Of a stretch of 64,000 nt of DNA, positions 1-64,000 are shown one piece after another. How positions within the stretch are numbered: the stretch's first letter is position 1; every line of letters begins with the position of its first letter. This stretch comes from Thiomicrorhabdus marina (GTDB taxonomy: Bacteria > Pseudomonadota > Gammaproteobacteria > Thiomicrospirales > Thiomicrospiraceae), in assembly GCF_017571465.1 (NCBI RefSeq), contig NZ_JAGETV010000003.1:1-64000 (forward strand). The letters are read 5' to 3'. Both the position numbers and the translations under genes were made by a program. The notes under the pieces were generated by a model. The model saw only the letters and a list, made by a program, of their open reading frames with translations, did not search any database and was not told the origin of the DNA.

Positions 1-55
1 GAGTCCAGTAAGTCAACTGGTAATCTTGTACACCAGCATCAAATGTTTGTGCCAT
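1..55 (-). CDS. cbbL: RuBisCO form I large subunit, N-terminal 18 codons only
   Basis: Only the first 18 codons are inside the window; the gene runs off the left edge. The visible peptide starts MAQTFDAGVQDY and continues LTYWT, which matches the conserved N-terminus of form I RuBisCO large subunits (pattern A-x-x-Y/F-x-A-G-V-x-x-Y-x-x-T-Y-W). The enzyme fixes CO2 onto ribulose-1,5-bisphosphate. An AGGGAG ribosome site lies at 65-70, about nine bases before the ATG, and supports this start. It follows fba and the other Calvin genes on the same strand but is separated from them by a terminator and about 600 bases, so it probably has its own promoter. With so little sequence, another member of the RuBisCO large-subunit family cannot be fully excluded. 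Confidence 0.8.
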   Translation of the reverse strand, partial: MAQTFDAGVQDYQLTYWT

Positions 56-593
56 AGTTAAATGCTCCCTTTATGGTTGGAGTTGAATTAAATTCGATGT
101 ACATAATAGAGACCGTGTAATGCAATGACCAATTGAAAGGTCTCACAGTACTTATTGAATATTCTCTATATGTGTCTATATACTCATTTATAAGAATCGC
201 CTTATAACAACATCATCTTGTGTTTAAACTTTGATTTTATTCATTTTTTTAGCACCACTAGACATATCTAAAACCGTGTTTTAGAGCCATTTCTAATTAA
301 CCTTCATACAAAATAATTACTTACAATCAAAATTTTCTTAAAAAGTTCAGGGAGTTTTTTATACAAACCAACCCTACTTATCCACATATTTAATTTTGAC
401 TTGCTAAAGCAACACCATGAAAAAATCGAATATCGCTTTTAAATCTTATAGATAGCGCACACGAAGACGTTTCAAAAACAATGACAACCGATAAGTTATC
501 CACAGAGATAAACCATCAGTTTGTGGATAACTTGTGGAATGGCAGTGTACAAAATTTAATTGAATCGCTAGCCACTTTTCAGTGACCTGAAAA
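56..593 (-). promoter_or_regulatory. Long non-coding leader upstream of cbbL
   Basis: About 540 AT-rich bases lie between the fba terminator and cbbL with no credible gene on either strand. They must hold the cbbL promoter and probably binding sites for a LysR-type CbbR regulator, but I cannot place those sites confidently. What can be seen are three perfect DnaA boxes (TTATCCACA): one at 378-386 and a facing pair at 496-504 and 522-530. The pair sits inside a perfect 12-base inverted repeat, 493-504 and 522-533. Confidence 0.55.
493..533. promoter_or_regulatory. Inverted pair of DnaA boxes
   Basis: Two perfect TTATCCACA boxes face each other in a 12-base perfect inverted repeat with a 17-base spacer. 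A third box lies at 378-386. Such clusters bind DnaA at origins, titration sites and DnaA-regulated promoters. No origin-type neighbours (dnaA, dnaN, mnmG) are present, so a regulatory or titration role is the more cautious reading. Confidence 0.5.
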
Positions 594-630
594 CGAAAAA
601 ACCCCGATGTAGCTGAACTACATCGGGGTT
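594..630 (-). terminator. Rho-independent terminator after fba
   Basis: A perfect 12-base-pair stem (601-612 with 618-629, five-base loop) is followed on the minus strand by a run of T (594-600). It lies 28 bases beyond the fba stop codon and separates fba from cbbL. Confidence 0.93.
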
Positions 631-657
631 TCTTAACTTTCGCTAATCAGTAATTGA

Positions 658-1722
658 TTAGTTTACAGTTTGGTCTAGCTCACCAGCAGCGTAACGCGCT
701 TGCATTGTTTCAAGACCAAGAGACTTGATCTTAGAAGCGTGACCAGCACAACCGAATGCTTCGAAACGCGCTTTACAGATTTCCATCATCGCGTTCTCAG
801 CAGCGTTGTAGAACTTACGAGGGTCGAAGTTAGATGGATTTTCTTGTAGGTGTTTACGGATCGCACCAGTAGAAGCCATACGTAGGTCAGTATCGATGTT
901 AACTTTACGAACACCGTGCTTGATACCTTCAACGATTGCTTCAACAGGAACACCGTAAGTCGCGCCCATGTCACCACCGTAGTTGTTGATGATGTCTAGC
1001 CATTCTTCTGGAACAGAAGAAGAACCGTGCATTACGATGTGAGTATCAGGGATACGCGCGTGGATCTTAGCGATTTGGTCGATTTTAAGAACGTCGTCAG
1101 AAGGCTTAGAAGTAAATTTGTAAGCACCGTGAGAAGTACCAACCGCAACTGCTAGACAGTCAACGTTAGTATCTTTAACGAACTGAGCCGCTTCTTCAGG
1201 ATCAGTTAGAAGTTGTGAGTGATCTAGCTCTTCATCAGAACCGTGACCATCTTCTTCACCCATTTTTCCAGTTTCTAGTGAACCTAGGCAACCTAGCTCA
1301 CCTTCAACAGATACACCACCAGCGTGAGCAATTTTAACTACTTCAGCTGTGATACCTGCGTTGTACTCGTAAGAAGCAGGAGTCTTCATGTCAGCTTCTA
1401 GAGAACCGTCCATCATTACAGACGTGAAACCAGATTGGATAGCGCGTAGACAAACACCTACATCAGAACCGTGGTCTTGGTGCATAACTACTGGAATGTG
1501 TGGGTACATTTCAGTTGCTGCTTCAACCATGTGACGTAGCATTGGCTCACCAGCGTACTTACGAGCACCAGCAGAACCCTGAAGGATTACTGGAGAATCA
1601 CAAGCGTCCGCAGCGCGCATGATTGCACGTACTTGTTCCATGTTGTTTACGTTAAACGCAGGCATACCAAAACCGTGTTCTGCTGCGTAGTCCATTAATT
1701 CACGAAGTGTAATCATCGCCAT
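658..1722 (-). CDS. fba: Fructose-bisphosphate aldolase, class II, Calvin-cycle type
   Basis: A zinc-dependent aldolase that joins dihydroxyacetone phosphate and glyceraldehyde-3-phosphate, or erythrose-4-phosphate in the Calvin cycle. At 354 residues it has the length of the Calvin-cycle subtype (CbbA). It carries the class II signatures: the MHQDHGSD zinc and active-site motif near residue 80, the GELG motif, and MHGSSS near residue 235. I chose ATG at 1722 ([11 protein letters not shown]) because a strong AGAGGAG site lies at 1731-1737; the longer frame from 1749 has no better site. It is the last gene of the tkt-gap-pgk-pyk-fba run and is closed by a clear terminator. Confidence 0.96.
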
Positions 1723-1850
1723 GTGCGAGACTCCTCTTGTTGGTTTCAAAAATTAGTTTTCAAAAAAGTTTAGCTATTCTAGCAGGCTTTAAATTGCCCG
1801 CCAAATATAAAAATCGCTGAGATTTTAATCCCAGCGATAGAAAAAGATAA

Positions 1851-3296
1851 TTAGTCGACCTTAACGATTTCCATCATATTAGTGCCGCCCATTTGTCCGC
1901 GCTGCTCACCACGAGTGAACAGAATCATGTCGCCAGTCGCAACTAACTTATGGTATTTAAGATGTTCGATTACAGCATCTTTAACTTCATCGTTATCCAT
2001 CTCTGCATAAGAGATTGATGACGGGTACACACCACGATACAAAGTTACTTTACGACGCGTTTCAACGTGTGGAGTCAATGCAATGATTGGCTTACCAGAT
2101 GAAATACGCGACATCAACAATGCCGTATTACCAGATTCAGTCAATGCGGCGATACAAGCGATGTTCATATGATTCGCTGCATACATAGCCGACATAGCGA
2201 TGGTTTCATCAACCGCGGTGAACGACTCATCGATACGGTGTGTCGACTCACGTGCAGAACGTTGTTTTTCTGCTTCGCGACAGATACGACCCATGGTTTC
2301 GATTACCAAGCTAGGTGAACGACCCGTCGCGGTCTCACCAGAAAGCATTACCGCATCAGTTCCATCCATAACCGCGTTTGCTACGTCAAAGACTTCAGCA
2401 CGAGTCGGAATTGCATTTTCGATCATGGTTTCCATCATCTGCGTTGCCGTGATAGTGACACGGTTCAACTGACGTGAACGCTTGATCATTTTCTTCTGTA
2501 GTGCAGGAAGTTGCGCATCACCCACTTCAACACCCAAGTCACCACGCGCAATCATGATAACGTCAGACGCTAAGATAATACCGTCAAGGGTTGCATCATC
2601 CGCAACCGCTTCCGCACGTTCAACCTTAGATACGATTGCACAGTTCAAACCGGCTTTTTGCGCCAGTGAACGACAATATTCGACATCTTCTGCAGAACGA
2701 GGGAATGAAAGCGCTAGGTAGTCAGCATTGATTTCCGCTGCCGTGATAATGTCTTCTTTATCTTTATCAGTCAGTGCTGCCGCAGACAGACCGCCACCAG
2801 AAAGGTTGATCCCTTTATTGTTTGACAATGCGCCACCAACGATAACCGTTGTATTTACACGCTCACCTTCAACGTTATCCACTTGGAAAACCAAACGACC
2901 ATCATCCAACAGTAGTTTGTCACCCGGCTTAACATCGTAAGGAAGGTTTTTATAAGTCAGACCAACTTCATGCTGGTTACCATCGTTGGTACCGACATTG
3001 TTATCTAGTGCAAACTTATCACCATCGTTTAGGAATACTTTGTCTTCCGCAAAACGCGTGATACGGATTTTAGGACCTTGCAAGTCAACTAGAACACCGA
3101 CTTCACGGTCATATTTAGCCGCAAGCTCACGAACGCGCTGCGCACGTCCTTTATGCTCTTCCGGATTACCGTGCGACATATTGATACGCACTACATCCAG
3201 ACCGGCTTCGATCATTTTTTCTAATTCACCCTCGCGATCAGTCGCAGGGCCAAGTGTTGCTACGATTTTTGTACGACGCAAACCATTCGCTGCCAT
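1851..3296 (-). CDS. pyk: Pyruvate kinase
   Basis: Converts phosphoenolpyruvate and ADP to pyruvate and ATP in the cytoplasm. The 481-residue length and the motifs TKIVATLGPAT (N-terminus), RINMSHG, VDLQGPKIR, MIARGDLGVE and TATQMMETM, followed by a C-terminal regulatory domain, are all typical. An AAGGAAA site precedes the ATG. It lies between pgk and fba on the same strand, 128 bases from fba and 220 from pgk. Its place inside a Calvin-type cluster suggests co-expression with carbon fixation, draining fixed carbon to pyruvate. Confidence 0.96.
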   Translation of the reverse strand: MAANGLRRTKIVATLGPATDREGELEKMIEAGLDVVRINMSHGNPEEHKGRAQRVRELAAKYDREVGVLVDLQGPKIRITRFAEDKVFLNDGDKFALDNNVGTNDGNQHEVGLTYKNLPYDVKPGDKLLLDDGRLVFQVDNVEGERVNTTVIVGGALSNNKGINLSGGGLSAAALTDKDKEDIITAAEINADYLALSFPRSAEDVEYCRSLAQKAGLNCAIVSKVERAEAVADDATLDGIILASDVIMIARGDLGVEVGDAQLPALQKKMIKRSRQLNRVTITATQMMETMIENAIPTRAEVFDVANAVMDGTDAVMLSGETATGRSPSLVIETMGRICREAEKQRSARESTHRIDESFTAVDETIAMSAMYAANHMNIACIAALTESGNTALLMSRISSGKPIIALTPHVETRRKVTLYRGVYPSSISYAEMDNDEVKDAVIEHLKYHKLVATGDMILFTRGEQRGQMGGTNMMEIVKVD

Positions 3297-3370
3297 TGAA
3301 TAGATTTCCTTATCAATTGTGCTTGCAGTAGGTCAAAGATGTCTCGCGAAATAGTCTTACCGCCGAAACT

Positions 3371-3392
3371 CCACAGCCAGTATTGGCTGGGG
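3371..3392 (-). other. Hairpin in the pgk-pyk gap
   Basis: A short stem (CAGCCA/TGGCTG with flanking pairs) with a GTAT loop lies in the 220-base gap between pgk and pyk. It has no T-run, so it is more likely an RNA processing or stability element than a terminator. No gene is visible in the gap. Confidence 0.3.
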
Positions 3393-3516
3393 CTGCGATA
3401 AAATTACTTAACGAGTCACCCTTCATTCTCTGACAAGCAGTATTAAAAAAATTAAGTGTTAAAAAACTAGGATGATTACCGAGCCGCAGAAAGCGACCCG
3501 GTAAGTTCAACTAAAA

Positions 3517-4698
3517 TTATTTAGCTGCTGCTTCTTCAAGCATTGCTACTGCAGGTAGCTTTTTGCCTTCTAGGAATTCTAGGAAAGCACCACCACCAGT
3601 AGAGATGTAAGAAACTTTATCTGCGATGTCATACTTGTCGATTGCCGCTAGCGTGTCACCACCACCAGCGATAGAGAACGCTGAAGACTCTGCGATTGCC
3701 ATAGAAACCGCTTTCGTCCCTTCACCGAACTGATCGAACTCGAATACACCAACTGGACCGTTCCATACAACCGTACCAGCGTTTTTGATGATTTCAGCCA
3801 GCTCAGCTGCTGAATCAGGACCGATATCGAAAATCATATCGTCATCAGCTGTTGCAGAAGCCGCTTTAGTTTCTGCTGCCGCAGTTTCAGAGAACTCTTT
3901 ACCAGTAACAACGTCAGACGCTAGAGGAATCGCCGCACCACGACCTTCCATGATTTCGTTCAGCTTGTTACAAGTAGGGATTAGGTCCGCTTCATATAGA
4001 GACTTACCTACTGGGTGACCAGCCGCTGCGATGAACGTGTTAGCAATACCACCACCAACAACTAGCTGATCAACTTTCTCAGATAGAGATTCAAGAACAG
4101 TCAATTTAGTAGAAACTTTAGAACCACCTACGATCGCTACTAGAGGACGTGCTGGGTTGTTTAGTGCTTTACCTAGCGCATCAAGCTCAGCCGCTAGAAG
4201 AGGACCTGCACACGCAGTTGGAGCAAATGCACCAGCACCGTGAGTAGAAGCTTGCGCACGGTGAGCTGTACCGAAAGCATCCATTACATAGATATCACAA
4301 AGTGCTGCGTATTTTTTAGATAGGTCTTCAGCATTTTTCTTCTCACCAACGTTGAAACGAACGTTTTCTAGAAGAACGATTTCGCCGTCAGCCACTTCAA
4401 CACCACCATCTAGGTAATCTTTAACTAGACGAACTTCTTTACCTAATTTTTCAGAAAGATCTGCAGCAACAGGAGCTAGAGAGAACTCTTCCGCATATTC
4501 ACCTTCAGTCGGACGACCTAAGTGAGACATAAGCATTACTTTCGCACCCGCTTCAGCTGCCATCTTCATAGTTGGCAATGAAGCACGGATACGCGCATCA
4601 GAAGTTACTTTACCGTCTTTAACTGGAACGTTTAGGTCTTCACGAATTAGAACGCGCTTACCAGCTAAATCAAGATCAGACATCTTTAATACAGACAT
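3517..4698 (-). CDS. pgk: Phosphoglycerate kinase
   Basis: Transfers phosphate between ATP and 3-phosphoglycerate to give 1,3-bisphosphoglycerate, the second step of Calvin-cycle reduction. It has 393 residues, the usual size. Visible signatures are [10 protein letters not shown] at the N-terminus, [38 protein letters not shown] and the C-terminal STGGGAFLE nucleotide loop. The ATG at 4698 has GAGGAC upstream. An alanine- and threonine-rich stretch near residue 270 ([11 protein letters not shown]) sits in a loop that normally varies. It belongs to the same-strand carbon cluster, downstream of gap. Confidence 0.97.
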
Positions 4699-4810
4699 GA
4701 TGAGTCCTCATAGTTTTAAAGTTAACTGCCACCGCAGTGGCACAGGATTTTAATTAAATTTGCTTCTCAACTCTCAAATTAGAAACTCGAAAACTGACAA
4801 GAAAATTTAA

Positions 4811-4840
4811 TTTAGAGAGCCGATAAAACAACTCTCTAAA
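4811..4840 (-). other. Hairpin between gap and pgk
   Basis: A perfect nine-base-pair stem (4811-4819 with 4832-4840) lies in the 267-base gap upstream of pgk. The tract following it on the minus strand is AT-rich rather than a pure T-run, so it could be a weak attenuator or a stabilising 3' structure. Confidence 0.4.
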
Positions 4841-4859
4841 CCAGCAAGCTCTTTCAAGA

Positions 4860-4936
4860 GTGAGGTGAGTTCGAGGCAGACCGAAGGAAGTTTACTAGAG
4901 TAAACGACTGGCAGGTCTAACAAAGAAATCACCCAC
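4860..4936 (-). repeat. Structured intergenic repeat, copy 1
   Basis: Read on the minus strand, this copy has three nested stems. The outer pair is 4860-4868 with 4929-4936. The middle pair is formed around the AGACC/GGTCT bases. The inner pair is TTTACT/AGTAAA at 4891-4904. The unpaired parts (TTCTTTGTTAG, CAGTCG, GCCTCGAA) match the copy at 6118-6207, while the paired parts differ in sequence but still pair. It sits between gap and pgk. Confidence 0.6.
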
Positions 4937-4954
4937 TATTGGGAGAACCCCAAG

Positions 4955-6039
<1,085 letters not shown>

Positions 6040-6117
6040 TTAGCTGATCTCTCAACCAACTTAAAATTCTTAATAATCGTTTAGCTCTCGACTGAGCAAG
6101 GCGATCATTTTAATTTG

Positions 6118-6207
6118 CTGCTAGGGCTGGCGAATTCTAGGCGGGCTGCAGGAGTGTATTGAAATACACGACTGCCAAGCCCAACACCGAAGTCGCCGCT
6201 CTAGCAG
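6118..6207 (-). repeat. Structured intergenic repeat, copy 2
   Basis: Same architecture as the copy at 4860-4936. The outer stem is CTGCTAG/CTAGCAG (6118-6124 with 6201-6207), the middle stem is AGCCC/GGGCT, and the inner stem is TGTATT/AATACA at 6155-6168. The conserved single-stranded parts include TTCGGTGTTG, CAGTCG and GCCTAGAATT, read on the minus strand. It sits six bases beyond the tkt stop codon, between tkt and gap. Confidence 0.65.
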
Positions 6208-6212
6208 ATGAA

Positions 6213-8201
6213 TTATTTACCTAGAACTTTGTTACAAGTTGCTACAACGTTCTCAACAGTGAATCCGAACATTTCAAATAGTTCGTTAGCTGGAGCAGAC
6301 TCACCGAAAGTCGTCATACCAACAACATCACCGTCTAGACCAACATACTTGTACCAGCAATCTTTAACGCCCGCTTCAACCGCTACGCGCTTAACACCAG
6401 GGATAAGAACAGAATCTTTATAGGCTTGATCTTGCTCGTCGAAAGCGTCAGTACATGGCATAGAAACAACACGTACGTTTGCATCCATTGCTTCAGCAGA
6501 CTCAACCGCTAGACCCACTTCAGAACCGGTCGCGATGATGATTAGGTCAGGCGTACCTTCGCAATCCTTAAGAACGTAACCACCTTTCTCGATGTTCGCA
6601 ACTTGCTCAGCAGTACGAGACATTGGCTCAAGCGCTTGACGAGAGAATACTAGAGCAGTCGGTGCATCACCACGCATCATAGCAATTTTCCAAGACACAG
6701 CTGATTCAACCGCGTCACAACCACGCCAAGTTTGGAAGTTAGGGATAACACGCATCGTTGCTAGCTGTTCAACTGGCTGGTGTGTAGGACCATCTTCACC
6801 TAGACCGATAGAGTCGTGAGTGTAAACATAGATCGTACCGATTTTCATCAGTGCAGACATACGTAGAGCGTTACGCATGAATTCCATGAACATGAAGAAA
6901 GTACCACCGAATACTTTGAAACCACCGTGAAGAACCATACCGTTCATCATGTGAGCCATACCGAATTCACGAACACCCCAAGATAGGTAGTTACCGTTTG
7001 CGTTTTCGCGGTTAACCTTAACCATCTTCGACCAGTTAGTCAGGTTAGAACCAGTCAAGTCAGCAGAACCACCGAACATTTCCGGAAGGATTTCACCCAG
7101 TTTTTCAATTGCTTTTTGAGACGCTTGACGAGAAGCGATTTTTGGAGACTCTTCTTGAGTCTGAGCAATGAACGCATCCATTTCAACTTCGAAGTTAGCA
7201 GGAAGATCACCCGCCATACGACGCTCGAACTCAGCTGCTTCAGCTGGGAATGCTGCTTTATAAGCTGCAAACTTGTCGTTCCAAGCCGCTTCGTCAGTCG
7301 CACCTTGTTCTTTGTGATCCCAACCAGCGTAAACATCTTCTGGAATTTCAAATGGACCAGCAGTCCAACCAAGCTCTTTACGAACTAGATCGATTTCTTC
7401 GTCACCTAGTGGCGCGCCGTGGCAAGAGTAAGTACCACACTTGTTCGGAGAACCGTAACCGATAACTGTCTTAGTACAGATCAAAGATGGCTTGTCTGTT
7501 ACTGACTTAGCTTCTTCGATTGCCGCGTTGATCGCGTCCGCATCGTGACCATCAACGTTAGGAATAACGTGCCAGTCATAAGCGTTGAAACGACCAGGAA
7601 CACCTTTTTCCATCCAGTCACCGATGTTACCGTCGATAGAGATGTCGTTGTCATCCCAGAAAGCGATCAGTTTACCTAGACCTAACGTACCCGCCATTGC
7701 ACACGCTTCGTGTGAAAGACCTTCCATCAAACAACCGTCACCCATGAACACATAAGTGTGGTGGTCTACGATTTCGTGACCAGGCTTGTTGAATTGTGCA
7801 GCAAGCGTGCGCTCAGCAATCGCCATACCTACAGCGTTAGTGATACCTTGACCTAGAGGACCAGTCGTCGTCTCGATACCTTCTGCATAACCGTATTCCG
7901 GGTGACCAGCAGTCTTAGCGTGTAGCTGACGGAACTGCTTGATGTCTTCCATGCTTAGGTCGAAACCTGTCAGGTGTAGTAGAGAGTAAATAAGCATTGA
8001 GCCGTGACCGTTAGAAAGAACGAAACGGTCGCGATCCGCCCAATTTGCATTGGTCGGGTTGTATTTCATGTGGCTGTTCCACAATACTTCAGCGATGTCC
8101 GCCATCCCCATTGGTGCACCTGGGTGACCAGAATTGGCTTTTTGAACCGCGTCCATACTTAAAGCGCGGATAGCGTTAGCTAAATCTCTACGAGTTGCCA
8201 T
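6213..8201 (-). CDS. tkt: Transketolase
   Basis: A thiamine-diphosphate enzyme that moves two-carbon units between sugar phosphates, regenerating ribulose-5-phosphate in the Calvin cycle. The 662-residue protein has the family layout. The N-terminal cofactor domain shows [12 protein letters not shown], a GDGCLMEG cofactor-binding motif near residue 155 and a [10 protein letters not shown] stretch. A pyrimidine-binding domain carries [16 protein letters not shown], and a C-terminal domain follows. GAGG lies just before the ATG. It is the first gene of the tkt-gap-pgk-pyk-fba run, with a 436-base leader upstream. Confidence 0.97.
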
Positions 8202-8572
8202 AGATTTTCCTCAATTTTTATAAAAAATTCGGTTACTGTGAAGCTGTCTTACTAGCGGTTTTTCGAGTATTTTCAGAACCTTAAGGCTCTCCACAGGGTA
8301 AATTTGGACGCATATTCTCTCTCAAATTAACGTTTGCATCAAGTTTTCTTATCTGAGCAGCCATAAAATTTATTTTTTACTACTCAGTAAATTTCATTAA
8401 AAATCAGCTATCTAGCGTATCCACGAATACAAAAACACAAGCTATTGGATTCGATTAGCAATAATTATTTAATGAAATATCGTCCAAGAAATCGGTTTTA
8501 TTCTGCCTGCTGGAAAAATCAGAGAGATGACCGCTGGATGACAAAAAGATGACAGTCGAATTAGAATCCGGC
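8202..8572 (-). promoter_or_regulatory. Leader upstream of tkt
   Basis: AT-rich non-coding sequence that should hold the promoter of the tkt-led cluster. The only distinct element I see is a palindrome, TTTACT-ACTC-AGTAAA, at 8376-8391, a possible operator. No gene is visible on either strand. Confidence 0.4.
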
Positions 8573-8623
8573 ACAAAAAAACCGAGTTTACCTGACCATT
8601 GCAAGGCCATCGGAAAACTCGGA
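8573..8623 (-). terminator. Terminator after the RND operon
   Basis: The stem CCGAGTTT/AAACTCGG (8582-8589 with 8615-8622) is followed on the minus strand by seven T. It lies just beyond the stop codon of the RND permease gene. Confidence 0.85.
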
Positions 8624-8637
8624 TTATCCACCAGACC

Positions 8638-11600
8638 TTAAGACTTACTTCCTTGATGCATCTGATGATGCTGTCCCTGCATTTTCAGTAATAACTGTTC
8701 GTACAGTGAGAGCATTGATGGAATCACTAAAAGGATCAGTAAAGTCGAGAACATCAACCCAAACGCAATCGCCGTCGCCATTGGGATCAGGAACTGCGCC
8801 TGCAACGATGTCTCAAACAGTAACGGCGTCAAGCCGGCAATCGTCGTCAACGATGTTAGCAACACTGCTCGGACACGTTGTACTGCGGCTTCTTCCAAAG
8901 CTTCCTGAACTGACAAACCGGCTTCGCGTAACTGTTTATAGAAGCTGACCAAAATAATCGAGTCATTAACCACAATCCCCGAGAGACCGAAGAAACCAAA
9001 CAGTGAGAGGATTGTCATATCAATCCCCATCCACCAATGACCCATAATCGCGCCGACCAAACCGAATGGAATCGCCATCATTACCACTAAAGGCCAGCCG
9101 TAAGAACCAAACACCCACGCCAAAACAATATAAATCATCGATAGACCAATCAGTAGACCGATTTTCATATCGCCCATGGTTTCCGCTTGACGTGCATTTT
9201 GTCCTTCCAATGAATAATTGATTCCGTATTTCAACTGAAGCTCAGGCAAAGTGGTTTGCTGCAATGTTTGCAAAATCAGGTTGGCGTTATTAACCGTTTT
9301 GTCGACTTCGCCAACCACTGTCACCGCTAGCTGGCCGTCAACATGGCGCATAATGTCAAAACCGCGCTGAGTCTGCCACGAAGCAACAATACTCAAAGGC
9401 ACTCTTTCACCGGATGGCGCTACCACTTGCATCGAATTCAAACTCGCCAATGTCGCTTGCTGCTGACGAGGATATTGCAGGCGTACTTCAACCTCATCTT
9501 CCGAATCGGTGAAAATCTGTACCAAACGACCGGAAAAGGCATCTGACAACTGTCGGCCCAACGACAGATAAGTAAAGCCAAGCGCCTCGCCTTGCGGGGT
9601 CAATTGATACACCAACTGATCGCGGCCGAATGGCAAATCGTCTCGAATCGCTGACACACCGTTAATTTGATTGAGTACCTCCTGCAACTCGATCGACGCC
9701 TGCTTAAGCTTTTGCGGTTCCGCACCACTCAAGCGAATATCGACATCACTACCCGGCGGCCCCATTCTAGGCGCTTCGATGGTTAACACGTCCAATCCCG
9801 GAACTGTGCCGGCTTTCTCGTGCCAGACGCGAATAAACTCAGCATTACGGGTTTCGCGCTGATCCGGCTCTTCTAATTGAATATTAATACCGGAAAAGTT
9901 CGGACCGCTCTGGCGACTGGTTTTGTTGTAATGCACCACCGCCGTTTTCAAAATGCCCGGTTCCAATTCTTGCTCGGTTTCCAATAATGCCTGATAAAGG
10001 TGCTCAACATAACGGCTAGACACTTCCGATGGAGTACCGGCTACAAAACGCGCATCCGCTGAAAGCTTGGTCGATTCCGGCGACGGAAAAAACACAAAAC
10101 CAAGACGCCCGCCAGCTAAAAGAGCGATGACGAAGATCATCATCGCCACTGCAGAACTAATGGTGATAGAACGGTGCGCCAGACACCAACGCACTACCGA
10201 ACGGAATTGATGATGCCGAAAATGGTCAATTGCACCGTCTAGTTTATAACGCACTGATCCTTTTTCCGGCGGCTGCACCTTGTGTAATGCATGACGTAAG
10301 TGCCCCGGTAAAACCGTAAAACTTTCCAACAAAGAAGCGAAAATCACCGCAATAATCACCAATGGAATCGCAAATAGGATATTGCCCATTTCACCGCCAA
10401 TCATCATTAACGGCAAAAACGCCGCCACCGTGGTCAGTGACGATGCGGTCACCGGCCCAAGCATGCGATGCGCACCGCCTTCTGCCGCCTGCAAAGCAGG
10501 TTCACCACGCTCGTGATGAGCAAGCGCGTCCTCCCCCACAACAATGGCATCATCGACGATAATCCCCAGCGCCATAATCAAGCCGAATAGGCTGACCATA
10601 TTGATCGAACCGCCGGCCAAATAAAGAATCATCAAGGTTGCCATAAACGACACCGGAATGCCGACCGCGACCCAAAAAGCCACCCGACCGTGCATAAAGA
10701 TATACAGAATGAGCACCACCAGAATCAGACCTCCGACCCCGTTATTGACCAGCAGCATAATTCGTTGATTGACCAGCGACCAAGTTTCGTCGTAGACCTC
10801 GAATTTTACGCCTTGCGGCAATTGCGGTTCAGTTTCCAATAACCAGTTCTGCATAATCTTTGACGATTTCAAGGTATCGCCGCTTTCGGCACGTTGCAGC
10901 TGCATCTCAATAGCCGGATAGCCGCCAACCATAATGTATGGCGCGTTTTTCTGCGGTCGGCGTTCAATATTAGCAATTTCACCAAGAGTGATATTTTCAC
11001 TAGCACTATTCAGAATCGGCGTCTGCGCAAACTGCATCTCGTCGCGTTTCTGTTGCAAAGCACGCAACTCTCGCACGGAATCGTCATCGCCAACCGTACC
11101 GGCCGGATAATCGCGACTCATTGCCGACAGTTGATTACCAATGGTTTCCAGCGAAAGATTGTATTGCTCTAACTTCTGCTGAGAAACTTCTACCGCCATC
11201 TCCTCAGTCGGCAAGCCGGTGTAGTTGATTTTGTCGATACCACGGTCTAACAATTCACGCTCGAACTGCCGCACCAATGGCCGCAACTCATCCAGAGAAC
11301 CATTTTCGCTAATCACCAACAAGCGCGCTACAGGTTCATAGCGCACCACCCTTTCTATAACAGGCACCTGAATATCTTGCGGTAAATTCCGCAACTCATT
11401 GACCCGTTGGTTTATCTGGTCAATCGCTTCAATCATATTGGTGCCTTGCTTAAATTTAAGCGTCACCACCGATGAGCTTTGCGATGAAGTGGAGGTCATT
11501 TCATCCAAGTTATCGAGATTACGTAAAACTCGCTCAATCGGGTCGGTTACCGACTTTTCTACATCCTCGGCATTCGCCCCCGGCCAGACCACGCGCACCG

Positions 11601-11811
11601 ATGCATAATCCAGTTCAAAATTAGGGAAAAACTGCACATTGAGCTTCATCAGAGCAACAATCCCAGCCAGAATCATCACAATCATCAACAGGTTTGGCGC
11701 CACCTTATGACGCGCAAAAACACCAATCATCCCATGCGATTTGAAACGTTTCTGCGGAATCTCATAATCGTGATCAGGGTCAGCTATAGTAGGACTTTTA
11801 TTGTCAGCCAT
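8638..11811 (-). CDS. RND efflux permease, AcrB/HAE1-like
   Basis: A 1057-residue inner-membrane proton-driven exporter of the resistance-nodulation-division superfamily. The sequence shows the first membrane helix near residues 35-55, a large periplasmic loop, and then helices including the GIIVDDAIVVGED motif with the twin aspartates of the proton relay. A second periplasmic loop and a C-terminal bundle with LFGFFGLSGIVVNDSI follow. A 1057-residue protein of this type could export drugs, solvents or lipophilic compounds, but the substrate cannot be read from sequence. Its start overlaps the stop of the adaptor gene by one base (TAATG), so the two are co-translated. No TolC partner is adjacent; the TolC-family gene at 54.1 kb belongs to a different operon. 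Confidence 0.93.
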   Translation of the reverse strand: MADNKSPTIADPDHDYEIPQKRFKSHGMIGVFARHKVAPNLLMIVMILAGIVALMKLNVQFFPNFELDYASVRVVWPGANAEDVEKSVTDPIERVLRNLDNLDEMTSTSSQSSSVVTLKFKQGTNMIEAIDQINQRVNELRNLPQDIQVPVIERVVRYEPVARLLVISENGSLDELRPLVRQFERELLDRGIDKINYTGLPTEEMAVEVSQQKLEQYNLSLETIGNQLSAMSRDYPAGTVGDDDSVRELRALQQKRDEMQFAQTPILNSASENITLGEIANIERRPQKNAPYIMVGGYPAIEMQLQRAESGDTLKSSKIMQNWLLETEPQLPQGVKFEVYDETWSLVNQRIMLLVNNGVGGLILVVLILYIFMHGRVAFWVAVGIPVSFMATLMILYLAGGSINMVSLFGLIMALGIIVDDAIVVGEDALAHHERGEPALQAAEGGAHRMLGPVTASSLTTVAAFLPLMMIGGEMGNILFAIPLVIIAVIFASLLESFTVLPGHLRHALHKVQPPEKGSVRYKLDGAIDHFRHHQFRSVVRWCLAHRSITISSAVAMMIFVIALLAGGRLGFVFFPSPESTKLSADARFVAGTPSEVSSRYVEHLYQALLETEQELEPGILKTAVVHYNKTSRQSGPNFSGINIQLEEPDQRETRNAEFIRVWHEKAGTVPGLDVLTIEAPRMGPPGSDVDIRLSGAEPQKLKQASIELQEVLNQINGVSAIRDDLPFGRDQLVYQLTPQGEALGFTYLSLGRQLSDAFSGRLVQIFTDSEDEVEVRLQYPRQQQATLASLNSMQVVAPSGERVPLSIVASWQTQRGFDIMRHVDGQLAVTVVGEVDKTVNNANLILQTLQQTTLPELQLKYGINYSLEGQNARQAETMGDMKIGLLIGLSMIYIVLAWVFGSYGWPLVVMMAIPFGLVGAIMGHWWMGIDMTILSLFGFFGLSGIVVNDSIILVSFYKQLREAGLSVQEALEEAAVQRVRAVLLTSLTTIAGLTPLLFETSLQAQFLIPMATAIAFGLMFSTLLILLVIPSMLSLYEQLLLKMQGQHHQMHQGSKS

Positions 11812-13043
11812 TACTCCACCTCAGCCACTTTCAAACCATTGATAGCATTTGGCAGATGAGTCACGAGCACTTTCATCCCGTTTTGTAATTGCGGCGCACT
11901 CACTAGCGCCTGCAATTTACCGTTATGCATGACTTCGCCTTGTAGAGAAACCTGCATCGACTGCAAGCGCTGATCCTCAATCACATAAATCCGGTTATTG
12001 CCGTAAACCGCACTATAAGGCACAGCAGCCACTTGTGATTGCACTCGGCCTTGCAGATAAATCTCCATCAATTCACCTGGACGCTTCTGATGCAACTCAT
12101 TCGGTACGGCAAAATAAGCATCCACCCCACTGGTTGTCGCCTGACCGGCCAAGCGCTTCATTGGCATACTGACTCTTTGCGCATTATCACTGTCAATATA
12201 GGCTTGTAGCGGCTGACCATTATCCAGAGCTTGTTGTGCCTGAGGCAGCGAATTAGCAGGCAACTTCGCTTTCAGCTCCAAGCTATCCAAGCTATAAAAA
12301 CTGACCATTACCGCACCGGTATTCACTCTATCGCCAACACTAACACCCACCGAAGAAATTCGTCCGGCAAACGGCGCTTTAACCACCGCTCGCTGTTGAT
12401 TTAATTTAGCCTGCTCAAGAGCCGTCAACGCTTTTTGCAAACGAGCCTGTAGCTGCGAAAGCTGGGCATCACTCTGCTTAACCGCTAAATCAGCACCAAC
12501 CACGACATACTCTTGACGCACCAAAGCCTCTTTAGCAGTATCCACCGCCGATTGCGAGGCAAGGTTTTTCTTTAATAGCGATTTCGCTCTTTGCAAAGCT
12601 TCTTGCTTCAAACCCAAAACTTTTTGTTCATGCTCAAGTCGCTGATGATTCGCTTCAATCGTCAACTTTTGTAGTTGCAACTGTGCTCGCGCATCGGCAA
12701 CATCAGCTTGCGCCTGTTGCAATAGAATCGAAACATCTTGATTCGATAACGCCACTAACAACTGGCCTTTTTTGATCTCATCCCCCGGTAAAACGGCTAC
12801 TTTTTCGACCACTGCAGAAATCGGCGCCGCCGCCTGCACCAAAGCATTTGATTCAACTTCTCCATACAGGGTTTGTACCGCGGAAATACTCTGTAATTGC
12901 ACCGTTAGAGCATCCACCGACCAGACCTTTTCACTCACTTGAACCGGTGGCTGTTGCGGCTTGGAATTTTTCATATACACAAAAGTGCCGATCGCGAGAC
13001 CGATAATCAATACCGGCACAAGTCGTTTCAGTAGCTTACTCAT
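11811..13043 (-). CDS. RND periplasmic adaptor (membrane fusion protein)
   Basis: A 410-residue adaptor of the AcrA/MexA (HlyD_D23) type that links the RND pump to an outer-membrane channel. A membrane anchor or signal helix spans about residues 8-24. A lipoyl/biotinyl half-motif follows (AAPISAVVEKVAVLPGDEIKKGQ). Next come a long alanine/glutamine-rich coiled hairpin (about 110-210), the second lipoyl half (VKAPFAGRISSVGVSVGDRV) and beta-barrel domains. There is no obvious lipobox cysteine, so it is probably anchored by its N-terminal helix. It is the first gene of the two-gene efflux operon. Confidence 0.92.
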   Translation of the reverse strand: MSKLLKRLVPVLIIGLAIGTFVYMKNSKPQQPPVQVSEKVWSVDALTVQLQSISAVQTLYGEVESNALVQAAAPISAVVEKVAVLPGDEIKKGQLLVALSNQDVSILLQQAQADVADARAQLQLQKLTIEANHQRLEHEQKVLGLKQEALQRAKSLLKKNLASQSAVDTAKEALVRQEYVVVGADLAVKQSDAQLSQLQARLQKALTALEQAKLNQQRAVVKAPFAGRISSVGVSVGDRVNTGAVMVSFYSLDSLELKAKLPANSLPQAQQALDNGQPLQAYIDSDNAQRVSMPMKRLAGQATTSGVDAYFAVPNELHQKRPGELMEIYLQGRVQSQVAAVPYSAVYGNNRIYVIEDQRLQSMQVSLQGEVMHNGKLQALVSAPQLQNGMKVLVTHLPNAINGLKVAEVE

Positions 13044-13369
13044 AGTTGCAAAATCTGCCTTTTCTCAACCCAACAATAGGGGCATATTCTTTGTTAGTTA
13101 AATTTAATCCCGCCATTCTACCGCACTCTTTTTTCCTTACCGTGACAAACAAAGTGCAAACAATATTGAGCTTGCTTGATATACCGATTTTTTACTTGCA
13201 TCATCCATAACGCTAGTACTGCAAAAAATCTACTATTTTGAAGCTTTCTGCCAAATAAACATTGTCATTGCATCGATATTAATATAATTTATTAGGACAT
13301 AAAAACCTAAATAATAACCATTACAATCATTGGCAAAACCAAATCGTTTTAAGTCTTTAGGAGAAACAC
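13044..13369. promoter_or_regulatory. Divergent intergenic region, efflux adaptor / haem protein
   Basis: A 326-base AT-rich region between divergently read genes, with no coding potential. A weak inverted repeat (TTAGG, nine bases, CCTAA at about 13292-13310) lies upstream of the haem-protein gene and could be an operator. I see no recognisable regulator box. Confidence 0.35.
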
Positions 13370-13933
13370 ATGAAAAAGTTCATTATTGCAGGGCTACTGA
13401 GTTCATTGGCATTCAGCACACAAGCTTCCGAAATCAGTGCCGATCAGCAAGAAGCACGTAGCATTGTTAAAGAATTCGGCGGCCAACTGGTTCCTGCACT
13501 GAAAGGCGCAATGAAATCCGGTGGTCCGGTTGCGGCTATCGATGTTTGCAACACCAAAGCACCGGCAATCGCTAAAGGACTGACCGAGAAGCACGCTCCT
13601 TGGAACGTAAATCGCGTTAGCCTTAAGCCTCGCGGAGCAACGGCAACACCAGATGCTTGGGAAACCGAAACCCTAAAATGGTTCGATGAGCAGATTGCCG
13701 CAGGCGCAGACCCGAAAAAATTAGAGAAATTCGAAATTGTCAAAGTTGATGGTAAGGAAACCACTCGTTATATGAAACCGGTAATGACCGGCGGACTATG
13801 TCTAACTTGTCACGGCACAGCAAAACAAATTCCGGAAGGCGTTAAAGCCAAACTAGCAGACCTTTATCCAAACGATAAAGCCATTGACTATAGCGAAGGC
13901 CAAGTTCGCGGCGCTTTCAGCTTTCAGAAGTAA
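13370..13933 (+). CDS. Periplasmic Tll0287-like (DUF3365) haem protein
   Basis: A 187-residue exported protein. Residues 1-19 form a signal peptide ending in TQA-SE. The rest matches the Tll0287-like domain, a PAS-like fold that binds haem c: conserved IDVCNTKAP near residue 60, RVSLKPRG near 82, and a CLTCHG haem-attachment motif near residue 142. The fold occurs alone and as a sensor module in kinases and cyclases; here it is alone, so a small redox or gas-binding cytochrome is likely. AGGAG lies upstream of the ATG. The gene appears monocistronic, with a hairpin 26 bases beyond its stop. Confidence 0.85.
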   Translation: MKKFIIAGLLSSLAFSTQASEISADQQEARSIVKEFGGQLVPALKGAMKSGGPVAAIDVCNTKAPAIAKGLTEKHAPWNVNRVSLKPRGATATPDAWETETLKWFDEQIAAGADPKKLEKFEIVKVDGKETTRYMKPVMTGGLCLTCHGTAKQIPEGVKAKLADLYPNDKAIDYSEGQVRGAFSFQK

Positions 13934-13958
13934 ATCAATAAGCTTTTGATAACTTTTC

Positions 13959-13979
13959 GGCAAGGCGGCAAGCCTTGCC
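13959..13979 (+). terminator. Hairpin after the haem-protein gene
   Basis: A perfect eight-base-pair GC-rich stem (13959-13966 with 13972-13979) with a five-base loop. No T-run follows, so termination would be weak or Rho-assisted. Confidence 0.45.
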
Positions 13980-14128
13980 ATAAACCTCTCGCAATTGACT
14001 CATTTTATTTCTTAATCTAACGCATCAAAGCACAACTTTTCCTTACAAAATTTAAAGTTTTTCTGTAGTCGACTTCACCAAATTGCTAAATTAATCCAAT
14101 TGAACTTTTATCTTTGGGAGAGGTTCGG

Positions 14129-14824
14129 ATGCAGATAGTGCAAGCAGAAAACCTAGTTAAATCCTACCAAGTCGGCGAGCAACAAGTCACCGCCATTGAG
14201 CAAGCCAATTTCACCATTAATCAAGGCGCTTTCGTCTCCTTTGTCGGTCCTTCGGGTAGCGGCAAAAGCACACTGCTGAATATGCTTGGCTGTCTAGATC
14301 AACCGAGCTCCGGTAGACTGCTCATTAACCAAACTGACACCAGTACCCTGAACCGAAGCCAAGCAGCGCAATTTCGCGGCGAACACATCGGCTTTATCTT
14401 TCAAGATTTCAATCTAATCCCTGTCCTGACAGTCGAAGAGAATATCGAATACCCATTACTAATGGTGCAAAACCGACCGCTAGCGGAACGCCGCGCCCGA
14501 GTTAATTCATTAATGGAAGCGGTCGGCATCAGTGAACAGGCCAAGAAATTTCCCAACCAACTTTCCGGCGGCCAGAAACAACGCGTCGCCATTGCTCGCG
14601 CACTCGCCTCGCAAGCAAAACTCGTACTTGCCGATGAACCAACCGCCAATCTCGACCACGCCACCGCCTTTCGGATTATCGACTTGATGAAACAGATGCG
14701 CGATGACTACGCCACCACCTTTATCTTCTCGACCCACGACAGCAAAATCATGAATGCCGCCGAAAGCCTATTTATTCTTGAAGACGGCAAAGTCAGCGAA
14801 CAGAAAAACGGAGACGCAAAATGA
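14129..14824 (+). CDS. ABC transporter ATP-binding protein, LolD/MacB type
   Basis: A 231-residue ATPase with Walker A GPSGSGKST, a Q-loop (FQDFNLIP), signature LSGGQKQRVA and Walker B LVLADEPT, then the H-loop in STHDSK. The GCLDQP stretch after Walker A and the short length place it with LolD, MacB and FtsE, which act with FtsX-fold permeases on envelope substrates. I chose ATG at 14129, eight bases after GGAG; the open frame begins at a TTG at 14114. It overlaps the permease gene by four bases (ATGA) and starts a four-gene operon. Confidence 0.93.
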   Translation: MQIVQAENLVKSYQVGEQQVTAIEQANFTINQGAFVSFVGPSGSGKSTLLNMLGCLDQPSSGRLLINQTDTSTLNRSQAAQFRGEHIGFIFQDFNLIPVLTVEENIEYPLLMVQNRPLAERRARVNSLMEAVGISEQAKKFPNQLSGGQKQRVAIARALASQAKLVLADEPTANLDHATAFRIIDLMKQMRDDYATTFIFSTHDSKIMNAAESLFILEDGKVSEQKNGDAK

Positions 14825-16062
14825 AAACCTTGAAAATTGCTCTTCGCAATCTACTGCGCTATCAACGTCGTACGCTCCTGACCACGCTACTCATTACACT
14901 TGGCGTGGTGGCCATGTTGTTATTCGTCAGTGCTGCCGGCTCCTTTAAAAGCATGATGGTCGGGCAAATTACCGATTCCATGCTCGGCCACCTGCAAATC
15001 CACAAAAAAGGTTATGTTTCCTCCATTGATAGCTTGCCGCTAACAATGAATATGAAAGCGAAAATGGTGGAGAAAGTCGAACAAGAACTCGAACAGATTG
15101 AATCCGTCAGTGCTTGGTCGCCACGCCTGAAATTCGGCGCCATGTTCAGTAATTTCAAAGAGACTACCAGTATTCGCCTGAACGGTATCCTACCGGATAA
15201 AGAAATCGCCGCTTGCCCCGATTTACCAAAACGTATTCTCGGCGATCAACCGGAAACTTTTTTACCGGAAGGCAGCATTATCCTGCCGGAATTGATTGCC
15301 AAAGGCTTAAAGGTCAAAGCTGGCGACAGTATTGTTTTGGTCGCCACTAATCGAGACGGTTCGGTCAATGGCATGAATTTCACGGTAAATGCCATTTTAG
15401 AAGGGCTTTCCGGCCCGGGTGGCCGCGATGGTTATATCCACCTGAAAGACGCTCAACAACTGTTGCGAACCGACTCCGGTGAAATCAGCGAAATCGCCTT
15501 ACGCCTCGACAATCCGGATAAAGAGAAAGCGGTCTTACAACAGCTACAAAAAACATTAGGGAAGATGCAAAACCAACAAGGTAAACCGGCGTTTGAAATC
15601 CATAGCTGGGAGAAACTGTCGCCGTTTGCCAATATCGCCAATATGATTGATTTAATGACGCTGTTTATCAAAATCATGCTAGCAGCAATTGTCTTGATTA
15701 GCGTCATGAACGTTATGGTGATGGCGGTCTACGAAAGGGTTCGTGAAATCGGCACCCTTGCCGCTATGGGTACGCAACCACGCACGATTCTCGGCCTGTT
15801 TATTACTGAAGGCTTTCTGCTCGGCGTGCTCGGTTCGATTATCGGCGTAGCAATTAGTCTATTACTGACTGTGATTCTGCAATATGCCGAAATTACATTT
15901 AATTTCGGACGCCAGAGCGGTTTAGTACTTGAACCGCATTTGCAATTGGCTGATGTCTTATTTGCCAGCGCAATTGTTATTATGGCTGCCGTATTGGCTA
16001 GTCTGCAACCGGCTTGGAAAGCGGCACAACTTAATCCGGTCGATGCCCTGCGAGCGAACTAG
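14821..16062 (+). CDS. ABC permease, FtsX/LolC-E/MacB fold
   Basis: A 413-residue permease with the MacB-type order. It has one N-terminal helix (about 20-40, VVAMLLFVSAAGSF), a periplasmic domain of about 230 residues, then three helices (about 275-300, 325-350 and 375-400). It ends in the typical PVDALR motif. Proteins of this fold are mechanotransmitters or lipoprotein releasers rather than channels. Together with the LolA-like and barrel proteins encoded next, it suggests moving a lipid or lipoprotein from inner to outer membrane. It could be a LolCE relative, but it lies apart from a lolCDE operon. Confidence 0.9.
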   Translation: MKTLKIALRNLLRYQRRTLLTTLLITLGVVAMLLFVSAAGSFKSMMVGQITDSMLGHLQIHKKGYVSSIDSLPLTMNMKAKMVEKVEQELEQIESVSAWSPRLKFGAMFSNFKETTSIRLNGILPDKEIAACPDLPKRILGDQPETFLPEGSIILPELIAKGLKVKAGDSIVLVATNRDGSVNGMNFTVNAILEGLSGPGGRDGYIHLKDAQQLLRTDSGEISEIALRLDNPDKEKAVLQQLQKTLGKMQNQQGKPAFEIHSWEKLSPFANIANMIDLMTLFIKIMLAAIVLISVMNVMVMAVYERVREIGTLAAMGTQPRTILGLFITEGFLLGVLGSIIGVAISLLLTVILQYAEITFNFGRQSGLVLEPHLQLADVLFASAIVIMAAVLASLQPAWKAAQLNPVDALRAN

Positions 16063-16074
16063 AAAGGAAACCGT

Positions 16075-16815
16075 ATGCTATTCACCCGACGTTTTATTGT
16101 CCTAATCTTGTTTGCATTGAGCTATAACGCTATTGCTAATGAACAAGCGAATCAATTGCTGCAAGAAGTTGATCGCAATCTGCAACCGCAGAGCTATGAG
16201 ATGTATCGCAAGCTGATTAATATCGAACCGGACGGCACCGAAAAATCGTTTGTGCTCTACACCCTGAAGAAAGGCAAAGACAAAATGCTGGCGCTGTTTC
16301 TCGACCCGGCCAGCGAACGCGGTCGTTCCAGTTTGCGTCTTGGCGAGAATATGTGGCTGTATATCCCGAATGTCGGCAAACCGCTGCGCATTACCAGCCT
16401 GCAATCCGTGGTTGGCGGCGTCTTCAATAACTCCGATATTATGCAGCTCGACTACAGCGTTGAATACGATGCACAAAGTCTGCAAGAAGACAACGAACAG
16501 CTTCTGCTTGATTTAAAAGCGAAAAGCCGCAGCGTCGCTTATGACCGATTAAAAATGTGGGTCGATAAAACTTATAAAGTACCAATGAAAATCGAGGCCT
16601 ACTCTGCCAGTGGCATGCTAATAAAAACCCTGCACTACAGTAAAATCAAAGACTTCGGTAATGGCTACCAGCGTCCGGCAATCCTGCAAACCGATAGCCC
16701 GCTATATCAAGGCTATAAATCAGTGATGTTATTCGACGGGATCAAACCTCGTGAACTACAGGAGCAAGTCTTCAGCCTTGACTATATGGACAAGGTCGGC
16801 GAGTTACGCGAATGA
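16075..16815 (+). CDS. Outer-membrane lipoprotein-sorting (LolA-like) periplasmic protein
   Basis: A 246-residue exported protein with a signal peptide (about 1-21, ending AIA-NE). The body shows features of the LolA-like family that accompanies RND or ABC exporters (PF17131 type): GRSSLRLGENMWLYIPNVGKPLRI near residue 85, then a run of beta strands. Proteins of this family bind lipid acyl chains or lipoproteins in the periplasm. It starts 12 bases after the permease gene, with AAAGGAAA as ribosome site, and its stop overlaps the next start (ATGA). Confidence 0.82.
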   Translation: MLFTRRFIVLILFALSYNAIANEQANQLLQEVDRNLQPQSYEMYRKLINIEPDGTEKSFVLYTLKKGKDKMLALFLDPASERGRSSLRLGENMWLYIPNVGKPLRITSLQSVVGGVFNNSDIMQLDYSVEYDAQSLQEDNEQLLLDLKAKSRSVAYDRLKMWVDKTYKVPMKIEAYSASGMLIKTLHYSKIKDFGNGYQRPAILQTDSPLYQGYKSVMLFDGIKPRELQEQVFSLDYMDKVGELRE

Positions 16816-18101
16816 AACCCAGCACTTTGGTCAAACAATTCATCTTAATGAGCTTTTTCGGATCAAGCATATCTGCACATGCCGATAGCAATGATTTTAG
16901 TTTTGACTTAAGTGCTTATCAGAAAAAACCTTATGAAATTTCCGGCCACTTTGATCTGCAAGCGAGTGTTAGCCGCATTGACCAAAACAGTGCCGCCAGC
17001 GTTTTAACCTACGGCTCAAATCCTCCTAAATCACTGAGCCAATACTACAGCGAGCTAGAATTTAGTGGTTTATATCGCGCAGGCGACAGTACCTTAAATT
17101 GGCAAACATTGGCACAACTTGAAAACAGCAACCTCCCCAACTTAGAAACTAAATCAAAAATCACTTTCCAGCAGCTTTATGCACACTTCTCGGTCAGCCA
17201 AAAATGGCAAATCGACCTTGGTAAAAAAACAGTCAAATGGGGCAAAAGCTATGCTTGGAATCCAGTCGGTTTTATCGAATATACTAAGAACCCGGAAGAT
17301 CCAGAATTAAGCCGCGAAGGGTTTGTGATGACTGCGTTGAATTATCAGCAAGGCTCCATCGGCGCATGGAAAAACCTTAGCCACAGTCTATACCTATTAC
17401 CGCGCAACCGGGACATTAACAGTGAATTAAATGCCGACAGCGGTATGACCATTGCTTTCAAAAGCAGTTTACTAATTGAACAGACTGATTTGGACTTCTA
17501 CCTACGTTACGATTCCGCATCGAATGCATCAAGCCAACAAGCGTTCGGTTTTAGCTTTGCCAGCAACCTCTCCTCGAACCTTGAGATACACGGTGATTTT
17601 GCTTATCTAAAGAACGCCGACAGCTGGCAATGGAACAGCAATCAGCTGTCGCCACAAACGCAAAATCTTTGGCAACAAGTAATTGGCCTACGCTATCTCG
17701 ATCAACACGATATTACTTGGATTCTCGAATGGCTACATCAACCGCAAGCTCTGGCAAGTAGCGACCTACACGAATTCAATCAACAAATATTAGAATCAAC
17801 CATTCCGCAAACGCAATTTGCCAAAACCATTTTCAATCAACCGACTGCATTGCAAAATCAGTTCTATCTAAAAGCGAGTCAAAAAGATTGGCTCGGTATT
17901 GTCTATCTAAACGCGTCTCTGTCGTTGCTCTTTAACCCTTCAGACAAGAGTTTCGCACTCACTCCAGAATGGATTTACCAGCCTGCCAAAAATCACGAAC
18001 TGCGTTTAAGAACCAGTTGGCTGCAAGGGCAGCAATTTACTCAATATGGTGAAAAACTCGCCGATTACAAACTCGACATTCGCTGGCGTTATTACTACTA
18101 G
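16812..18101 (+). CDS. Predicted outer-membrane beta-barrel protein, last gene of the ABC/LolA-like operon
   Basis: A 429-residue protein with a signal peptide (about 1-24, ending AHA-DS) and alternating polar/aromatic strands typical of a barrel. It ends in RWRYYY, an aromatic C-terminus as used for BAM insertion. I do not recognise the family with confidence; it resembles DUF1302-like or uncharacterised barrels found beside ABC or RND lipid exporters. Its start overlaps the LolA-like gene by four bases, so it is translationally coupled. The stop codon TAG coincides with the first bases of a repeat end resembling an IS5-type terminus (18101-18117). Confidence 0.75.
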   Translation: MKPSTLVKQFILMSFFGSSISAHADSNDFSFDLSAYQKKPYEISGHFDLQASVSRIDQNSAASVLTYGSNPPKSLSQYYSELEFSGLYRAGDSTLNWQTLAQLENSNLPNLETKSKITFQQLYAHFSVSQKWQIDLGKKTVKWGKSYAWNPVGFIEYTKNPEDPELSREGFVMTALNYQQGSIGAWKNLSHSLYLLPRNRDINSELNADSGMTIAFKSSLLIEQTDLDFYLRYDSASNASSQQAFGFSFASNLSSNLEIHGDFAYLKNADSWQWNSNQLSPQTQNLWQQVIGLRYLDQHDITWILEWLHQPQALASSDLHEFNQQILESTIPQTQFAKTIFNQPTALQNQFYLKASQKDWLGIVYLNASLSLLFNPSDKSFALTPEWIYQPAKNHELRLRTSWLQGQQFTQYGEKLADYKLDIRWRYYY

Positions 18102-18117
18102 GAAACGCAGAACAAGC
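18101..18117 (+). repeat. Solo end of the IS5-like inverted-repeat family
   Basis: GGAAACGCAGAACAAG matches the left terminus of the elements at 36830-36951 and 55645-55943. No second end is visible nearby. Its first G is the last base of the upstream gene's TAG stop codon. Confidence 0.5.
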
Positions 18118-18165
18118 TCTCACCAGTCGTTCTACAGCTAAAAGCTAATTTTCTACGCTTTTTAT

Positions 18166-18193
18166 TTGCATTCTTTTAACTTCAGGATAAAAT
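18166..18193 (+). promoter_or_regulatory. Sigma-70-like promoter before the small barrel gene
   Basis: TTGCAT at 18166-18171 and TAAAAT at 18188-18193 are separated by 16 bases, about 37 bases before the ATG. The spacing and position are plausible, but this is by eye only. Confidence 0.4.
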
Positions 18194-18229
18194 GTTAATT
18201 ATTCACATTTTTAAACAGAGAGAAAATCA

Positions 18230-18772
18230 ATGCCTCTACAAAAGATCATCATCGCCACTTTGGCATTCGCCGCGCTAACCGTACCGGTCAAAGTATTTGC
18301 GCAATCTCTGCCGGCACTGTACTGGAATCTAGGTTACGGCAATATCGAAACCAAAAATCCAAAACTGAATCTAGATATTGTGACCGCCACTTTTGGCGCC
18401 GATCTTTCTAAGTATCTAGCAATTGAAGGCTATCTCGGCACCGGCATCGGTACTGCAAAATACAATACCGGAAGCACCACACTCGAAGCGAATATCAACT
18501 CGATCTACGGTATTAACTTAAAACCGAAATACGCTGTCACAAAGAATCTAACCTTATTCGCGAATGCAGGTTATCGCCGAGCGGAAGAAGATTTGAAAGA
18601 TACCGCTAGCGCGGCTAAAGCAACGATTACTAGCGATGGTTGGCTGGTAGGTTTAGGCGGCGAGTACAAGGTAACCGAAAGTTTCTATGTAAACACGTCT
18701 TATAACCTGATGGAAACGAATGATAACGATAACGCCAACCTTTTCACCGTCGGCTTCGGCCAACAATTTTAG
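18230..18772 (+). CDS. Small outer-membrane beta-barrel protein (OmpA/opacity-like)
   Basis: A 180-residue exported protein with a signal peptide (about 1-24, ending VFA-QS) and eight likely beta strands rich in aromatic and glycine residues, ending TVGFGQQF with the C-terminal Phe of barrels. It matches the general look of the OmpA-like transmembrane or opacity-porin family (PF13505 type). The function is unknown. It has its own promoter-like sequence and terminator, so it is probably monocistronic. Confidence 0.8.
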   Translation: MPLQKIIIATLAFAALTVPVKVFAQSLPALYWNLGYGNIETKNPKLNLDIVTATFGADLSKYLAIEGYLGTGIGTAKYNTGSTTLEANINSIYGINLKPKYAVTKNLTLFANAGYRRAEEDLKDTASAAKATITSDGWLVGLGGEYKVTESFYVNTSYNLMETNDNDNANLFTVGFGQQF

Positions 18773-18844
18773 AGGCGGTGGCAGAACCTAATTATTAATT
18801 TGCAACAGACCCTAACCCTTCTCTTCATTTAGTTGTCTCTTTTA

Positions 18845-18885
18845 GCCGGCCATTCTACATCTCTCAATGTCCGGCACTTTTTGAA
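18845..18885 (+). terminator. Terminator after the small barrel gene
   Basis: A ten-base-pair stem with one mismatch (18845-18854 with 18867-18876; GCCGG core) is followed by ACTTTTTG. It reaches a few bases into the 3' end of the opposing SMR gene. Confidence 0.75.
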
Positions 18886-19196
18886 AAAAGGTTAATCACC
18901 AACACCCCAAGCAAGATCAATACAATTCCCAAAACGGCTGGCCAATCCAGTTTTTGGTCATACATAAACCACGCAATCACCGAAATAAAGACAATCCCCA
19001 AGCCTGCCCACACCGCATAGGCAATGCCGATAGGAATCTGTTTTAAACTCAACGCCAGAAAATAAAATGCCACAGCATAACCAGTGACCACAATAAGCGT
19101 CGGAATTAAACGCGTAAAACCTTCACTTGCTTTTAAGGCTGAGGTGGCAATCACTTCGGCAATGGTGGCGATGAGAAGAAAAACCCAAAATTTCAC
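18864..19196 (-). CDS. SMR multidrug transporter, EmrE/QacE-like
   Basis: A 110-residue four-helix exporter that works as a dimer, exchanging protons for cationic drugs or similar compounds. The key residues of EmrE are at the same numbers: Glu14 (proton and substrate site), Tyr60 and Trp63 in GIAYAVWAG. The C-terminal LGVVLINL-type helix is present. It lies ten bases after the antiporter gene on the same strand and may be co-transcribed with it. Guanidinium exporters (Gdx) are a possible alternative, but GIAYAVWAG favours the drug-exporting branch. Confidence 0.88.
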   Translation of the reverse strand: MKFWVFLLIATIAEVIATSALKASEGFTRLIPTLIVVTGYAVAFYFLALSLKQIPIGIAYAVWAGLGIVFISVIAWFMYDQKLDWPAVLGIVLILLGVLVINLFSKSAGH

Positions 19197-19206
19197 TTAT
19201 TATTTC

Positions 19207-20880
19207 CTATACTTCAATATCAATCGGCTTAGCACTTTTAAAAGCAGTTTCCAATTTGTCATACAACATTTCCAGCGTATCGCCGGTGCTATATTCAACT
19301 ACCGCAATATGCTGACCACGTAATTTTTTCTGCAATTTCTGCGCTACAATCAAGGCTGCATCGATTCCTGAATGGGTCGCTAAAACAGCATACCGATTAT
19401 CATCCAATTTGCCGAAATAATCAGAGCTTCGTAACGTTGGCAAAATTCGCTTTTTCACCAATTTCGGATTGTCCACTTCAAATGCCAGTAACGCAAAGTT
19501 CTGTTGATAGCGTTGTGAACGCGCCATCTCTTTTTCAATCAAATCTTCAAAGACGAGCGTATTATAAGCCTGCGTCAGCCTGTCTTTTTGCAACATCTTT
19601 TTCAATTCCTGACGGGCATCCATAGTCGATAATACATTGCCGTCATTTGCCTTATCCAGCGCAAAACCAGCCGAATGATAACGAAGATAGGGAATCAACA
19701 GCGCGGTATTGATGAACAACGACAAAATCACCACACCAAGCACGATCGACATAAAGGCCTCTTTATAGAGAAAATCATCCGGCAGAGAAAAAGCCATAAT
19801 AATTGCCAGGCCGCCTTTCATTCCAGCCAAAGTCAAAGCCCCGGTCCAGCGTTGCGGATGGGCTCGCCACCATGCCAAAGGTGCAATCACCAGCAGGCGA
19901 ATCACCGTCGTCAAAGCGAACACCAATAGAATTTCCAGGTGATACTGCCACAACTGCGCCAAATCGACCACACTGGCAATGGCTACGAAAATCACCCCAT
20001 TGGCAAATAGCCCTAAATAATGCGCCTCCTTCCGGTAAGCACGGAAGCTGACCGAGGAGGCACTTTCGCTATTCAGAAAACTATACAGAGCGTAGCGATC
20101 AAGCTTTTTATACTGGCCTTCTTTATCAAACAGATATTTAAACAGCAGGATAGTAACCACCACGCCGAGAATGCCGGAAACTTCCAGATGTTCGCCGATA
20201 ATAAACGCCAAACTAGCCATGATATATAAGGTCAGAAACTGTTCGACGCTGTCCTTAAAAAACTTAAACGCATAGTAACCGGCAACGCCGATAACCAAGC
20301 CGACCAATAGCGACTCGAAAAACATCTTGCCAAGCACCAGATGCAAATTGGATAAGGTAAACTCTTGACCGGAAATCAGCGGTAGAGCGATAAAGAAGAA
20401 GATAATCATCGCGGTGATGTCATTGAACAGACTCTCGCCTTCCGCATACAGCTTGAGTTTTTCCGGTAGCTTGAAATGCCCGAAAATCGACGATACCGAG
20501 ACCACATCAGTCGCCATTAAAGGCACGAACAACGCCAACAGAATACCAATCGTAAAATGATATTCAGGCAATACCCACAAGGTAACCCCAATTGCCATTG
20601 CAATAGCCATCACAACAGCAAAAAGCGATAGATAAACAATCGCCACAAGATTATTACGCAACTCGCTTCGCGACACCCCCAAAACATCGGGAATCAGAAT
20701 AATCGGTAGCATTAGATAGACAATTTCCGGAAAAAAATCGCCAAAGGCGGCGAGATCAAACCAGAAGTTCGCCAGATAAGCCAAGACAATCGAGCCCAAG
20801 GCAAACGGTAGTTTGATACGCTCCTCAAGAAAGCGCGCCAGCAAAACCACCGAGAGGATAATAGTAAATAGCAGAAGCAT
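19207..20880 (-). CDS. CPA1-type Na+/H+ antiporter fused to a degenerate GGDEF domain
   Basis: A 557-residue protein. Residues 1 to about 395 form a cation/proton antiporter of the CPA1 family with about 12 helices. The ion-site motif FVPLMATDVVSVSSIFG (Thr-Asp) appears near residue 125 and EGESLFND near 150. Residues from about 420 to 557 look like a diguanylate-cyclase domain: DRLTQAYN in place of D-x-LTGLxNR, then RSQRYQQNFALLAFEVD and RSSDYFGKLDDNRYAVLA. The GGDEF signature aligns with DDNRY, so cyclase activity is unlikely and a regulatory or nucleotide-sensing role is inferred. It is followed closely by the SMR gene. Confidence 0.85.
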   Translation of the reverse strand: MLLLFTIILSVVLLARFLEERIKLPFALGSIVLAYLANFWFDLAAFGDFFPEIVYLMLPIILIPDVLGVSRSELRNNLVAIVYLSLFAVVMAIAMAIGVTLWVLPEYHFTIGILLALFVPLMATDVVSVSSIFGHFKLPEKLKLYAEGESLFNDITAMIIFFFIALPLISGQEFTLSNLHLVLGKMFFESLLVGLVIGVAGYYAFKFFKDSVEQFLTLYIMASLAFIIGEHLEVSGILGVVVTILLFKYLFDKEGQYKKLDRYALYSFLNSESASSVSFRAYRKEAHYLGLFANGVIFVAIASVVDLAQLWQYHLEILLVFALTTVIRLLVIAPLAWWRAHPQRWTGALTLAGMKGGLAIIMAFSLPDDFLYKEAFMSIVLGVVILSLFINTALLIPYLRYHSAGFALDKANDGNVLSTMDARQELKKMLQKDRLTQAYNTLVFEDLIEKEMARSQRYQQNFALLAFEVDNPKLVKKRILPTLRSSDYFGKLDDNRYAVLATHSGIDAALIVAQKLQKKLRGQHIAVVEYSTGDTLEMLYDKLETAFKSAKPIDIEV

Positions 20881-20919
20881 TAGCGTGTCCTTAGCCGAAT
20901 GCTTCTATTTAACGCTTTT

Positions 20920-22155
20920 TTACGACTGAATAAATTGAGAGATATTATTTATCCGTGTCTTTTCAATCTGCTCAGCGATTTCTTTGCCCTGAAAACCTTG
21001 CGCGATAATCGCTTTATTATCGACGGCGGCAGCCACCTTCTGCACTGCTTGCCAAAATTCAAGCTGCGGATAGTCAACCTCTTCGAACCCTAAACGTCCG
21101 CGCGCATCGGCTTTACAAGCAATCAATACCTGAGTAAAGGCCTCGGCATCTTTATAGGCGCCGCAGTTCTGTAAAACCTTATGATAAGTTTTTGGTTTTA
21201 GATAAGGTGCCCCGTCTTTTAATCCACTATGAATAACACCATGGTATTCGGTCACCTTGCAGGCAAACTGCTCAATTTTCTTCGGCACCCGATAACGCTG
21301 GCACAGAGCTTTCACCAAGGGCACACCGGCAGCTTCGTGGCCGTGATGTTTCGGCCATAATTCCGGTGGCGTGATACCTTTGCCCAAATCATGCACCAAG
21401 GCCGCAAAACGCACCGCCAAATCGTCACTCAACTTAGTCGCTTGCTGCAATACCATCATAGTGTGAATCCATACATCGCCCTCTGGATGGTGCTTTTCCG
21501 GTTGTTCGACACCGTGCAATGCATGCAGTTCCGGGAACAAAACTTCAGTGGCACCAACTTCATCCAACACCTCAAAAAACCGGCTCGGCTCGACACTATT
21601 CAACACCTTAACCACTTCCTGCCAAACCCGTTCCGGTGTCAATTCAGCCAGCTCGCCACTGGCGACCATCTGCGTCATTAAGATTTTGGTCTCTTGCGCC
21701 AGAGTGAAACCAAAAGGTGCTAACTTGGCGGCAAAACGCGCCACCCGCAAAACCCGCAAAGGGTCTTCGCTAAAAGCATCCGAGACATGGCGCAAAACGC
21801 GATTCTGCAAATCTTGTTGACCGCCGTAAGGGTCAATGATTGTGCCGTCTTCGGCTTGTGCCATGGCATTGATGGTCAAATCGCGACGAATCAAATCGTC
21901 TTCCAACGTCACGCTCGGTTCGGCAAACACCTCGAAGCCGTGATAACCGCTACCCTGTTTGCGTTCGGTACGCGCCAAAGCATACTCGTCTTTAGAATCG
22001 GGGTGCAAAAATACCGGAAAATCTTTGCCGACCTGTTGGTAACCGCCATCTAACATCTGCTGCGGTGTGGCGCCGACCACAACCCAGTCACGGTCATAAA
22101 CGGCAATATCCAGCAACGCATCACGAACTGCACCGCCTACTAAATAAATTTGCAT
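20920..22155 (-). CDS. cca: CCA-adding tRNA nucleotidyltransferase with HD domain
   Basis: Adds or repairs the 3' CCA of tRNAs. The 411-residue protein has the class II nucleotidyltransferase head (YLVGGAVRD, then the catalytic pair in YDRDWVV, Asp21 and Asp23), the [10 protein letters not shown] motif and the [11 protein letters not shown] neck. It also has an HD phosphohydrolase domain (HDLGKG near 250), as in the E. coli-type multifunctional enzyme. AAGGAAG precedes the ATG. The gene starts about 16 bases beyond a terminator for the upstream gene. Confidence 0.96.
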
Positions 22156-22169
22156 GCTTCTTCCTTCAA

Positions 22170-22196
22170 AAACAAAAAAACCGCCTTAACGACGGT
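22170..22196 (-). terminator. Terminator after the NDUFA9-like gene
   Basis: A six-base stem with one mismatch (ACCGCC/GACGGT) is followed on the minus strand by a T-run. It lies between the reductase-like gene and cca. Confidence 0.7.
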
Positions 22197-22224
22197 TCTC
22201 TTATACCACTTAAACGTGCGTAGA

Positions 22225-23181
22225 TTAGTCGCGGTTAGCGTATTTACGATAGTCGTTGTAGCGTTCACGAAGATGTTTCGGCTTCGCGTAAGTGCTGATT
22301 AACCATTCAATGCTCGCTGGCTCAAAACCGAACTGCTCGGCAAACGCATTCTCGGTGACAGCATCTTGCCCTAAAGTGATTAACTGCGATTTGGTCACCG
22401 ACTGAAACGGGGCTAAACCACCCAATGTAGCCATAATTTTCGCATTCAGTTTACACATTGGGAAAACCACGGCATCTTGCACCTGCATGATTTTCGCAAC
22501 CATCTTACCAAGCGCTTTCAAAGTCATTATTTCGCTACCGGCCACTTCCAGCTTTTTACCAAACGTCGCATTGTTATTGATCGAGTTAACCATCGCCTGA
22601 GCGAAATCTTTCACCCACAACGGCTGTACTTGTGTACCGGAGTTAGCCACCATCAAGACCGGCATACGATTCAGCTGTTTAGCAAAAGGCGTGGTCGTAT
22701 CATCACCGTCACCAATTAACAGGCCTGCTTTAAAAATAGTCACATCCGCCTTAGCCGTCGTATTCATATGATTATCCAAGGCAGCTAAAGAACCTTGCCA
22801 AGAATGACTATCCACATCATTGCTAGCGCCGATTTGCGACAAGCTCAAGACGCGCTTAACGCCGGCGGTTTCCAATGCAGACTTCATTTTTTGCGAAACG
22901 ACATCAAAGTCTTTCACTTCAACCATTTCAGTGCCGGTAGTACGGTCTGCGATCAAATCGATAACAATGTCCGAACCTTTCAATGCAGCAGCTAATTGCT
23001 CAGCATTATCATAAGAATCCAGTTGCGCCAATTTAGTTTGCGGATACAACGCAAACTCACGGAAACGTTCTGGACGACGCACCACAACCTTGGTGTTATA
23101 GCCTGCTTTTGATAGTTGATTGACTACTGCACGACCAACAAACCCGGTGCCGCCGAAGACGGTAACTGTATTCTGTAGCAT
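22225..23181 (-). CDS. NAD(P)-binding protein, complex I NDUFA9-like (atypical SDR)
   Basis: A 318-residue Rossmann-fold protein of the atypical short-chain dehydrogenase group, related to the NDUFA9 / YwnB branch. The nucleotide loop is VFGGTGFVGRAV at the N-terminus. Further on lie VVRRPERF (NADP-favouring arginines after strand 2) and LSLSQIGASNDVDSHS in place of the catalytic Ser region. The usual YxxxK is not evident, so binding rather than catalysis is possible. I prefer ATG at 23181; an upstream GTG at 23196 is possible. It has its own terminator. Roles in quinone or lipid metabolism are suggested for relatives, but none is shown here. Confidence 0.82.
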   Translation of the reverse strand: MLQNTVTVFGGTGFVGRAVVNQLSKAGYNTKVVVRRPERFREFALYPQTKLAQLDSYDNAEQLAAALKGSDIVIDLIADRTTGTEMVEVKDFDVVSQKMKSALETAGVKRVLSLSQIGASNDVDSHSWQGSLAALDNHMNTTAKADVTIFKAGLLIGDGDDTTTPFAKQLNRMPVLMVANSGTQVQPLWVKDFAQAMVNSINNNATFGKKLEVAGSEIMTLKALGKMVAKIMQVQDAVVFPMCKLNAKIMATLGGLAPFQSVTKSQLITLGQDAVTENAFAEQFGFEPASIEWLISTYAKPKHLRERYNDYRKYANRD

Positions 23182-23344
23182 CTTGTAAAAATCCACTTTT
23201 ATTTTTCAAATCCGCAAAGGATAATCAATCACTTAAGGGTTGGTCAAGAAATTCCTTAACTTAGTTCACGATCATTGCAAGTAATATCAGTGCTTTTTGA
23301 TACAATAGCGCGCCATAAGATTGACTAAATTAACAGGCAAAAAC

Positions 23345-23641
23345 ATGCAACCTATCGAAGTTTCAGCATTCCGTAGCCCCAAAAAAGATGAACTCTATCT
23401 ATTTGTCCCTAAAGAAGACGGTTTGGACAAATTGCCGAAAGAATTGCTAACCATGTTTGGCGAACCGACTCATGTTCTGGATTTTGAACTGACCCCCGAC
23501 CGTAAGATGGCTCGCGAAGACGCCAAAGTCGTGTATGACGCGATTCAGGCTAAAGGCTTCTTTATGCAAATGCCGCCAACTGACGTCGAAAAAATCAGCG
23601 ACTACGCCCCCGCTCCAGAGCGACTAGACAATATTTACTAA
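23345..23641 (+). CDS. YcgL domain protein
   Basis: A 98-residue cytoplasmic protein of the YcgL family (PF05166), common in gammaproteobacteria and of unknown function. Features are the N-terminal VSAFRSPKKDELYLFV, the central LLTMFGEP and FELTPDRKMARED, and a C-terminal GFFMQMPP. ATG at 23345 follows an AGG-containing site; the frame opens earlier at a TTG. In E. coli ycgL lies near minCDE, but no such genes are near here. It stands alone, about 100 bases before the superoxide dismutase gene. Confidence 0.85.
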   Translation: MQPIEVSAFRSPKKDELYLFVPKEDGLDKLPKELLTMFGEPTHVLDFELTPDRKMAREDAKVVYDAIQAKGFFMQMPPTDVEKISDYAPAPERLDNIY

Positions 23642-23742
23642 TCTTCTGGACACGTTTATTTACAAACGCACAGCACTGGCTACAATAAAGAATTCTTAGA
23701 TATTTAATTACGTTTTAATTAACCTGCAAAAAGGAAATCAAC

Positions 23743-24351
23743 ATGGCATTTACGCTACCGGATCTACCTTACGATTACGACGCACTAGAAGTTTCAATTG
23801 ATGCGCGTACTATGGAAATTCACCACACTAAACACCACAACGCATACATCACCAACCTAAACGCGGCAATTGATGGTACCGAACATGCTGACAAATCTCT
23901 AGAAGAGCTTGTTAAAAATGCCGGCGCAATTTCTCCTGCGGTTCGTAACAACGGTGGCGGTCACTGGAACCATGCTTTCTTCTGGGAAGTCATGAGCGGC
24001 GACAGCATGGGCGCTCCAACTGGTGCACTTGCAGAAGACATCAACGCAACATTCGGTAGCCTAGATGCAATGAAAGAAAAGTTCCAAACTGCCGGCGCGA
24101 CACGTTTCGGTTCAGGCTGGGCTTGGCTAACGGTTTCTGCTGAAGGCAAATTGGAAATTTCTTCTACGCCAAACCAAGACAACCCGTTAATGGACGTTGC
24201 AGAAGTGAAAGGTTCTCCAATCCTAGGTCTAGACGTTTGGGAACACGCTTACTACCTACGTTACCAAAACCTACGTCCAGCTTACATGCAAGCTTGGTGG
24301 GATGTGGTTAACTGGAATAAGGTTAGCGAACTTTACGAAGCTGCAAAATAA
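23743..24351 (+). CDS. sodA: Superoxide dismutase, Mn/Fe family
   Basis: Converts superoxide to oxygen and hydrogen peroxide. The 202-residue protein has the four metal ligands: His27 in MEIHHTKHH, His77 in GGGHWNH, and Asp and His in DVWEHAYY. The NNGGGHWNH stretch with glycines, and Gln in PNQDNPL, fit the Mn-type rather than the Fe-type, which has Gln in the earlier motif; metal use could also be cambialistic. There is no signal peptide, so it is cytoplasmic. AAGGAAAT precedes the ATG and a strong terminator follows. Confidence 0.93.
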
Positions 24352-24379
24352 TTCCTTTGCAAAATCATTCGTCATAAAA

Positions 24380-24411
24380 ACCCGCTCATTGCGGGTTTTT
24401 TATTTTTTTAA
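24380..24411 (+). terminator. Terminator after sodA
   Basis: A perfect stem ACCCGC/GCGGGT (24380-24385 with 24391-24396) is followed by a long T-rich tract. Confidence 0.93.
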
Positions 24412-24447
24412 CTTTACAAAACTTTCTTTAGGTGCGTTTCTACCTTC

Positions 24448-25344
24448 TCATCGCTTTCTTTCAAACAATTCAAGAATTTCACGCCGAATCAACCCACTGA
24501 TACTCCCTATAAACGTCGACTCATGATTCAACGACTCTCGACCAAAAATCAAGTAAGTATGCCAAGAAATATTTAAACCATGCGCCACAGGTAACAAGTG
24601 ATTCTGATCCATTTGTACAAGCAAAGGGTCTGGAACAAATCCCCAGCCCAAACCATCGCTAATGGCATCCCTGACCAATTCAAAACTACTTAAAGCAATT
24701 TGTTCTTGTGAAACTTGCTCTAGACTGAAGACTTCATTTTGATCATTCCCCAAATAAGTAATTTGCGGCACACTTTTCAAATCTTCGTCACTAACAGAGC
24801 GCATGTTGCTTAATGGATGTTCAGCACTAACCATCAAACGCATAGCAATTTTATCGACCACTTGCGCATACAAACCAAATTTATTCTGCTCGAAATGTTC
24901 AGGCATGCAACACGCCAAATCGATTTCCCCTTGTCGCAATTGTTCCAACAAAGTCCCCGCATTGGCGTAATTCATTGCCAACGTTAAACCTGGATACTGC
25001 AAACGAATCGCTCGCAAAATACGGCGCCAAAAAGATTCTGGTAAGACATCGTCTCGTCCTAAACGTAACACTGCAGGCTGATCGGAATCACAGGTTTCAA
25101 CAGTACGCTTAATGTTTTCAGTCAATGTCACTAAGCGAATGCTGTCGTCCAAAATTTTTTCCCCAATAGGAGAAAGATGCATGCTGTTACCGCTACGGAT
25201 AAACAATTCAGCATTCAAGTTATCTTCCAAACTGGCAATTGCCATGCTGATAGTAGTACGGTTACGATTCAATTTCGCTGCGGCTTTCGCAATAGAACCA
25301 GCTTGAGCAATCTCAATAAAATAGTGAAAGTATTCCAGCTTCAT
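24448..25344 (-). CDS. LysR-family transcriptional regulator
   Basis: A 298-residue regulator. The N-terminal helix-turn-helix (about 5-60, with GSIAKAAAKLNRNRTTISMAIASLE) is followed by a substrate-binding domain (about 90-290). ATG at 25344 (MKLEYFHYF) is the usual LysR start, with GGGA upstream; the frame opens earlier at a TTG. It is read away from the MdtJI-like pair, with 112 bases between, the classical arrangement in which a LysR protein controls the divergent genes and itself. The inducer is unknown. Confidence 0.92.
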   Translation of the reverse strand: MKLEYFHYFIEIAQAGSIAKAAAKLNRNRTTISMAIASLEDNLNAELFIRSGNSMHLSPIGEKILDDSIRLVTLTENIKRTVETCDSDQPAVLRLGRDDVLPESFWRRILRAIRLQYPGLTLAMNYANAGTLLEQLRQGEIDLACCMPEHFEQNKFGLYAQVVDKIAMRLMVSAEHPLSNMRSVSDEDLKSVPQITYLGNDQNEVFSLEQVSQEQIALSSFELVRDAISDGLGWGFVPDPLLVQMDQNHLLPVAHGLNISWHTYLIFGRESLNHESTFIGSISGLIRREILELFERKR

Positions 25345-25456
25345 CCTACATTCCCATCCACAAATCAAGCGCCATTTTTTTTGACGCTTAGTGATTATAA
25401 CAAACCTAATTACCTAATTTAGAATGCTTACGAAGCTATAAAAAAGGACAGATAAA
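25345..25456. promoter_or_regulatory. Divergent promoter region, lysR / mdtJI-like
   Basis: 112 AT-rich bases between divergent starts, expected to hold both promoters and the LysR operator. The repeated CTAATT pieces around 25407-25425 are the only possible binding-site elements I see. Confidence 0.45.
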
Positions 25457-25798
25457 ATGCATTGGGTTTTCTTATTATTAGCAGTCATTGGCGAAGTTGC
25501 AGGTACTACCGCTATGAAAGTACTCGTTTCCTACGGCCACCAAGTTGCAGGTACTTTGGTCGCCATCGGCATGATTGGCGTTTCTTATCTATTACTCAGT
25601 CAAGCCACCACCAAAATTCCTGTCGCTTTAGCGAATGCATTCTGGGAAGGCTTCGGCATGATTTTGGTCGCAATTGTCTCCATTCTGATTCTGAACGAAC
25701 ACATCTCGATTTTACAGACAGTGGCACTATTACTGGCAATTACAGGAATCGTCATCACCCACTATGGACATCATCTACAAGAGGCAAAGTCCAAATGA
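25457..25798 (+). CDS. mdtJ: SMR transporter subunit, MdtJ-like
   Basis: A 113-residue four-helix protein of the small multidrug resistance family. It resembles MdtJ, one half of the E. coli spermidine exporter: a conserved glutamate at position 13 (AVIGEVAGT), SYLLLSQA, and the ANAFWEGFGM motif corresponding to YALWEGIG of MdtJ. Its stop codon overlaps the next start (ATGA), as expected of a heteromeric pair. AAAGGA lies before the ATG. The polyamine substrate is inferred from family only. Confidence 0.82.
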   Translation: MHWVFLLLAVIGEVAGTTAMKVLVSYGHQVAGTLVAIGMIGVSYLLLSQATTKIPVALANAFWEGFGMILVAIVSILILNEHISILQTVALLLAITGIVITHYGHHLQEAKSK

Positions 25799-26130
25799 AT
25801 GTGTACTTAGGCTATGTTTTCGGCTCGGTAGTGTTAGACATCATCGCTAATATTTTTCTTGAGATGTCCAAAGGGTTTAAGCACAAAGTGTGGGGGACCC
25901 TAGCGGTCTTGTTCATTATGGGCGCATTTGTTCTGCTGGCCTTAGCAGTAAAAGGTATCGACCTGTTTGTTGCTTACACCATTTGGGGCACACTTTCGAT
26001 TATTGGGACAGCATTGGCGACCCGAGTTTTGTTTCAACACCGAATCCATCTCGTCAGCTGGTTCGGTTTAGCTATTTTAATTTTTTCTATTTTACTCATG
26101 AATGCAGCCAGTACTCTACCAGCTGCATAA
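25795..26130 (+). CDS. mdtI: SMR transporter subunit, MdtI-like
   Basis: A 111-residue partner of the preceding gene. It matches MdtI closely in the middle (AVKGIDLFVAYTIWGT) and in the IANIFLEMSKGF stretch. The conserved membrane carboxylate of the first helix, a glutamate in MdtI and other SMR proteins, is Asp15 here (VVLDIIAN). That is a conservative but notable change at the proton and substrate site. The start is fixed by the ATGA overlap at 25795-25798; a longer open frame through mdtJ is a reading-frame artefact. The two genes probably form an asymmetric dimer. Confidence 0.82.
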   Translation: MNVYLGYVFGSVVLDIIANIFLEMSKGFKHKVWGTLAVLFIMGAFVLLALAVKGIDLFVAYTIWGTLSIIGTALATRVLFQHRIHLVSWFGLAILIFSILLMNAASTLPAA

Positions 26131-26157
26131 ACTAAAACCGATAAGGAACCACTAACT

Positions 26158-26667
26158 ATGACTCTGAAACAACCTTTTACTTTCTGGCAAAAGCTCGTAT
26201 TACTCGCTCTCTGTGTTTTTGCGATAAAACCCACCTTCGCCAATCAATCAATTAATGATTCGGTAGCACTCAATGGCATTAAAGAAGTCAAAATCGTTTT
26301 ACTGGTTGACCTCCCGCATCCACAGAGCGCTGCAGGTTATCTTCGAGAAATTGATGCCATGCGTCAAAGCTACATCCAACAAGGAGTCACTCCAAAAATG
26401 GTATTGGTATTTCAAGGCGAAACAGTACGCTACCTTTCAAAAAATCCTGGGGAAGATCTAACATTCGAATTCGAAAAAGACTTGAAAAGCATTGCGGACT
26501 CCGTTGCCAAATTTAAAGAACTCGGTATTCGCATGGAAATTTGTTCGGTAGCAACCAACTACTTTAAAGTGGACAACGATTCAATCTTGCCCGGCATGAC
26601 GGTGGTCGGAGATTCAGCAATTTCTATGGTGGGCTGGCAATATCAAGGCTATAAAGCGATTTACTAA
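26158..26667 (+). CDS. Exported DsrE-like protein
   Basis: A 169-residue protein with a signal peptide or membrane anchor (about 12-29, ending TFA-NQ) followed by a domain with the DsrE/DsrF-like fold. Seen are IVLLVDLPHP in the first strand, a helix, MVLVFQGETVRYL, an acidic helix, and LGIRMEICSVATNYF with one cysteine, then the C-terminal GDSAISMVGWQYQGY. Periplasmic DsrE-like proteins are found in sulfur oxidisers, but their role is unclear. Lying 27 bases after mdtI-like, it is probably in the LysR-controlled operon. AAGGAACC precedes the ATG. Confidence 0.75.
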   Translation: MTLKQPFTFWQKLVLLALCVFAIKPTFANQSINDSVALNGIKEVKIVLLVDLPHPQSAAGYLREIDAMRQSYIQQGVTPKMVLVFQGETVRYLSKNPGEDLTFEFEKDLKSIADSVAKFKELGIRMEICSVATNYFKVDNDSILPGMTVVGDSAISMVGWQYQGYKAIY

Positions 26668-26721
26668 AATTTTGTTCGAACGCTTTACAAACTTTCTTTC
26701 ACTTAGAAAACATTAAAAACC

Positions 26722-26753
26722 GTAAACAACCGCCAAATCTGGTGGTTGTTTAC
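26722..26753 (+). terminator. Strong hairpin after the DsrE-like gene
   Basis: A 14-base-pair stem with one G-T pair (26722-26735 with 26740-26753) and an AATC loop. The following sequence is only mildly T-rich (CTTCT), so it is a probable but not textbook terminator. The rest of the 232-base gap shows nothing further. Confidence 0.6.
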
Positions 26754-26899
26754 AGCTTCTCCCCTCTATTCTAACTGCACTAAGCTTTGCCAAAGATTCG
26801 TACAACTACAGTCCTTTCTAGCCCTGCTAGATTTATTTTTTTATAATAATTTCTTCTCTTTAAATATAAATCTGCAACCGACAAAAACAAGGAAATTTT

Positions 26900-27457
26900 A
26901 TGGTAAGTTTAACCACGCCAGTCTGTGACTTTAATGCCGATGCAATCGACTTCAACCTGCCAGGTGTTGACGGTCAAAATTGGACGCTGGAAAAAGCGAA
27001 AGGCAAAAACGGCTTGTTGGTCATGTTTATCTGCAACCACTGTCCTTATGTCAAAGCAATTCATGAACGCCTAGTTGAAGACACACGAATTTTGCGTGAT
27101 GAATATGGCATCAACTCAATTGCGATTATGTCGAATGACCCGGCCTTAAAAGAAGAAGACAGCTTTGAGAATATGAAGAAAGTCTCTGAACAATGGAACT
27201 TCCCTTTCCCGTACGTTATTGACGAAAGCCAAGCCGTTGCTAAAGCATTTGGCGCGATTTGCACACCTGACTTCTTCGGCTACAACGGCGAGCTAAAACT
27301 GCAATACCGCGGCCGATTAGATGAATCACGCAAAGAAACCGCACCGGAAGGCGTACGCCGTGATTTACTGGAAGCGATGAAACAGGTGGCCGAAACCGGA
27401 CAAGGCCCTCTGGAACAGATTCCATCAATGGGGTGTTCGATTAAGTGGAAGGAGTGA
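26900..27457 (+). CDS. Thioredoxin-fold (AhpC/TSA-like) protein
   Basis: A 185-residue cytoplasmic protein of the peroxiredoxin-like thioredoxin family. The active-site stretch is ICNHCPYVKAIH near residue 47, with a CNHC pair where thioredoxins have CxxC, followed by SNDPALKEEDSFENM and CTPDFFGYN near 115 (the cis-Pro region). Proteins of this type often sit alone in proteobacterial genomes and may reduce protein or small-molecule thiols. AAGGAAAT precedes the ATG. Its 3' end overlaps the next small gene by 13 bases. Confidence 0.87.
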   Translation: MVSLTTPVCDFNADAIDFNLPGVDGQNWTLEKAKGKNGLLVMFICNHCPYVKAIHERLVEDTRILRDEYGINSIAIMSNDPALKEEDSFENMKKVSEQWNFPFPYVIDESQAVAKAFGAICTPDFFGYNGELKLQYRGRLDESRKETAPEGVRRDLLEAMKQVAETGQGPLEQIPSMGCSIKWKE

Positions 27458-27861
27458 GCTTTGATGGTTTAAAGTTTTTCAAACTCTTGCAAAAAGATGA
27501 CGAATTCTGTGCTGAATTAGGAAGGGTGACTTTAGCAGCAGGAAAATTAGAAAATCTTCTAGTTAAAGTAGCATCAAGCAATGATAAAAACCTCCATAGA
27601 TTAACTATGGGAAAGTTAATAGGCCGTTTAAAAAACGACAATAAACTTTCTACACTTATACCGCATTTAGAAGCCCTAGCAGAACAACGTAATTATCTAA
27701 CACACAATATATACAATCTTCTTTCATATACAATTGATGAAGATAAGCTCGAAAGAGACTGCCTTCTCTGGGATGAAACATCTGTATACACTGAAAGAGC
27801 ATACGTACTTCAGCAAAATTTAAATGCGTTGGCAGAGCTAATAGAAACCAAGTATCTTTAA
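27445..27861 (+). CDS. Small HEPN-like helical protein
   Basis: A predicted 138-residue, mostly helical protein that I do not recognise by family. It carries RNYLTH at residues 82-87, fitting the R-x(4-6)-H motif of HEPN ribonuclease and toxin domains, in a helix preceded by a leucine-rich segment; this is a motif-level hint only. The start is uncertain: GTG at 27445 or GTG at 27454, both inside the end of the thioredoxin-like gene. Base composition is more AT-rich than its neighbours, and an inverted-repeat element begins nine bases after its stop, which fits acquired DNA. No antitoxin gene is adjacent. Confidence 0.6.
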   Translation: MEGVSFDGLKFFKLLQKDDEFCAELGRVTLAAGKLENLLVKVASSNDKNLHRLTMGKLIGRLKNDNKLSTLIPHLEALAEQRNYLTHNIYNLLSYTIDEDKLERDCLLWDETSVYTERAYVLQQNLNALAELIETKYL

Positions 27862-27869
27862 ACCCCTTC

Positions 27870-28288
27870 TTCATTCCTTTCTTGCTTATCCAAGAAACGA
27901 AGAACTCGGCTGTAGCGAAACGGAGAGACGAGAAAGAATCGAAAGAAAGACATCCCCAACACTGCTCTTGCAAAATTTTCGCTAACTCAGTCTAAGCGCA
28001 CTCCAAAGCGGCTCAATTTTAGTCTACGAATTCCAGAATCCGTTTGGCTCAAAGCTAAACCATTAACAGAGCCAGCATTCGCAAAAGCATCGTCTAATGA
28101 CTTGGGTTCCCTCTTGAAGTGAGCGGTGGACTTTCTTAGCGTGGAATTTGATTAGCGCGGAGACTGTCTGACCGAGCGTGTCCGCGAGGGAGTTGCGACG
28201 CGCCAAATTCGAGCGTTAGAAAGACCCCACGAATGAAACGGAGGGTGCCCTTCTTTGGTTCGTTTCTTGGGCAAGCAAGAAATGAACA
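27870..28288. mobile_element. Non-coding element with 30-base inverted ends (MITE-like)
   Basis: Imperfect inverted repeats of about 30 bases bound this 419-base stretch: left 27870-27904 and right 28257-28288, sharing TTTCTTGCTT and CCAAGAAACGAA. No open frame inside is convincing. A further imperfect stem lies inside (around 28140 and 28205, AATTT/AAATT with flanking pairs), and G+C is higher in its right half. Size, ends and lack of a gene fit a miniature inverted-repeat element or a folded intergenic repeat. I cannot identify the parent transposon. Confidence 0.55.
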
Positions 28289-28363
28289 ATCAATTGAAGC
28301 AGAGGAAATTTAACACCCCTTAATTTTGGAAAGAGGCAAGTATTTAAAAGCATTGCCAAATAG

Positions 28364-28387
28364 CAAAAAACCGCCTTACGGCGGTTT
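28364..28387 (-). terminator. Terminator after the DUF2892 gene
   Basis: A perfect eight-base-pair stem (28368-28375 with 28380-28387) with a TTAC loop is followed on the minus strand by T residues. Confidence 0.88.
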
Positions 28388-28413
28388 GTACAAATTGAAT
28401 ATCAAGAACGAAA

Positions 28414-28734
28414 TTAAGCTTTTTTATCATTCCCAGAACAGCAATCCGTACCCGAACAGCATGATTCTTGTTCGGATTTTTTATCGACCGGTTTGCATTC
28501 CGGTGTGTCGCACGCCACGCCGCATGCCACACATTCGCCACGCGAATTTTTGAACATCGGACAAAAGCCGGTAAACGAGGCCTGTAAGGCGTTAATCGCC
28601 ATAGCGACAATGACCCAAAGAAAAGAAATTTGGGTTAGGTCAATCTGACCCATAAAGTGTGACACCAATAACAAAATCAACACCATTGATGCAAAAATTC
28701 GTAAAGGACGATTGCCTTTAATTACACTGCTCAT
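28414..28734 (-). CDS. DUF2892 (YgaP-like) inner-membrane protein with cysteine-rich tail
   Basis: A 106-residue protein with two membrane helices (about 11-27 and 37-55) and the GFCPMFK motif characteristic of DUF2892 proteins. The rest, about residues 62-106, is a hydrophilic tail with a high density of cysteines (ECVACGVACD, ESCCSGTDCC) that ordinary DUF2892 proteins lack. The tail could bind metal or take part in sulfur transfer; in YgaP the same membrane domain is joined to a rhodanese. It is read alone, with a clear terminator, so no partner is evident. Confidence 0.78.
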   Translation of the reverse strand: MSSVIKGNRPLRIFASMVLILLLVSHFMGQIDLTQISFLWVIVAMAINALQASFTGFCPMFKNSRGECVACGVACDTPECKPVDKKSEQESCCSGTDCCSGNDKKA

Positions 28735-28804
28735 AAACTGCCCTGACCATTGATTACCAACATTGAAGTCTATGCTACCTCAATCTTCCATATCAGCCAA
28801 GAAT

Positions 28805-29059
28805 TTAATGTGATTCATCGGTTTCTTGTTTTTCGAGCTTAATATCAAGCCACATATTTAGAAAATAGATGACTAGACCTAACCCTAGAATCCACCAACC
28901 AAAAAACAATGACACATCTAGAAATTTATCCAATGCTGCTTTTTCAACAACCTCGTCAATCCAATACGGTGAATAGGCGATAAAAATCCCTAACAAAATA
29001 AGAACACGAGCTATCCATTTACGCGTGTCTTGGTGAATTTGACTCCAAAACTTGATCAT
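28805..29059 (-). CDS. Small two-helix membrane protein, unknown
   Basis: An 84-residue hypothetical protein with two predicted membrane helices (about 17-33 and 50-70) and a charged C-terminal tail (IKLEKQETDESH). No family is recognised. ATG at 29059 has GGAAG seven bases upstream. It lies 44 bases after the glycerate kinase gene on the same strand, so it could be the tail of that operon, but no functional link is visible. Confidence 0.6.
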   Translation of the reverse strand: MIKFWSQIHQDTRKWIARVLILLGIFIAYSPYWIDEVVEKAALDKFLDVSLFFGWWILGLGLVIYFLNMWLDIKLEKQETDESH

Positions 29060-29102
29060 ATATCTTCCAAACAAACACAACTTATCAGGCGCTGATGCTT
29101 AA

Positions 29103-30239
29103 TCATTTCAAGCCCCTTAGTGCCAAGATATTCTGTAAACAACTTGCTAGCAAAGGTGGTGCGTTATTCATTGCATCCATTTCATCCATCGGCGTGTTGA
29201 CAATACTAAACAGTGCAGTGAAAGCAGGCAGTTCATCCAAAGTAGCACCTAAGCTACCGCAAATCCCGATACACGGCACTCGATGTTCCTTAGCCAATTC
29301 AGCAATCCGTACCGGCAATTTGCCGAAAGCCGTTTGCTGGTCGATACGCCCTTCGCCGGTAATCACCAAATCCAACGGCTTGCCGTCTTTTGGTTCCATC
29401 GCAGCATCAATCTCTAATTGCTCGCGTAACACTTCAAAGCCTGGTTCAATATGCGCATTCAGGACACCGATAAAACCGGCGGCCATGCCACCGGCGGCAC
29501 CCGCGCCGGGAATACCACGAACATCCTTACCAAGCTTGTCTTGCATAACTTGCGCCCAGTTATCCAAACCGTTTTCAAGAAAATCGAATTGATGTTCTTG
29601 CAGCCCTTTCTGCGGACCAAAAATCGCGGTTGCGCCTTCTTCGCCAAGCAGCGGATTGGTCACATCGCAAGCGAGAACCCATTCAACTTGGGTCAATATT
29701 TGAGGAATCTCGCCGATTTTAGCAATGGTTTTCAGTGCTTGCCCGCCGAGCCCAACCGAGATGCCTTTAGCATCCAGGATTTCGACACCCAACGCCTGCA
29801 AAGCGCCGATACCGCCATCATTGGTTGCAGAGCCACCTAAACCAAGAACCACCTTTTGCGCGCCTTTATCCAACGCTGCTTGAATAACCTGACCGGTACC
29901 ATAAGTATGCGTTTGCATAGGATTGCCTTCATCCGGCCGGACTTTCGGCAAACCGCTTGCTTGCGCCATTTCAATCATGGCGGTTTTACTGCTTTCCTGC
30001 CAAGCAAAAGCAGCCTTGACCTTCTTGCCGAGCGGCCCGCTAACCCAAAGAGATTCTTGCGTAGCCAAGCCGGCACTGACAAAAGCATCAACAAAACCTT
30101 CGCCACCATCCGAGAGCGGCAACTGAATCACTTCGGCATCTGGCATTATTTGCTGAATCACATGTTCAGAAATCTGACAAAATTGACTGGCCGTCAAAGA
30201 CCCTTTAAAGCTATCCGGTGCAATCAGAATTCGCGCCAT
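29103..30239 (-). CDS. glxK: Glycerate kinase
   Basis: Phosphorylates D-glycerate with ATP to 2- or 3-phosphoglycerate. The 378-residue protein matches the GlxK/GarK family (PF02595): IAPDSFKGSLTA at the N-terminus, LPLSDGGEGFVDA, the glycine-rich LGLGGSATNDGGIGAL near 135, IPGAGAAGGMAAGF near 250 and VITGEGRIDQQTAFGK near 310. AGGAGG precedes the ATG. It lies 12 bases after the sugar phosphorylase gene, so it most likely salvages glycerate released from glucosylglycerate, which argues against a photorespiratory or glycolate role. Confidence 0.93.
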   Translation of the reverse strand: MARILIAPDSFKGSLTASQFCQISEHVIQQIMPDAEVIQLPLSDGGEGFVDAFVSAGLATQESLWVSGPLGKKVKAAFAWQESSKTAMIEMAQASGLPKVRPDEGNPMQTHTYGTGQVIQAALDKGAQKVVLGLGGSATNDGGIGALQALGVEILDAKGISVGLGGQALKTIAKIGEIPQILTQVEWVLACDVTNPLLGEEGATAIFGPQKGLQEHQFDFLENGLDNWAQVMQDKLGKDVRGIPGAGAAGGMAAGFIGVLNAHIEPGFEVLREQLEIDAAMEPKDGKPLDLVITGEGRIDQQTAFGKLPVRIAELAKEHRVPCIGICGSLGATLDELPAFTALFSIVNTPMDEMDAMNNAPPLLASCLQNILALRGLK

Positions 30240-30251
30240 TTGGCCTCCTGT

Positions 30252-32024
30252 TTAGTCGGTTGATAAAGCCCATAGTGCACTTTCGCCGTCAATCTCTTGC
30301 GGCATGAGCCACATTGATTGATACGGTTGCAATACGGTTTTTTGGCTTTCAGAAGTCATGATTTGATTACCAAGCAGGTTAATCCAACTAGTATGCGCGG
30401 TAAAGCCGTCAATTTCACTGACATCCAGCATTTGAATTTCCGGTGTTAGGTTATGAATCGCCAACACAGGGAATTTTACGCCATCGCCGGCACGCCAGAG
30501 CGCGAAGAAGTTGCTGCCCAAATCCAAAATACGTTGTGGCGTATTCGGATCAAACGCCTTATGTTTTTTACGCTGTTTAATCAAATTGGTTAGACGTTTA
30601 ATCACTTCGGCATTCGAGCTACGTTCACTGCCGATCAAAGCTTGCAGATAGTCATAATCCCATTTACGACGGTTAATCGAGCGGGTGCGCCCGGTTTTCT
30701 CGACCCCTTCGCGATCATTCGGCGTTGCAGTCAAGGAGTGCACGTAAAACGCGGGAATGCCTTGTAGACACATCATAATATTCTGCGAGCAGATAAATCG
30801 CTCTACTTGCCATTGATCCGGGCCGTTACTGTTATGCGTTTCTCGCAAAGCACTAAAGTAAGTGATATTGATTTCATATGGCGATTGCGATCCGTCCGGA
30901 TTGGATTTCATCGACACAAAACCACCCAAACGATGCATATTAGTGACCAAATCTTCAACCTCACGTTGCGGCAGAATGCCTTCTACCGGACGTAAACCGA
31001 CCCCGTCATGCGATGCGGTGAAGTTGAGGAAAGTGCAATTTTCAGGAGGCGGTTCAAGATTCATAGCCCAGTCGGTCAAATAGGTACTGTCACCGCGATG
31101 CAATGCGTGCAGAATCAATGGCGCCAAACTGAACTGATAAACCATATGTGCTTCATCGCTCTCGCCGAAATAGCTAAGGTTTTCTTGGTGTGGGACATTG
31201 GTTTCAGTCAATAGAATAGCATCCGGTGCAACCATTTCTATCAAAGTACGCATCAATTTAACCGCTTCATGCGTTTCCGGCAGGTGAATACAATTGGTGC
31301 CGATTTGTTTCCACAAGAAGGCAATTGCATCCAGACGAATAATCCGTGACCCTTTTTCGATATAGAACATCAGAACGGCCAACATTTTCAGCAACACGAT
31401 TGGATTACCGAAATTCAAATCAATCTGGTCAGCACTGAATGTCGCCCAGACTTTTTTACGACCATGATGCGTATAGGCAGGAACCAATAACGGCGTATTT
31501 CGTGGACGGGTTACTTGCGACAAGTCGGGATCACCATCCACTTCGATAAAGAAATCGGTAAAAGGTTCGCGACCGGCTTTGTAATCGGTAAACCACAAGC
31601 TTTCACGCGAAGCATGGTTAATCACCAAATCGAACATCAAGTCGTATTTCTCTTCGATTTTGGCAACATCCGGCCAGTCACCTAAATCTGGATCGACCAT
31701 CATATAATCAATCACCGAGAAACCGTCGTCCGAACTGTACGGAAAGAACGGCAAAATATGAACACAATTAATCGAATCCTGAACATATTCATCCAAGAAT
31801 TTTTGCAACGTGACCAACGGCATCTCACCTTCTTGTAGGAAAGTATCGCCGTAAGTAATCAACAATGCATCGCTCTGATCCCATTTGTGATTGCGGTGTA
31901 TCGACTTTTTTTTCTGCTTTGCCAGCAACTCGATAATACCTTGATAGGCGATTTCCACCTTGACCGAATCGTCATAAATTTTTTGTAGATGCTGTTTTAT
32001 TTTTGGTAATTTTGCTTCGGTCAT
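30252..32024 (-). CDS. GH13 sucrose-phosphorylase-like enzyme, probable glucosylglycerate phosphorylase
   Basis: A 590-residue member of glycoside hydrolase family 13, subfamily 18 type. Features are VHILPFFPYSSDDGFSVIDYM (start of the barrel), the nucleophile in RLDAIAFLW near residue 228, the acid/base glutamate in LLTETNVP near 270, and FTASHDGVGLRP near 335. The subfamily holds sucrose, sucrose-6-phosphate, glucosylglycerol and glucosylglycerate phosphorylases. The neighbours (glucosyl-3-phosphoglycerate synthase, its phosphatase and glycerate kinase) make glucosylglycerate the most likely substrate, giving glucose-1-phosphate and glycerate. ATG at 32024 follows GAGG; sucrose phosphorylase remains the alternative. 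Confidence 0.85.
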   Translation of the reverse strand: MTEAKLPKIKQHLQKIYDDSVKVEIAYQGIIELLAKQKKKSIHRNHKWDQSDALLITYGDTFLQEGEMPLVTLQKFLDEYVQDSINCVHILPFFPYSSDDGFSVIDYMMVDPDLGDWPDVAKIEEKYDLMFDLVINHASRESLWFTDYKAGREPFTDFFIEVDGDPDLSQVTRPRNTPLLVPAYTHHGRKKVWATFSADQIDLNFGNPIVLLKMLAVLMFYIEKGSRIIRLDAIAFLWKQIGTNCIHLPETHEAVKLMRTLIEMVAPDAILLTETNVPHQENLSYFGESDEAHMVYQFSLAPLILHALHRGDSTYLTDWAMNLEPPPENCTFLNFTASHDGVGLRPVEGILPQREVEDLVTNMHRLGGFVSMKSNPDGSQSPYEINITYFSALRETHNSNGPDQWQVERFICSQNIMMCLQGIPAFYVHSLTATPNDREGVEKTGRTRSINRRKWDYDYLQALIGSERSSNAEVIKRLTNLIKQRKKHKAFDPNTPQRILDLGSNFFALWRAGDGVKFPVLAIHNLTPEIQMLDVSEIDGFTAHTSWINLLGNQIMTSESQKTVLQPYQSMWLMPQEIDGESALWALSTD

Positions 32025-32039
32025 AAACACCTCGGTTAC

Positions 32040-33254
32040 TTAAGGTCTGTTATCAAGTTCTACCGCTTCATACAATTCTTCCAGAACCGTAGGACAAGCA
32101 CTGGCAACTCGGTTCCAGTTCGGTAGAAATGGACGCTCCTCGGCATTGTCTAAGAAAACATCACCAGCAGCTAAAATACTGCGAGCAAACAATTCAACCG
32201 CTTGCTCTTCAGCATGAATATCTAGTTTCAAGCCGTTCATTTCGGCATCAAAAGCGTAACTTTCCAATTGATCCAGTGCGGTACGCAGATACACCGCGCG
32301 CACCGAACGCATGGTGCCGCGCGAGAAAACATGACCTCTTGTCGCCAACTTACGGAACAGTGACTTGGCGATGTCTTGACTCATGCGAGCCAAGCCCTTG
32401 GTCTGGTCTTCAATCGACAAATCTTGGTGTTTATGGTCATACACATCGGCGATATCGACCTGACAGATGCGACGCTTGGAATAATTACGACGCATTTCCG
32501 CCAGAATGCCGACCTCAAGCCCCCAGTCTGCCGGAATTCGCATATCCTTCAATGCATGCACATTCATCGCGAATTCACCCGCCAGAGGGTAACGAAAACT
32601 ATCCAAATAACTAATCAACTCATCCGGCCCGACCACATCGTGCAAAGCACGTAATAGCGGCGTCACCATCAAACGCGCCACACGACCGTTCAGTTTTCCT
32701 TCAGCGTGTCGGGCATAGTACCCTTTGGAAAAAACAAAATTAAACGTGGGATGCGCGACGGGATAGATGAGGCGTGCGAGTAAGTCACGTTGATAAGTGA
32801 TAATGTCACAATCGTGTAGCGCAACCACATCCACTTTGTCTGCTGCCAACACATAACCATAGCACCCCCAAACATTGGTTCCTTTTCCCGGTTCGGTCGG
32901 TGCTAATCCTTTATCTTTCAGTTTGTTCCAAAGCTTTTGCAAGCGCGGGCCGTCGTTCCATAAAATGCGATGCTCCTGCCCTAAATCGGCAAAAAAGCCT
33001 TTCGCATAATCGAATTGCTTAGCATCCGCTCGATCCAAACCAATGACGGTTTGCGATAGATAAGGGACCTTGGAGAGCTCAGCAACAATGTTCTTAAGAG
33101 CAGGCGCTTCCAGTTCACTGAACAAAGACGGGAGAATCAACCCCAACCGATTTTGTTCAGAGAACTTCAGCAAATCTGATTCCAAGTCTTCAACTTTACG
33201 ATCGGTTAAGTTATGAAAAGTTGTTACGGTACCGTTTTGGAAAAAATCGCTCAT
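32040..33254 (-). CDS. gpgS: Glucosyl-3-phosphoglycerate synthase-like glycosyltransferase
   Basis: A 404-residue retaining glycosyltransferase of family GT81, which joins glucose from a nucleotide sugar to 3-phosphoglycerate. It shows a GT-A core: LILPSLFSELEAPALKNI near residue 40, KGTNVWGCYGYVLA near 134, and the metal-binding HDCD at about 147-150. Also visible are a FPLAGEFAMN-type acceptor region near 220 and the GLEVGILAEMRR helix near 245. AGGAG lies nine bases before the ATG. It is 15 bases upstream of the phosphorylase gene and 112 after the phosphatase gene, all on one strand. Confidence 0.9.
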   Translation of the reverse strand: MSDFFQNGTVTTFHNLTDRKVEDLESDLLKFSEQNRLGLILPSLFSELEAPALKNIVAELSKVPYLSQTVIGLDRADAKQFDYAKGFFADLGQEHRILWNDGPRLQKLWNKLKDKGLAPTEPGKGTNVWGCYGYVLAADKVDVVALHDCDIITYQRDLLARLIYPVAHPTFNFVFSKGYYARHAEGKLNGRVARLMVTPLLRALHDVVGPDELISYLDSFRYPLAGEFAMNVHALKDMRIPADWGLEVGILAEMRRNYSKRRICQVDIADVYDHKHQDLSIEDQTKGLARMSQDIAKSLFRKLATRGHVFSRGTMRSVRAVYLRTALDQLESYAFDAEMNGLKLDIHAEEQAVELFARSILAAGDVFLDNAEERPFLPNWNRVASACPTVLEELYEAVELDNRP

Positions 33255-33366
33255 AATTTGAACTCCTGTTTTTTTAAATTAGGTTGTATCGCGTAAAGCC
33301 GCGTTTATTGATTTGTTATTAGGATTTGCCCGCGCAATCGGCAATCAATTCACTAAAGTGATGCGC

Positions 33367-34221
33367 TTAAACTTGTTCTAATGGATTAATTAAATATTCT
33401 TGCAAAGCTTCTACCCAGCCGTAAGGTGATGATTTTTCAGCCGTAAACACATTTTTTCGGTCAATTTTTAAACTATCGCCGTTAGCCGCAGGAAGTACTA
33501 AACCGACATCTGCGGTCTGAATCATCTGCTTATCATTTCCCCCGTCACCTAAAGCAAACACCCAAGGCGACTTAGCAAAAACTTTCTCGGCCAAATTAGA
33601 ATTCTGCTCGCCGAACCGGCCGGCTGAAACCGACTGATTAACGACCCACTCTAGTGCACTTGCCTTATCATGGTGCGCCATAACATGATAAAAACGCCCT
33701 CCTTTCTGCAATTGCAAACCATGTTCGGCTAATAGCGTTTTGAACTGCTCTAAACGCGTCATGGTATCCAGCCAAGTAATTGGCTCAGTCACAGCACGCT
33801 GCATCGCCTGCTGAGCGCTAGCTCGATCCAAAGAAGTGGAGCGCATCACATCTTCGACCGTACCGTCACCAAAACCTTTGAAGTTGAAACCCTGCTCGTG
33901 ACGCAGCTGCTGCAAGATTTGACGAATCTGCGAATAGTCTTTCCCTAACAATCGTTTCTGGTTTTCATCGTTTGTCGAGAAGTAGATAACCCCGCCGTTT
34001 TCGGCAATAAAGGGCGGCTGTAAACCTAGGCGTTCAAGCCAATCGCGCATTTCGTAGAAGGTCTTGCTGGAGTTGAGAATGACCGGTATATGCAAGCTTT
34101 GCAGCTTTTTCAGCATCGGCAAAACCGGTTGATAGTGGTAATCGTGATGCCCGAGTAAGGTACCGTCTAAATCGGTAAAAACAAAAATACCGGACGGGTT
34201 TGCAGTCACTTGAAGGGTCAT
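33367..34221 (-). CDS. gpgP: Glucosyl/mannosyl-3-phosphoglycerate phosphatase, HAD family
   Basis: A 284-residue HAD-IIB hydrolase of the mannosyl-3-phosphoglycerate phosphatase type, removing phosphate to release glucosylglycerate or mannosylglycerate. Motif I is FTDLDGTLLG near residue 13, motif II is ILNSSKT near 47, and ENGGVIYF lies near 72. The C-terminal GDGGNDKQMIQTAD supplies the last aspartates. I placed the start at ATG 34221 (MTLQVT), although its ribosome site is weak; the frame is open to 34290. Next to a GT81 synthase, glucosyl-3-phosphoglycerate is the likely substrate. It is the first gene of the cluster. Confidence 0.87.
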   Translation of the reverse strand: MTLQVTANPSGIFVFTDLDGTLLGHHDYHYQPVLPMLKKLQSLHIPVILNSSKTFYEMRDWLERLGLQPPFIAENGGVIYFSTNDENQKRLLGKDYSQIRQILQQLRHEQGFNFKGFGDGTVEDVMRSTSLDRASAQQAMQRAVTEPITWLDTMTRLEQFKTLLAEHGLQLQKGGRFYHVMAHHDKASALEWVVNQSVSAGRFGEQNSNLAEKVFAKSPWVFALGDGGNDKQMIQTADVGLVLPAANGDSLKIDRKNVFTAEKSSPYGWVEALQEYLINPLEQV

Positions 34222-34454
34222 AATTTTGTATTTCTTTGCGTTTGCGAAAGTTAAGTAAGGTTTAGCAGTTGCTATGCCAACACAGGACAAACCGGCTTTA
34301 TTTCTGTATCAACACGGTGCAAATCGCCCACTCTTAGTGCAAATACTTTTGTCACGCTTTTGTTACCTAAGCTTCACCGGATGTTCATTCAGCTTTTTCC
34401 GCTTGCTCTTAAGATGTTTCCTTAAAATTATTGGTTATTAAGAGTCCGAGTGTC
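34222..34454. promoter_or_regulatory. Divergent region, gpgP / btaA-like
   Basis: 233 bases between divergent genes, expected to carry both promoters. I see no clear operator or RNA element. Confidence 0.4.
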
Positions 34455-35735
34455 ATGAATAGCACCACCCTTCCAGAATCGGCCAAAAGCGCCCAAAACA
34501 CGAAAAGATTATTAAATAAGGCCGTACATAACAGTAGCATCTTCAGCCGAAAAGGCATACAAGACCGTCTGTTTACCGCCTGGTTTGACCGTCTGGTCTA
34601 TCCGCAAATCTGGGAGGACCCTGAAGTAGACATTCAAGCTCTGCAACTGAATCAAGATTCGAGAATTTTCACCATCTCTTCCGGTGGCTGTAACGTCCTG
34701 AATTATCTAACCGAGCAACCGCAATCGGTTACCGTAGTTGATCTCAACGAAGCACATATCGCACTATTGAACTTAAAACTAGCGGCACTGCACCACCTTC
34801 CAGATGCACAGAGTTTCTATCAGTTTTTCGGGCAAGCCGACCAGAAACAGAATTTGCAATTGTATAAGACCTACCTTGAACCGCATTTAGATGCCACAAC
34901 CCGAGCTTACTGGAATAAGCGACAAGGTTGGTTACGTCGTTCGCGTATCAGCCTATTCACTCGCAACTTCTATCGTTTTGGATTACTTGGGCAATTTATC
35001 GGTTTGATTCACTGGGTCAGTAAACGCTTAGGCTATGACATCAGCCAAGTCATGCAAGCGCAAACGCTTGAAGAACAGCAAAAGTTATTCGACCGGCATG
35101 TCGCACCGGTTTTCGATACCCGTCTACTAAAGTGGCTATGCAATCGTCCGGTCGTCCTGTACAGCTTGGGAATTCCGCCATCGCAATTTAACGAGATGGC
35201 CGAAGACTCTAAAGAGCTGCAACAAGGCATGCATCAACTATTAAAAGAGCGTGCTCGTCGCTTAGCTTGTGACTATCCATTAGATGAAAACTATTTTGCT
35301 TGGCAAGCTTTTGCCCGCAAGTATGACCACCAAGGCCGCAAAGCGGTGCCGCGCTATCTACAGGAAAAACATTTCAACAACTTGCAGCACAGCTGGCAGA
35401 AAGTTGATGTGCACCACCAATCGATGACAGCGCGTTTGGCGCAAATGCCAAATCAAAGCCTGACTTCTTACCTATTCTTGGATGCACAGGATTGGATGGA
35501 TGAAAAACAATTAAATGAACTATGGGAAGAAGTTGACCGTACAGCGCAAGAAGGCGCACGCGTGGTATTCCGCACCGCCGGTAGAATTTCGCCATTGGAA
35601 GGCAAGCTAAACGAAGACTTATTAGCCAATTGGAGGACCGATTCGGTTGCCAATGCGGAATGGACACGTCAAGACCGTTCAGCCATCTACGGCGCGGTAT
35701 TCGTCTATCAAAAAAATATCGGAAGCCCTGCATGA
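34455..35735 (+). CDS. btaA: BtaA-like 3-amino-3-carboxypropyl transferase (DUF3419)
   Basis: A 426-residue protein of the BtaA family, which moves the 3-amino-3-carboxypropyl group of S-adenosylmethionine onto diacylglycerol to make the head group of homoserine betaine lipids. Seen are the N-terminal YPQIWEDPEVD, the cofactor site IFTISSGGCNVLNYL near residue 75, VVDLNEAHIALLNLKLAAL near 100, and ending stretches DAQDWMDEKQL and VVFRTAGRISP. ATG at 34455 has only a weak site. It overlaps the next gene by four bases (ATGA). BtaA normally works with the N-methyltransferase BtaB, but no such gene is adjacent. Confidence 0.85.
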   Translation: MNSTTLPESAKSAQNTKRLLNKAVHNSSIFSRKGIQDRLFTAWFDRLVYPQIWEDPEVDIQALQLNQDSRIFTISSGGCNVLNYLTEQPQSVTVVDLNEAHIALLNLKLAALHHLPDAQSFYQFFGQADQKQNLQLYKTYLEPHLDATTRAYWNKRQGWLRRSRISLFTRNFYRFGLLGQFIGLIHWVSKRLGYDISQVMQAQTLEEQQKLFDRHVAPVFDTRLLKWLCNRPVVLYSLGIPPSQFNEMAEDSKELQQGMHQLLKERARRLACDYPLDENYFAWQAFARKYDHQGRKAVPRYLQEKHFNNLQHSWQKVDVHHQSMTARLAQMPNQSLTSYLFLDAQDWMDEKQLNELWEEVDRTAQEGARVVFRTAGRISPLEGKLNEDLLANWRTDSVANAEWTRQDRSAIYGAVFVYQKNIGSPA

Positions 35736-36829
35736 GTTTAAATGCACCGCCCTATCTCGCTGTATACGGTTTTGTGCAGATGTACAATCGCTTTGCACCA
35801 CGGCAAGCGATTGCTAACCTTTACACCGAAATGGAATGCTTTCATCACAATATGCATTACTACCCGCTAAGCCGAAATGAAGAAGAGTACGACAACAGTT
35901 ATATCTGTTCGTTTTACGGCGCTTACATAGACTATGCACGCGAAGAGCTGGATTTAATCCCATCGGCTTGGCAACGCTGGTTGCTACATAAAGCGTCATA
36001 CCTAGCTGGTTCATGGTTGAAAATGGCGCAGATTAACCAAAGTGTCTGTTTAAATAATTGGCTGTTTTCTACCAACCCAATGTGCGAACTGCCGAGTGAA
36101 GACTTACAAGAAATCACTCAAAAACTAGTGCACCAAAACCCGTTCTATAACTTGAGTATTCGCTCTCTAAATGAACAGCACAATGCCAAATTAATACAAA
36201 CCTTAAAACAGCAAGGCTGGTTACTTCTGCCAGCCCGTCAAGTCTATCTATTCAGTAAAGATGGAGATTGGCCGAAACGTAACAATGTCAAAAATGATTT
36301 CCGTCTACTGCGAAAAACCGAACTGACCTTGCTAAATCCGAGCGAACATAACCGAGAGCATTTCGATGAGATTGAGGCCTGCTTTAAACAGTTATTTATC
36401 GAAAAACATTCAAGCCTCAACCCGCAGTTCAGTGCGCCTTATCTGTTTGAACTGCATCGTCAGCATCTTCTGGAATTCTTCAGTTTTTGCGATGCCGACG
36501 GAAAAATTCTAGCAACGCTGGGCGTTTTCACCCACAACGGCATTATGACGGCACCGATTGTCGGCTATGACACCACGGCACCGAAAAACCTCGGCCTATA
36601 TCGCCTTGCCATTGCGCAACTGCTCAAACTAGCGCAAGAGCGAAATATGGATGTCAATTTAAGTTCCGGCGCAGCGCAGTTCAAACGCAATCGCGGCGGC
36701 ACCCCGATTATTGAATACAGCGCTATCTATTGTCGTCATCTCACCTTTAAACAGCGTTGGATGCTAGAGCAATTCAGCAGAGTGCTAAACCGCTATGCGC
36801 CACAATTCCTGCAAGATAACGCCCTTTAG
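35732..36829 (+). CDS. Acyltransferase-like protein (GNAT/FemAB-type) coupled to BtaA-like
   Basis: A 365-residue protein. Its C-terminal half looks like a GNAT- or FemAB-type acyltransferase: ILATLGVFTHNGIMTAPIVGYD near residue 255, then LGLYRLAIAQLLKLAQE and LSSGAAQFKRNRGG, ending IIEYSAIYCRHL. The N-terminal half is not recognised. The start at 35732 overlaps the stop of the btaA-like gene, so the proteins are co-translated and probably act in one pathway. I infer a modification of the amino head group or of the lipid, but the reaction is unproven. Its TAG stop coincides with the 4-base target copy (TTAG) of the following repeat element. Confidence 0.65.
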   Translation: MSLNAPPYLAVYGFVQMYNRFAPRQAIANLYTEMECFHHNMHYYPLSRNEEEYDNSYICSFYGAYIDYAREELDLIPSAWQRWLLHKASYLAGSWLKMAQINQSVCLNNWLFSTNPMCELPSEDLQEITQKLVHQNPFYNLSIRSLNEQHNAKLIQTLKQQGWLLLPARQVYLFSKDGDWPKRNNVKNDFRLLRKTELTLLNPSEHNREHFDEIEACFKQLFIEKHSSLNPQFSAPYLFELHRQHLLEFFSFCDADGKILATLGVFTHNGIMTAPIVGYDTTAPKNLGLYRLAIAQLLKLAQERNMDVNLSSGAAQFKRNRGGTPIIEYSAIYCRHLTFKQRWMLEQFSRVLNRYAPQFLQDNAL

Positions 36830-36951
36830 GGAAACACAGAACAACTCCAAATGACTTCAGGCATAGCGAAGGCTATGCTTCTCAAACGCTGCCTAGAATT
36901 TATCCCTTCAAATTCCTCGCTGAAGCCAATGGGAACTTATTCTGCGTTTCC
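36830..36951. mobile_element. Short inverted-repeat element with IS5-like ends, copy A
   Basis: A 122-base element with imperfect inverted ends of about 31 bases (GGAAACACAGAACAAC... and its complement). It is flanked by TTAG on both sides (36826-36829 and 36952-36955), which fits the YTAR target duplications of IS5-type elements. Its right 95 bases match copy B at 55645-55943 almost exactly, including CTGCCTAGAATT. It contains no gene. Confidence 0.72.
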
Positions 36952-37040
36952 TTAGACAACCTAGTATGCATTTGCGGCATTTTTGCGATATAGGCTGTTA
37001 AAATAGCGTCTTTGTTTTGACTAGACTGAACTCGATTCTC

Positions 37041-38120
37041 ATGAGCAATGCACAACTGATTCTGATTGATAAACGCAACCAACCGCTAAAAGAATACATC
37101 GTAGCGGTAGCGGCTTCCGACGGCTTAACCATTAAAGGCGTAGAGATTATGGCTTCCCCAGCCAAAGGGGAAACCTCTCTATTAAATGCACAAGTGCTGA
37201 TTCCGCCTCTGGAGGAGTACGACTTTGATCTGAAGAAGCTGATTAAAGCGACTTTGAATGCGGTTAGTGTCAAAGAAGAAATCATGGATATTGATAGCTT
37301 TATCGAACGTTGCTCGGAAGATGAAGCGGTACGCAATGCCCTGACCAAATCCATTCCGAAACTGCGTAAGAAAATTGAAGCCTTGCTAAAAGAGTTCTTG
37401 GATTCAGAAGTCATTCCTTTGATTTTAGAGCGCCGTAACGATGCACTTTATAAACTCAAAGAACACGCGCAAGAACTAAAAGGCAAAAACATTGTCTGCA
37501 TCGATATCGAAGCAACCAATATTTCCACCGATCCCAATGCCGATATTATTCAGCTTTCGGCTTGTGACGGCGAAGGCAAGGAATTATTCAATCAGCTTAT
37601 TAATCCAGGGTACGACATTCCAGAAAACGAGAAGCACAATATCACTACCGAAATGGTTCAGGGCGAGCCGTTGCTTGGTCACGTTTGGGATGAAATTCAC
37701 GATCAACTTCGTGACGCCGACATCGTTCTTGCCTACAGTACCGAAAGCGATTTTATGTACTTGGAAAAAAGCGCCGAGAAGAAAATGTTGCGTTTTGAGC
37801 TGGACTACAACAAATGGTTAGACGTTGCCGAGCTAAGTCGCGACTTAAATGGCGCAATTCGTTGGCACTCCGAGCGCATGTACTGGTTCTATAAAACGCC
37901 TAAACTGACCATGGCTTATGAGAAAGTCCTTGGCAAACCTTTCCCGGGGGATGCACACGATGCTTTGGCAGATGCGCAAGCAACGGTCGATCTGTTCAAT
38001 GCCATGTTGGACAAAGGTCGTAAATCGCAGATTGCCGAGAAAAAGAAGCCAAAACAAATTAAAGACACCATTACCAATAACCCATTTGCTGCGGCGTTTG
38101 CCAATGCCAAACGTAGCTAA
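37041..38120 (+). CDS. DEDDh-type 3'-5' exonuclease (DnaQ-like) with an unknown N-terminal region
   Basis: A 359-residue protein. Residues from about 148 to 325 form an exonuclease domain of the DEDDh class. Motif Exo I is CIDIEATN (Asp, Glu), Exo II lies in DIVLAYSTESD, and Exo III is HDALADAQATVDLF (His, Asp). Residues 1 to about 145 are not recognised and include a charged helical part (KLRKKIEALLKEFL). The ATG at 37041 lacks a strong ribosome site; the frame opens 24 bases earlier at a TTG. It lies nine bases before hisI. DNA or RNA could be the substrate. Confidence 0.8.
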   Translation: MSNAQLILIDKRNQPLKEYIVAVAASDGLTIKGVEIMASPAKGETSLLNAQVLIPPLEEYDFDLKKLIKATLNAVSVKEEIMDIDSFIERCSEDEAVRNALTKSIPKLRKKIEALLKEFLDSEVIPLILERRNDALYKLKEHAQELKGKNIVCIDIEATNISTDPNADIIQLSACDGEGKELFNQLINPGYDIPENEKHNITTEMVQGEPLLGHVWDEIHDQLRDADIVLAYSTESDFMYLEKSAEKKMLRFELDYNKWLDVAELSRDLNGAIRWHSERMYWFYKTPKLTMAYEKVLGKPFPGDAHDALADAQATVDLFNAMLDKGRKSQIAEKKKPKQIKDTITNNPFAAAFANAKRS

Positions 38121-38129
38121 GGATTCAGT

Positions 38130-38570
38130 ATGTGTGAAGTAACTTTCAAACAATTGGAAAAGGCTAAGCTTGGCGACGAAGTCGCTTGGCAAGACTTACA
38201 ATCCAAAGTCAAATTCGATAAAGACGGTCTGATTCCAGCCATTGCCCAACAGTACGACAGCAAAGAAGTCTTGATGATGGCGTGGATGAACGACAAATCT
38301 CTTCAGGAAACTCTAGAAACCGGTCGTGTCTGTTACTGGTCACGTTCACGCCAAAATTACTGGCGCAAAGGCGAAGAATCGGGACAAATTCAAGTCTTAA
38401 AAGAACTGCGTTTCGATTGCGACGGCGATACCATTTTGCTGTTGGTTGACCAAACCGGGCCAGCTTGTCACAGTGGCCGTCGTAGCTGTTTCTATACTTT
38501 AATAGACGGCGATAAAGCGACTGTTACTAGCGAGCCACTTATCTCTCCAGAAGAACTATACAAAAAATAG
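38130..38570 (+). CDS. hisI: Phosphoribosyl-AMP cyclohydrolase
   Basis: Catalyses the third step of histidine biosynthesis, opening the adenine ring of phosphoribosyl-AMP; zinc- and magnesium-dependent. The 146-residue protein has the family motifs MMAWMNDKSLQET, GRVCYWSRSRQ, WRKGEESG, the metal-binding DCDGD near residue 97, and TGPACHSGRRSCFY with the zinc cysteines. It is a stand-alone HisI without a fused HisE domain. It follows the exonuclease gene by nine bases, with AAGGA before the ATG; no other his genes are in the window. Confidence 0.95.
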   Translation: MCEVTFKQLEKAKLGDEVAWQDLQSKVKFDKDGLIPAIAQQYDSKEVLMMAWMNDKSLQETLETGRVCYWSRSRQNYWRKGEESGQIQVLKELRFDCDGDTILLLVDQTGPACHSGRRSCFYTLIDGDKATVTSEPLISPEELYKK

Positions 38571-38620
38571 AGTTCTCATTGCCGTTGGGGCACAGTCTTA
38601 GCCCCAACCCACACAGCCAC

Positions 38621-38648
38621 TTATACACAATCCACAGACTTATCCACA
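38621..38648 (+). promoter_or_regulatory. Pair of DnaA boxes between hisI and truD
   Basis: TTATACACA (38621-38629) and TTATCCACA (38640-38648) lie in the same orientation within the 141-base convergent gap. Both fit the DnaA consensus. No flanking origin genes are present, so this may be a DnaA titration site or chance. Confidence 0.4.
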
Positions 38649-38711
38649 TTCTTATCGACAAGGCGTATCAAGGCTAAATTCAGCAAACGCATTATGCATG
38701 CTCGGTTCTTG

Positions 38712-39836
38712 TTAAGCTTCTTGCGGGAACTGACGCACCGGCTCAACGGCATCCAATAATTCACGCAACATCATGGTCGCGAAAGCACCGGCCGGTAAAG
38801 TGAACTCGACTTGTAAATCCAACTGCTGGTTATCAGCATTCGGTTGCCACTGCCACTGCAAGTCTTGTGGAATAAGGCGTAGCGCGCGATGATCGGCCTT
38901 AACTCTGGCATCACTTAACGCCTGCTGCCAAGTTTCAAATTCTGCTAACCAATGCTGTTGAGCCTGTAGCGCCGCGCCGCTCGGTAACAATAATTTTGCA
39001 CCGATTTCGCCAATCAACAGTCCGACGGGATGAATATCGCCCTCGGCCAAACGCTGTGCCAAATCTTCACTGTTATCATCGGCAAAACAACGACTAGAAC
39101 CTTCCAGTTGGAAGATATCCCCAACCAAATACTGATTCCAATTATTCGTAATAATTCGCTGCGAAAGGTAACGATTAAAAGCCCATGAACGTAACGCCGA
39201 TAGATATATGCTGCGTTTATTGCGCGGCACCCGCTGATTTTCCAGCAACATTCTCAAAGCATTCGGAACATTAGCGCCTTTCTTTCCAAAACGCTGCTCG
39301 CCGTAATAGTTCGGCACACCGCATTTCATCTTCTCAAGTCGATCGCTCAATTCCGCAATCGCCGCTGCGGGTTCAGCAAATGGTGATTCATCCAATTGAC
39401 GTAGATTGCGCAAACGTAAAATAAAACGGTTGCCGCTTAACCCTCCCGTTTGCAATTTACGATTATGGCGTGTGCTCTGTAACAATTCGACTTGAGGATA
39501 CTGCCAAGCACTCCAATCCGGGTCCGGTTTGCCCGGCAAATGCACACTCAACCATTGCTGTGTCACCGCATGTCGATCCTTCTGCCCTGCCATACCAATT
39601 GCCGAACGCGGCACACCGGCCCATTTAGCAACTTGCTTAGCCATCCATTCGCTGTTTTCACCGGTCTTTTGCAGATACAACCACAAATGTTCGCCTTCAC
39701 CGCTTAGGCTGTAAGCGTGCTGCTCTTGCACCTGAAAATCTTCGGCTTCGACTTTAAAATCGGCCTTAATTTGCGGCGCACCGTTCATATAGGCAAGTTT
39801 GCTAAAATCGACAGGAGACGAGGGAGAAAGTAACAT
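38712..39836 (-). CDS. truD: tRNA pseudouridine(13) synthase
   Basis: Converts uridine 13 of certain tRNAs to pseudouridine. The 374-residue protein has the TruD motifs: FKVEAEDFQVQE at the N-terminus, the catalytic aspartate in GMAGQKDRHAVT near residue 86, LSGNRFILRLRN near 130, and the inserted domain followed by PNYYGEQRFGK. The C-terminal part (FTLPAGAFATMMLREL) is also typical. It is convergent with hisI and sits downstream of the terminator for the lipoprotein gene. Confidence 0.95.
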   Translation of the reverse strand: MLLSPSSPVDFSKLAYMNGAPQIKADFKVEAEDFQVQEQHAYSLSGEGEHLWLYLQKTGENSEWMAKQVAKWAGVPRSAIGMAGQKDRHAVTQQWLSVHLPGKPDPDWSAWQYPQVELLQSTRHNRKLQTGGLSGNRFILRLRNLRQLDESPFAEPAAAIAELSDRLEKMKCGVPNYYGEQRFGKKGANVPNALRMLLENQRVPRNKRSIYLSALRSWAFNRYLSQRIITNNWNQYLVGDIFQLEGSSRCFADDNSEDLAQRLAEGDIHPVGLLIGEIGAKLLLPSGAALQAQQHWLAEFETWQQALSDARVKADHRALRLIPQDLQWQWQPNADNQQLDLQVEFTLPAGAFATMMLRELLDAVEPVRQFPQEA

Positions 39837-39854
39837 AAGAAAATATTCCGGAAA

Positions 39855-39892
39855 ATAAAAAGCCCGAACTCACGCGCAGGCGAATTCGGGCT
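39855..39892 (-). terminator. Terminator after the lipoprotein gene
   Basis: An eight-base-pair stem AGCCCGAA/TTCGGGCT (39861-39868 with 39885-39892) is followed on the minus strand by TTTTTATTTT. Confidence 0.85.
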
Positions 39893-39924
39893 ATATTGTA
39901 AGGGATTCGATTCAGCTCTGTTAA

Positions 39925-40386
39925 TTAAAGGTTATTGAAAACCTTTTCCGCAATCGGCAGTTCTTTACCCTGCGGCTTTTCATTATAAATCTGTACCAAT
40001 AGCTGACGAACATTGCCCGGCACCATGTAATCTTTAATCAACGCGCGTGCATCAACCGGAGAATCTTTATTGATATACAGATAGATATTGCGCAAGTAAC
40101 AAGGGTTATCCGGATCAGATGCCATCGGACGTAAGAGACCATCACCTTCGATTTTGACATTTTCTTTAGAAATCAATACTACGCGATGGTAGTAGTTGGA
40201 GGTCAGAGGCCTATCCAAACAGAGTTGAAAAACGCGGTCGAAATTACCGGAGCCGCGATCTAGGTTATCAACCATCTGCGCGCTGACGATTTTCACCGGT
40301 TCTTTAGAACAACCCTGTAAAGCAAACAGACTGGTTAGCAATAACAACAGAGGCCAAGACAGTCGCGAAACAATTCTGAAATTCAT
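39925..40386 (-). CDS. Predicted lipoprotein, unknown function
   Basis: A 153-residue exported protein with a lipoprotein signal (hydrophobic segment about 9-22, lipobox LQGC, acylated cysteine near residue 26). The mature part, about 125 residues, has two further cysteines (QLCLDRP, NPCYLRN) that might pair. No family is recognised. I chose ATG at 40386, nine bases after AGGGA, over an ATG six bases upstream. It lies after the Tim44-like gene but is separated from it by a terminator. Confidence 0.7.
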   Translation of the reverse strand: MNFRIVSRLSWPLLLLLTSLFALQGCSKEPVKIVSAQMVDNLDRGSGNFDRVFQLCLDRPLTSNYYHRVVLISKENVKIEGDGLLRPMASDPDNPCYLRNIYLYINKDSPVDARALIKDYMVPGNVRQLLVQIYNEKPQGKELPIAEKVFNNL

Positions 40387-40401
40387 AAGCATTTCCCTAA
40401 T

Positions 40402-40433
40402 AAAAAAGCCTTAAGACTTTTATATCTTAAGGC
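40402..40433 (-). terminator. Terminator after the Tim44-like gene
   Basis: A perfect nine-base-pair stem (40408-40416 with 40425-40433) is followed on the minus strand by six T. Confidence 0.9.
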
Positions 40434-40461
40434 TTTTGCAAAAGAAGGGAAAACAATACGC

Positions 40462-41433
40462 TTAACGCTGCTCTTGTTGAATCCCGGCAATCTGCCAGTT
40501 TCCTTCACCTTCTTGCAAACGGCGAATATGCCAAATTTCGCTAAAGGCGTGCGCGCCTTCATTGGCATTTTCTTCAATGAAGCCACTGTAACGCACGCTG
40601 ACAATAAAGTAATTATCTTCAATCACCTTATCGACGATTTCGGCAGACACACTATCCACATTAGTTTGGTTATCACCCGGCTCAACTCCTGCTAACTCAG
40701 CAACTAGCGCTTGGTATAACGATGGTGCACAGTAACCTTCAAGAGCAGCTAAATCCACTTCATCCCAGGCTTTTTGCAGAGCGATAAAGTGCTGAGTGGC
40801 AGCATCTTTAAAGCCTTCTTCATTAAACCACTCTGGCGTTTCTGTGACTGGCTGCGCATTGTCTGATGGCGCTTCACCCGATAGGCCAGAACCGATAATT
40901 GAGCCACCGACATTCGGATCATACGGAGTATGCGTTTCGCGTTGTTGAACTTGCATCGGCTGTGGCGTTGGTTGCGGTTCTGCTTGCTGAGGTTGTTGAT
41001 AACCTTGATAAGCTGGCTGCGGCTCGACTGTCTGTTGTTTTTTGCGCATAAACAATTTAAACAGGATAAAGGCGATTAACGCAAACAACAGAATATCCAT
41101 AAACTGAATACCCTCAAAGGCATCGCCGAAAATCATTGCCGCCAATAAACCGCCAACAGCCAAGCCTGCTAGAGGACCTAACCATTTTGCCGCACCCGAT
41201 TTCGCTGCGGTAGAACCCGCCGCAGCTGCTCCGGCCGGTGCAGTTCCCGCAGTTGATTGCTTGGAGTCCTGAGTAGTCGATTTTTGGTTAAAAGATTTTG
41301 GCGCTACCTGTTTACTGTATCCAAAAGACTTACCGCCGCCCAAGCGCTTAGCTTCAGCAACTTGGCTAAAAGCAAACAACAGAGTAAATAGTGCAATAAA
41401 CAGCACCGGCAATCGGGATTGAATCAGACTCAT
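40462..41433 (-). CDS. Tim44-like domain membrane protein
   Basis: A 323-residue protein with a signal peptide or first helix (about 8-27). A basic low-complexity region follows, rich in Gly, Ala and Ser. A hydrophobic pair lies at about 83-130 (LAGLAVGGLLAAMIFGDAF, ILLFALIAFILFKLF), and then a Gln/Pro-rich linker. The C-terminal Tim44-like domain runs from about 205 to 320 (EWFNEEGFKDAATQHFIALQKAWDEVDL and SEIWHIRR). Bacterial relatives are of unknown function; the domain binds membranes and partner proteins in mitochondria. It has its own terminator. Confidence 0.85.
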   Translation of the reverse strand: MSLIQSRLPVLFIALFTLLFAFSQVAEAKRLGGGKSFGYSKQVAPKSFNQKSTTQDSKQSTAGTAPAGAAAAGSTAAKSGAAKWLGPLAGLAVGGLLAAMIFGDAFEGIQFMDILLFALIAFILFKLFMRKKQQTVEPQPAYQGYQQPQQAEPQPTPQPMQVQQRETHTPYDPNVGGSIIGSGLSGEAPSDNAQPVTETPEWFNEEGFKDAATQHFIALQKAWDEVDLAALEGYCAPSLYQALVAELAGVEPGDNQTNVDSVSAEIVDKVIEDNYFIVSVRYSGFIEENANEGAHAFSEIWHIRRLQEGEGNWQIAGIQQEQR

Positions 41434-41604
41434 AAAAATCTCCAGAACGGTTTCACATTAATACGAATGCTTCGCATTTTACCTAAAAATAAGCAGATTA
41501 CAGCTAAAACAATAAATAAAATTTATGAAGATACAATGACTAAAGAAACACAGAGTGAGCACCCATTGACTTCAGCAGTACGTTTGGACTTGTTCTACGC
41601 TTTC

Positions 41605-43470
41605 CTAGGCTCGGCAGTAATGATTCAACATCTGGGTAATATCCTCCGGTTTAAACGGCTTACTAATAAAGTCATTCATTCCGGCTTGATAGCAAGCTTG
41701 GCGGTCGGCGGGCTGAATATTGGCTGTTAAAGCAATAACGGGCGTATTCCTATCGAATTTACGCATCTGCCGAGTTGCTTCAAAACCATCCATAACCGGC
41801 ATCTGACAATCCATAAAGACCAAATCAAAGGTTGTATGACGCAAAACTTCCAAAGCCTGTTTGCCATTTTCTGCAACACTAACCTTCACCCCGATTTTTT
41901 CTAATAACTTTTTCGCGATTAACTGATTGACCTGATTATCTTCCACCACAAGCACAGAAATTTTAGCGTAATCAACTTCACTCTCTTTTCCAGACAGAGC
42001 CGTTTTCATCTGCGGCATCTGCTTAAGCCACTTGGGCTGCAAATAGACCGAGAAAGTCGACCCTTCGCCGAATTGACTGCTTACATTAACCGAACCGTTC
42101 ATTAATTCCGCCAGCCGCTTGCAGATAAACAATCCCAAGCCTGTCCCGCCATATTGACGTTTGCTACCTCGGTGCAGCTGAGTAAAGTCCTTGAACAGAT
42201 GCTCCATGCCCTCCGACTTGATGCCAATACCGCTATCTTTAACGTCGAATGTCAGTCCATCTTTATCGGTACGCGCCGCACTTAATACCACGCCGCCTTT
42301 TTCGGTAAATTTCAGAGCATTATTAATATAGTTATTCAATATTTGCTGCAATCGAACCTTGTCTGCATAAATAAAAGCCTCGTGCAGATTATCTTTCTCA
42401 AGACGGAAAGTCAGGTTTTTATTAGCAAATAGCGGTTGATAGAACAGCGCCAAACCATCTAATAACTGATTCACATCGACTGCTTGCGGCTCTAAGGTAA
42501 ATTTTCCGGCCTGAATCTTCGAATAATCGAGAATGTCGTTAATCACCGAAAGCAGATGTTCCGAGGAAGACTTAATCACATTCAGATAAGCCGCATCGCG
42601 CTCAGCCATCTCGGCGTCTTCGATAAGATTCAGAGAGCCTATAATGCCATTTAGCGGCGTGCGAATTTCATGACTCATCACCGCCAGAAATTCCGATTTA
42701 GCTTCATTGGCTTGCTGCGCTTCTTGACGAGCATTCTGTAATGCCATCGTCCGCTGTTCGACACGCTCTTGCATCGTTTCCATCGCTTTCGCTAGATCGG
42801 CAATTTCGCCTTTCGCATCACCCATATTGCTAAACGAGGCCGCTTCACCATGTGCAATCCGCTCTGCACGCTCGGTCAATTGCTTAAGCTGCCGGGTTAA
42901 GCGAAAGCCGATGAAAATCGCGATAGCCGTTCCGATAATCAACTCAAGTGCCACAATCAATAAGGTCAATAATTTGGTTTCGCTGATCGAATTGAGCACA
43001 GCCGTCGCATTGTAAATAAAGCGCTGTGTCCCAATGACTTGCTCGGAAATAACAATCTCTCGCTGAAAAAAGAAGTACGTCTTTTGATCTATGACAACCT
43101 TCTGTTGCGCGCCTTTCCACAGTTCATGCAACTGCTTTTCCAGCATGGCAAACAGAGCGTAGTTATGGGTTCTAAAATCATTATCAGTCGCCTGAGAAAG
43201 GATTTGTCCGTCTTTGCCCAAAACCTCAACTTGCAGGATATTTTTCTGTTCGACAAAACGTAATGCCGCATCATCAATGGTCGCCAAATCATTAACCATT
43301 AAAGGCGTGGTGACTACTTCACCAAACAACTGTGCGGAAGCTTGCAACTGTTCTTGCATTAGGTTTTGTGAAATATTCTTAATCGCCGCAAAATTGACCA
43401 ACACGATAGAAGCAACGAAAAAAGCTTCGACAGCAATAAAAACCAATAAGAATTTATAACGAAATGACAT
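41605..43470 (-). CDS. Hybrid sensor histidine kinase with receiver domain
   Basis: A 621-residue membrane kinase. A first helix (about 7-29) and a second (about 168-190) enclose a periplasmic region of about 135 residues. Next come a HAMP-like segment and coiled coil (about 190-255), a HisKA domain with the phosphorylated histidine in [12 protein letters not shown] near 266, and a HATPase domain ([14 protein letters not shown]). A C-terminal receiver (about 500-618) has its acceptor aspartate in DCQMPVMDG. The output partner is not in the window. It starts 33 bases after the PhnD-like gene, which suggests that a binding protein feeds the sensor. Confidence 0.9.
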
Positions 43471-43503
43471 AGTCTTAAATCAACTCAATGGCACGAAAAC
43501 GGC

Positions 43504-44331
43504 TCAATCTTTTATGGCTAACACCTTAGCCAATTCTTTGATTTCAGCATATTCAGCATTATTTGTTGCTTGAAATGCTTTAATATTCAAACGTTCCAGC
43601 AAAGCTTGTGGCATCTGTAAAAACGCTTTAACCAAAGCCTCTCTATCCTGTTTCGGCATGCTCGGTAAAAAAGTAATCGGATGGCTTGGGTAAGCTCGAG
43701 TGGTATAAACCACCTGTAAAGGGCAGTCATGTTCAGATTTTTTGTGTAAATTCAAGGTACGTTCAACCCCGCCACCAAAAACGCCAACACCTCGTTCCAC
43801 ACCTTTATAAACAGAATCATGCGAGTTGACATATTGAACTTGAGCGCGCTGTTCAAGCTGAACGCCGAACTTTTTAAGTAATTCATACTTCACAATCAAG
43901 GTCGCTGCAAAAGCATTCGGCGATGGGAATAGAAAAACGGTGTCGGCAAGATTTTCTTTCGTCAGAGCACTTCCAAGCGAAACAACAACTCCGCGAATAT
44001 CATGATTAGCGCGTACTTCGGCAGTATAGCCCTGCGCTTGATTGGCGACCACAAAATGATAGGGGTTCATATAGGCAAAATCATAAGTACCGGCTTTGAA
44101 TTTATCTTCAAATTCGGCAATCGACTTTTCGGTCTGAAAATGTATTTTCAATCCCGTCTGCTAATAAAGGTATTCGGTAACCGGCTGCCAAGCACTGAAC
44201 AATTTGGACGGACTCTGTTGCGGCACAACCCCCATCACATAAGTCGGTTCTTTGGCCTGAGCAAATGGGAACGCAGTCAATGCCAACAAGGAAGCGATAA
44301 ATATTAGAGGTAAAATGCGTGGCAAAACCAT
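43504..44331 (-). pseudogene. PhnD-like periplasmic binding protein interrupted by one in-frame TAG
   Basis: The frame encodes a signal peptide (LIFIASLLALTAFPFAQA), then PTYVMGVVPQQSPSKLFSAWQPVTEYLY, a TAG codon at 44161-44163, and, in the same frame, QTGLKIHFQTEKSIAEF onward to about 275 codons. Together this is a full phosphate/phosphonate-type binding protein (PhnD family, with YDFAYMNPYHFV and FGGGVERTL). No frameshift is needed; a single stop splits it after residue 56. ATG at 44331 follows AAGG. It is either a recent pseudogene, a sequence error or a readthrough gene. It precedes a hybrid histidine kinase whose periplasmic domain it could contact. Confidence 0.8.
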
Positions 44332-44564
44332 ACCGCCTTTCGAAAACAATCAATCTTGCGGCGATTGTAACACTGCGTTACTAAGGCAATTTTTAAGAGC
44401 GGTAGATTATTGATATGCCTTAAAAAATCAAGGGAATTTAAAAGGACATCTAGCTTGATAAAAACGAAGACACCAGCAAATTATCTAACCGTTAAACAGT
44501 CCGATCACCCAGAGAATCAAGCTAGGAAAATAAAGTTTCTCCTGTTAAGTGCAATGCAGAACAG

Positions 44565-45161
44565 CTATTCTTTAATACAACGCGAGATGGTGTAATCTTT
44601 GCCCTGCTTAACTTTCTTGTAGTTACCAAACACTTCATTAAAGTTACGTTTCATGTAATCTCGTAGCCCATTAATGGTAACTACGACTAACTGACCACCT
44701 GGGGCCATTTGTGCATGAATATCATGCAACATAATGCTGAGCATTTCTTTACCGACTTTGGCAGGAATATTGGAAATCACCGTCGTGAATTGAATCTCTT
44801 TCGGAACATTGCTTAATCCGTTTGATAAATAGGCTTTGGCATTATTTAAGTGATTCAGTTCGGCATTTTTATTGGCGTATTCGACCGCCACGAAATCCTT
44901 ATCAACCATATGCACTTCACCTTTTGGCGCATTGGCGGCGATGGTTAAACCAATCGGGCCATAGCCGCAACCGATATCCAGAGCAATTTCGTCTTCTTTA
45001 ATATCCAAATAGCGTAATAACAGATCAGTTCCGGAATCAATGTCTCGCGGGCTGAATATCCCCCAAGTAGTGGCAAACTTTAGCGGTTTGCCCATTAGAT
45101 TTGCGTCGATATGCAGGTCTTGTTTTAGCTGTTCAATTGTCGCCACTGTGATGATTCCCAA
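44565..45161 (-). CDS. Class I SAM-dependent methyltransferase (RsmC/YbxB-like)
   Basis: A 198-residue methyltransferase of the MTS family (PF05175 type). The cofactor motif is ALDIGCGYGPIGLTIA near residue 60, followed by VHMVDKDFVAVEYA. Motif IV is SNIPAKVGKE near 131, where the family usually has NPPF or NPPI; the change of the second residue from Pro to Ile is unusual and may alter the target. Relatives methylate guanine in 16S rRNA. It is divergent from rep, with 95 bases between the starts. Confidence 0.8.
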   Translation of the reverse strand: MGIITVATIEQLKQDLHIDANLMGKPLKFATTWGIFSPRDIDSGTDLLLRYLDIKEDEIALDIGCGYGPIGLTIAANAPKGEVHMVDKDFVAVEYANKNAELNHLNNAKAYLSNGLSNVPKEIQFTTVISNIPAKVGKEMLSIMLHDIHAQMAPGGQLVVVTINGLRDYMKRNFNEVFGNYKKVKQGKDYTISRCIKE

Positions 45162-45256
45162 AGCTGTTAATTTTGCTAGAATATTGTACCCTTTTATTTT
45201 GACCTATGTTGCCGACCTCAGCGCGGCCATTGAAGATTGGAAACACTTCGTCAAGT

Positions 45257-47290
45257 ATGCACGGATTAAACGACAGACAATTACAAGCGGTTCTTCATGT
45301 TGATACCCCAACTTTGGTATTGGCCGGCGCCGGCTCGGGCAAAACCCGTGTAATCACCGAAAAAATCGCCTATCTGATTCGCAAACATAATTATCAGCCT
45401 CACCATATCTATGCCGTGACTTTCACCAATAAGTCGGCCAAAGAGATGAAGGAGCGTGTTACCAAACTTTTGCAGGACGACAACAGCAAGGGGTTGAATG
45501 TATCGACCTTCCATAACCTGGGGCTAAATATCATTCGTCGTGAATATGCCGCGCTCGGTTATAAATCCAATTTCAGTATTATGGATGCCACCGATGCTGG
45601 GCAAATTCTCAAAGAGCTATTGCATAAACAGGATATTGACCCGGAAATGGTTGAAGGTGCGCAATGGGATATTTCCAACTGGAAAAACGCGCATATCTCG
45701 CCGGAACAAGCACTGGAAATGGCTGAAGATGAAAAACAACAAGCGCGCGCTATTCTTTATCAAGCTTATGAAAAACAGTTAAAGGCCTATAACGCGGTCG
45801 ACTTCGATGACCTAATTGGCCTGCCGGTCAAGCTGTTTAAAGAGCAACCTCGCATTTTAGATAAATGGCAAAACCGCGTGCGTTATCTGCTGGTGGATGA
45901 ATATCAGGATACCAATGCCGCACAGTATGAACTGGTTAAGCAATTGGTCGGTATCCAAGCGCGTTTTACTGTGGTTGGCGACGACGATCAATCCATTTAT
46001 GCTTGGCGTGGCGCGCAACCGGAAAACTTGGCAATGCTGAAAGAGGATTTTCCGGCGCTGGAGCTGATTAAGCTGGAACAAAACTACCGCTCCAGTAACC
46101 GTATTTTGCAATCGGCCAACACCTTGATTGCCAATAACCCGCACGTTTTTGAAAAAAGCTTGTGGTCAGACATGGGGATGGGTGACCATCTGCGTGTAAT
46201 TTCCTGCGCCAACGAGAACCAAGAAGCCGAACGCGTGGTATCGGAAATCGTGTTGCATAAATTCAAAAACCGCAGCAAAAACCGCGATTACGCGATTCTG
46301 TACCGCGGCAACCACCAAGCACGTTTGATTGAACGCGCCTTGCGTGAGAACAACCTACCATATGTCATTTCCGGCGGTAAATCGTTCTTCGACCATGCCG
46401 AAATCAAAGACGTGATGTCTTATCTGAAATTGATTGTAAATCCAGATGACGATGCCGCTTTCCTTCGTGTGGTCAATACGCCACGCCGCGAGATTGGTGC
46501 TTCAACATTAGAAAAACTGGCAACCTACGCCACCAAACGCGGCATTAGTCTATTTGATGCCACTCAAGAGTTCGGTATCACTCAAATATTGAATGACAAC
46601 CCTTTACGCCGTGTTCAGCTATTCGGCGAACAACTTCTTAAGTGGGCCAAAGAAGCGGAAGATGCACAAGGCGAAGAAGTTATCAGCTTTGTGCGCTCAC
46701 TGATTGAAGAGATTGAATACGACAACTGGCTGCATGAAACCGCAACCACGCCGAAAGGCGCCGAACGCCGCATTAATAATGTCCGTGACTTGGTGCTGTG
46801 GATTGAGCGAATTATTAACAAAGCCTTAGAAGAAGACGGTGAAGAAAAACGCCTGTCCAGCATTGTCGCGCATATGACTTTAATGGATATGATGGAACGC
46901 AATGAATCTGAACAAGAGCACGACATGGTCAGCCTAATGACCTTGCATGCCTCCAAAGGTCTGGAATTCCCGCATGTTTTTCTAATTGGAATGGAAGAAG
47001 AATTCTTACCTCATAAGCAAAACTTAGAGTCACCCGGACTTGAAGAGGAGCGCCGTCTGGCCTATGTAGGCATCACTCGCGCCAAACGCACCTTAACCAT
47101 GACTTATGCCAGTAAACGCCGTAAATATGGTGAAGACATGGCTTGCGAACCGAGCCGCTTCTTGTATGAGTTACCTGAAGAACTGCTGCACTGGGAAGGT
47201 AAACCGGGCGTGGTAATCACCCAAGAAGAGAAGCTAAAACACGGTAATGACAATCTTGCCAGCATTAAATCGATGCTCGCCGGCGGCTAA
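45257..47290 (+). CDS. rep: ATP-dependent DNA helicase Rep
   Basis: A 677-residue superfamily 1A helicase, matching the length of E. coli Rep (673), which unwinds 3'-5' and helps forks past bound proteins. The motifs are LAGAGSGKTRVI (Walker A), VTFTNKSAKEMKERV, VDEYQDTNAAQYEL (DExx), VVGDDDQSIYAWRGA, LEQNYRS, and LMTLHASKGLEFPHVF with LAYVGITRAK. I placed the start at ATG 45257 (MHGLNDRQ), the usual Rep N-terminus; the frame is open 51 bases further. It is followed 24 bases later by the alcohol dehydrogenase gene. Confidence 0.94.
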   Translation: MHGLNDRQLQAVLHVDTPTLVLAGAGSGKTRVITEKIAYLIRKHNYQPHHIYAVTFTNKSAKEMKERVTKLLQDDNSKGLNVSTFHNLGLNIIRREYAALGYKSNFSIMDATDAGQILKELLHKQDIDPEMVEGAQWDISNWKNAHISPEQALEMAEDEKQQARAILYQAYEKQLKAYNAVDFDDLIGLPVKLFKEQPRILDKWQNRVRYLLVDEYQDTNAAQYELVKQLVGIQARFTVVGDDDQSIYAWRGAQPENLAMLKEDFPALELIKLEQNYRSSNRILQSANTLIANNPHVFEKSLWSDMGMGDHLRVISCANENQEAERVVSEIVLHKFKNRSKNRDYAILYRGNHQARLIERALRENNLPYVISGGKSFFDHAEIKDVMSYLKLIVNPDDDAAFLRVVNTPRREIGASTLEKLATYATKRGISLFDATQEFGITQILNDNPLRRVQLFGEQLLKWAKEAEDAQGEEVISFVRSLIEEIEYDNWLHETATTPKGAERRINNVRDLVLWIERIINKALEEDGEEKRLSSIVAHMTLMDMMERNESEQEHDMVSLMTLHASKGLEFPHVFLIGMEEEFLPHKQNLESPGLEEERRLAYVGITRAKRTLTMTYASKRRKYGEDMACEPSRFLYELPEELLHWEGKPGVVITQEEKLKHGNDNLASIKSMLAGG

Positions 47291-47313
47291 AACCAAGTGA
47301 AGAGAACTAAACA

Positions 47314-48501
47314 ATGATAAACCCTTTTGAATATGCTCCGATGCCACATCTCCATTTTGGTTGGGGCTGCCGCACTGAATTACTGGCACAATGTCAAAGA
47401 CAGTATCGCAAAATCGTTGTCATCAGCAGTCGTTTTCTCGCTCAACCTGAGCAGTTCGCTGCACAGTTTATCGCTGCACTTGAATCGAGTTGTCAGGTTC
47501 AATCTTTCACTGTCAGCGGTGAACCATCTCCAGATTTAGTCGACGAAATCGTGCAGCAGTGCGACGCCGATAACCAAGCAGTGATCGCCATTGGTGGCGG
47601 CAGCGTTTTGGATGCCGCCAAAGCCGTCGCCGGTTTGATTCCGTCGCAAACTTCAGTCATGGATTACTTAGAAGGCGTTGGCGCAGGCAAGCCATTCAAT
47701 GTCGAAACCTGTCCGTTTATCGCAGTGCCTACTACGGCCGGAACCGGTAGCGAAACTACCAAAAACGCCGTCTTATCGCGTATCGGGCATTTCAAAAAAT
47801 CTTTCCGCGATAATAAATTGCTTGCCAAAGAAGCATGGCTTGATCCTGAACTGCTGCAAAGCTGCCCGCAAGAAGTGTTATACGCCACAGGCTTGGATGC
47901 CTTCACCCAACTTCTAGAAAGCTATACCACTTTAAAAGCCAATCCAATCAGCGACGCACTGGCATGGCAAGGCATGCAAAAGTTTATCGGCGCTTTCGAC
48001 ATGATTGCCAATGACAACGCTGAAGAACAACAAACCGGTTACGGTAACTTGATGCTGGCGGCGATGCTATCAGGAACGACTTTAGCCAATGCAGGACTCG
48101 GTGCCGTACACGGATTAGCCGGGCCAATCGGAGCATTTTTTGAAGCGCCGCACGGTATTGTCTGCGCCAAGCTTCTAACACCAATCACTCAAGCCAATAT
48201 TGCAGCGTTACAAGCACATAAAGATAGCAATTTCAGTTCATCTTTCCTGAGTAAGTACGCGCAGGTCGGGTGCTTGGTTAGCCGTCAAAATGACTTAGAT
48301 GAAAACAAAGCGCTAGATGAATTAATTAGTTATCTGCAAGATTTAAGTTGCCAATATGCGCCACAAGGCTTAGCAAAATATGGATTGCAAGAAAATAATA
48401 TCGATCCGGTTTTAGCTAATTGCCGAAGCGGCAGCATGCTCGGCAACCCTTTGACCCTAACCGATAAGGCACTTCGTTACGCCATTATCAGTAGTTTATA
48501 A
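47314..48501 (+). CDS. Iron-containing alcohol dehydrogenase family protein
   Basis: A 395-residue group III metal-dependent alcohol dehydrogenase. It shows the N-terminal nucleotide part IAIGGGSVLDAAKAVA near residue 92, PTTAGTGSETTKNAV near 140, and the metal-ligand region GLDAFTQLLESY near 195 with GAVHGLAGPIGAFFEAPHG near 265 (two histidines). The substrate is unknown; it could be an alcohol, aldehyde or sugar derivative. It lies 24 bases after rep on the same strand, but the pairing has no obvious functional logic. Confidence 0.88.
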   Translation: MINPFEYAPMPHLHFGWGCRTELLAQCQRQYRKIVVISSRFLAQPEQFAAQFIAALESSCQVQSFTVSGEPSPDLVDEIVQQCDADNQAVIAIGGGSVLDAAKAVAGLIPSQTSVMDYLEGVGAGKPFNVETCPFIAVPTTAGTGSETTKNAVLSRIGHFKKSFRDNKLLAKEAWLDPELLQSCPQEVLYATGLDAFTQLLESYTTLKANPISDALAWQGMQKFIGAFDMIANDNAEEQQTGYGNLMLAAMLSGTTLANAGLGAVHGLAGPIGAFFEAPHGIVCAKLLTPITQANIAALQAHKDSNFSSSFLSKYAQVGCLVSRQNDLDENKALDELISYLQDLSCQYAPQGLAKYGLQENNIDPVLANCRSGSMLGNPLTLTDKALRYAIISSL

Positions 48502-48564
48502 ATAACACTTATAGATCAAAGAATTAAATTTAAGTAAAAAAGTAACACATCCACTTTGCAAGCT

Positions 48565-48594
48565 TTGCCTTTTGCTTAGTTTTGAGTGTATGAT
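48565..48594 (+). promoter_or_regulatory. Possible sigma-70 promoter for the OmpA-like gene
   Basis: TTGCCT at 48565-48570 and TATGAT at 48589-48594 are spaced by 18 bases. They leave a leader of about 120 bases before the ATG at 48723. Confidence 0.35.
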
Positions 48595-48722
48595 GGGTAA
48601 AATTTTCTGTGAAACTGCATCAGAAAGAAGAGTTTTTTCGGTTAGCGATCACGATCAGTTAACTTAATGCAGACGCAATGAAATATAAATTATAAAGCTA
48701 AACAATTGAGAGAAGACGACTC

Positions 48723-49448
48723 ATGAAAGTTCAGAACAATGCATTTAAACTTGGATTGCTTGCCGTAGGAATTGCTGTTGCATCGGGTGTTCACGCTGAA
48801 AGTAACGCGATGAAAAGCCTTAATTCAAACGACGTTGAAGCTCAAATTAAATTGTACGATGACTTAGATCAAGACGGTGTTGCCGATAGCCGAGACCAAT
48901 GCCCTAACACTGCCCGAGGCGCATCAGTTAATCAAAATGGCTGTACTCCAGTTATCCAGCCTGAGGCGAACACAGTCGTTGAAGAAGTTACAATCTATGA
49001 GCCAGCAGTCGTTGAAGAAAAAATCAATGCACCACTTCCTGAGCCGATCTTCACGATGAATAGTGCTTTCTTCGATTTAGATAAAGCAACGCTTCGCCCT
49101 ACTGCTATCAATACGCTACGTGCGAACCTAGCAGCGCTAAATAATATGAAGCCAAATGACAACTTACTAATCATGGGTCACACCTGTGATTTAGGTCCTG
49201 ATGCATACAACATGCGTTTGTCATGGCGTCGAGCGAACTCAGTGAAAAACTTTATCGCAACTGAAATGCCAAATTTAGCTAGTCGCATCTATATTGTTGG
49301 TCGCGGCGAGAATGAACCTATGGTTGCTAACACTAGTGAAAGCAACCGCCAGCAAAACCGTCGAGTAGAGCTCCGCGTTCTTCCAGGCAATCAAATTCTG
49401 CCTAGCGATTCAGTTCAAACGATTCCGCCTTCGATGATGAAAAAATAA
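48723..49448 (+). CDS. OmpA-family outer-membrane protein with a thrombospondin-3 repeat
   Basis: A 241-residue exported protein with a signal peptide (about 1-25, ending VHA-ES). It has one calcium-binding-type repeat (DLDQDGVADSRDQCPNT) and a linker. A C-terminal OmpA domain binds peptidoglycan (about 105-225), with FFDLDKATLRPTAINTL, the GHTCD and NMRLSWRRANSV motifs, and GRGENEP near 194. A similar OmpA-type gene accompanies Lap/Agg type I secretion systems in other gammaproteobacteria, which fits the genes downstream. It has its own terminator. Confidence 0.88.
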   Translation: MKVQNNAFKLGLLAVGIAVASGVHAESNAMKSLNSNDVEAQIKLYDDLDQDGVADSRDQCPNTARGASVNQNGCTPVIQPEANTVVEEVTIYEPAVVEEKINAPLPEPIFTMNSAFFDLDKATLRPTAINTLRANLAALNNMKPNDNLLIMGHTCDLGPDAYNMRLSWRRANSVKNFIATEMPNLASRIYIVGRGENEPMVANTSESNRQQNRRVELRVLPGNQILPSDSVQTIPPSMMKK

Positions 49449-49474
49449 AACAATTTTGTTTCGACAGGTTAAAA

Positions 49475-49513
49475 AAAACGCCAGCTGAGTGAAACCACTC
49501 TCTGGCGTTTTTT
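49475..49513 (+). terminator. Terminator after the OmpA-like gene
   Basis: AAAACGCCAG/CTGGCGTTTT stem (49475-49484 with 49502-49511), with an inner AGTG/CACT pair, followed by T residues. The rest of the 317-base gap to the next gene is AT-rich with no gene. A weak promoter-like pair (TTTACA at 49655 and TATACT at 49676) is the only other feature. Confidence 0.88.
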
Positions 49514-49765
49514 ATATCTGAAGAGAATTACTTTTCACTAATAGACATAAACATTAAGGGTTAATACTTATAACAGTCAACATACGGTAAATAATATTTA
49601 CTGGTTCGGTGAAAAAAATATCACAAAATTCCCGTTATCAAAGCCGTTAAGCATTTTACAAAAAACTTTATTTGCTATACTTTGGAACAAAATAATAAAT
49701 TCAATCTTGATGGTTTATTACATAGATAAACACATTACGACGACATTGAAACAAAGAACTTACCC

Positions 49766-51958
49766 ATGACAGAAAAATCAGAGGTGCAGGCTATTACTTC
49801 AGCTGCAAAAACGCCAAACAGCAAAACCAGTCATATTGAGCTTGAAAGCCCATTACTCGACTGTCTGGTCATCTATACCAAGCTGAACCGCAAGCCTTAT
49901 ACCAAAGACGCTCTTATTTCCGGCTTACCAATAAAAGACGAGAAAATTACTCCAGAAATCTTCCAACGTGCCGCCGAAAGAGCCAATCTAAACGCCTCTT
50001 TTAAACAGCGTAAACTGGATGATATTTCTAATTTGGTTCTGCCGTGCATCCTGATTTTGAAAGACCGTCAAGCTTGCATTCTCGACTCAATTGACAAGAG
50101 TTCAGGTACGGTCAAAATTATTTCTCCGGAAACCGACGGCAATGGCCAGACTGAAGTCAGTTTGGAAAAATTGGCGAATGATTTCACCGGTTATGTCGTC
50201 TACTTAACGCAAAAGCACAACCTTGAGAAAAAACAGGAAAACCTGCTTGGGTTTGAAGAAGGCCACTGGTTCTGGAGCACCCTTTGGCAATCGAAATCCA
50301 TCTACCGCGATGTTTTAATCGCCTCTTTCCTAGTCAACCTGTTTATTATCGCCACACCACTATTCGTGATGAACGTCTATGACCGTATTGTGCCGAACAA
50401 TGCTGTGGAGTCGCTTTGGGTTTTAGCAATCGGCATCACTGTCATCTACGTCTTCGACTTAGTGCTCAAATACCTACGTTCCTATTTCTTAGAAGTTGCC
50501 GGGAAAAAAAGCGACGTTTTAATGTCTTCCAAATTATTTGAGCAGACCCTTGGCTTAACCATGCCGAACCGTGTCGGCTCTATCGGAGCCTTCGCTAACA
50601 TTCTGCGCGAATTCGACAGTATTCGTAACTTCTTCACCTCAGCCAGTGTCACTGCCATTATCGACTTACCATTTGTGCTGATTTTCTTATCGGTAATTTA
50701 TTTTATTTCTGGTTGGATTGTGGTTGTTCCTCTCGCTATTATCCTGATCATTTTGCTGTACAGCCTGTTGATGATGAAACCGATTCAACGCAGTATCGAA
50801 GCAACCTATGAAGCTAATAACGAAAAAAATGCGATTCTGATTGAAACCCTGACCGCGATGGACACCATCAAGTCAATGGGCGTAGAAGCACGCTCGCAAT
50901 GGCAATGGGAACAAGCCGTCGGTGAAATTGCTAAAGTCAGCTTAAGATCAAAAATGCTACAAGCATCAATCGGGCGTACCACTGAATTTCTATCGCAAAT
51001 CAGTACCGTTGTTGTTATTATCGCCGGCGTTTATATGATTACTGACGGAGATCTAACAATGGGCGGGCTGATTGCAGCGGTCATGTTAGGGCAACGTGCC
51101 GTTAGCCCAATGGGACAATTCGCCAACTTAGCCACTTCTTATCTACAAACTCGTACCGCTTTAAATTCATTGGATAATCTAATGGAGAAAGAGGTTGAGC
51201 GCCCAGTCAACAAGCGCTTTATTCAACACCCTCGTTTTGAAGGGAAAATCGAATTCGTTAATGTTTCTTTCTGCTATCCAAACGAAAGTAAACCGGCATT
51301 GAACAATGTTAGCTTTACCATTAACCCTGGTGAAAGAATCGGGATTATTGGCCGAATCGGTTCCGGTAAATCAACCATTCAAAAACTGATTCTTGGTTTC
51401 TACAAGCCAGACGAAGGTAGCATTCTGATTGACGGTATCGACATCACTCAGCTAGACCCAGCCGAACTACGTCGCAATATCAACTATGTACAGCAAGACG
51501 TCACCCTTTTCAGTGGTGATGTGCGCGAAAACATCGCTTATCGTGCACCGTTCATCGATGACGCTAAGATTCTGCAAGCAGCACGCATTGCCGGCGTGGA
51601 CGATTTTGTCAAACTGCATCCCGCAGGTTACAGCATGCGCATTACCGAAGGCGGTAAATCACTTTCCGGTGGTCAACGCCAAAGTATCGGTGTAGCTCGC
51701 GCACTACTGATTGATGCACCTGTTTATATGTTTGACGAACCGACCAATGCAATGGATGCTAAATCCGAACAGATTTTGATTGAACGTTTAAGTGAAAGCC
51801 TTTCTGAGAACACCCTATTAGTGGTCACCCACAAAATGAGTATTCTGCAATTAACTGACCGTTTAATGGTTATGGAAAACGGTAAGCTTCTCGCCGACGG
51901 ACCGAAGAAAAACGTCTTGGAAGCACTGAAAGCAGGCAAAATTCAGAAGGGTCAGTAA
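49766..51958 (+). CDS. Type I secretion ABC transporter (LapB-like)
   Basis: A 730-residue inner-membrane ATPase of the LapB/HlyB group. The N-terminal region (about 25-155) resembles an inactive C39-type peptidase domain with no catalytic Cys in a QxxxxxCG context. Six membrane helices lie at about 185-460, and the ATPase domain follows: Walker A IGRIGSGKST, signature SLSGGQRQS, Walker B VYMFDEPT. Such transporters export large adhesins or RTX proteins. The adaptor gene begins two bases after its stop codon, so both are co-expressed. The secreted substrate is not in the window. Confidence 0.93.
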   Translation: MTEKSEVQAITSAAKTPNSKTSHIELESPLLDCLVIYTKLNRKPYTKDALISGLPIKDEKITPEIFQRAAERANLNASFKQRKLDDISNLVLPCILILKDRQACILDSIDKSSGTVKIISPETDGNGQTEVSLEKLANDFTGYVVYLTQKHNLEKKQENLLGFEEGHWFWSTLWQSKSIYRDVLIASFLVNLFIIATPLFVMNVYDRIVPNNAVESLWVLAIGITVIYVFDLVLKYLRSYFLEVAGKKSDVLMSSKLFEQTLGLTMPNRVGSIGAFANILREFDSIRNFFTSASVTAIIDLPFVLIFLSVIYFISGWIVVVPLAIILIILLYSLLMMKPIQRSIEATYEANNEKNAILIETLTAMDTIKSMGVEARSQWQWEQAVGEIAKVSLRSKMLQASIGRTTEFLSQISTVVVIIAGVYMITDGDLTMGGLIAAVMLGQRAVSPMGQFANLATSYLQTRTALNSLDNLMEKEVERPVNKRFIQHPRFEGKIEFVNVSFCYPNESKPALNNVSFTINPGERIGIIGRIGSGKSTIQKLILGFYKPDEGSILIDGIDITQLDPAELRRNINYVQQDVTLFSGDVRENIAYRAPFIDDAKILQAARIAGVDDFVKLHPAGYSMRITEGGKSLSGGQRQSIGVARALLIDAPVYMFDEPTNAMDAKSEQILIERLSESLSENTLLVVTHKMSILQLTDRLMVMENGKLLADGPKKNVLEALKAGKIQKGQ

Positions 51959-51960
51959 CA

Positions 51961-53346
51961 ATGAAATTAGCAAATATTAAAAAAGCCGCTGAAGAACAGC
52001 TAAATACTGAACTAACAGAAAAAGAAAAGATTCAGGCTCAAGACATTGAGTTCATGTCTAGCCTAAGTCAGGCCAGCTTGGAAAAACCGACTTTCCGTTC
52101 TCAGTTAGTCGTTTGGATTATGCTATTAGTGGTCATCTGGTTAATTGCCTGGGCAAACTACGCCGAGCTCGACAAAATTGTTCGCGGCGATGGCAAAGTC
52201 GTTCCATCCACGCAAATTCAAGTCATTCAAAACCTCGAAGGCGGTATTGTTGAAGAACTTTTCGTCAAAGCTGGTGACAGCGTACAAAAAGGACAAACGC
52301 TGTTAAAACTCGATAATACCCAATTTGCCAGCTCTTTCGGAGAGAGTCAGATGCGCGAGTCGCAGTTAATTGCTCGTGCTCAACGCCTTGCTGCAGAAGC
52401 GACTGGCAAGGACTTAAATCCGCCACAAAAATTCGACAATCCAAAAGTTCAAGCGCTATTTGACCGTGAATATGAGCTTTATACTGCGCGCAAAAAGCAA
52501 CATAAGAGTAACGATACAATTATCGTAGAGCAAATCGAACAGAAAAAATTCGAATTACGTGGCACACTGGCACAAAAAACTCAGTTGGAACGTTCTTTAA
52601 AACTAATCACTCAGGAAGTTGACTTAATGCGTCCTTTAGTTCGCCAAGGCGTCGCTTCAGAAGTTGATTTACTTCGTTTACAGCGTGATCAAAACGAAGT
52701 ATTGTCGAAGCTAAAGGATGTGCAAAGCACGATTCCGCAGATACGCTCAGTGATTACCGAATATCGAGCGAAGCGTGTCGAAGCAAAAGAAGACTTCATG
52801 AATCAATCTCAACAAGAATTGAACGAAGTACTTTCTGAAAAAGCGCAATTAGAAGAATCTAAGGTGGCCTTGGAAGATCGTGTCCAGCGTACGGATGTTA
52901 AGTCACCAGTACACGGCACAATCAAACAAGTATTCGTCAATACAATTGGCGGAGTTGTGCAACCAGGAAGTGATATTGTCGAAATCGTCCCAGACGATGA
53001 TACTCTAGTCCTAGAAACCAAAATCAAACCAGCGGATATCGGCTTCCTATATCCAGGGCTTAAAGCGAAAGTAAAGTTCACTGCCTATGACTTTGCCATC
53101 TATGGCGGTTTGGATGCTGAAGTTGTCAGCCTTTCTGCCGATACAATCACCGACGAAGAAGGAAATAGCTTCTACCTAGCCAAGATTGAAACCGTGCAAA
53201 ACCATCTTGGCACGGAAAAAGATCCACTGTATCTATTACCAGGTATGACTGCTGACGTAGATATTATTGTCGGCAAACATACAGTGTTAGATTACATTTT
53301 AAAACCAATTATCAAGGCAAAAGACTTAGCCCTGAGAGAGTCATAA
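51961..53346 (+). CDS. Type I secretion membrane fusion protein (LapC/HlyD-like)
   Basis: A 461-residue periplasmic adaptor with a cytoplasmic N-terminal stretch and a single helix (about 48-65). Lipoyl halves (GGIVEELFVKAGDSVQKGQTLLKLD and VKSPVHGTIKQVFV) enclose a long coiled coil (about 130-310). A C-terminal barrel domain (IKPADIGFLYPGLKAKVKF) follows. It links the LapB-like ATPase to a TolC-type outer-membrane channel, the product of the gene at 54146. It is two bases after the ATPase gene. Confidence 0.93.
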   Translation: MKLANIKKAAEEQLNTELTEKEKIQAQDIEFMSSLSQASLEKPTFRSQLVVWIMLLVVIWLIAWANYAELDKIVRGDGKVVPSTQIQVIQNLEGGIVEELFVKAGDSVQKGQTLLKLDNTQFASSFGESQMRESQLIARAQRLAAEATGKDLNPPQKFDNPKVQALFDREYELYTARKKQHKSNDTIIVEQIEQKKFELRGTLAQKTQLERSLKLITQEVDLMRPLVRQGVASEVDLLRLQRDQNEVLSKLKDVQSTIPQIRSVITEYRAKRVEAKEDFMNQSQQELNEVLSEKAQLEESKVALEDRVQRTDVKSPVHGTIKQVFVNTIGGVVQPGSDIVEIVPDDDTLVLETKIKPADIGFLYPGLKAKVKFTAYDFAIYGGLDAEVVSLSADTITDEEGNSFYLAKIETVQNHLGTEKDPLYLLPGMTADVDIIVGKHTVLDYILKPIIKAKDLALRES

Positions 53347-53498
53347 ACCTTTACGCAAATAAATATACGTAAAATAGACATATTAATAATATTAATTAGT
53401 GATTTTAATCAATTAAAGCTAATATCCTGTGACTCTGTAGGTTTTTCTACGCATTGATATGGCAACATTTTACATTTAAAATATTGGTACGGTTGTAG

Positions 53499-54104
53499 AT
53501 GAAACCTCTTTTACTGTTTATACAAGACGAGAATGCCTGCAAAAACTGGCTGTCAGTCTGTACAAATGATTGTTCCCTCATCGAAAATTTGCAGCAGTTA
53601 GCCGATATAAAAGATGAGCAATGCAAACACTATTTATTGTTTATTCAAATAAATGATAGTGTTACAGTAAACAGTATTATTAGCCTTGCACAAAAAGGCT
53701 TTGGCGTTGTTGCATTAAGCAATACTCCAAATGATGCAGAAGGGATAAAACTGTTTCAGAATGGCATTCGCGGCTATGCAAATACTTTTGCTGCTAAACC
53801 AAGGATTGAGCAGATTATCTCAACCGTAAAAGCAGATAGCGTCTGGTTGGGACCTTCTATTATGCAGGCGATGTTTACATCACTTATGCGAAATCAGCTA
53901 CCTAACGATGGCTGGAAAGAGTTACTGACTGATCGAGAGATCGAAACTACAGATTTGGTTCTTGAGACAAAAAGCAATCGTCAAATTGCGGAAGCTTTAG
54001 GAATTACCGAAAGAACAGTCAAGGCGCACTTGCGTAATGTTTTTGAAAAACTAGAGGTTACCGACCGACTCTCTCTGGTTTTAAAAATTAAAAATTGGTC
54101 ATAA
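53499..54104 (+). CDS. LuxR-type response regulator with degenerate receiver
   Basis: A 201-residue regulator with a C-terminal LuxR helix-turn-helix (about 140-201: LTDREIETTDLVLETKSNRQIAEALGITERTVKAHLRNVFEKL). The N-terminal 125 residues have a receiver-like order, but the acidic pocket and phosphorylated aspartate are not obvious (KHYLLFIQIND in place of the usual Asp loop), so phosphorylation may not occur. It lies between the adaptor and TolC-like genes, so it is probably a local regulator of this adhesin-export operon. Similar regulators accompany Agg/Lap operons in Shewanella-like bacteria. Confidence 0.82.
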   Translation: MKPLLLFIQDENACKNWLSVCTNDCSLIENLQQLADIKDEQCKHYLLFIQINDSVTVNSIISLAQKGFGVVALSNTPNDAEGIKLFQNGIRGYANTFAAKPRIEQIISTVKADSVWLGPSIMQAMFTSLMRNQLPNDGWKELLTDREIETTDLVLETKSNRQIAEALGITERTVKAHLRNVFEKLEVTDRLSLVLKIKNWS

Positions 54105-54145
54105 CCTAACAACTTACATCTATAGAATTTGGACTGACAGAGACG

Positions 54146-55471
54146 ATGACTATGAATAAACGCTTACCAAAACTTATTATTGCATTGAGCAGTGCAATAG
54201 CAATCAATGGTTTCTCGACATCTGCACAAGCAATTGAGTTAATCCCAACTGTTGAAGACGCTATTATGCATAGCCCGGAATTCCGTCAACAAGTTAAAGA
54301 AAAGCAAGGCGTACAAGCTGACCTTCGCGGAGCAGAAGGCGGTTGGTTACCTTCTGTTGATCTTGCAGCAGGCATTGGCAAAGAAACCGTCAATACTGAT
54401 GCAGGTGAGGTTTGGGATGAAACTCGTCGCGAAGCCTCTATTCGTGTGACTCAAAACCTTTTTGAAGGTTTTGGAACGCAAAACGAAATCAAGCGTCAAG
54501 AAGCTCGCCTACAGTCATCAAAACATACAACTGAAGCAGCCGCTAACAAAGTTGCATTAGACATGGTTTCTGCGTACATGAACCTGCTGAAAGAACAGCA
54601 GCTTCTAAACCTAGCAGAAGAAAACCGTCTAACTCACGAGCGTATTCTTGACCAAATCATCCAACGTAGCCAAGCAGGTGTTGGTAACCAGGTAGAAGTT
54701 GACCAGGCGAAAGCTCGTTTAGCACTTGCTAACGCTAATGTTACTGCTTCGAAAAACAACTACCAAGATGTGTTGACTCGTTTCCATCGTGTTCTAGGTC
54801 GTTTCCCAGACAGTGATTTGGTTAAACCAAACATGGACATCAGCATTCCAGGGACTTTGGAAGAAGCAGTTAACACTGCGCTAATGCAACACCCTACCCT
54901 TCGATCTGCTAATGCAGACATTGCAGAAGCGCGAGCGCAGTATAAAGCAGCAAACAAACTGATGTACCCACGAGTAGACATCGAAGTATCGCAAACATAC
55001 GACGACAACGTAAATCTAACTCCTGGTAAATATGAAGATTTCCAGGCAATGCTTCGTCTTCGCTACAACCTATTCAACGGCGGTAAAGACCAAGCAATCG
55101 TTGATCGTGCGGCAGCGGACATCTACCAATCAGCAGAAGTTCGTAACAATACACGCCGTGAAGCAATTGAAAACCTACGTTACGCCTGGGAAGCAACTAA
55201 CTTCCTTGGCGAACAGTTGATTTTCCAACAGCAGCAAATTGATTCAACTCTGGAAACTTTGAAAGGTTATCGTCAACAGTTCAGTCTAGGTCGTCGTTCA
55301 TTACTTGACCTACTAAACACTGAAGACGAGTATGTACGTGCGAAAATTGCATTCATCACTAGTGAAAGTGATTACATGATTGCTAAATATCGCGTTTTAA
55401 ACGGTATGGGCACACTGGTTAACTCACTAGGCATTACCGTTGATTACGACAACACTGTTGCTCAAAACTAA
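54146..55471 (+). CDS. TolC-family outer-membrane channel (LapE/AggA-like)
   Basis: A 441-residue exported protein with a signal peptide (about 1-31, ending AQA-IE). TolC-type repeats follow: long alpha-helices with LRGAEGGWLPSVDLAAG and YKAANKLMYPRVDIEVSQ, and two OEP domains (about 55-240 and 245-430). Lying downstream of the LapB/LapC-like genes, it completes the type I secretion channel across the outer membrane. ATG at 54146 follows CAGAG; an in-frame ATG six bases on is possible. A terminator follows. Confidence 0.9.
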   Translation: MTMNKRLPKLIIALSSAIAINGFSTSAQAIELIPTVEDAIMHSPEFRQQVKEKQGVQADLRGAEGGWLPSVDLAAGIGKETVNTDAGEVWDETRREASIRVTQNLFEGFGTQNEIKRQEARLQSSKHTTEAAANKVALDMVSAYMNLLKEQQLLNLAEENRLTHERILDQIIQRSQAGVGNQVEVDQAKARLALANANVTASKNNYQDVLTRFHRVLGRFPDSDLVKPNMDISIPGTLEEAVNTALMQHPTLRSANADIAEARAQYKAANKLMYPRVDIEVSQTYDDNVNLTPGKYEDFQAMLRLRYNLFNGGKDQAIVDRAAADIYQSAEVRNNTRREAIENLRYAWEATNFLGEQLIFQQQQIDSTLETLKGYRQQFSLGRRSLLDLLNTEDEYVRAKIAFITSESDYMIAKYRVLNGMGTLVNSLGITVDYDNTVAQN

Positions 55472-55494
55472 TATTTTTTAGTTATCAATGTTAA

Positions 55495-55530
55495 AAAAGC
55501 CCGAGGCTAAAAATTAGTCTTGGGCTTTTT
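55495..55530 (+). terminator. Terminator after the TolC-like gene
   Basis: AAGCCC...TTGGGCTT-type stem (about 55495-55510 with 55514-55530, a few mismatches) followed by five T; it lies 25 bases beyond the stop codon. Confidence 0.88.
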
Positions 55531-55680
55531 ACTTTCTAAAAACGATAAACAAGAGCAGAACCCCAGCAGCTTTTATATATCTATATCTGTCGGGCCAGAT
55601 AAAACAAATACCGCACACCTTAAAATAAATCGCCCGTAGCTTAAGGAAACGCAGAACAAGTCCAAATGACTTCAGTCAAA

Positions 55681-55764
55681 GTAAAATTTAGGCTAAGCAA
55701 GGCGTCTGTTTGCCGTCAATCTAGACCTGGCAAAAACAGACAACACCGCTTAGACAAATTTTAC
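55681..55764 (-). repeat. Structured repeat, copy 3 (inside copy B)
   Basis: Outer stem GTAAAATTT/AAATTTTAC (55681-55689 with 55756-55764) continues as a longer imperfect stem; a middle stem is GTCTGTTTGCC/GGCAAAAACAGAC. The GGTGTTG loop segment reads on the minus strand. The architecture is shared with 4860-4936 and 6118-6207. Confidence 0.5.
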
Positions 55765-55819
55765 AAAGCCCTGTCTCGACTTCCCCCTTCGGGCGTCGAG
55801 TTCTTCGTTTAGTCGAGGT

Positions 55820-55904
55820 TTTGAAGAGTCACTTCTTTGTTAGCGTTCTCAACCATAGCTAAGGCTATGCTTCTCAAACGCTGCCTAGAATTTATCTCTT
55901 CAAA
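55820..55904 (+). repeat. Structured repeat, copy 4 (inside copy B)
   Basis: Outer stem TTTGAAGAG/CTCTTCAAA (55820-55828 with 55896-55904), middle AGCGTT/AACGCT, inner CATAGC/GCTATG. The loop parts TTCTTTGTTAG and GCCTAGAATT match copies 1 and 2. Only its second half is found again in copy A. Confidence 0.6.
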
Positions 55905-55943
55905 TTCCTCACTGAAGTCAATGGGGACTTATTCTGCGTCTCC

Positions 55944-56639
55944 CTAAGCAATCGATACGACTAGCGCCAAATAAATTTGATGCAGCCCCATCAACATTAC
56001 CGTAATTCCAGCTAAACTTTTTACCCATACGTTACGACTTAAGCGAGTAAAGAAGAAAGCAAAAGCACCAATAAGTAATAAATTGGGCAGAGTCCCCAAA
56101 CCAAAAGCCAGCATGACCAAAGCACCTTGCAAAGCACCACCCGCACTAAGTGCCAAAATCAGCATGCTATACACTAAACCACATGGCAGCCAGCCCCAAA
56201 CTAGGCCGTACAAACCCGCTTGACGGTAATTTTTAACAGTACGCATCTGTTGAGCATAGGGAGATAATTTAAGCCATAAACTACGCCCGGCTTTTTCAAT
56301 CACAACAATGCCTTGCCACCAACCGGCCAAATACAAACCTAAAGCCAACATAAATAAACCTGCCACAATTTGCAGACTCTGTTGAAAAGGTAAAACACTC
56401 GCAAGAGATTGATTAAGATACATGCCCAAAGCGCCAAATAAAGCACCTATCAACATATAACTGATAATTCGTCCAGCGTTATAAGCGAATTGAAAAGGCA
56501 GCATTCGCCACCAACTGGCTTGGTTTTTAACCTCCAAGCTAAAAGTCAACGCACCGACAACACCACCACACATTCCGAGACAATGAACGCCGCCCAGAAA
56601 CCCTGTCAGCAAAGCAGCTAAATAAATACTTTCAAACAT
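55944..56639 (-). CDS. TauE/SafE-like (DsbD_2 type) membrane protein
   Basis: A 231-residue protein of about six membrane helices with the pair of cysteine motifs GGVHCLGMCGG near residue 18 and WGWLPCGLVYS near 155. The DsbD_2-type family (PF13386) includes proteins placed beside cytochrome cbb3 maturation genes; relatives act in copper or thiol transfer. No cbb3 genes are in the window. I chose ATG at 56639; the codon before it is TTG. The gene starts five bases after comM ends, and its stop codon lies at the edge of repeat copy B. Confidence 0.85.
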   Translation of the reverse strand: MFESIYLAALLTGFLGGVHCLGMCGGVVGALTFSLEVKNQASWWRMLPFQFAYNAGRIISYMLIGALFGALGMYLNQSLASVLPFQQSLQIVAGLFMLALGLYLAGWWQGIVVIEKAGRSLWLKLSPYAQQMRTVKNYRQAGLYGLVWGWLPCGLVYSMLILALSAGGALQGALVMLAFGLGTLPNLLLIGAFAFFFTRLSRNVWVKSLAGITVMLMGLHQIYLALVVSIA

Positions 56640-56644
56640 CAACT

Positions 56645-58177
56645 TTAGAAAAGGTCCGCAAGTCTTTGAGAAAGACGATAGCTTAACGCTTCAGCCAGAT
56701 GCTCAATTTGAATAGAGTCTGACGCTTGCATATCAGCAATAGTTAATGCTAGTCGCAATATCCTGTAATAACCCCGCGCAGACAAACCAAAGCGTTTAAT
56801 CGATTGCGCTAATAAATCTTGGGTCTGTTGATCAAGCTGAACTGCCTGATTCAGGCGCTGATTACTCAATTCGCCGTTCAAACAGCCTTGGCGGGAAATT
56901 TGACGCTGCTGATTTTCTGCAACCCTATATCTGATCTGTACACTGGTTTCACCATCTGGCTTAGCACTTTGCAGAGCTGCAATTTCCACCGCGGGAACTT
57001 CGATATGACAATCAATTCGATCCAACAAGGGACCAGAGAGCTTTTTTAAATAACGGGAAATTTGGTTTGGCGTATCTTTACAGCGCCCTAACGGATCATC
57101 GGGGAAATAACCGCTCGGTGTTGGATTAAACGCTGCCACCAGCTGCACATGCGCGGGATAAGTCACATGCTGTTGAACGCGAGCTATATCAACTTGCCCG
57201 GTCTCTAAAGGCTCTCGTAAAGCCTCTAGAACATCTCGATTAAATTCAGGCAACTCATCTAAGAACAACACTCCGTGATTAGCTAAGGAAATCGCGCCAG
57301 GCTTAGGAATTTTTCCTCCGCCAATGACCGCAGCAGCCGAAGCAGAGTGATGAGGAGACAAATAGGGACGATGATAGAAGTGCTCAATCTCTAAACGATC
57401 GCCAGACAGAGAGCGAATCGAGGCATTCTGTAATGCTTGCTGTTCGCTTAAAGGCGGCAGCAAAGTCACCAAACGCGAAGCCAACATACTTTTACCTGCT
57501 CCAGGCTCCCCAACCATCATTAGTGAATGATTGCCTGTAGCACAAATTTCTAACAAACGTTTAGCTTGCTTCTGTCCTTGAATATCCGATAAACAGATTG
57601 AATATTCTTGCTGAAAATTCACAACAGCCTGGGGAATAACCGCGTCTATCGGCTCCTGACCCTGTAAGTAAATTGTTGCTTGCTTTAACGAGGTGACCAA
57701 CTGCAAATCCAACTTCGCCGAGGTTTGTAGAAGCAATTGTTGTTCAGCATAATTATCCGCTGGAATCAGTGCTTGACCGCCACCTTTGCTCAATTGCAAC
57801 AAGCTTGGCAAGACACCATTAACCGGGCGTAATTCTCCAGTCAAAGCCAGCTCTCCATACAGCTCTATTTCAGGGTCTTGCGGTGCGCTAATTTGTTCTG
57901 AGGCAATCAAAATACCAATCGCAATCGCTAAATCATAGCGGCCGCCGGATTTAGGCAAATCAGCTGGCGCTAAATTAACCGTAATACGCTTGGCCGGCAT
58001 CTCAAAGCCAGAGTTGAGCAAAGCGCTCCGAACGCGCTCTTTACTCTCTTTAACCGACGCCTCCGGTAAACCGACAATCGAGAGACTTGGCAAGCCGGAA
58101 CTAACATGCGCCTCGACTAGCACACGTGGTGATTCCATGCCTAGAATTGCGCGACTGTATATCCTAGCCAAGCCCAT
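56645..58177 (-). CDS. comM: ComM (YifB) Mg-chelatase-like AAA+ ATPase
   Basis: A 510-residue AAA+ hexameric helicase that extends D-loops during natural transformation. The N-terminal Lon-like domain (LARIYSRAILGMESPRVLVE, KESKERVRSALLNSGF, LAPADLPKSGGRYDLA) is followed by the AAA+ core. Walker A is GEPGAGKS near residue 225, Walker B is GVLFLDELPEF near 305, and RYLKKLSGPLLDRIDCHIEVP lies near 375. As in E. coli YifB, the zinc cysteines some members have in the NPCPCG stretch are absent. It sits just downstream of ubiK and upstream of the SafE-like gene. Confidence 0.95.
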   Translation of the reverse strand: MGLARIYSRAILGMESPRVLVEAHVSSGLPSLSIVGLPEASVKESKERVRSALLNSGFEMPAKRITVNLAPADLPKSGGRYDLAIAIGILIASEQISAPQDPEIELYGELALTGELRPVNGVLPSLLQLSKGGGQALIPADNYAEQQLLLQTSAKLDLQLVTSLKQATIYLQGQEPIDAVIPQAVVNFQQEYSICLSDIQGQKQAKRLLEICATGNHSLMMVGEPGAGKSMLASRLVTLLPPLSEQQALQNASIRSLSGDRLEIEHFYHRPYLSPHHSASAAAVIGGGKIPKPGAISLANHGVLFLDELPEFNRDVLEALREPLETGQVDIARVQQHVTYPAHVQLVAAFNPTPSGYFPDDPLGRCKDTPNQISRYLKKLSGPLLDRIDCHIEVPAVEIAALQSAKPDGETSVQIRYRVAENQQRQISRQGCLNGELSNQRLNQAVQLDQQTQDLLAQSIKRFGLSARGYYRILRLALTIADMQASDSIQIEHLAEALSYRLSQRLADLF

Positions 58178-58190
58178 ACAAAACCGACGA

Positions 58191-58439
58191 CTACTGACTC
58201 TTCTGATCTTCTAACTCTGAAAGGCGTGCTTCCAGTGCTTCAAGCTTACTACGAGTCTTCGCCAAAACCGCTTTCTGCACATCAAACTCTTCACGCGAAA
58301 CCATTTCCATTCGCTCTAAAACACGCTGTAAATTCAACTGAACCTGCTTTTTTCCCTCTTCAGGGAACTCTGCAAAACCGGCAGGAATCGCATCGGCTAA
58401 CTTTTTAGCCATTTCTTCTAACTGAGTTGGATTAAACAT
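58191..58439 (-). CDS. ubiK: UbiK (YqiC) ubiquinone-biosynthesis accessory factor
   Basis: An 82-residue coiled-coil protein of the YqiC family that assists UbiJ in the late steps of ubiquinone synthesis. It begins MFNPTQLEEMAKKLADAIP, typical of the family, and has a helical C-terminus (AKTRSKLEALEARLSELE). ATG at 58439 follows AGGAG by six bases; the frame is open further upstream without a good site. It lies 13 bases before comM on the same strand, the usual gammaproteobacterial neighbourhood. Confidence 0.92.
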   Translation of the reverse strand: MFNPTQLEEMAKKLADAIPAGFAEFPEEGKKQVQLNLQRVLERMEMVSREEFDVQKAVLAKTRSKLEALEARLSELEDQKSQ

Positions 58440-58510
58440 TACTACTCCTAAATCACAATTTAAGGTAACTATACCCATTCAGACTCAATTAGTGAAGTAG
58501 CGAACTCTAG

Positions 58511-58537
58511 GGAAGCGCAGAACAAGTCCAAATGGCT
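58511..58537 (+). repeat. Solo end of the IS5-like inverted-repeat family
   Basis: GGAAGCGCAGAACAAGTCCA matches the left terminus of copies A and B, preceded by CTAG (YTAR). No second end is visible. It lies in the 320-base gap between ubiK and the diguanylate cyclase gene, which otherwise holds only an AT-rich promoter region. Confidence 0.55.
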
Positions 58538-58759
58538 ACTTCAAAGCATTACGCCCCAATGCATTTAGAAACCGTCATTAGAGCAATTTAAAATGCCTAG
58601 GTTTTTTTACTAATCTTTTTCAAACCCTTGCCGTTAATCAAATTAACGCTATAAACAATCATAAATAATAATGATGGCAAATAAGTAAGACTGACTTACT
58701 GTCCATGCATACAGGTGCCGACTTTGCTAAAATCATTAAACATAACAAGGGAAATAGCT

Positions 58760-59791
58760 ATGTACCGTATTCAGGACAGTCCAAAAGTCGCGCTCCGACT
58801 TTTTCAATACATAAAGGCTAGTTTTGAAGAACAGGGGATAAACCCTATTCCACTCAATTACTATCTTTGGTATCAATATTACAAAGGCGAAAACCCGCAA
58901 TTTCGTCAAGAGATGGACCATATTCTAAATGACGAAATAGGCTATAGCGACCGTATTGGACGCCGCCTATTCAATGATTATTTTGCAGTCGACACCACAG
59001 CCTCCGAGTTTGATAAAGCTTTTCGCCGCCTAGTTAACCTGATGGTCAAGAAAATTAATACTTGGAACGAAAAACTAGACACTCACACCGACGAGTTGGA
59101 AAACTCCACCGCCCGTTTACAAAACCAAGATCTTAACGTTGACGATATTCGCCAAATTACCGATAACGTTTTGCACACAGCGAACTCAATGCAGGCTACC
59201 AACCGAGAATTTCAGCAAGAAATGATCTCCAACGCACATGAGATCAAAAAACTTCGACAACAGTTACTCGCTGTACAAACCGAATCTTTACAAGATGAAT
59301 TGACCGAAGTCGGCAATCGCAAAGCCTTCAATATGGAAATGGAACAAGTTTTGCAAGAAGCTGAAGAGTACGGTACAAAATGCTGTTTAATTCTGACTGA
59401 TATCGACCATTTCAAAAAATTTAACGATACTTACGGGCATTTAATAGGAGACAGTGTTCTACGTTACTTTGCCAAGGTAATTAAGCGCAAGCAAGGTGCT
59501 AACGAAAAAGTATTCCGCTATGGCGGCGAAGAATTCGTCATCATTTTAAAGAACAGCTCACTGGAAGAAGCACACAAACGAGCAGAAGAGATTCGTAGCC
59601 AGGTTTCCAGCGCACATTTAAAACTGAAAAACTCTGATCAAGAAATCAATATGATTACCTCATCATTTGGTGTAGCGGAATTACGCTTAAAAGTAGATGA
59701 CCGAGAAAGTCTGTTTGCTCGAGCAGACAAAGCGCTCTATCAAGCGAAAAAAGAAGGGCGTAACCAAGTTATCACCGAACAAGCAGCCTAA
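58760..59791 (+). CDS. Diguanylate cyclase (GGEEF)
   Basis: A 343-residue cytoplasmic cyclase that makes c-di-GMP. The N-terminal region (about 1-120) is helical and not recognised, followed by a coiled coil (about 130-190). The GGDEF domain (about 190-340) has DELTEVGNRKAF, DIDHFKKFNDTYGH and the active-site RYGGEEF. The I-site Arg-x-x-Asp expected a few residues earlier is GANE here, so product inhibition is probably absent. ATG at 58760 follows AGGGA. It may feed the Lap-type adhesion genes at 48.7-55.5 kb, but that link is inferred. Confidence 0.92.
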   Translation: MYRIQDSPKVALRLFQYIKASFEEQGINPIPLNYYLWYQYYKGENPQFRQEMDHILNDEIGYSDRIGRRLFNDYFAVDTTASEFDKAFRRLVNLMVKKINTWNEKLDTHTDELENSTARLQNQDLNVDDIRQITDNVLHTANSMQATNREFQQEMISNAHEIKKLRQQLLAVQTESLQDELTEVGNRKAFNMEMEQVLQEAEEYGTKCCLILTDIDHFKKFNDTYGHLIGDSVLRYFAKVIKRKQGANEKVFRYGGEEFVIILKNSSLEEAHKRAEEIRSQVSSAHLKLKNSDQEINMITSSFGVAELRLKVDDRESLFARADKALYQAKKEGRNQVITEQAA

Positions 59792-59827
59792 AGAAGTAAC
59801 TGTCAAACTAGCAGGTCAAATTCTCGG

Positions 59828-60625
59828 CTAATTTGACTGCTTATCGCTTGTTTCAGCGATCCTATAGTCTCTTTCCATCACCCCTGCACCGAGAGCTCTT
59901 AGCTCATTTTTTCGGGCATTCAATTTCAAACGATTATGATAAGGGGCAGTATAAAGCACATAAACCGCGCGTTTGCGTGCATTGCTCCAAGTTTCACGCA
60001 TATACAATTTCTGACCTTTTTCACTAAGGCGCTTTAATGCTCGTTGTGCAGCGGCAGGAGAGAAGAAAGAACCTGCCAACAGATATTTAGGCGTCTCTAA
60101 TGCGACCGAAATCGGCGTAGTATCATCTGGAATAACTTCAACATCATTGATCGTATCGTAAAAGGTAATTTCCGGTTCGGCATACAACTTTGCCGCCTCA
60201 GGCATCGGTAAAGCCTCAACAAAGATACCGCTCGGCTCAACAACTTCCTCAACCTTTACCGTTTTTTCGGTAACTGACGAACTCGGCTCACGTAACCACT
60301 GCAACGGCTCATCCAAACTATTATTAGAAGGACTTTTCTCAACTTTCGGCTGGATTACATCTGCTTCGACTAAGGAATCATCAAGCGAAGTCTGCGACGC
60401 AGCTTCTGACAGGTTTTCAGTATGAGCTTGTGCAGCCTTAACGCTTGACTTAACACCAGAACTGGCAAAATGCGAGACCACCCAAATTCCACCTAGCATC
60501 ACCACCATCATTAAAAACATCGACAACCATAAATTCCGGTTGCCACTCTGTTTTTCCTGACGCTTATGCCGTGCCGAATGGGTATCTAGCATTTTAGGTT
60601 GTCGAGGGCGATAATCGCGAGCCAT
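59828..60625 (-). CDS. SPOR-domain membrane protein (FtsN-like)
   Basis: A 265-residue protein with a short basic cytoplasmic N-terminus, one membrane helix (about 32-50), a low-complexity periplasmic linker (about 55-185) and a C-terminal SPOR domain (about 185-260; KYLLAGSFFSPAAAQRALKRLSEKGQKLYM). SPOR domains bind denuded septal peptidoglycan. A SPOR gene next to argS is a conserved gammaproteobacterial arrangement and is often called FtsN-like. It lies 36 bases after argS on the same strand. Confidence 0.88.
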   Translation of the reverse strand: MARDYRPRQPKMLDTHSARHKRQEKQSGNRNLWLSMFLMMVVMLGGIWVVSHFASSGVKSSVKAAQAHTENLSEAASQTSLDDSLVEADVIQPKVEKSPSNNSLDEPLQWLREPSSSVTEKTVKVEEVVEPSGIFVEALPMPEAAKLYAEPEITFYDTINDVEVIPDDTTPISVALETPKYLLAGSFFSPAAAQRALKRLSEKGQKLYMRETWSNARKRAVYVLYTAPYHNRLKLNARKNELRALGAGVMERDYRIAETSDKQSN

Positions 60626-60661
60626 GCGTCTACCTATCTACTAAGCAAAAAATGTAAGAGA

Positions 60662-62422
60662 TTACATCGACTGTGGTGCCGACACATCCAATAGTGCCAG
60701 ACCGTTTTTCAATACCTGTTTAACCGCGCTAATCAATGTTAGACGAGCTTGACGTAAGTTATCATCTTCAACAATAAACTGGCTTGCGTTGTAGTAAGAG
60801 TGTAATCCATTTGCCAAATCTTTCAGATAGTAAGCAATTTGGTGCGGCTCATAAACTACTGCGGCACGAGCAATAACTTCTGGATATTTCGCCAGTTCAG
60901 TCGCCAAAGCAGTTTCATGCTCGGCGGTCAGCAAGTTCAGATTCGCCATCCCTTGCTCAAGATCTAAGCGATAACCTTTATCAACTGCTTGTTCTAATAC
61001 ACGACAGATACGCGCATGTGCATACTGGATGTAATACACCGGGTTATCGTTCGACTGCGACTTCGCTAAATCCAAATCGAAATCCATATGTTGTTCCGAC
61101 TTACGCTGCACATAGAAGAAACGCGCCGCATCAGCACCGACTTCTTCACGCAGTTCACGCAAAGTAACAAATTGACCGCTACGCGTCGACATCGCCACTT
61201 TTTCACCGCCACGATAAAGCACCGCAAACTGAACCAATAATACTTCAAGCTGTTCAGGATTGGTTTCCATCGCTTCCATCGCCGCACGCACACGCGGAAT
61301 ATAACCGTGATGGTCAGAACCCCAAATATCGATCAGCACATCAAAACCGCGTTCCAGTTTATTAAAGTGGTAAGCGATATCCGATGCAAAGTAAGTTTTT
61401 AGACCATTATCACGCACCACAACGCGATCTTTTTCGTCACCGTAATCGGTCGAGCGGAACCAAAGCGCGCCGCCTTTTTCATAAATTTTGCCGGCTTTCT
61501 GCAACTTCTCTAGCGCCGCATCAATCACACCGGTATCCATCAAAGAACGTTCCGAGAACCAGTTATCAAAGCGTACATTAAAGCCTTCTAAATCGTCTTT
61601 AATATCACCTAAAATACTGTTGATCGCAATCTGTAGTACATCGTAATACTGACTTCCAAGCAGGTGTTTGGCTTTTTCAATCAGGTCATCGATATGCTTT
61701 TCTTTATCACCGTCATCTTGACCTTCATCCGCCGTAATTCCGGCAAACACTTCAAAAGCCGGCTTCTGTAGCGTTTCCGCAAACTGATTACGTACCTGCG
61801 ACGCAATATCGAAAATATAATCGCCCTTATAACCATTGCTCGGGAAAGCAAATTCTTCACCGCACTGTTCTAGGTAACGCAACCACACCGAAGTCGCCAA
61901 AATATCCATCTGACGACCGGCATCGTTAACGTAATATTCACGACAAACGTCGAAACCGGCAGCATCCAAAAGATTAGCAACTGACGCACCATAAGCCGCA
62001 CCACGGCCATGCCCGACATGCAGCGGACCGGTCGGATTGGCAGAAACGAATTCCACTAAAACCGACTTACCTTGCCCGACATTGCAGCGACCATAATCGT
62101 CAGCTTTCTCGAAAACTTGCCCAACTACATCAAATTTCGCCGAGTCGTTGACAAAGAAGTTAATGAAACCCGGACCAGCAATTTCGACTTTCTCGATAAT
62201 CGAGCTATTTTGCAACAAATCGATAATCTTCTGCGCCAAATCACGCGGCGGCATACCCGCCATTTTGGTGAGCATCATCGCCAAGTTAGTCGCGAAATCA
62301 CCGTGCGCTTTATCGCGAGTGTTTTCAACATGGATGCGCGGTGCGGCATCTTCCGGAATCACACCTTGATCTTTAAGTTGTTGCACCACATCGGTCAAAA
62401 TTTGCGCAAGTTGCTGCTTCAT
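60662..62422 (-). CDS. argS: Arginyl-tRNA synthetase
   Basis: Charges tRNA-Arg. The 586-residue enzyme has an N-terminal additional domain (about 1-115, with AHGDFATNLAMML). The class I HIGH-type motif appears as GPLHVGHGRGAAYG near residue 135. The later loop is VAMSTRSGQF in place of KMSKS near 385, as usual for ArgS, and a C-terminal anticodon-binding domain follows. I chose ATG at 62422 (MKQQLAQI) with GAGAG upstream; the frame is open to 62488. It lies upstream of the SPOR gene. Confidence 0.96.
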   Translation of the reverse strand: MKQQLAQILTDVVQQLKDQGVIPEDAAPRIHVENTRDKAHGDFATNLAMMLTKMAGMPPRDLAQKIIDLLQNSSIIEKVEIAGPGFINFFVNDSAKFDVVGQVFEKADDYGRCNVGQGKSVLVEFVSANPTGPLHVGHGRGAAYGASVANLLDAAGFDVCREYYVNDAGRQMDILATSVWLRYLEQCGEEFAFPSNGYKGDYIFDIASQVRNQFAETLQKPAFEVFAGITADEGQDDGDKEKHIDDLIEKAKHLLGSQYYDVLQIAINSILGDIKDDLEGFNVRFDNWFSERSLMDTGVIDAALEKLQKAGKIYEKGGALWFRSTDYGDEKDRVVVRDNGLKTYFASDIAYHFNKLERGFDVLIDIWGSDHHGYIPRVRAAMEAMETNPEQLEVLLVQFAVLYRGGEKVAMSTRSGQFVTLRELREEVGADAARFFYVQRKSEQHMDFDLDLAKSQSNDNPVYYIQYAHARICRVLEQAVDKGYRLDLEQGMANLNLLTAEHETALATELAKYPEVIARAAVVYEPHQIAYYLKDLANGLHSYYNASQFIVEDDNLRQARLTLISAVKQVLKNGLALLDVSAPQSM

Positions 62423-62584
62423 TTGCTGCTCTCTTTGTTGTAAATCTGCAATCTGTCGGGAAGTTTTCTGGATTTTCAAAACCGCCAATTCAAGCGGTTT
62501 TACGTTTCTAAAATCAAGCCAGATATGATACCTGATTTCACTTAAGGTTTTTACGAAATCTAGCGATTGAGCGCAGCCCTAAAA

Positions 62585-62626
62585 ACAAAAAACCACCGGC
62601 CTACAGAATAGGCCGGTGGTTTTTGC
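62585..62626 (-). terminator. Terminator after topA
   Basis: A perfect 14-base-pair stem (62590-62603 with 62609-62622) with a CAGAA loop is followed on the minus strand by T-rich sequence. It may also work in the other direction. Confidence 0.93.
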
Positions 62627-62647
62627 AGACAACGCTGAGCGGAAAAA

Positions 62648-64000
62648 CTAGCCGGAGGTTTTCGAAGCCGGTTTAGCGGTCTTCTTAGTTCCCGTTTTTT
62701 TCGCCGTTGTCTTTTTGGTTGTCGTTTTTTTCGCCGCGGCTTTCTTAGCAGGCGCCTTCTTCGCTGCGGCACGACCGCGTTTCTTCGGTTCTGGCGCTTC
62801 ATCCAAACGCTTGATGCACTCTTCCAATGTTAACTGCAAAGCATCTTCATCCTTGGCAATCTTGGCATTTTTCTTGGTAGTCAAGTCAGTGATATAAGGC
62901 CCCCAGCGCCCTTTCAGGATTTTGACATCGGCATTTTCCGGGAAGGTTTTGACAATTTTCTCGGCTTCCGCTTGGATTTTTGCTTCCACTAAAATCACGG
63001 CTTCTTCCAGCGTGATGCTTAACGGATCATACCCCTTAATCGGCGCATATTTCTTGGTGCCATATTCCAGATAAGGTCCGAAAGGCCCCTGCTTAGCAAT
63101 CAGCTTCTGACCGGCTTCAACGCCAAACGTCGAACCGTCCACTGCCGTAGCGCTGTATGATTCTGGCATTTCACCGACTTCACGAGGCAGCTTAAACAGT
63201 TCCAACGCATCTTCCAGCTTCAGCACATCCATTTTCTGCCCTGGCATCAGGCTAGCAAACTGCGGTTTCTCTTCATTTTCACCATCGCCCAGCTGCACAT
63301 AAGGACCGAAACGACCGATTTTAACAAACATCGGCTTGCCGGTTTTTGGGTCATTCCCCAGTAAACGCGCCTGTCCGGCTTCTTCACGAGAAACGTCTTC
63401 CGCCGCTTCCACTTTCGGATGGAACTGGCTATAGAAGTCTTCCAGCATATCTTGCCATTCCAACTTACCGCTGGCGATAACATCGAATTTATCCTCAACT
63501 TTAGCGGTAAACTGATAATCCAAAACATCACCAAAATGCTTGGTCAAAAAGTTGGTAACAATACCGGCAATATCGGTCGGAAACAGCTTATTCTTTTCCG
63601 AACCCGCCATTTCCGATAAAGTTTCAGCATTCATGCCTTCCGCATTCAAAGTCAGCTGGCGGTAATCACGCGGCGTACCTTCACGATCTTCCTTGACCAC
63701 ATATCCACGCTGCTGCACAGTATCGATGGTCGGCGCATAGGTTGATGGACGACCAATACCCATCTCTTCCAAAGTACGAACCAGACTGGCTTCGTTGTAA
63801 CGTGCCGGCGGGCGAGCAAAACTTTGACGAGCCGTCAGTTCGCCAAGCGACAAGGCTTGACCAATCTGCATCGGCGGTAAAATACCGTCATCGTTTTTAT
63901 TGCCGAAATCGTAAACTTTCAAGAAACCTTCAAAAGTGATCACCTCACCTTTGGCAACCAATTTATCGTCACTCAAATTACTAATCGCAATCTCAACTGT
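62648..64000 (-). CDS. topA: DNA topoisomerase I, C-terminal 450 residues
   Basis: The frame is open to the right edge, so the N-terminal part, including the Toprim and most of the catalytic domain, lies outside. The visible protein begins in the type IA core (RPPARYNEASLVRTLEEMGIGRPSTYAPT near its start). It continues into repeated GRFGPYVQLG, GPFGPYLEYG and GRWGPYITD units (Topo_C_Rpt type) and ends in a lysine/alanine/threonine tail of about 50 residues (KKRGRAAAKKAPAKKAA). No zinc-finger cysteines are visible. Relaxes negative supercoils. Confidence 0.93.
   Translation of the reverse strand, partial: TVEIAISNLSDDKLVAKGEVITFEGFLKVYDFGNKNDDGILPPMQIGQALSLGELTARQSFARPPARYNEASLVRTLEEMGIGRPSTYAPTIDTVQQRGYVVKEDREGTPRDYRQLTLNAEGMNAETLSEMAGSEKNKLFPTDIAGIVTNFLTKHFGDVLDYQFTAKVEDKFDVIASGKLEWQDMLEDFYSQFHPKVEAAEDVSREEAGQARLLGNDPKTGKPMFVKIGRFGPYVQLGDGENEEKPQFASLMPGQKMDVLKLEDALELFKLPREVGEMPESYSATAVDGSTFGVEAGQKLIAKQGPFGPYLEYGTKKYAPIKGYDPLSITLEEAVILVEAKIQAEAEKIVKTFPENADVKILKGRWGPYITDLTTKKNAKIAKDEDALQLTLEECIKRLDEAPEPKKRGRAAAKKAPAKKAAAKKTTTKKTTAKKTGTKKTAKPASKTSG

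Follow-up and report, generated by a model that had tools for sequence, protein, structure and literature searches.

Gene order and profile searches indicate that, in the lineage of Thiomicrorhabdus marina, the methyltransferase BtaB is replaced in the btaA operon by a tandem-GNAT transferase with a FemX/MprF-like fold. Within the window, the whole stretch of 64,000 nucleotides that was analysed, the btaA homologue (DUF3419) lies at 34455-35735 on the forward strand and encodes a 426-aa predicted SAM:diacylglycerol 3-amino-3-carboxypropyltransferase, whose product would be diacylglyceryl-homoserine (DGHS). The tandem-GNAT gene takes btaB's place at 35732-36829 on the same strand (365 aa), an assignment based on an AlphaFold2 model and family alignments. 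The favoured explanation, with a probability of about 0.42, is that the two genes form a Pho-controlled lipid-remodelling operon in which the partner N-acylates DGHS. The core shared with related explanations, that the partner modifies the BtaA product, is probable, and the balance tips towards a new phosphorus-free lipid class in which a FemX/MprF-fold transferase, taking BtaB's place in the Pho regulon, attaches an acyl or aminoacyl group to the DGHS amine.

BtaA is known to transfer a group from SAM to diacylglycerol to give DGHS, to which BtaB then adds three methyl groups (PMC3972451). The first gene of the pair is a single-copy DUF3419 gene in a 2.83-Mb draft genome (82 contigs, 99.99% complete), and PF11899 matches its product over residues 41-420 (profile positions 7-385 of 385, E 5.4e-107). 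The protein shares 43% identity over 404 residues with BtaA of R. leguminosarum, where the gene 3' of DUF3419 encodes a class I methyltransferase, i.e. the btaA-btaB arrangement. DUF3419 proteins were sampled from 370 gammaproteobacterial and 397 phylum-wide genomes, and the neighbouring genes were read. In the tree of these proteins, the window BtaA and its relatives formed a seven-row clade inside a 55-row BtaA clade, the other rows of which had BtaB directly downstream without exception (48/48), and the branch joining the window family with 33 BtaB-coupled rows had a support of 100/98. By this placement, a non-BtaA identity of the DUF3419 protein was rejected, and the tree identifies it as a true BtaA orthologue with predicted DGHS synthesis. 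In its structural model (pLDDT 81), the class I SAM-dependent Rossmann fold carries a large insertion; SAM-dependent methyltransferases matched best, with Z reaching 15.4 across some 160 residues. Single-sequence and profile searches of the PDB returned no convincing sequence relatives of either BtaA or the partner, and searches of NCBIfam and PADLOC yielded nothing informative on the pair.

DUF3419 proteins of other clades were also found among other neighbours on two plasmids. The Roseinatronobacter protein belongs to a cluster (L143, 523-8507) that also encodes UbiA prenyltransferase, PEP/pyruvate-binding and AMP-binding proteins, and the very divergent one of Deefgea piscis (L144, 3995-5481) lies between the genes of an iron-containing redox enzyme and a SAM decarboxylase (speD).

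The stop of btaA and the start of the partner gene overlap in ATGA (35732-35735, +), with the partner's ATG within the btaA stop, and a Shine-Dalgarno-like GGAAG (35721-35725, +) ends six bases before that start; translational coupling of the two genes is therefore likely from this reading of the junction. The btaA and btaB genes of R. leguminosarum share the gene order and are joined by an identical 4-bp overlap. The overlap is not kept throughout the family; in other members the genes are separated by as much as a few tens of bases. A sequence-only reading of this DNA had described a DUF3419/BtaA homologue overlapping by four bases with a GNAT/FemAB-like gene, and each element of that description was borne out by the profile match and tree, the ATGA junction and the fold of the partner.

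The AlphaFold2 model of the partner, built with 58 family members, is confident (pLDDT 94) and shows a tandem GNAT over its whole length. The closest whole-length fold was FemX (Z 16.8, 269 residues, 3.6 Å), followed by the aminoacyl-tRNA-dependent peptide synthases Sbb17/Sba18 (Z 16.6) and MprF (Z 14.9, 250 residues), whereas CoA-using tandem GNATs gave shorter alignments or higher rmsd values (VipF with 200 residues at 6.1 Å, NMT with Z 12.2). The partner thus has a transferase fold, and the outcome that the earlier reading had named as fatal, a fold unrelated to acyltransferases, did not come about. FemX, Sbb17 and MprF use aminoacyl-tRNA rather than acyl-CoA as the donor; FemX extends a peptide and acts on an amine, while MprF aminoacylates phosphatidylglycerol and thus acts on a lipid head group. 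Although this fold is common to all of them, the partner shares only about 10% sequence identity with FemX and MprF, has no membrane flippase domain, and matched neither Pfam FemAB nor LPG_synthase_C at E ≤ 1, nor did its 58 relatives at 0.01. The match of the partner to PF13480 (Acetyltransf_6; E 0.0029, 18.2 bits) was under the Pfam cut-off of 22, and 25 of its 58 protein relatives matched this family at E ≤ 0.01, with a best value of 2.3e-8, so that the sequence families lean away from the aminoacyl-tRNA-dependent transferases to which the fold is closest; an open-access literature search on PF13480 returned nothing. No match to PF13444 was obtained for the partner. The residues invariant in the family alignment include R144, D189, Y290, R291, K318, R321 and E328. 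Elsewhere in the genome, a separate open frame of about 598 aa (G000:C12:33706-34014) carries an Acetyltransf_5 (PF13444) domain and is OlsF-like in size, which suggests that the organism also makes ornithine-type aminolipids.

Relatives of the partner are widespread, at least 413 being encoded in the genome collection. Of the best 80 GNAT loci, the majority of those that are not from Thiomicrorhabdus or Hydrogenovibrio sit in one conserved cluster (loci L051-L060 and L077-L140) containing KASIII, an OleD-like reductase, an AHL-lactonase-like MBL protein, a TIGR02304 adenylating enzyme related to F390 synthetase, ATP-grasp, GNAT and Rieske proteins, which ranges over Bacillota, Pseudomonadota, Planctomycetota, Verrucomicrobiota and others. 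No described product of the TIGR02304 cluster was found in the open-access literature. The gene directly before the cluster GNAT varies: it is often ATP-grasp, sometimes GT4-like, and in three rhizobial clusters (Rhizobium sp. NIBRBAC000502774, R. rhododendri and Shinella oryzae) a distant DUF3419 far from the BtaA clade in the tree. The trees of both DUF3419 and GNAT place the rhizobial pairing and the pairing of the window apart, so independent origins of the two are most likely on phylogenetic grounds. This second DUF3419 pairing is the best evidence for a GNAT working on an aminocarboxypropyl product. Since the other clusters of the family usually carry ATP-grasp or GT4 instead of DUF3419, genomic context indicates that the GNAT is not an obligate DGHS enzyme. 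In the Shewanella clusters (L088, L089 and L092, around 11500-13740), two more GNAT paralogues lie downstream of the main GNAT.

These results suggest the following route. Under phosphate limitation, PhoB would switch on the pair together with a PlcP-like phospholipase C, which would release diacylglycerol from phospholipids, and BtaA would move the 3-amino-3-carboxypropyl group of SAM onto this diacylglycerol to give DGHS. BtaB would trimethylate the DGHS amine to give DGTS; in its stead, the tandem-GNAT partner would put an acyl group on the free alpha-amine. The donor would most likely be acyl-ACP or acyl-CoA, and the predicted product N-acyl-DGHS, a three-chain, anionic, phosphorus-free lipid. 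The acceptor, the amine as the site, the acyl as the group, the donor and the product are all inferred. No description of acylated or aminoacylated DGHS, nor of betaine lipids in Thiomicrorhabdus, was found in the open-access literature.

A fatty acyl group is favoured because the other clusters of the family hold acyl-making and acyl-activating enzymes, and this version of the partner reaction is nevertheless put forward tentatively. Because of the FemX/MprF-like fold, an aminoacyl-tRNA donor is a real alternative, though an unlikely one: the partner would then add an amino acid to the DGHS amine through a peptide-type bond to form aminoacyl-DGHS. The structural comparison speaks for it, given that the whole-length fold is closest to FemX, Sbb17/Sba18 and MprF and that CoA-using tandem GNATs align less well, but the shared fold does not fix the donor, the Pfam FemAB and LPG_synthase_C families are absent from the partner and its 58 relatives, and the KASIII/F390-synthetase-like clusters in which family members lie speak for acyl chemistry. 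An F390-synthetase-like enzyme was not found in the window genome by a search that had no positive control. The proposal of the sequence-only reading, that the partner acts in the BtaA pathway by acylating the homoserine amine, therefore stands in part: BtaA is genuine, BtaB is replaced and the pairing is conserved, whereas N-acylation of that amine stays an inference with aminoacylation as a serious alternative.

A BtaB profile was built from 21 BtaB proteins, and four genomes held out of the profile served as controls, scoring 180-223 bits over the whole length. In six pair-bearing genomes including the window genome, this profile found nothing above 47 bits, which is the level of ordinary methyltransferases in the control genomes too, and a single-sequence BtaB search of the window genome gave a best score of only 24 bits. 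A btaB gene displaced elsewhere in the genome, which together with normal DGTS would have told against the sequence-only reading, was thus rejected, and the earlier observation that the canonical BtaB is missing, its operon place being taken by a GNAT/FemAB-type protein, was confirmed at the scale of the genome and set against the other clade members, all of which keep BtaB there. With BtaB absent and replaced, DGTS is therefore not expected from this route.

It is conceivable, yet unlikely, that the pathway ends at DGHS, or that DGHS is N-methylated by a non-BtaB enzyme, with the partner acting elsewhere (on another lipid, in regulation or transport, or in short-chain acetylation). Many class I methyltransferases scored at the background level of the BtaB profile, a small PEMT-family protein (G000:C23:14927-15136) gave a weak, generic match of 32 bits, and the GNAT family is common without DUF3419. 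However, BtaB is retained beside BtaA in every other sampled member of the clade, DUF3419 and GNAT were paired twice independently, and the GNAT is retained with BtaA despite its patchy presence in the genus (both genes in 20 genomes, neither in 12; p 4e-9, kinship uncorrected).

The setting of the pair within the phosphate-starvation response is new over the earlier reading. A weight matrix written for this analysis from the known Pho-box consensus was used to scan the 160 bp upstream of btaA, and a Pho-box-like site, TTGTCACGCTTTTGTTAC, was located at 34349-34366 (+), a direct repeat of 7-4-7 layout that lies some 90 bp upstream of the btaA start. Its score of 11.4 is the lowest accepted and is weak alone. 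Across the family, such sites precede btaA in 15 of 16 members, the best of them scoring 20.4; of 164 control regions taken from upstream of other genes at the same loci, 7 have one (p 9e-16), and four of these seven belong to PlcP-like or GT4 genes. A gene for a PlcP-like calcineurin-like phosphoesterase, assigned by family, context and Pho boxes, adjoins the pair on either strand at the loci of 13 relatives. In the window genome it lies away from the pair (G000:C77:4738-5601), and tandem Pho boxes separate it from a divergently oriented GT4 glycosyltransferase gene. In the lipid remodelling of marine bacteria, the known layout combines plcP with either btaA-btaB or a glycosyltransferase gene, under Pho boxes (PMC4796936). 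On the basis of these upstream sites, the pair is apparently phosphate-regulated, and BtaA orthology, the pairing, the Pho boxes and PlcP together therefore point to a phosphate-starvation lipid-remodelling module with BtaB replaced.

The same evidence weighs on the explanation that the acceptor of DUF3419 has changed from diacylglycerol, so that the product of the pair would be a non-membrane metabolite, as is probable for the KASIII-type clusters. DUF3419 proteins outside the BtaA clade occur in varied clusters, and the GNAT family is found mostly in small-molecule-like clusters, but the window protein lies inside the BtaA clade, at 43% identity to a BtaB-coupled BtaA, and the setting, with Pho boxes and PlcP nearby, is that of membrane lipid remodelling (PMC4796936), which makes this explanation improbable.

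Comparison of the pair across genomes, as the sequence-only reading had suggested, showed that its adjacency is conserved and uncovered the second pairing with a distant DUF3419. In 58 relative genomes, DUF3419 was present in 23 and the GNAT in 22, all of the latter also carrying DUF3419 (Fisher p 4e-15, kinship uncorrected). The GNAT never occurred without DUF3419 (0/58), and the single genome with DUF3419 but no GNAT (G037) has a distant DUF3419. The two genes are adjacent at all pair-bearing loci read, from Thiomicrorhabdus, Hydrogenovibrio and related MAGs. The MAG L070, labelled Synechococcaceae, carries at 5979-7184 a GNAT that shares 50% identity with the partner, has no btaA alongside and is sister to the GNAT clade of the pair, and the only DUF3419 of this MAG belongs to an ordinary BtaA-BtaB pair on another contig; L070 is possibly a mixed bin. 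A chance neighbourhood of two genes without shared function is very improbable, for although the exact overlap varies and L070 has the GNAT apart from BtaA, adjacency at every pair-bearing locus, the co-presence of the genes and the convergent pairing all stand against it.

The divergence from the glucosylglycerate genes is seen again in one close relative, and in several further relatives the pair has a glycerate-kinase gene upstream. Because the arrangement is lost at the Hydrogenovibrio loci, incidental synteny is reasonable, in keeping with the earlier view that the divergence is coincidental.

Among known systems, the BtaA-BtaB (DGTS) pathway of Rhodobacter, Sinorhizobium and Agrobacterium resembles the pair in its orthologous BtaA, apparent Pho regulation and PlcP association, and differs in having BtaB where the window has the tandem-GNAT protein. 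OlsB/OlsF and other PF13444 aminolipid N-acyltransferases would be functional analogues, working on an amino-acid-type lipid amine under phosphate stress, but they belong to another Pfam family, and the predicted acceptor of the partner is a glycerolipid with ether-linked homoserine, not a free amino acid. The GNATs of the KASIII/OleD-like/lactonase-like/TIGR02304/ATP-grasp/Rieske clusters (Paenibacillus, Ralstonia, Shewanella, Planctomycetes and others) are of the partner's own family at about 30-41% identity; the full cluster is absent from the window genome as far as tested, and most of the clusters have ATP-grasp where the window has DUF3419.

DUF3419/BtaA is commonly taken as a marker gene for betaine lipids. 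In these vent and sediment sulfur oxidisers, such a reading would probably mislead, since a Pho-controlled lipid of other charge and shape is predicted in this lineage. If correct, the proposed route would extend betaine-lipid synthesis by a new head-group branch, and a GNAT family that occurs in many bacterial phyla would have its first assigned function.

Two further features of the window were observed. Three overlapping Pho-box-like units at 8527-8566 (−), the best of which is CTGTCATCTTTTTGTCAT with a score of 20.6, lie upstream of a gene for transketolase (6213-8201, −), which is followed by gap (4966-5994, −); phosphate control of Calvin-cycle genes is possible. Directly after the partner gene, at 36827-36956, lies a nested inverted-repeat element of about 128 bp that folds far better than its shuffles (z −4.3). 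Diverged copies of it occur at 55642-55681, 55854-55946, 58508-58537 and 41540-41576 (92% over 93 bp), and the element is classed as a MITE-like dispersed repeat.
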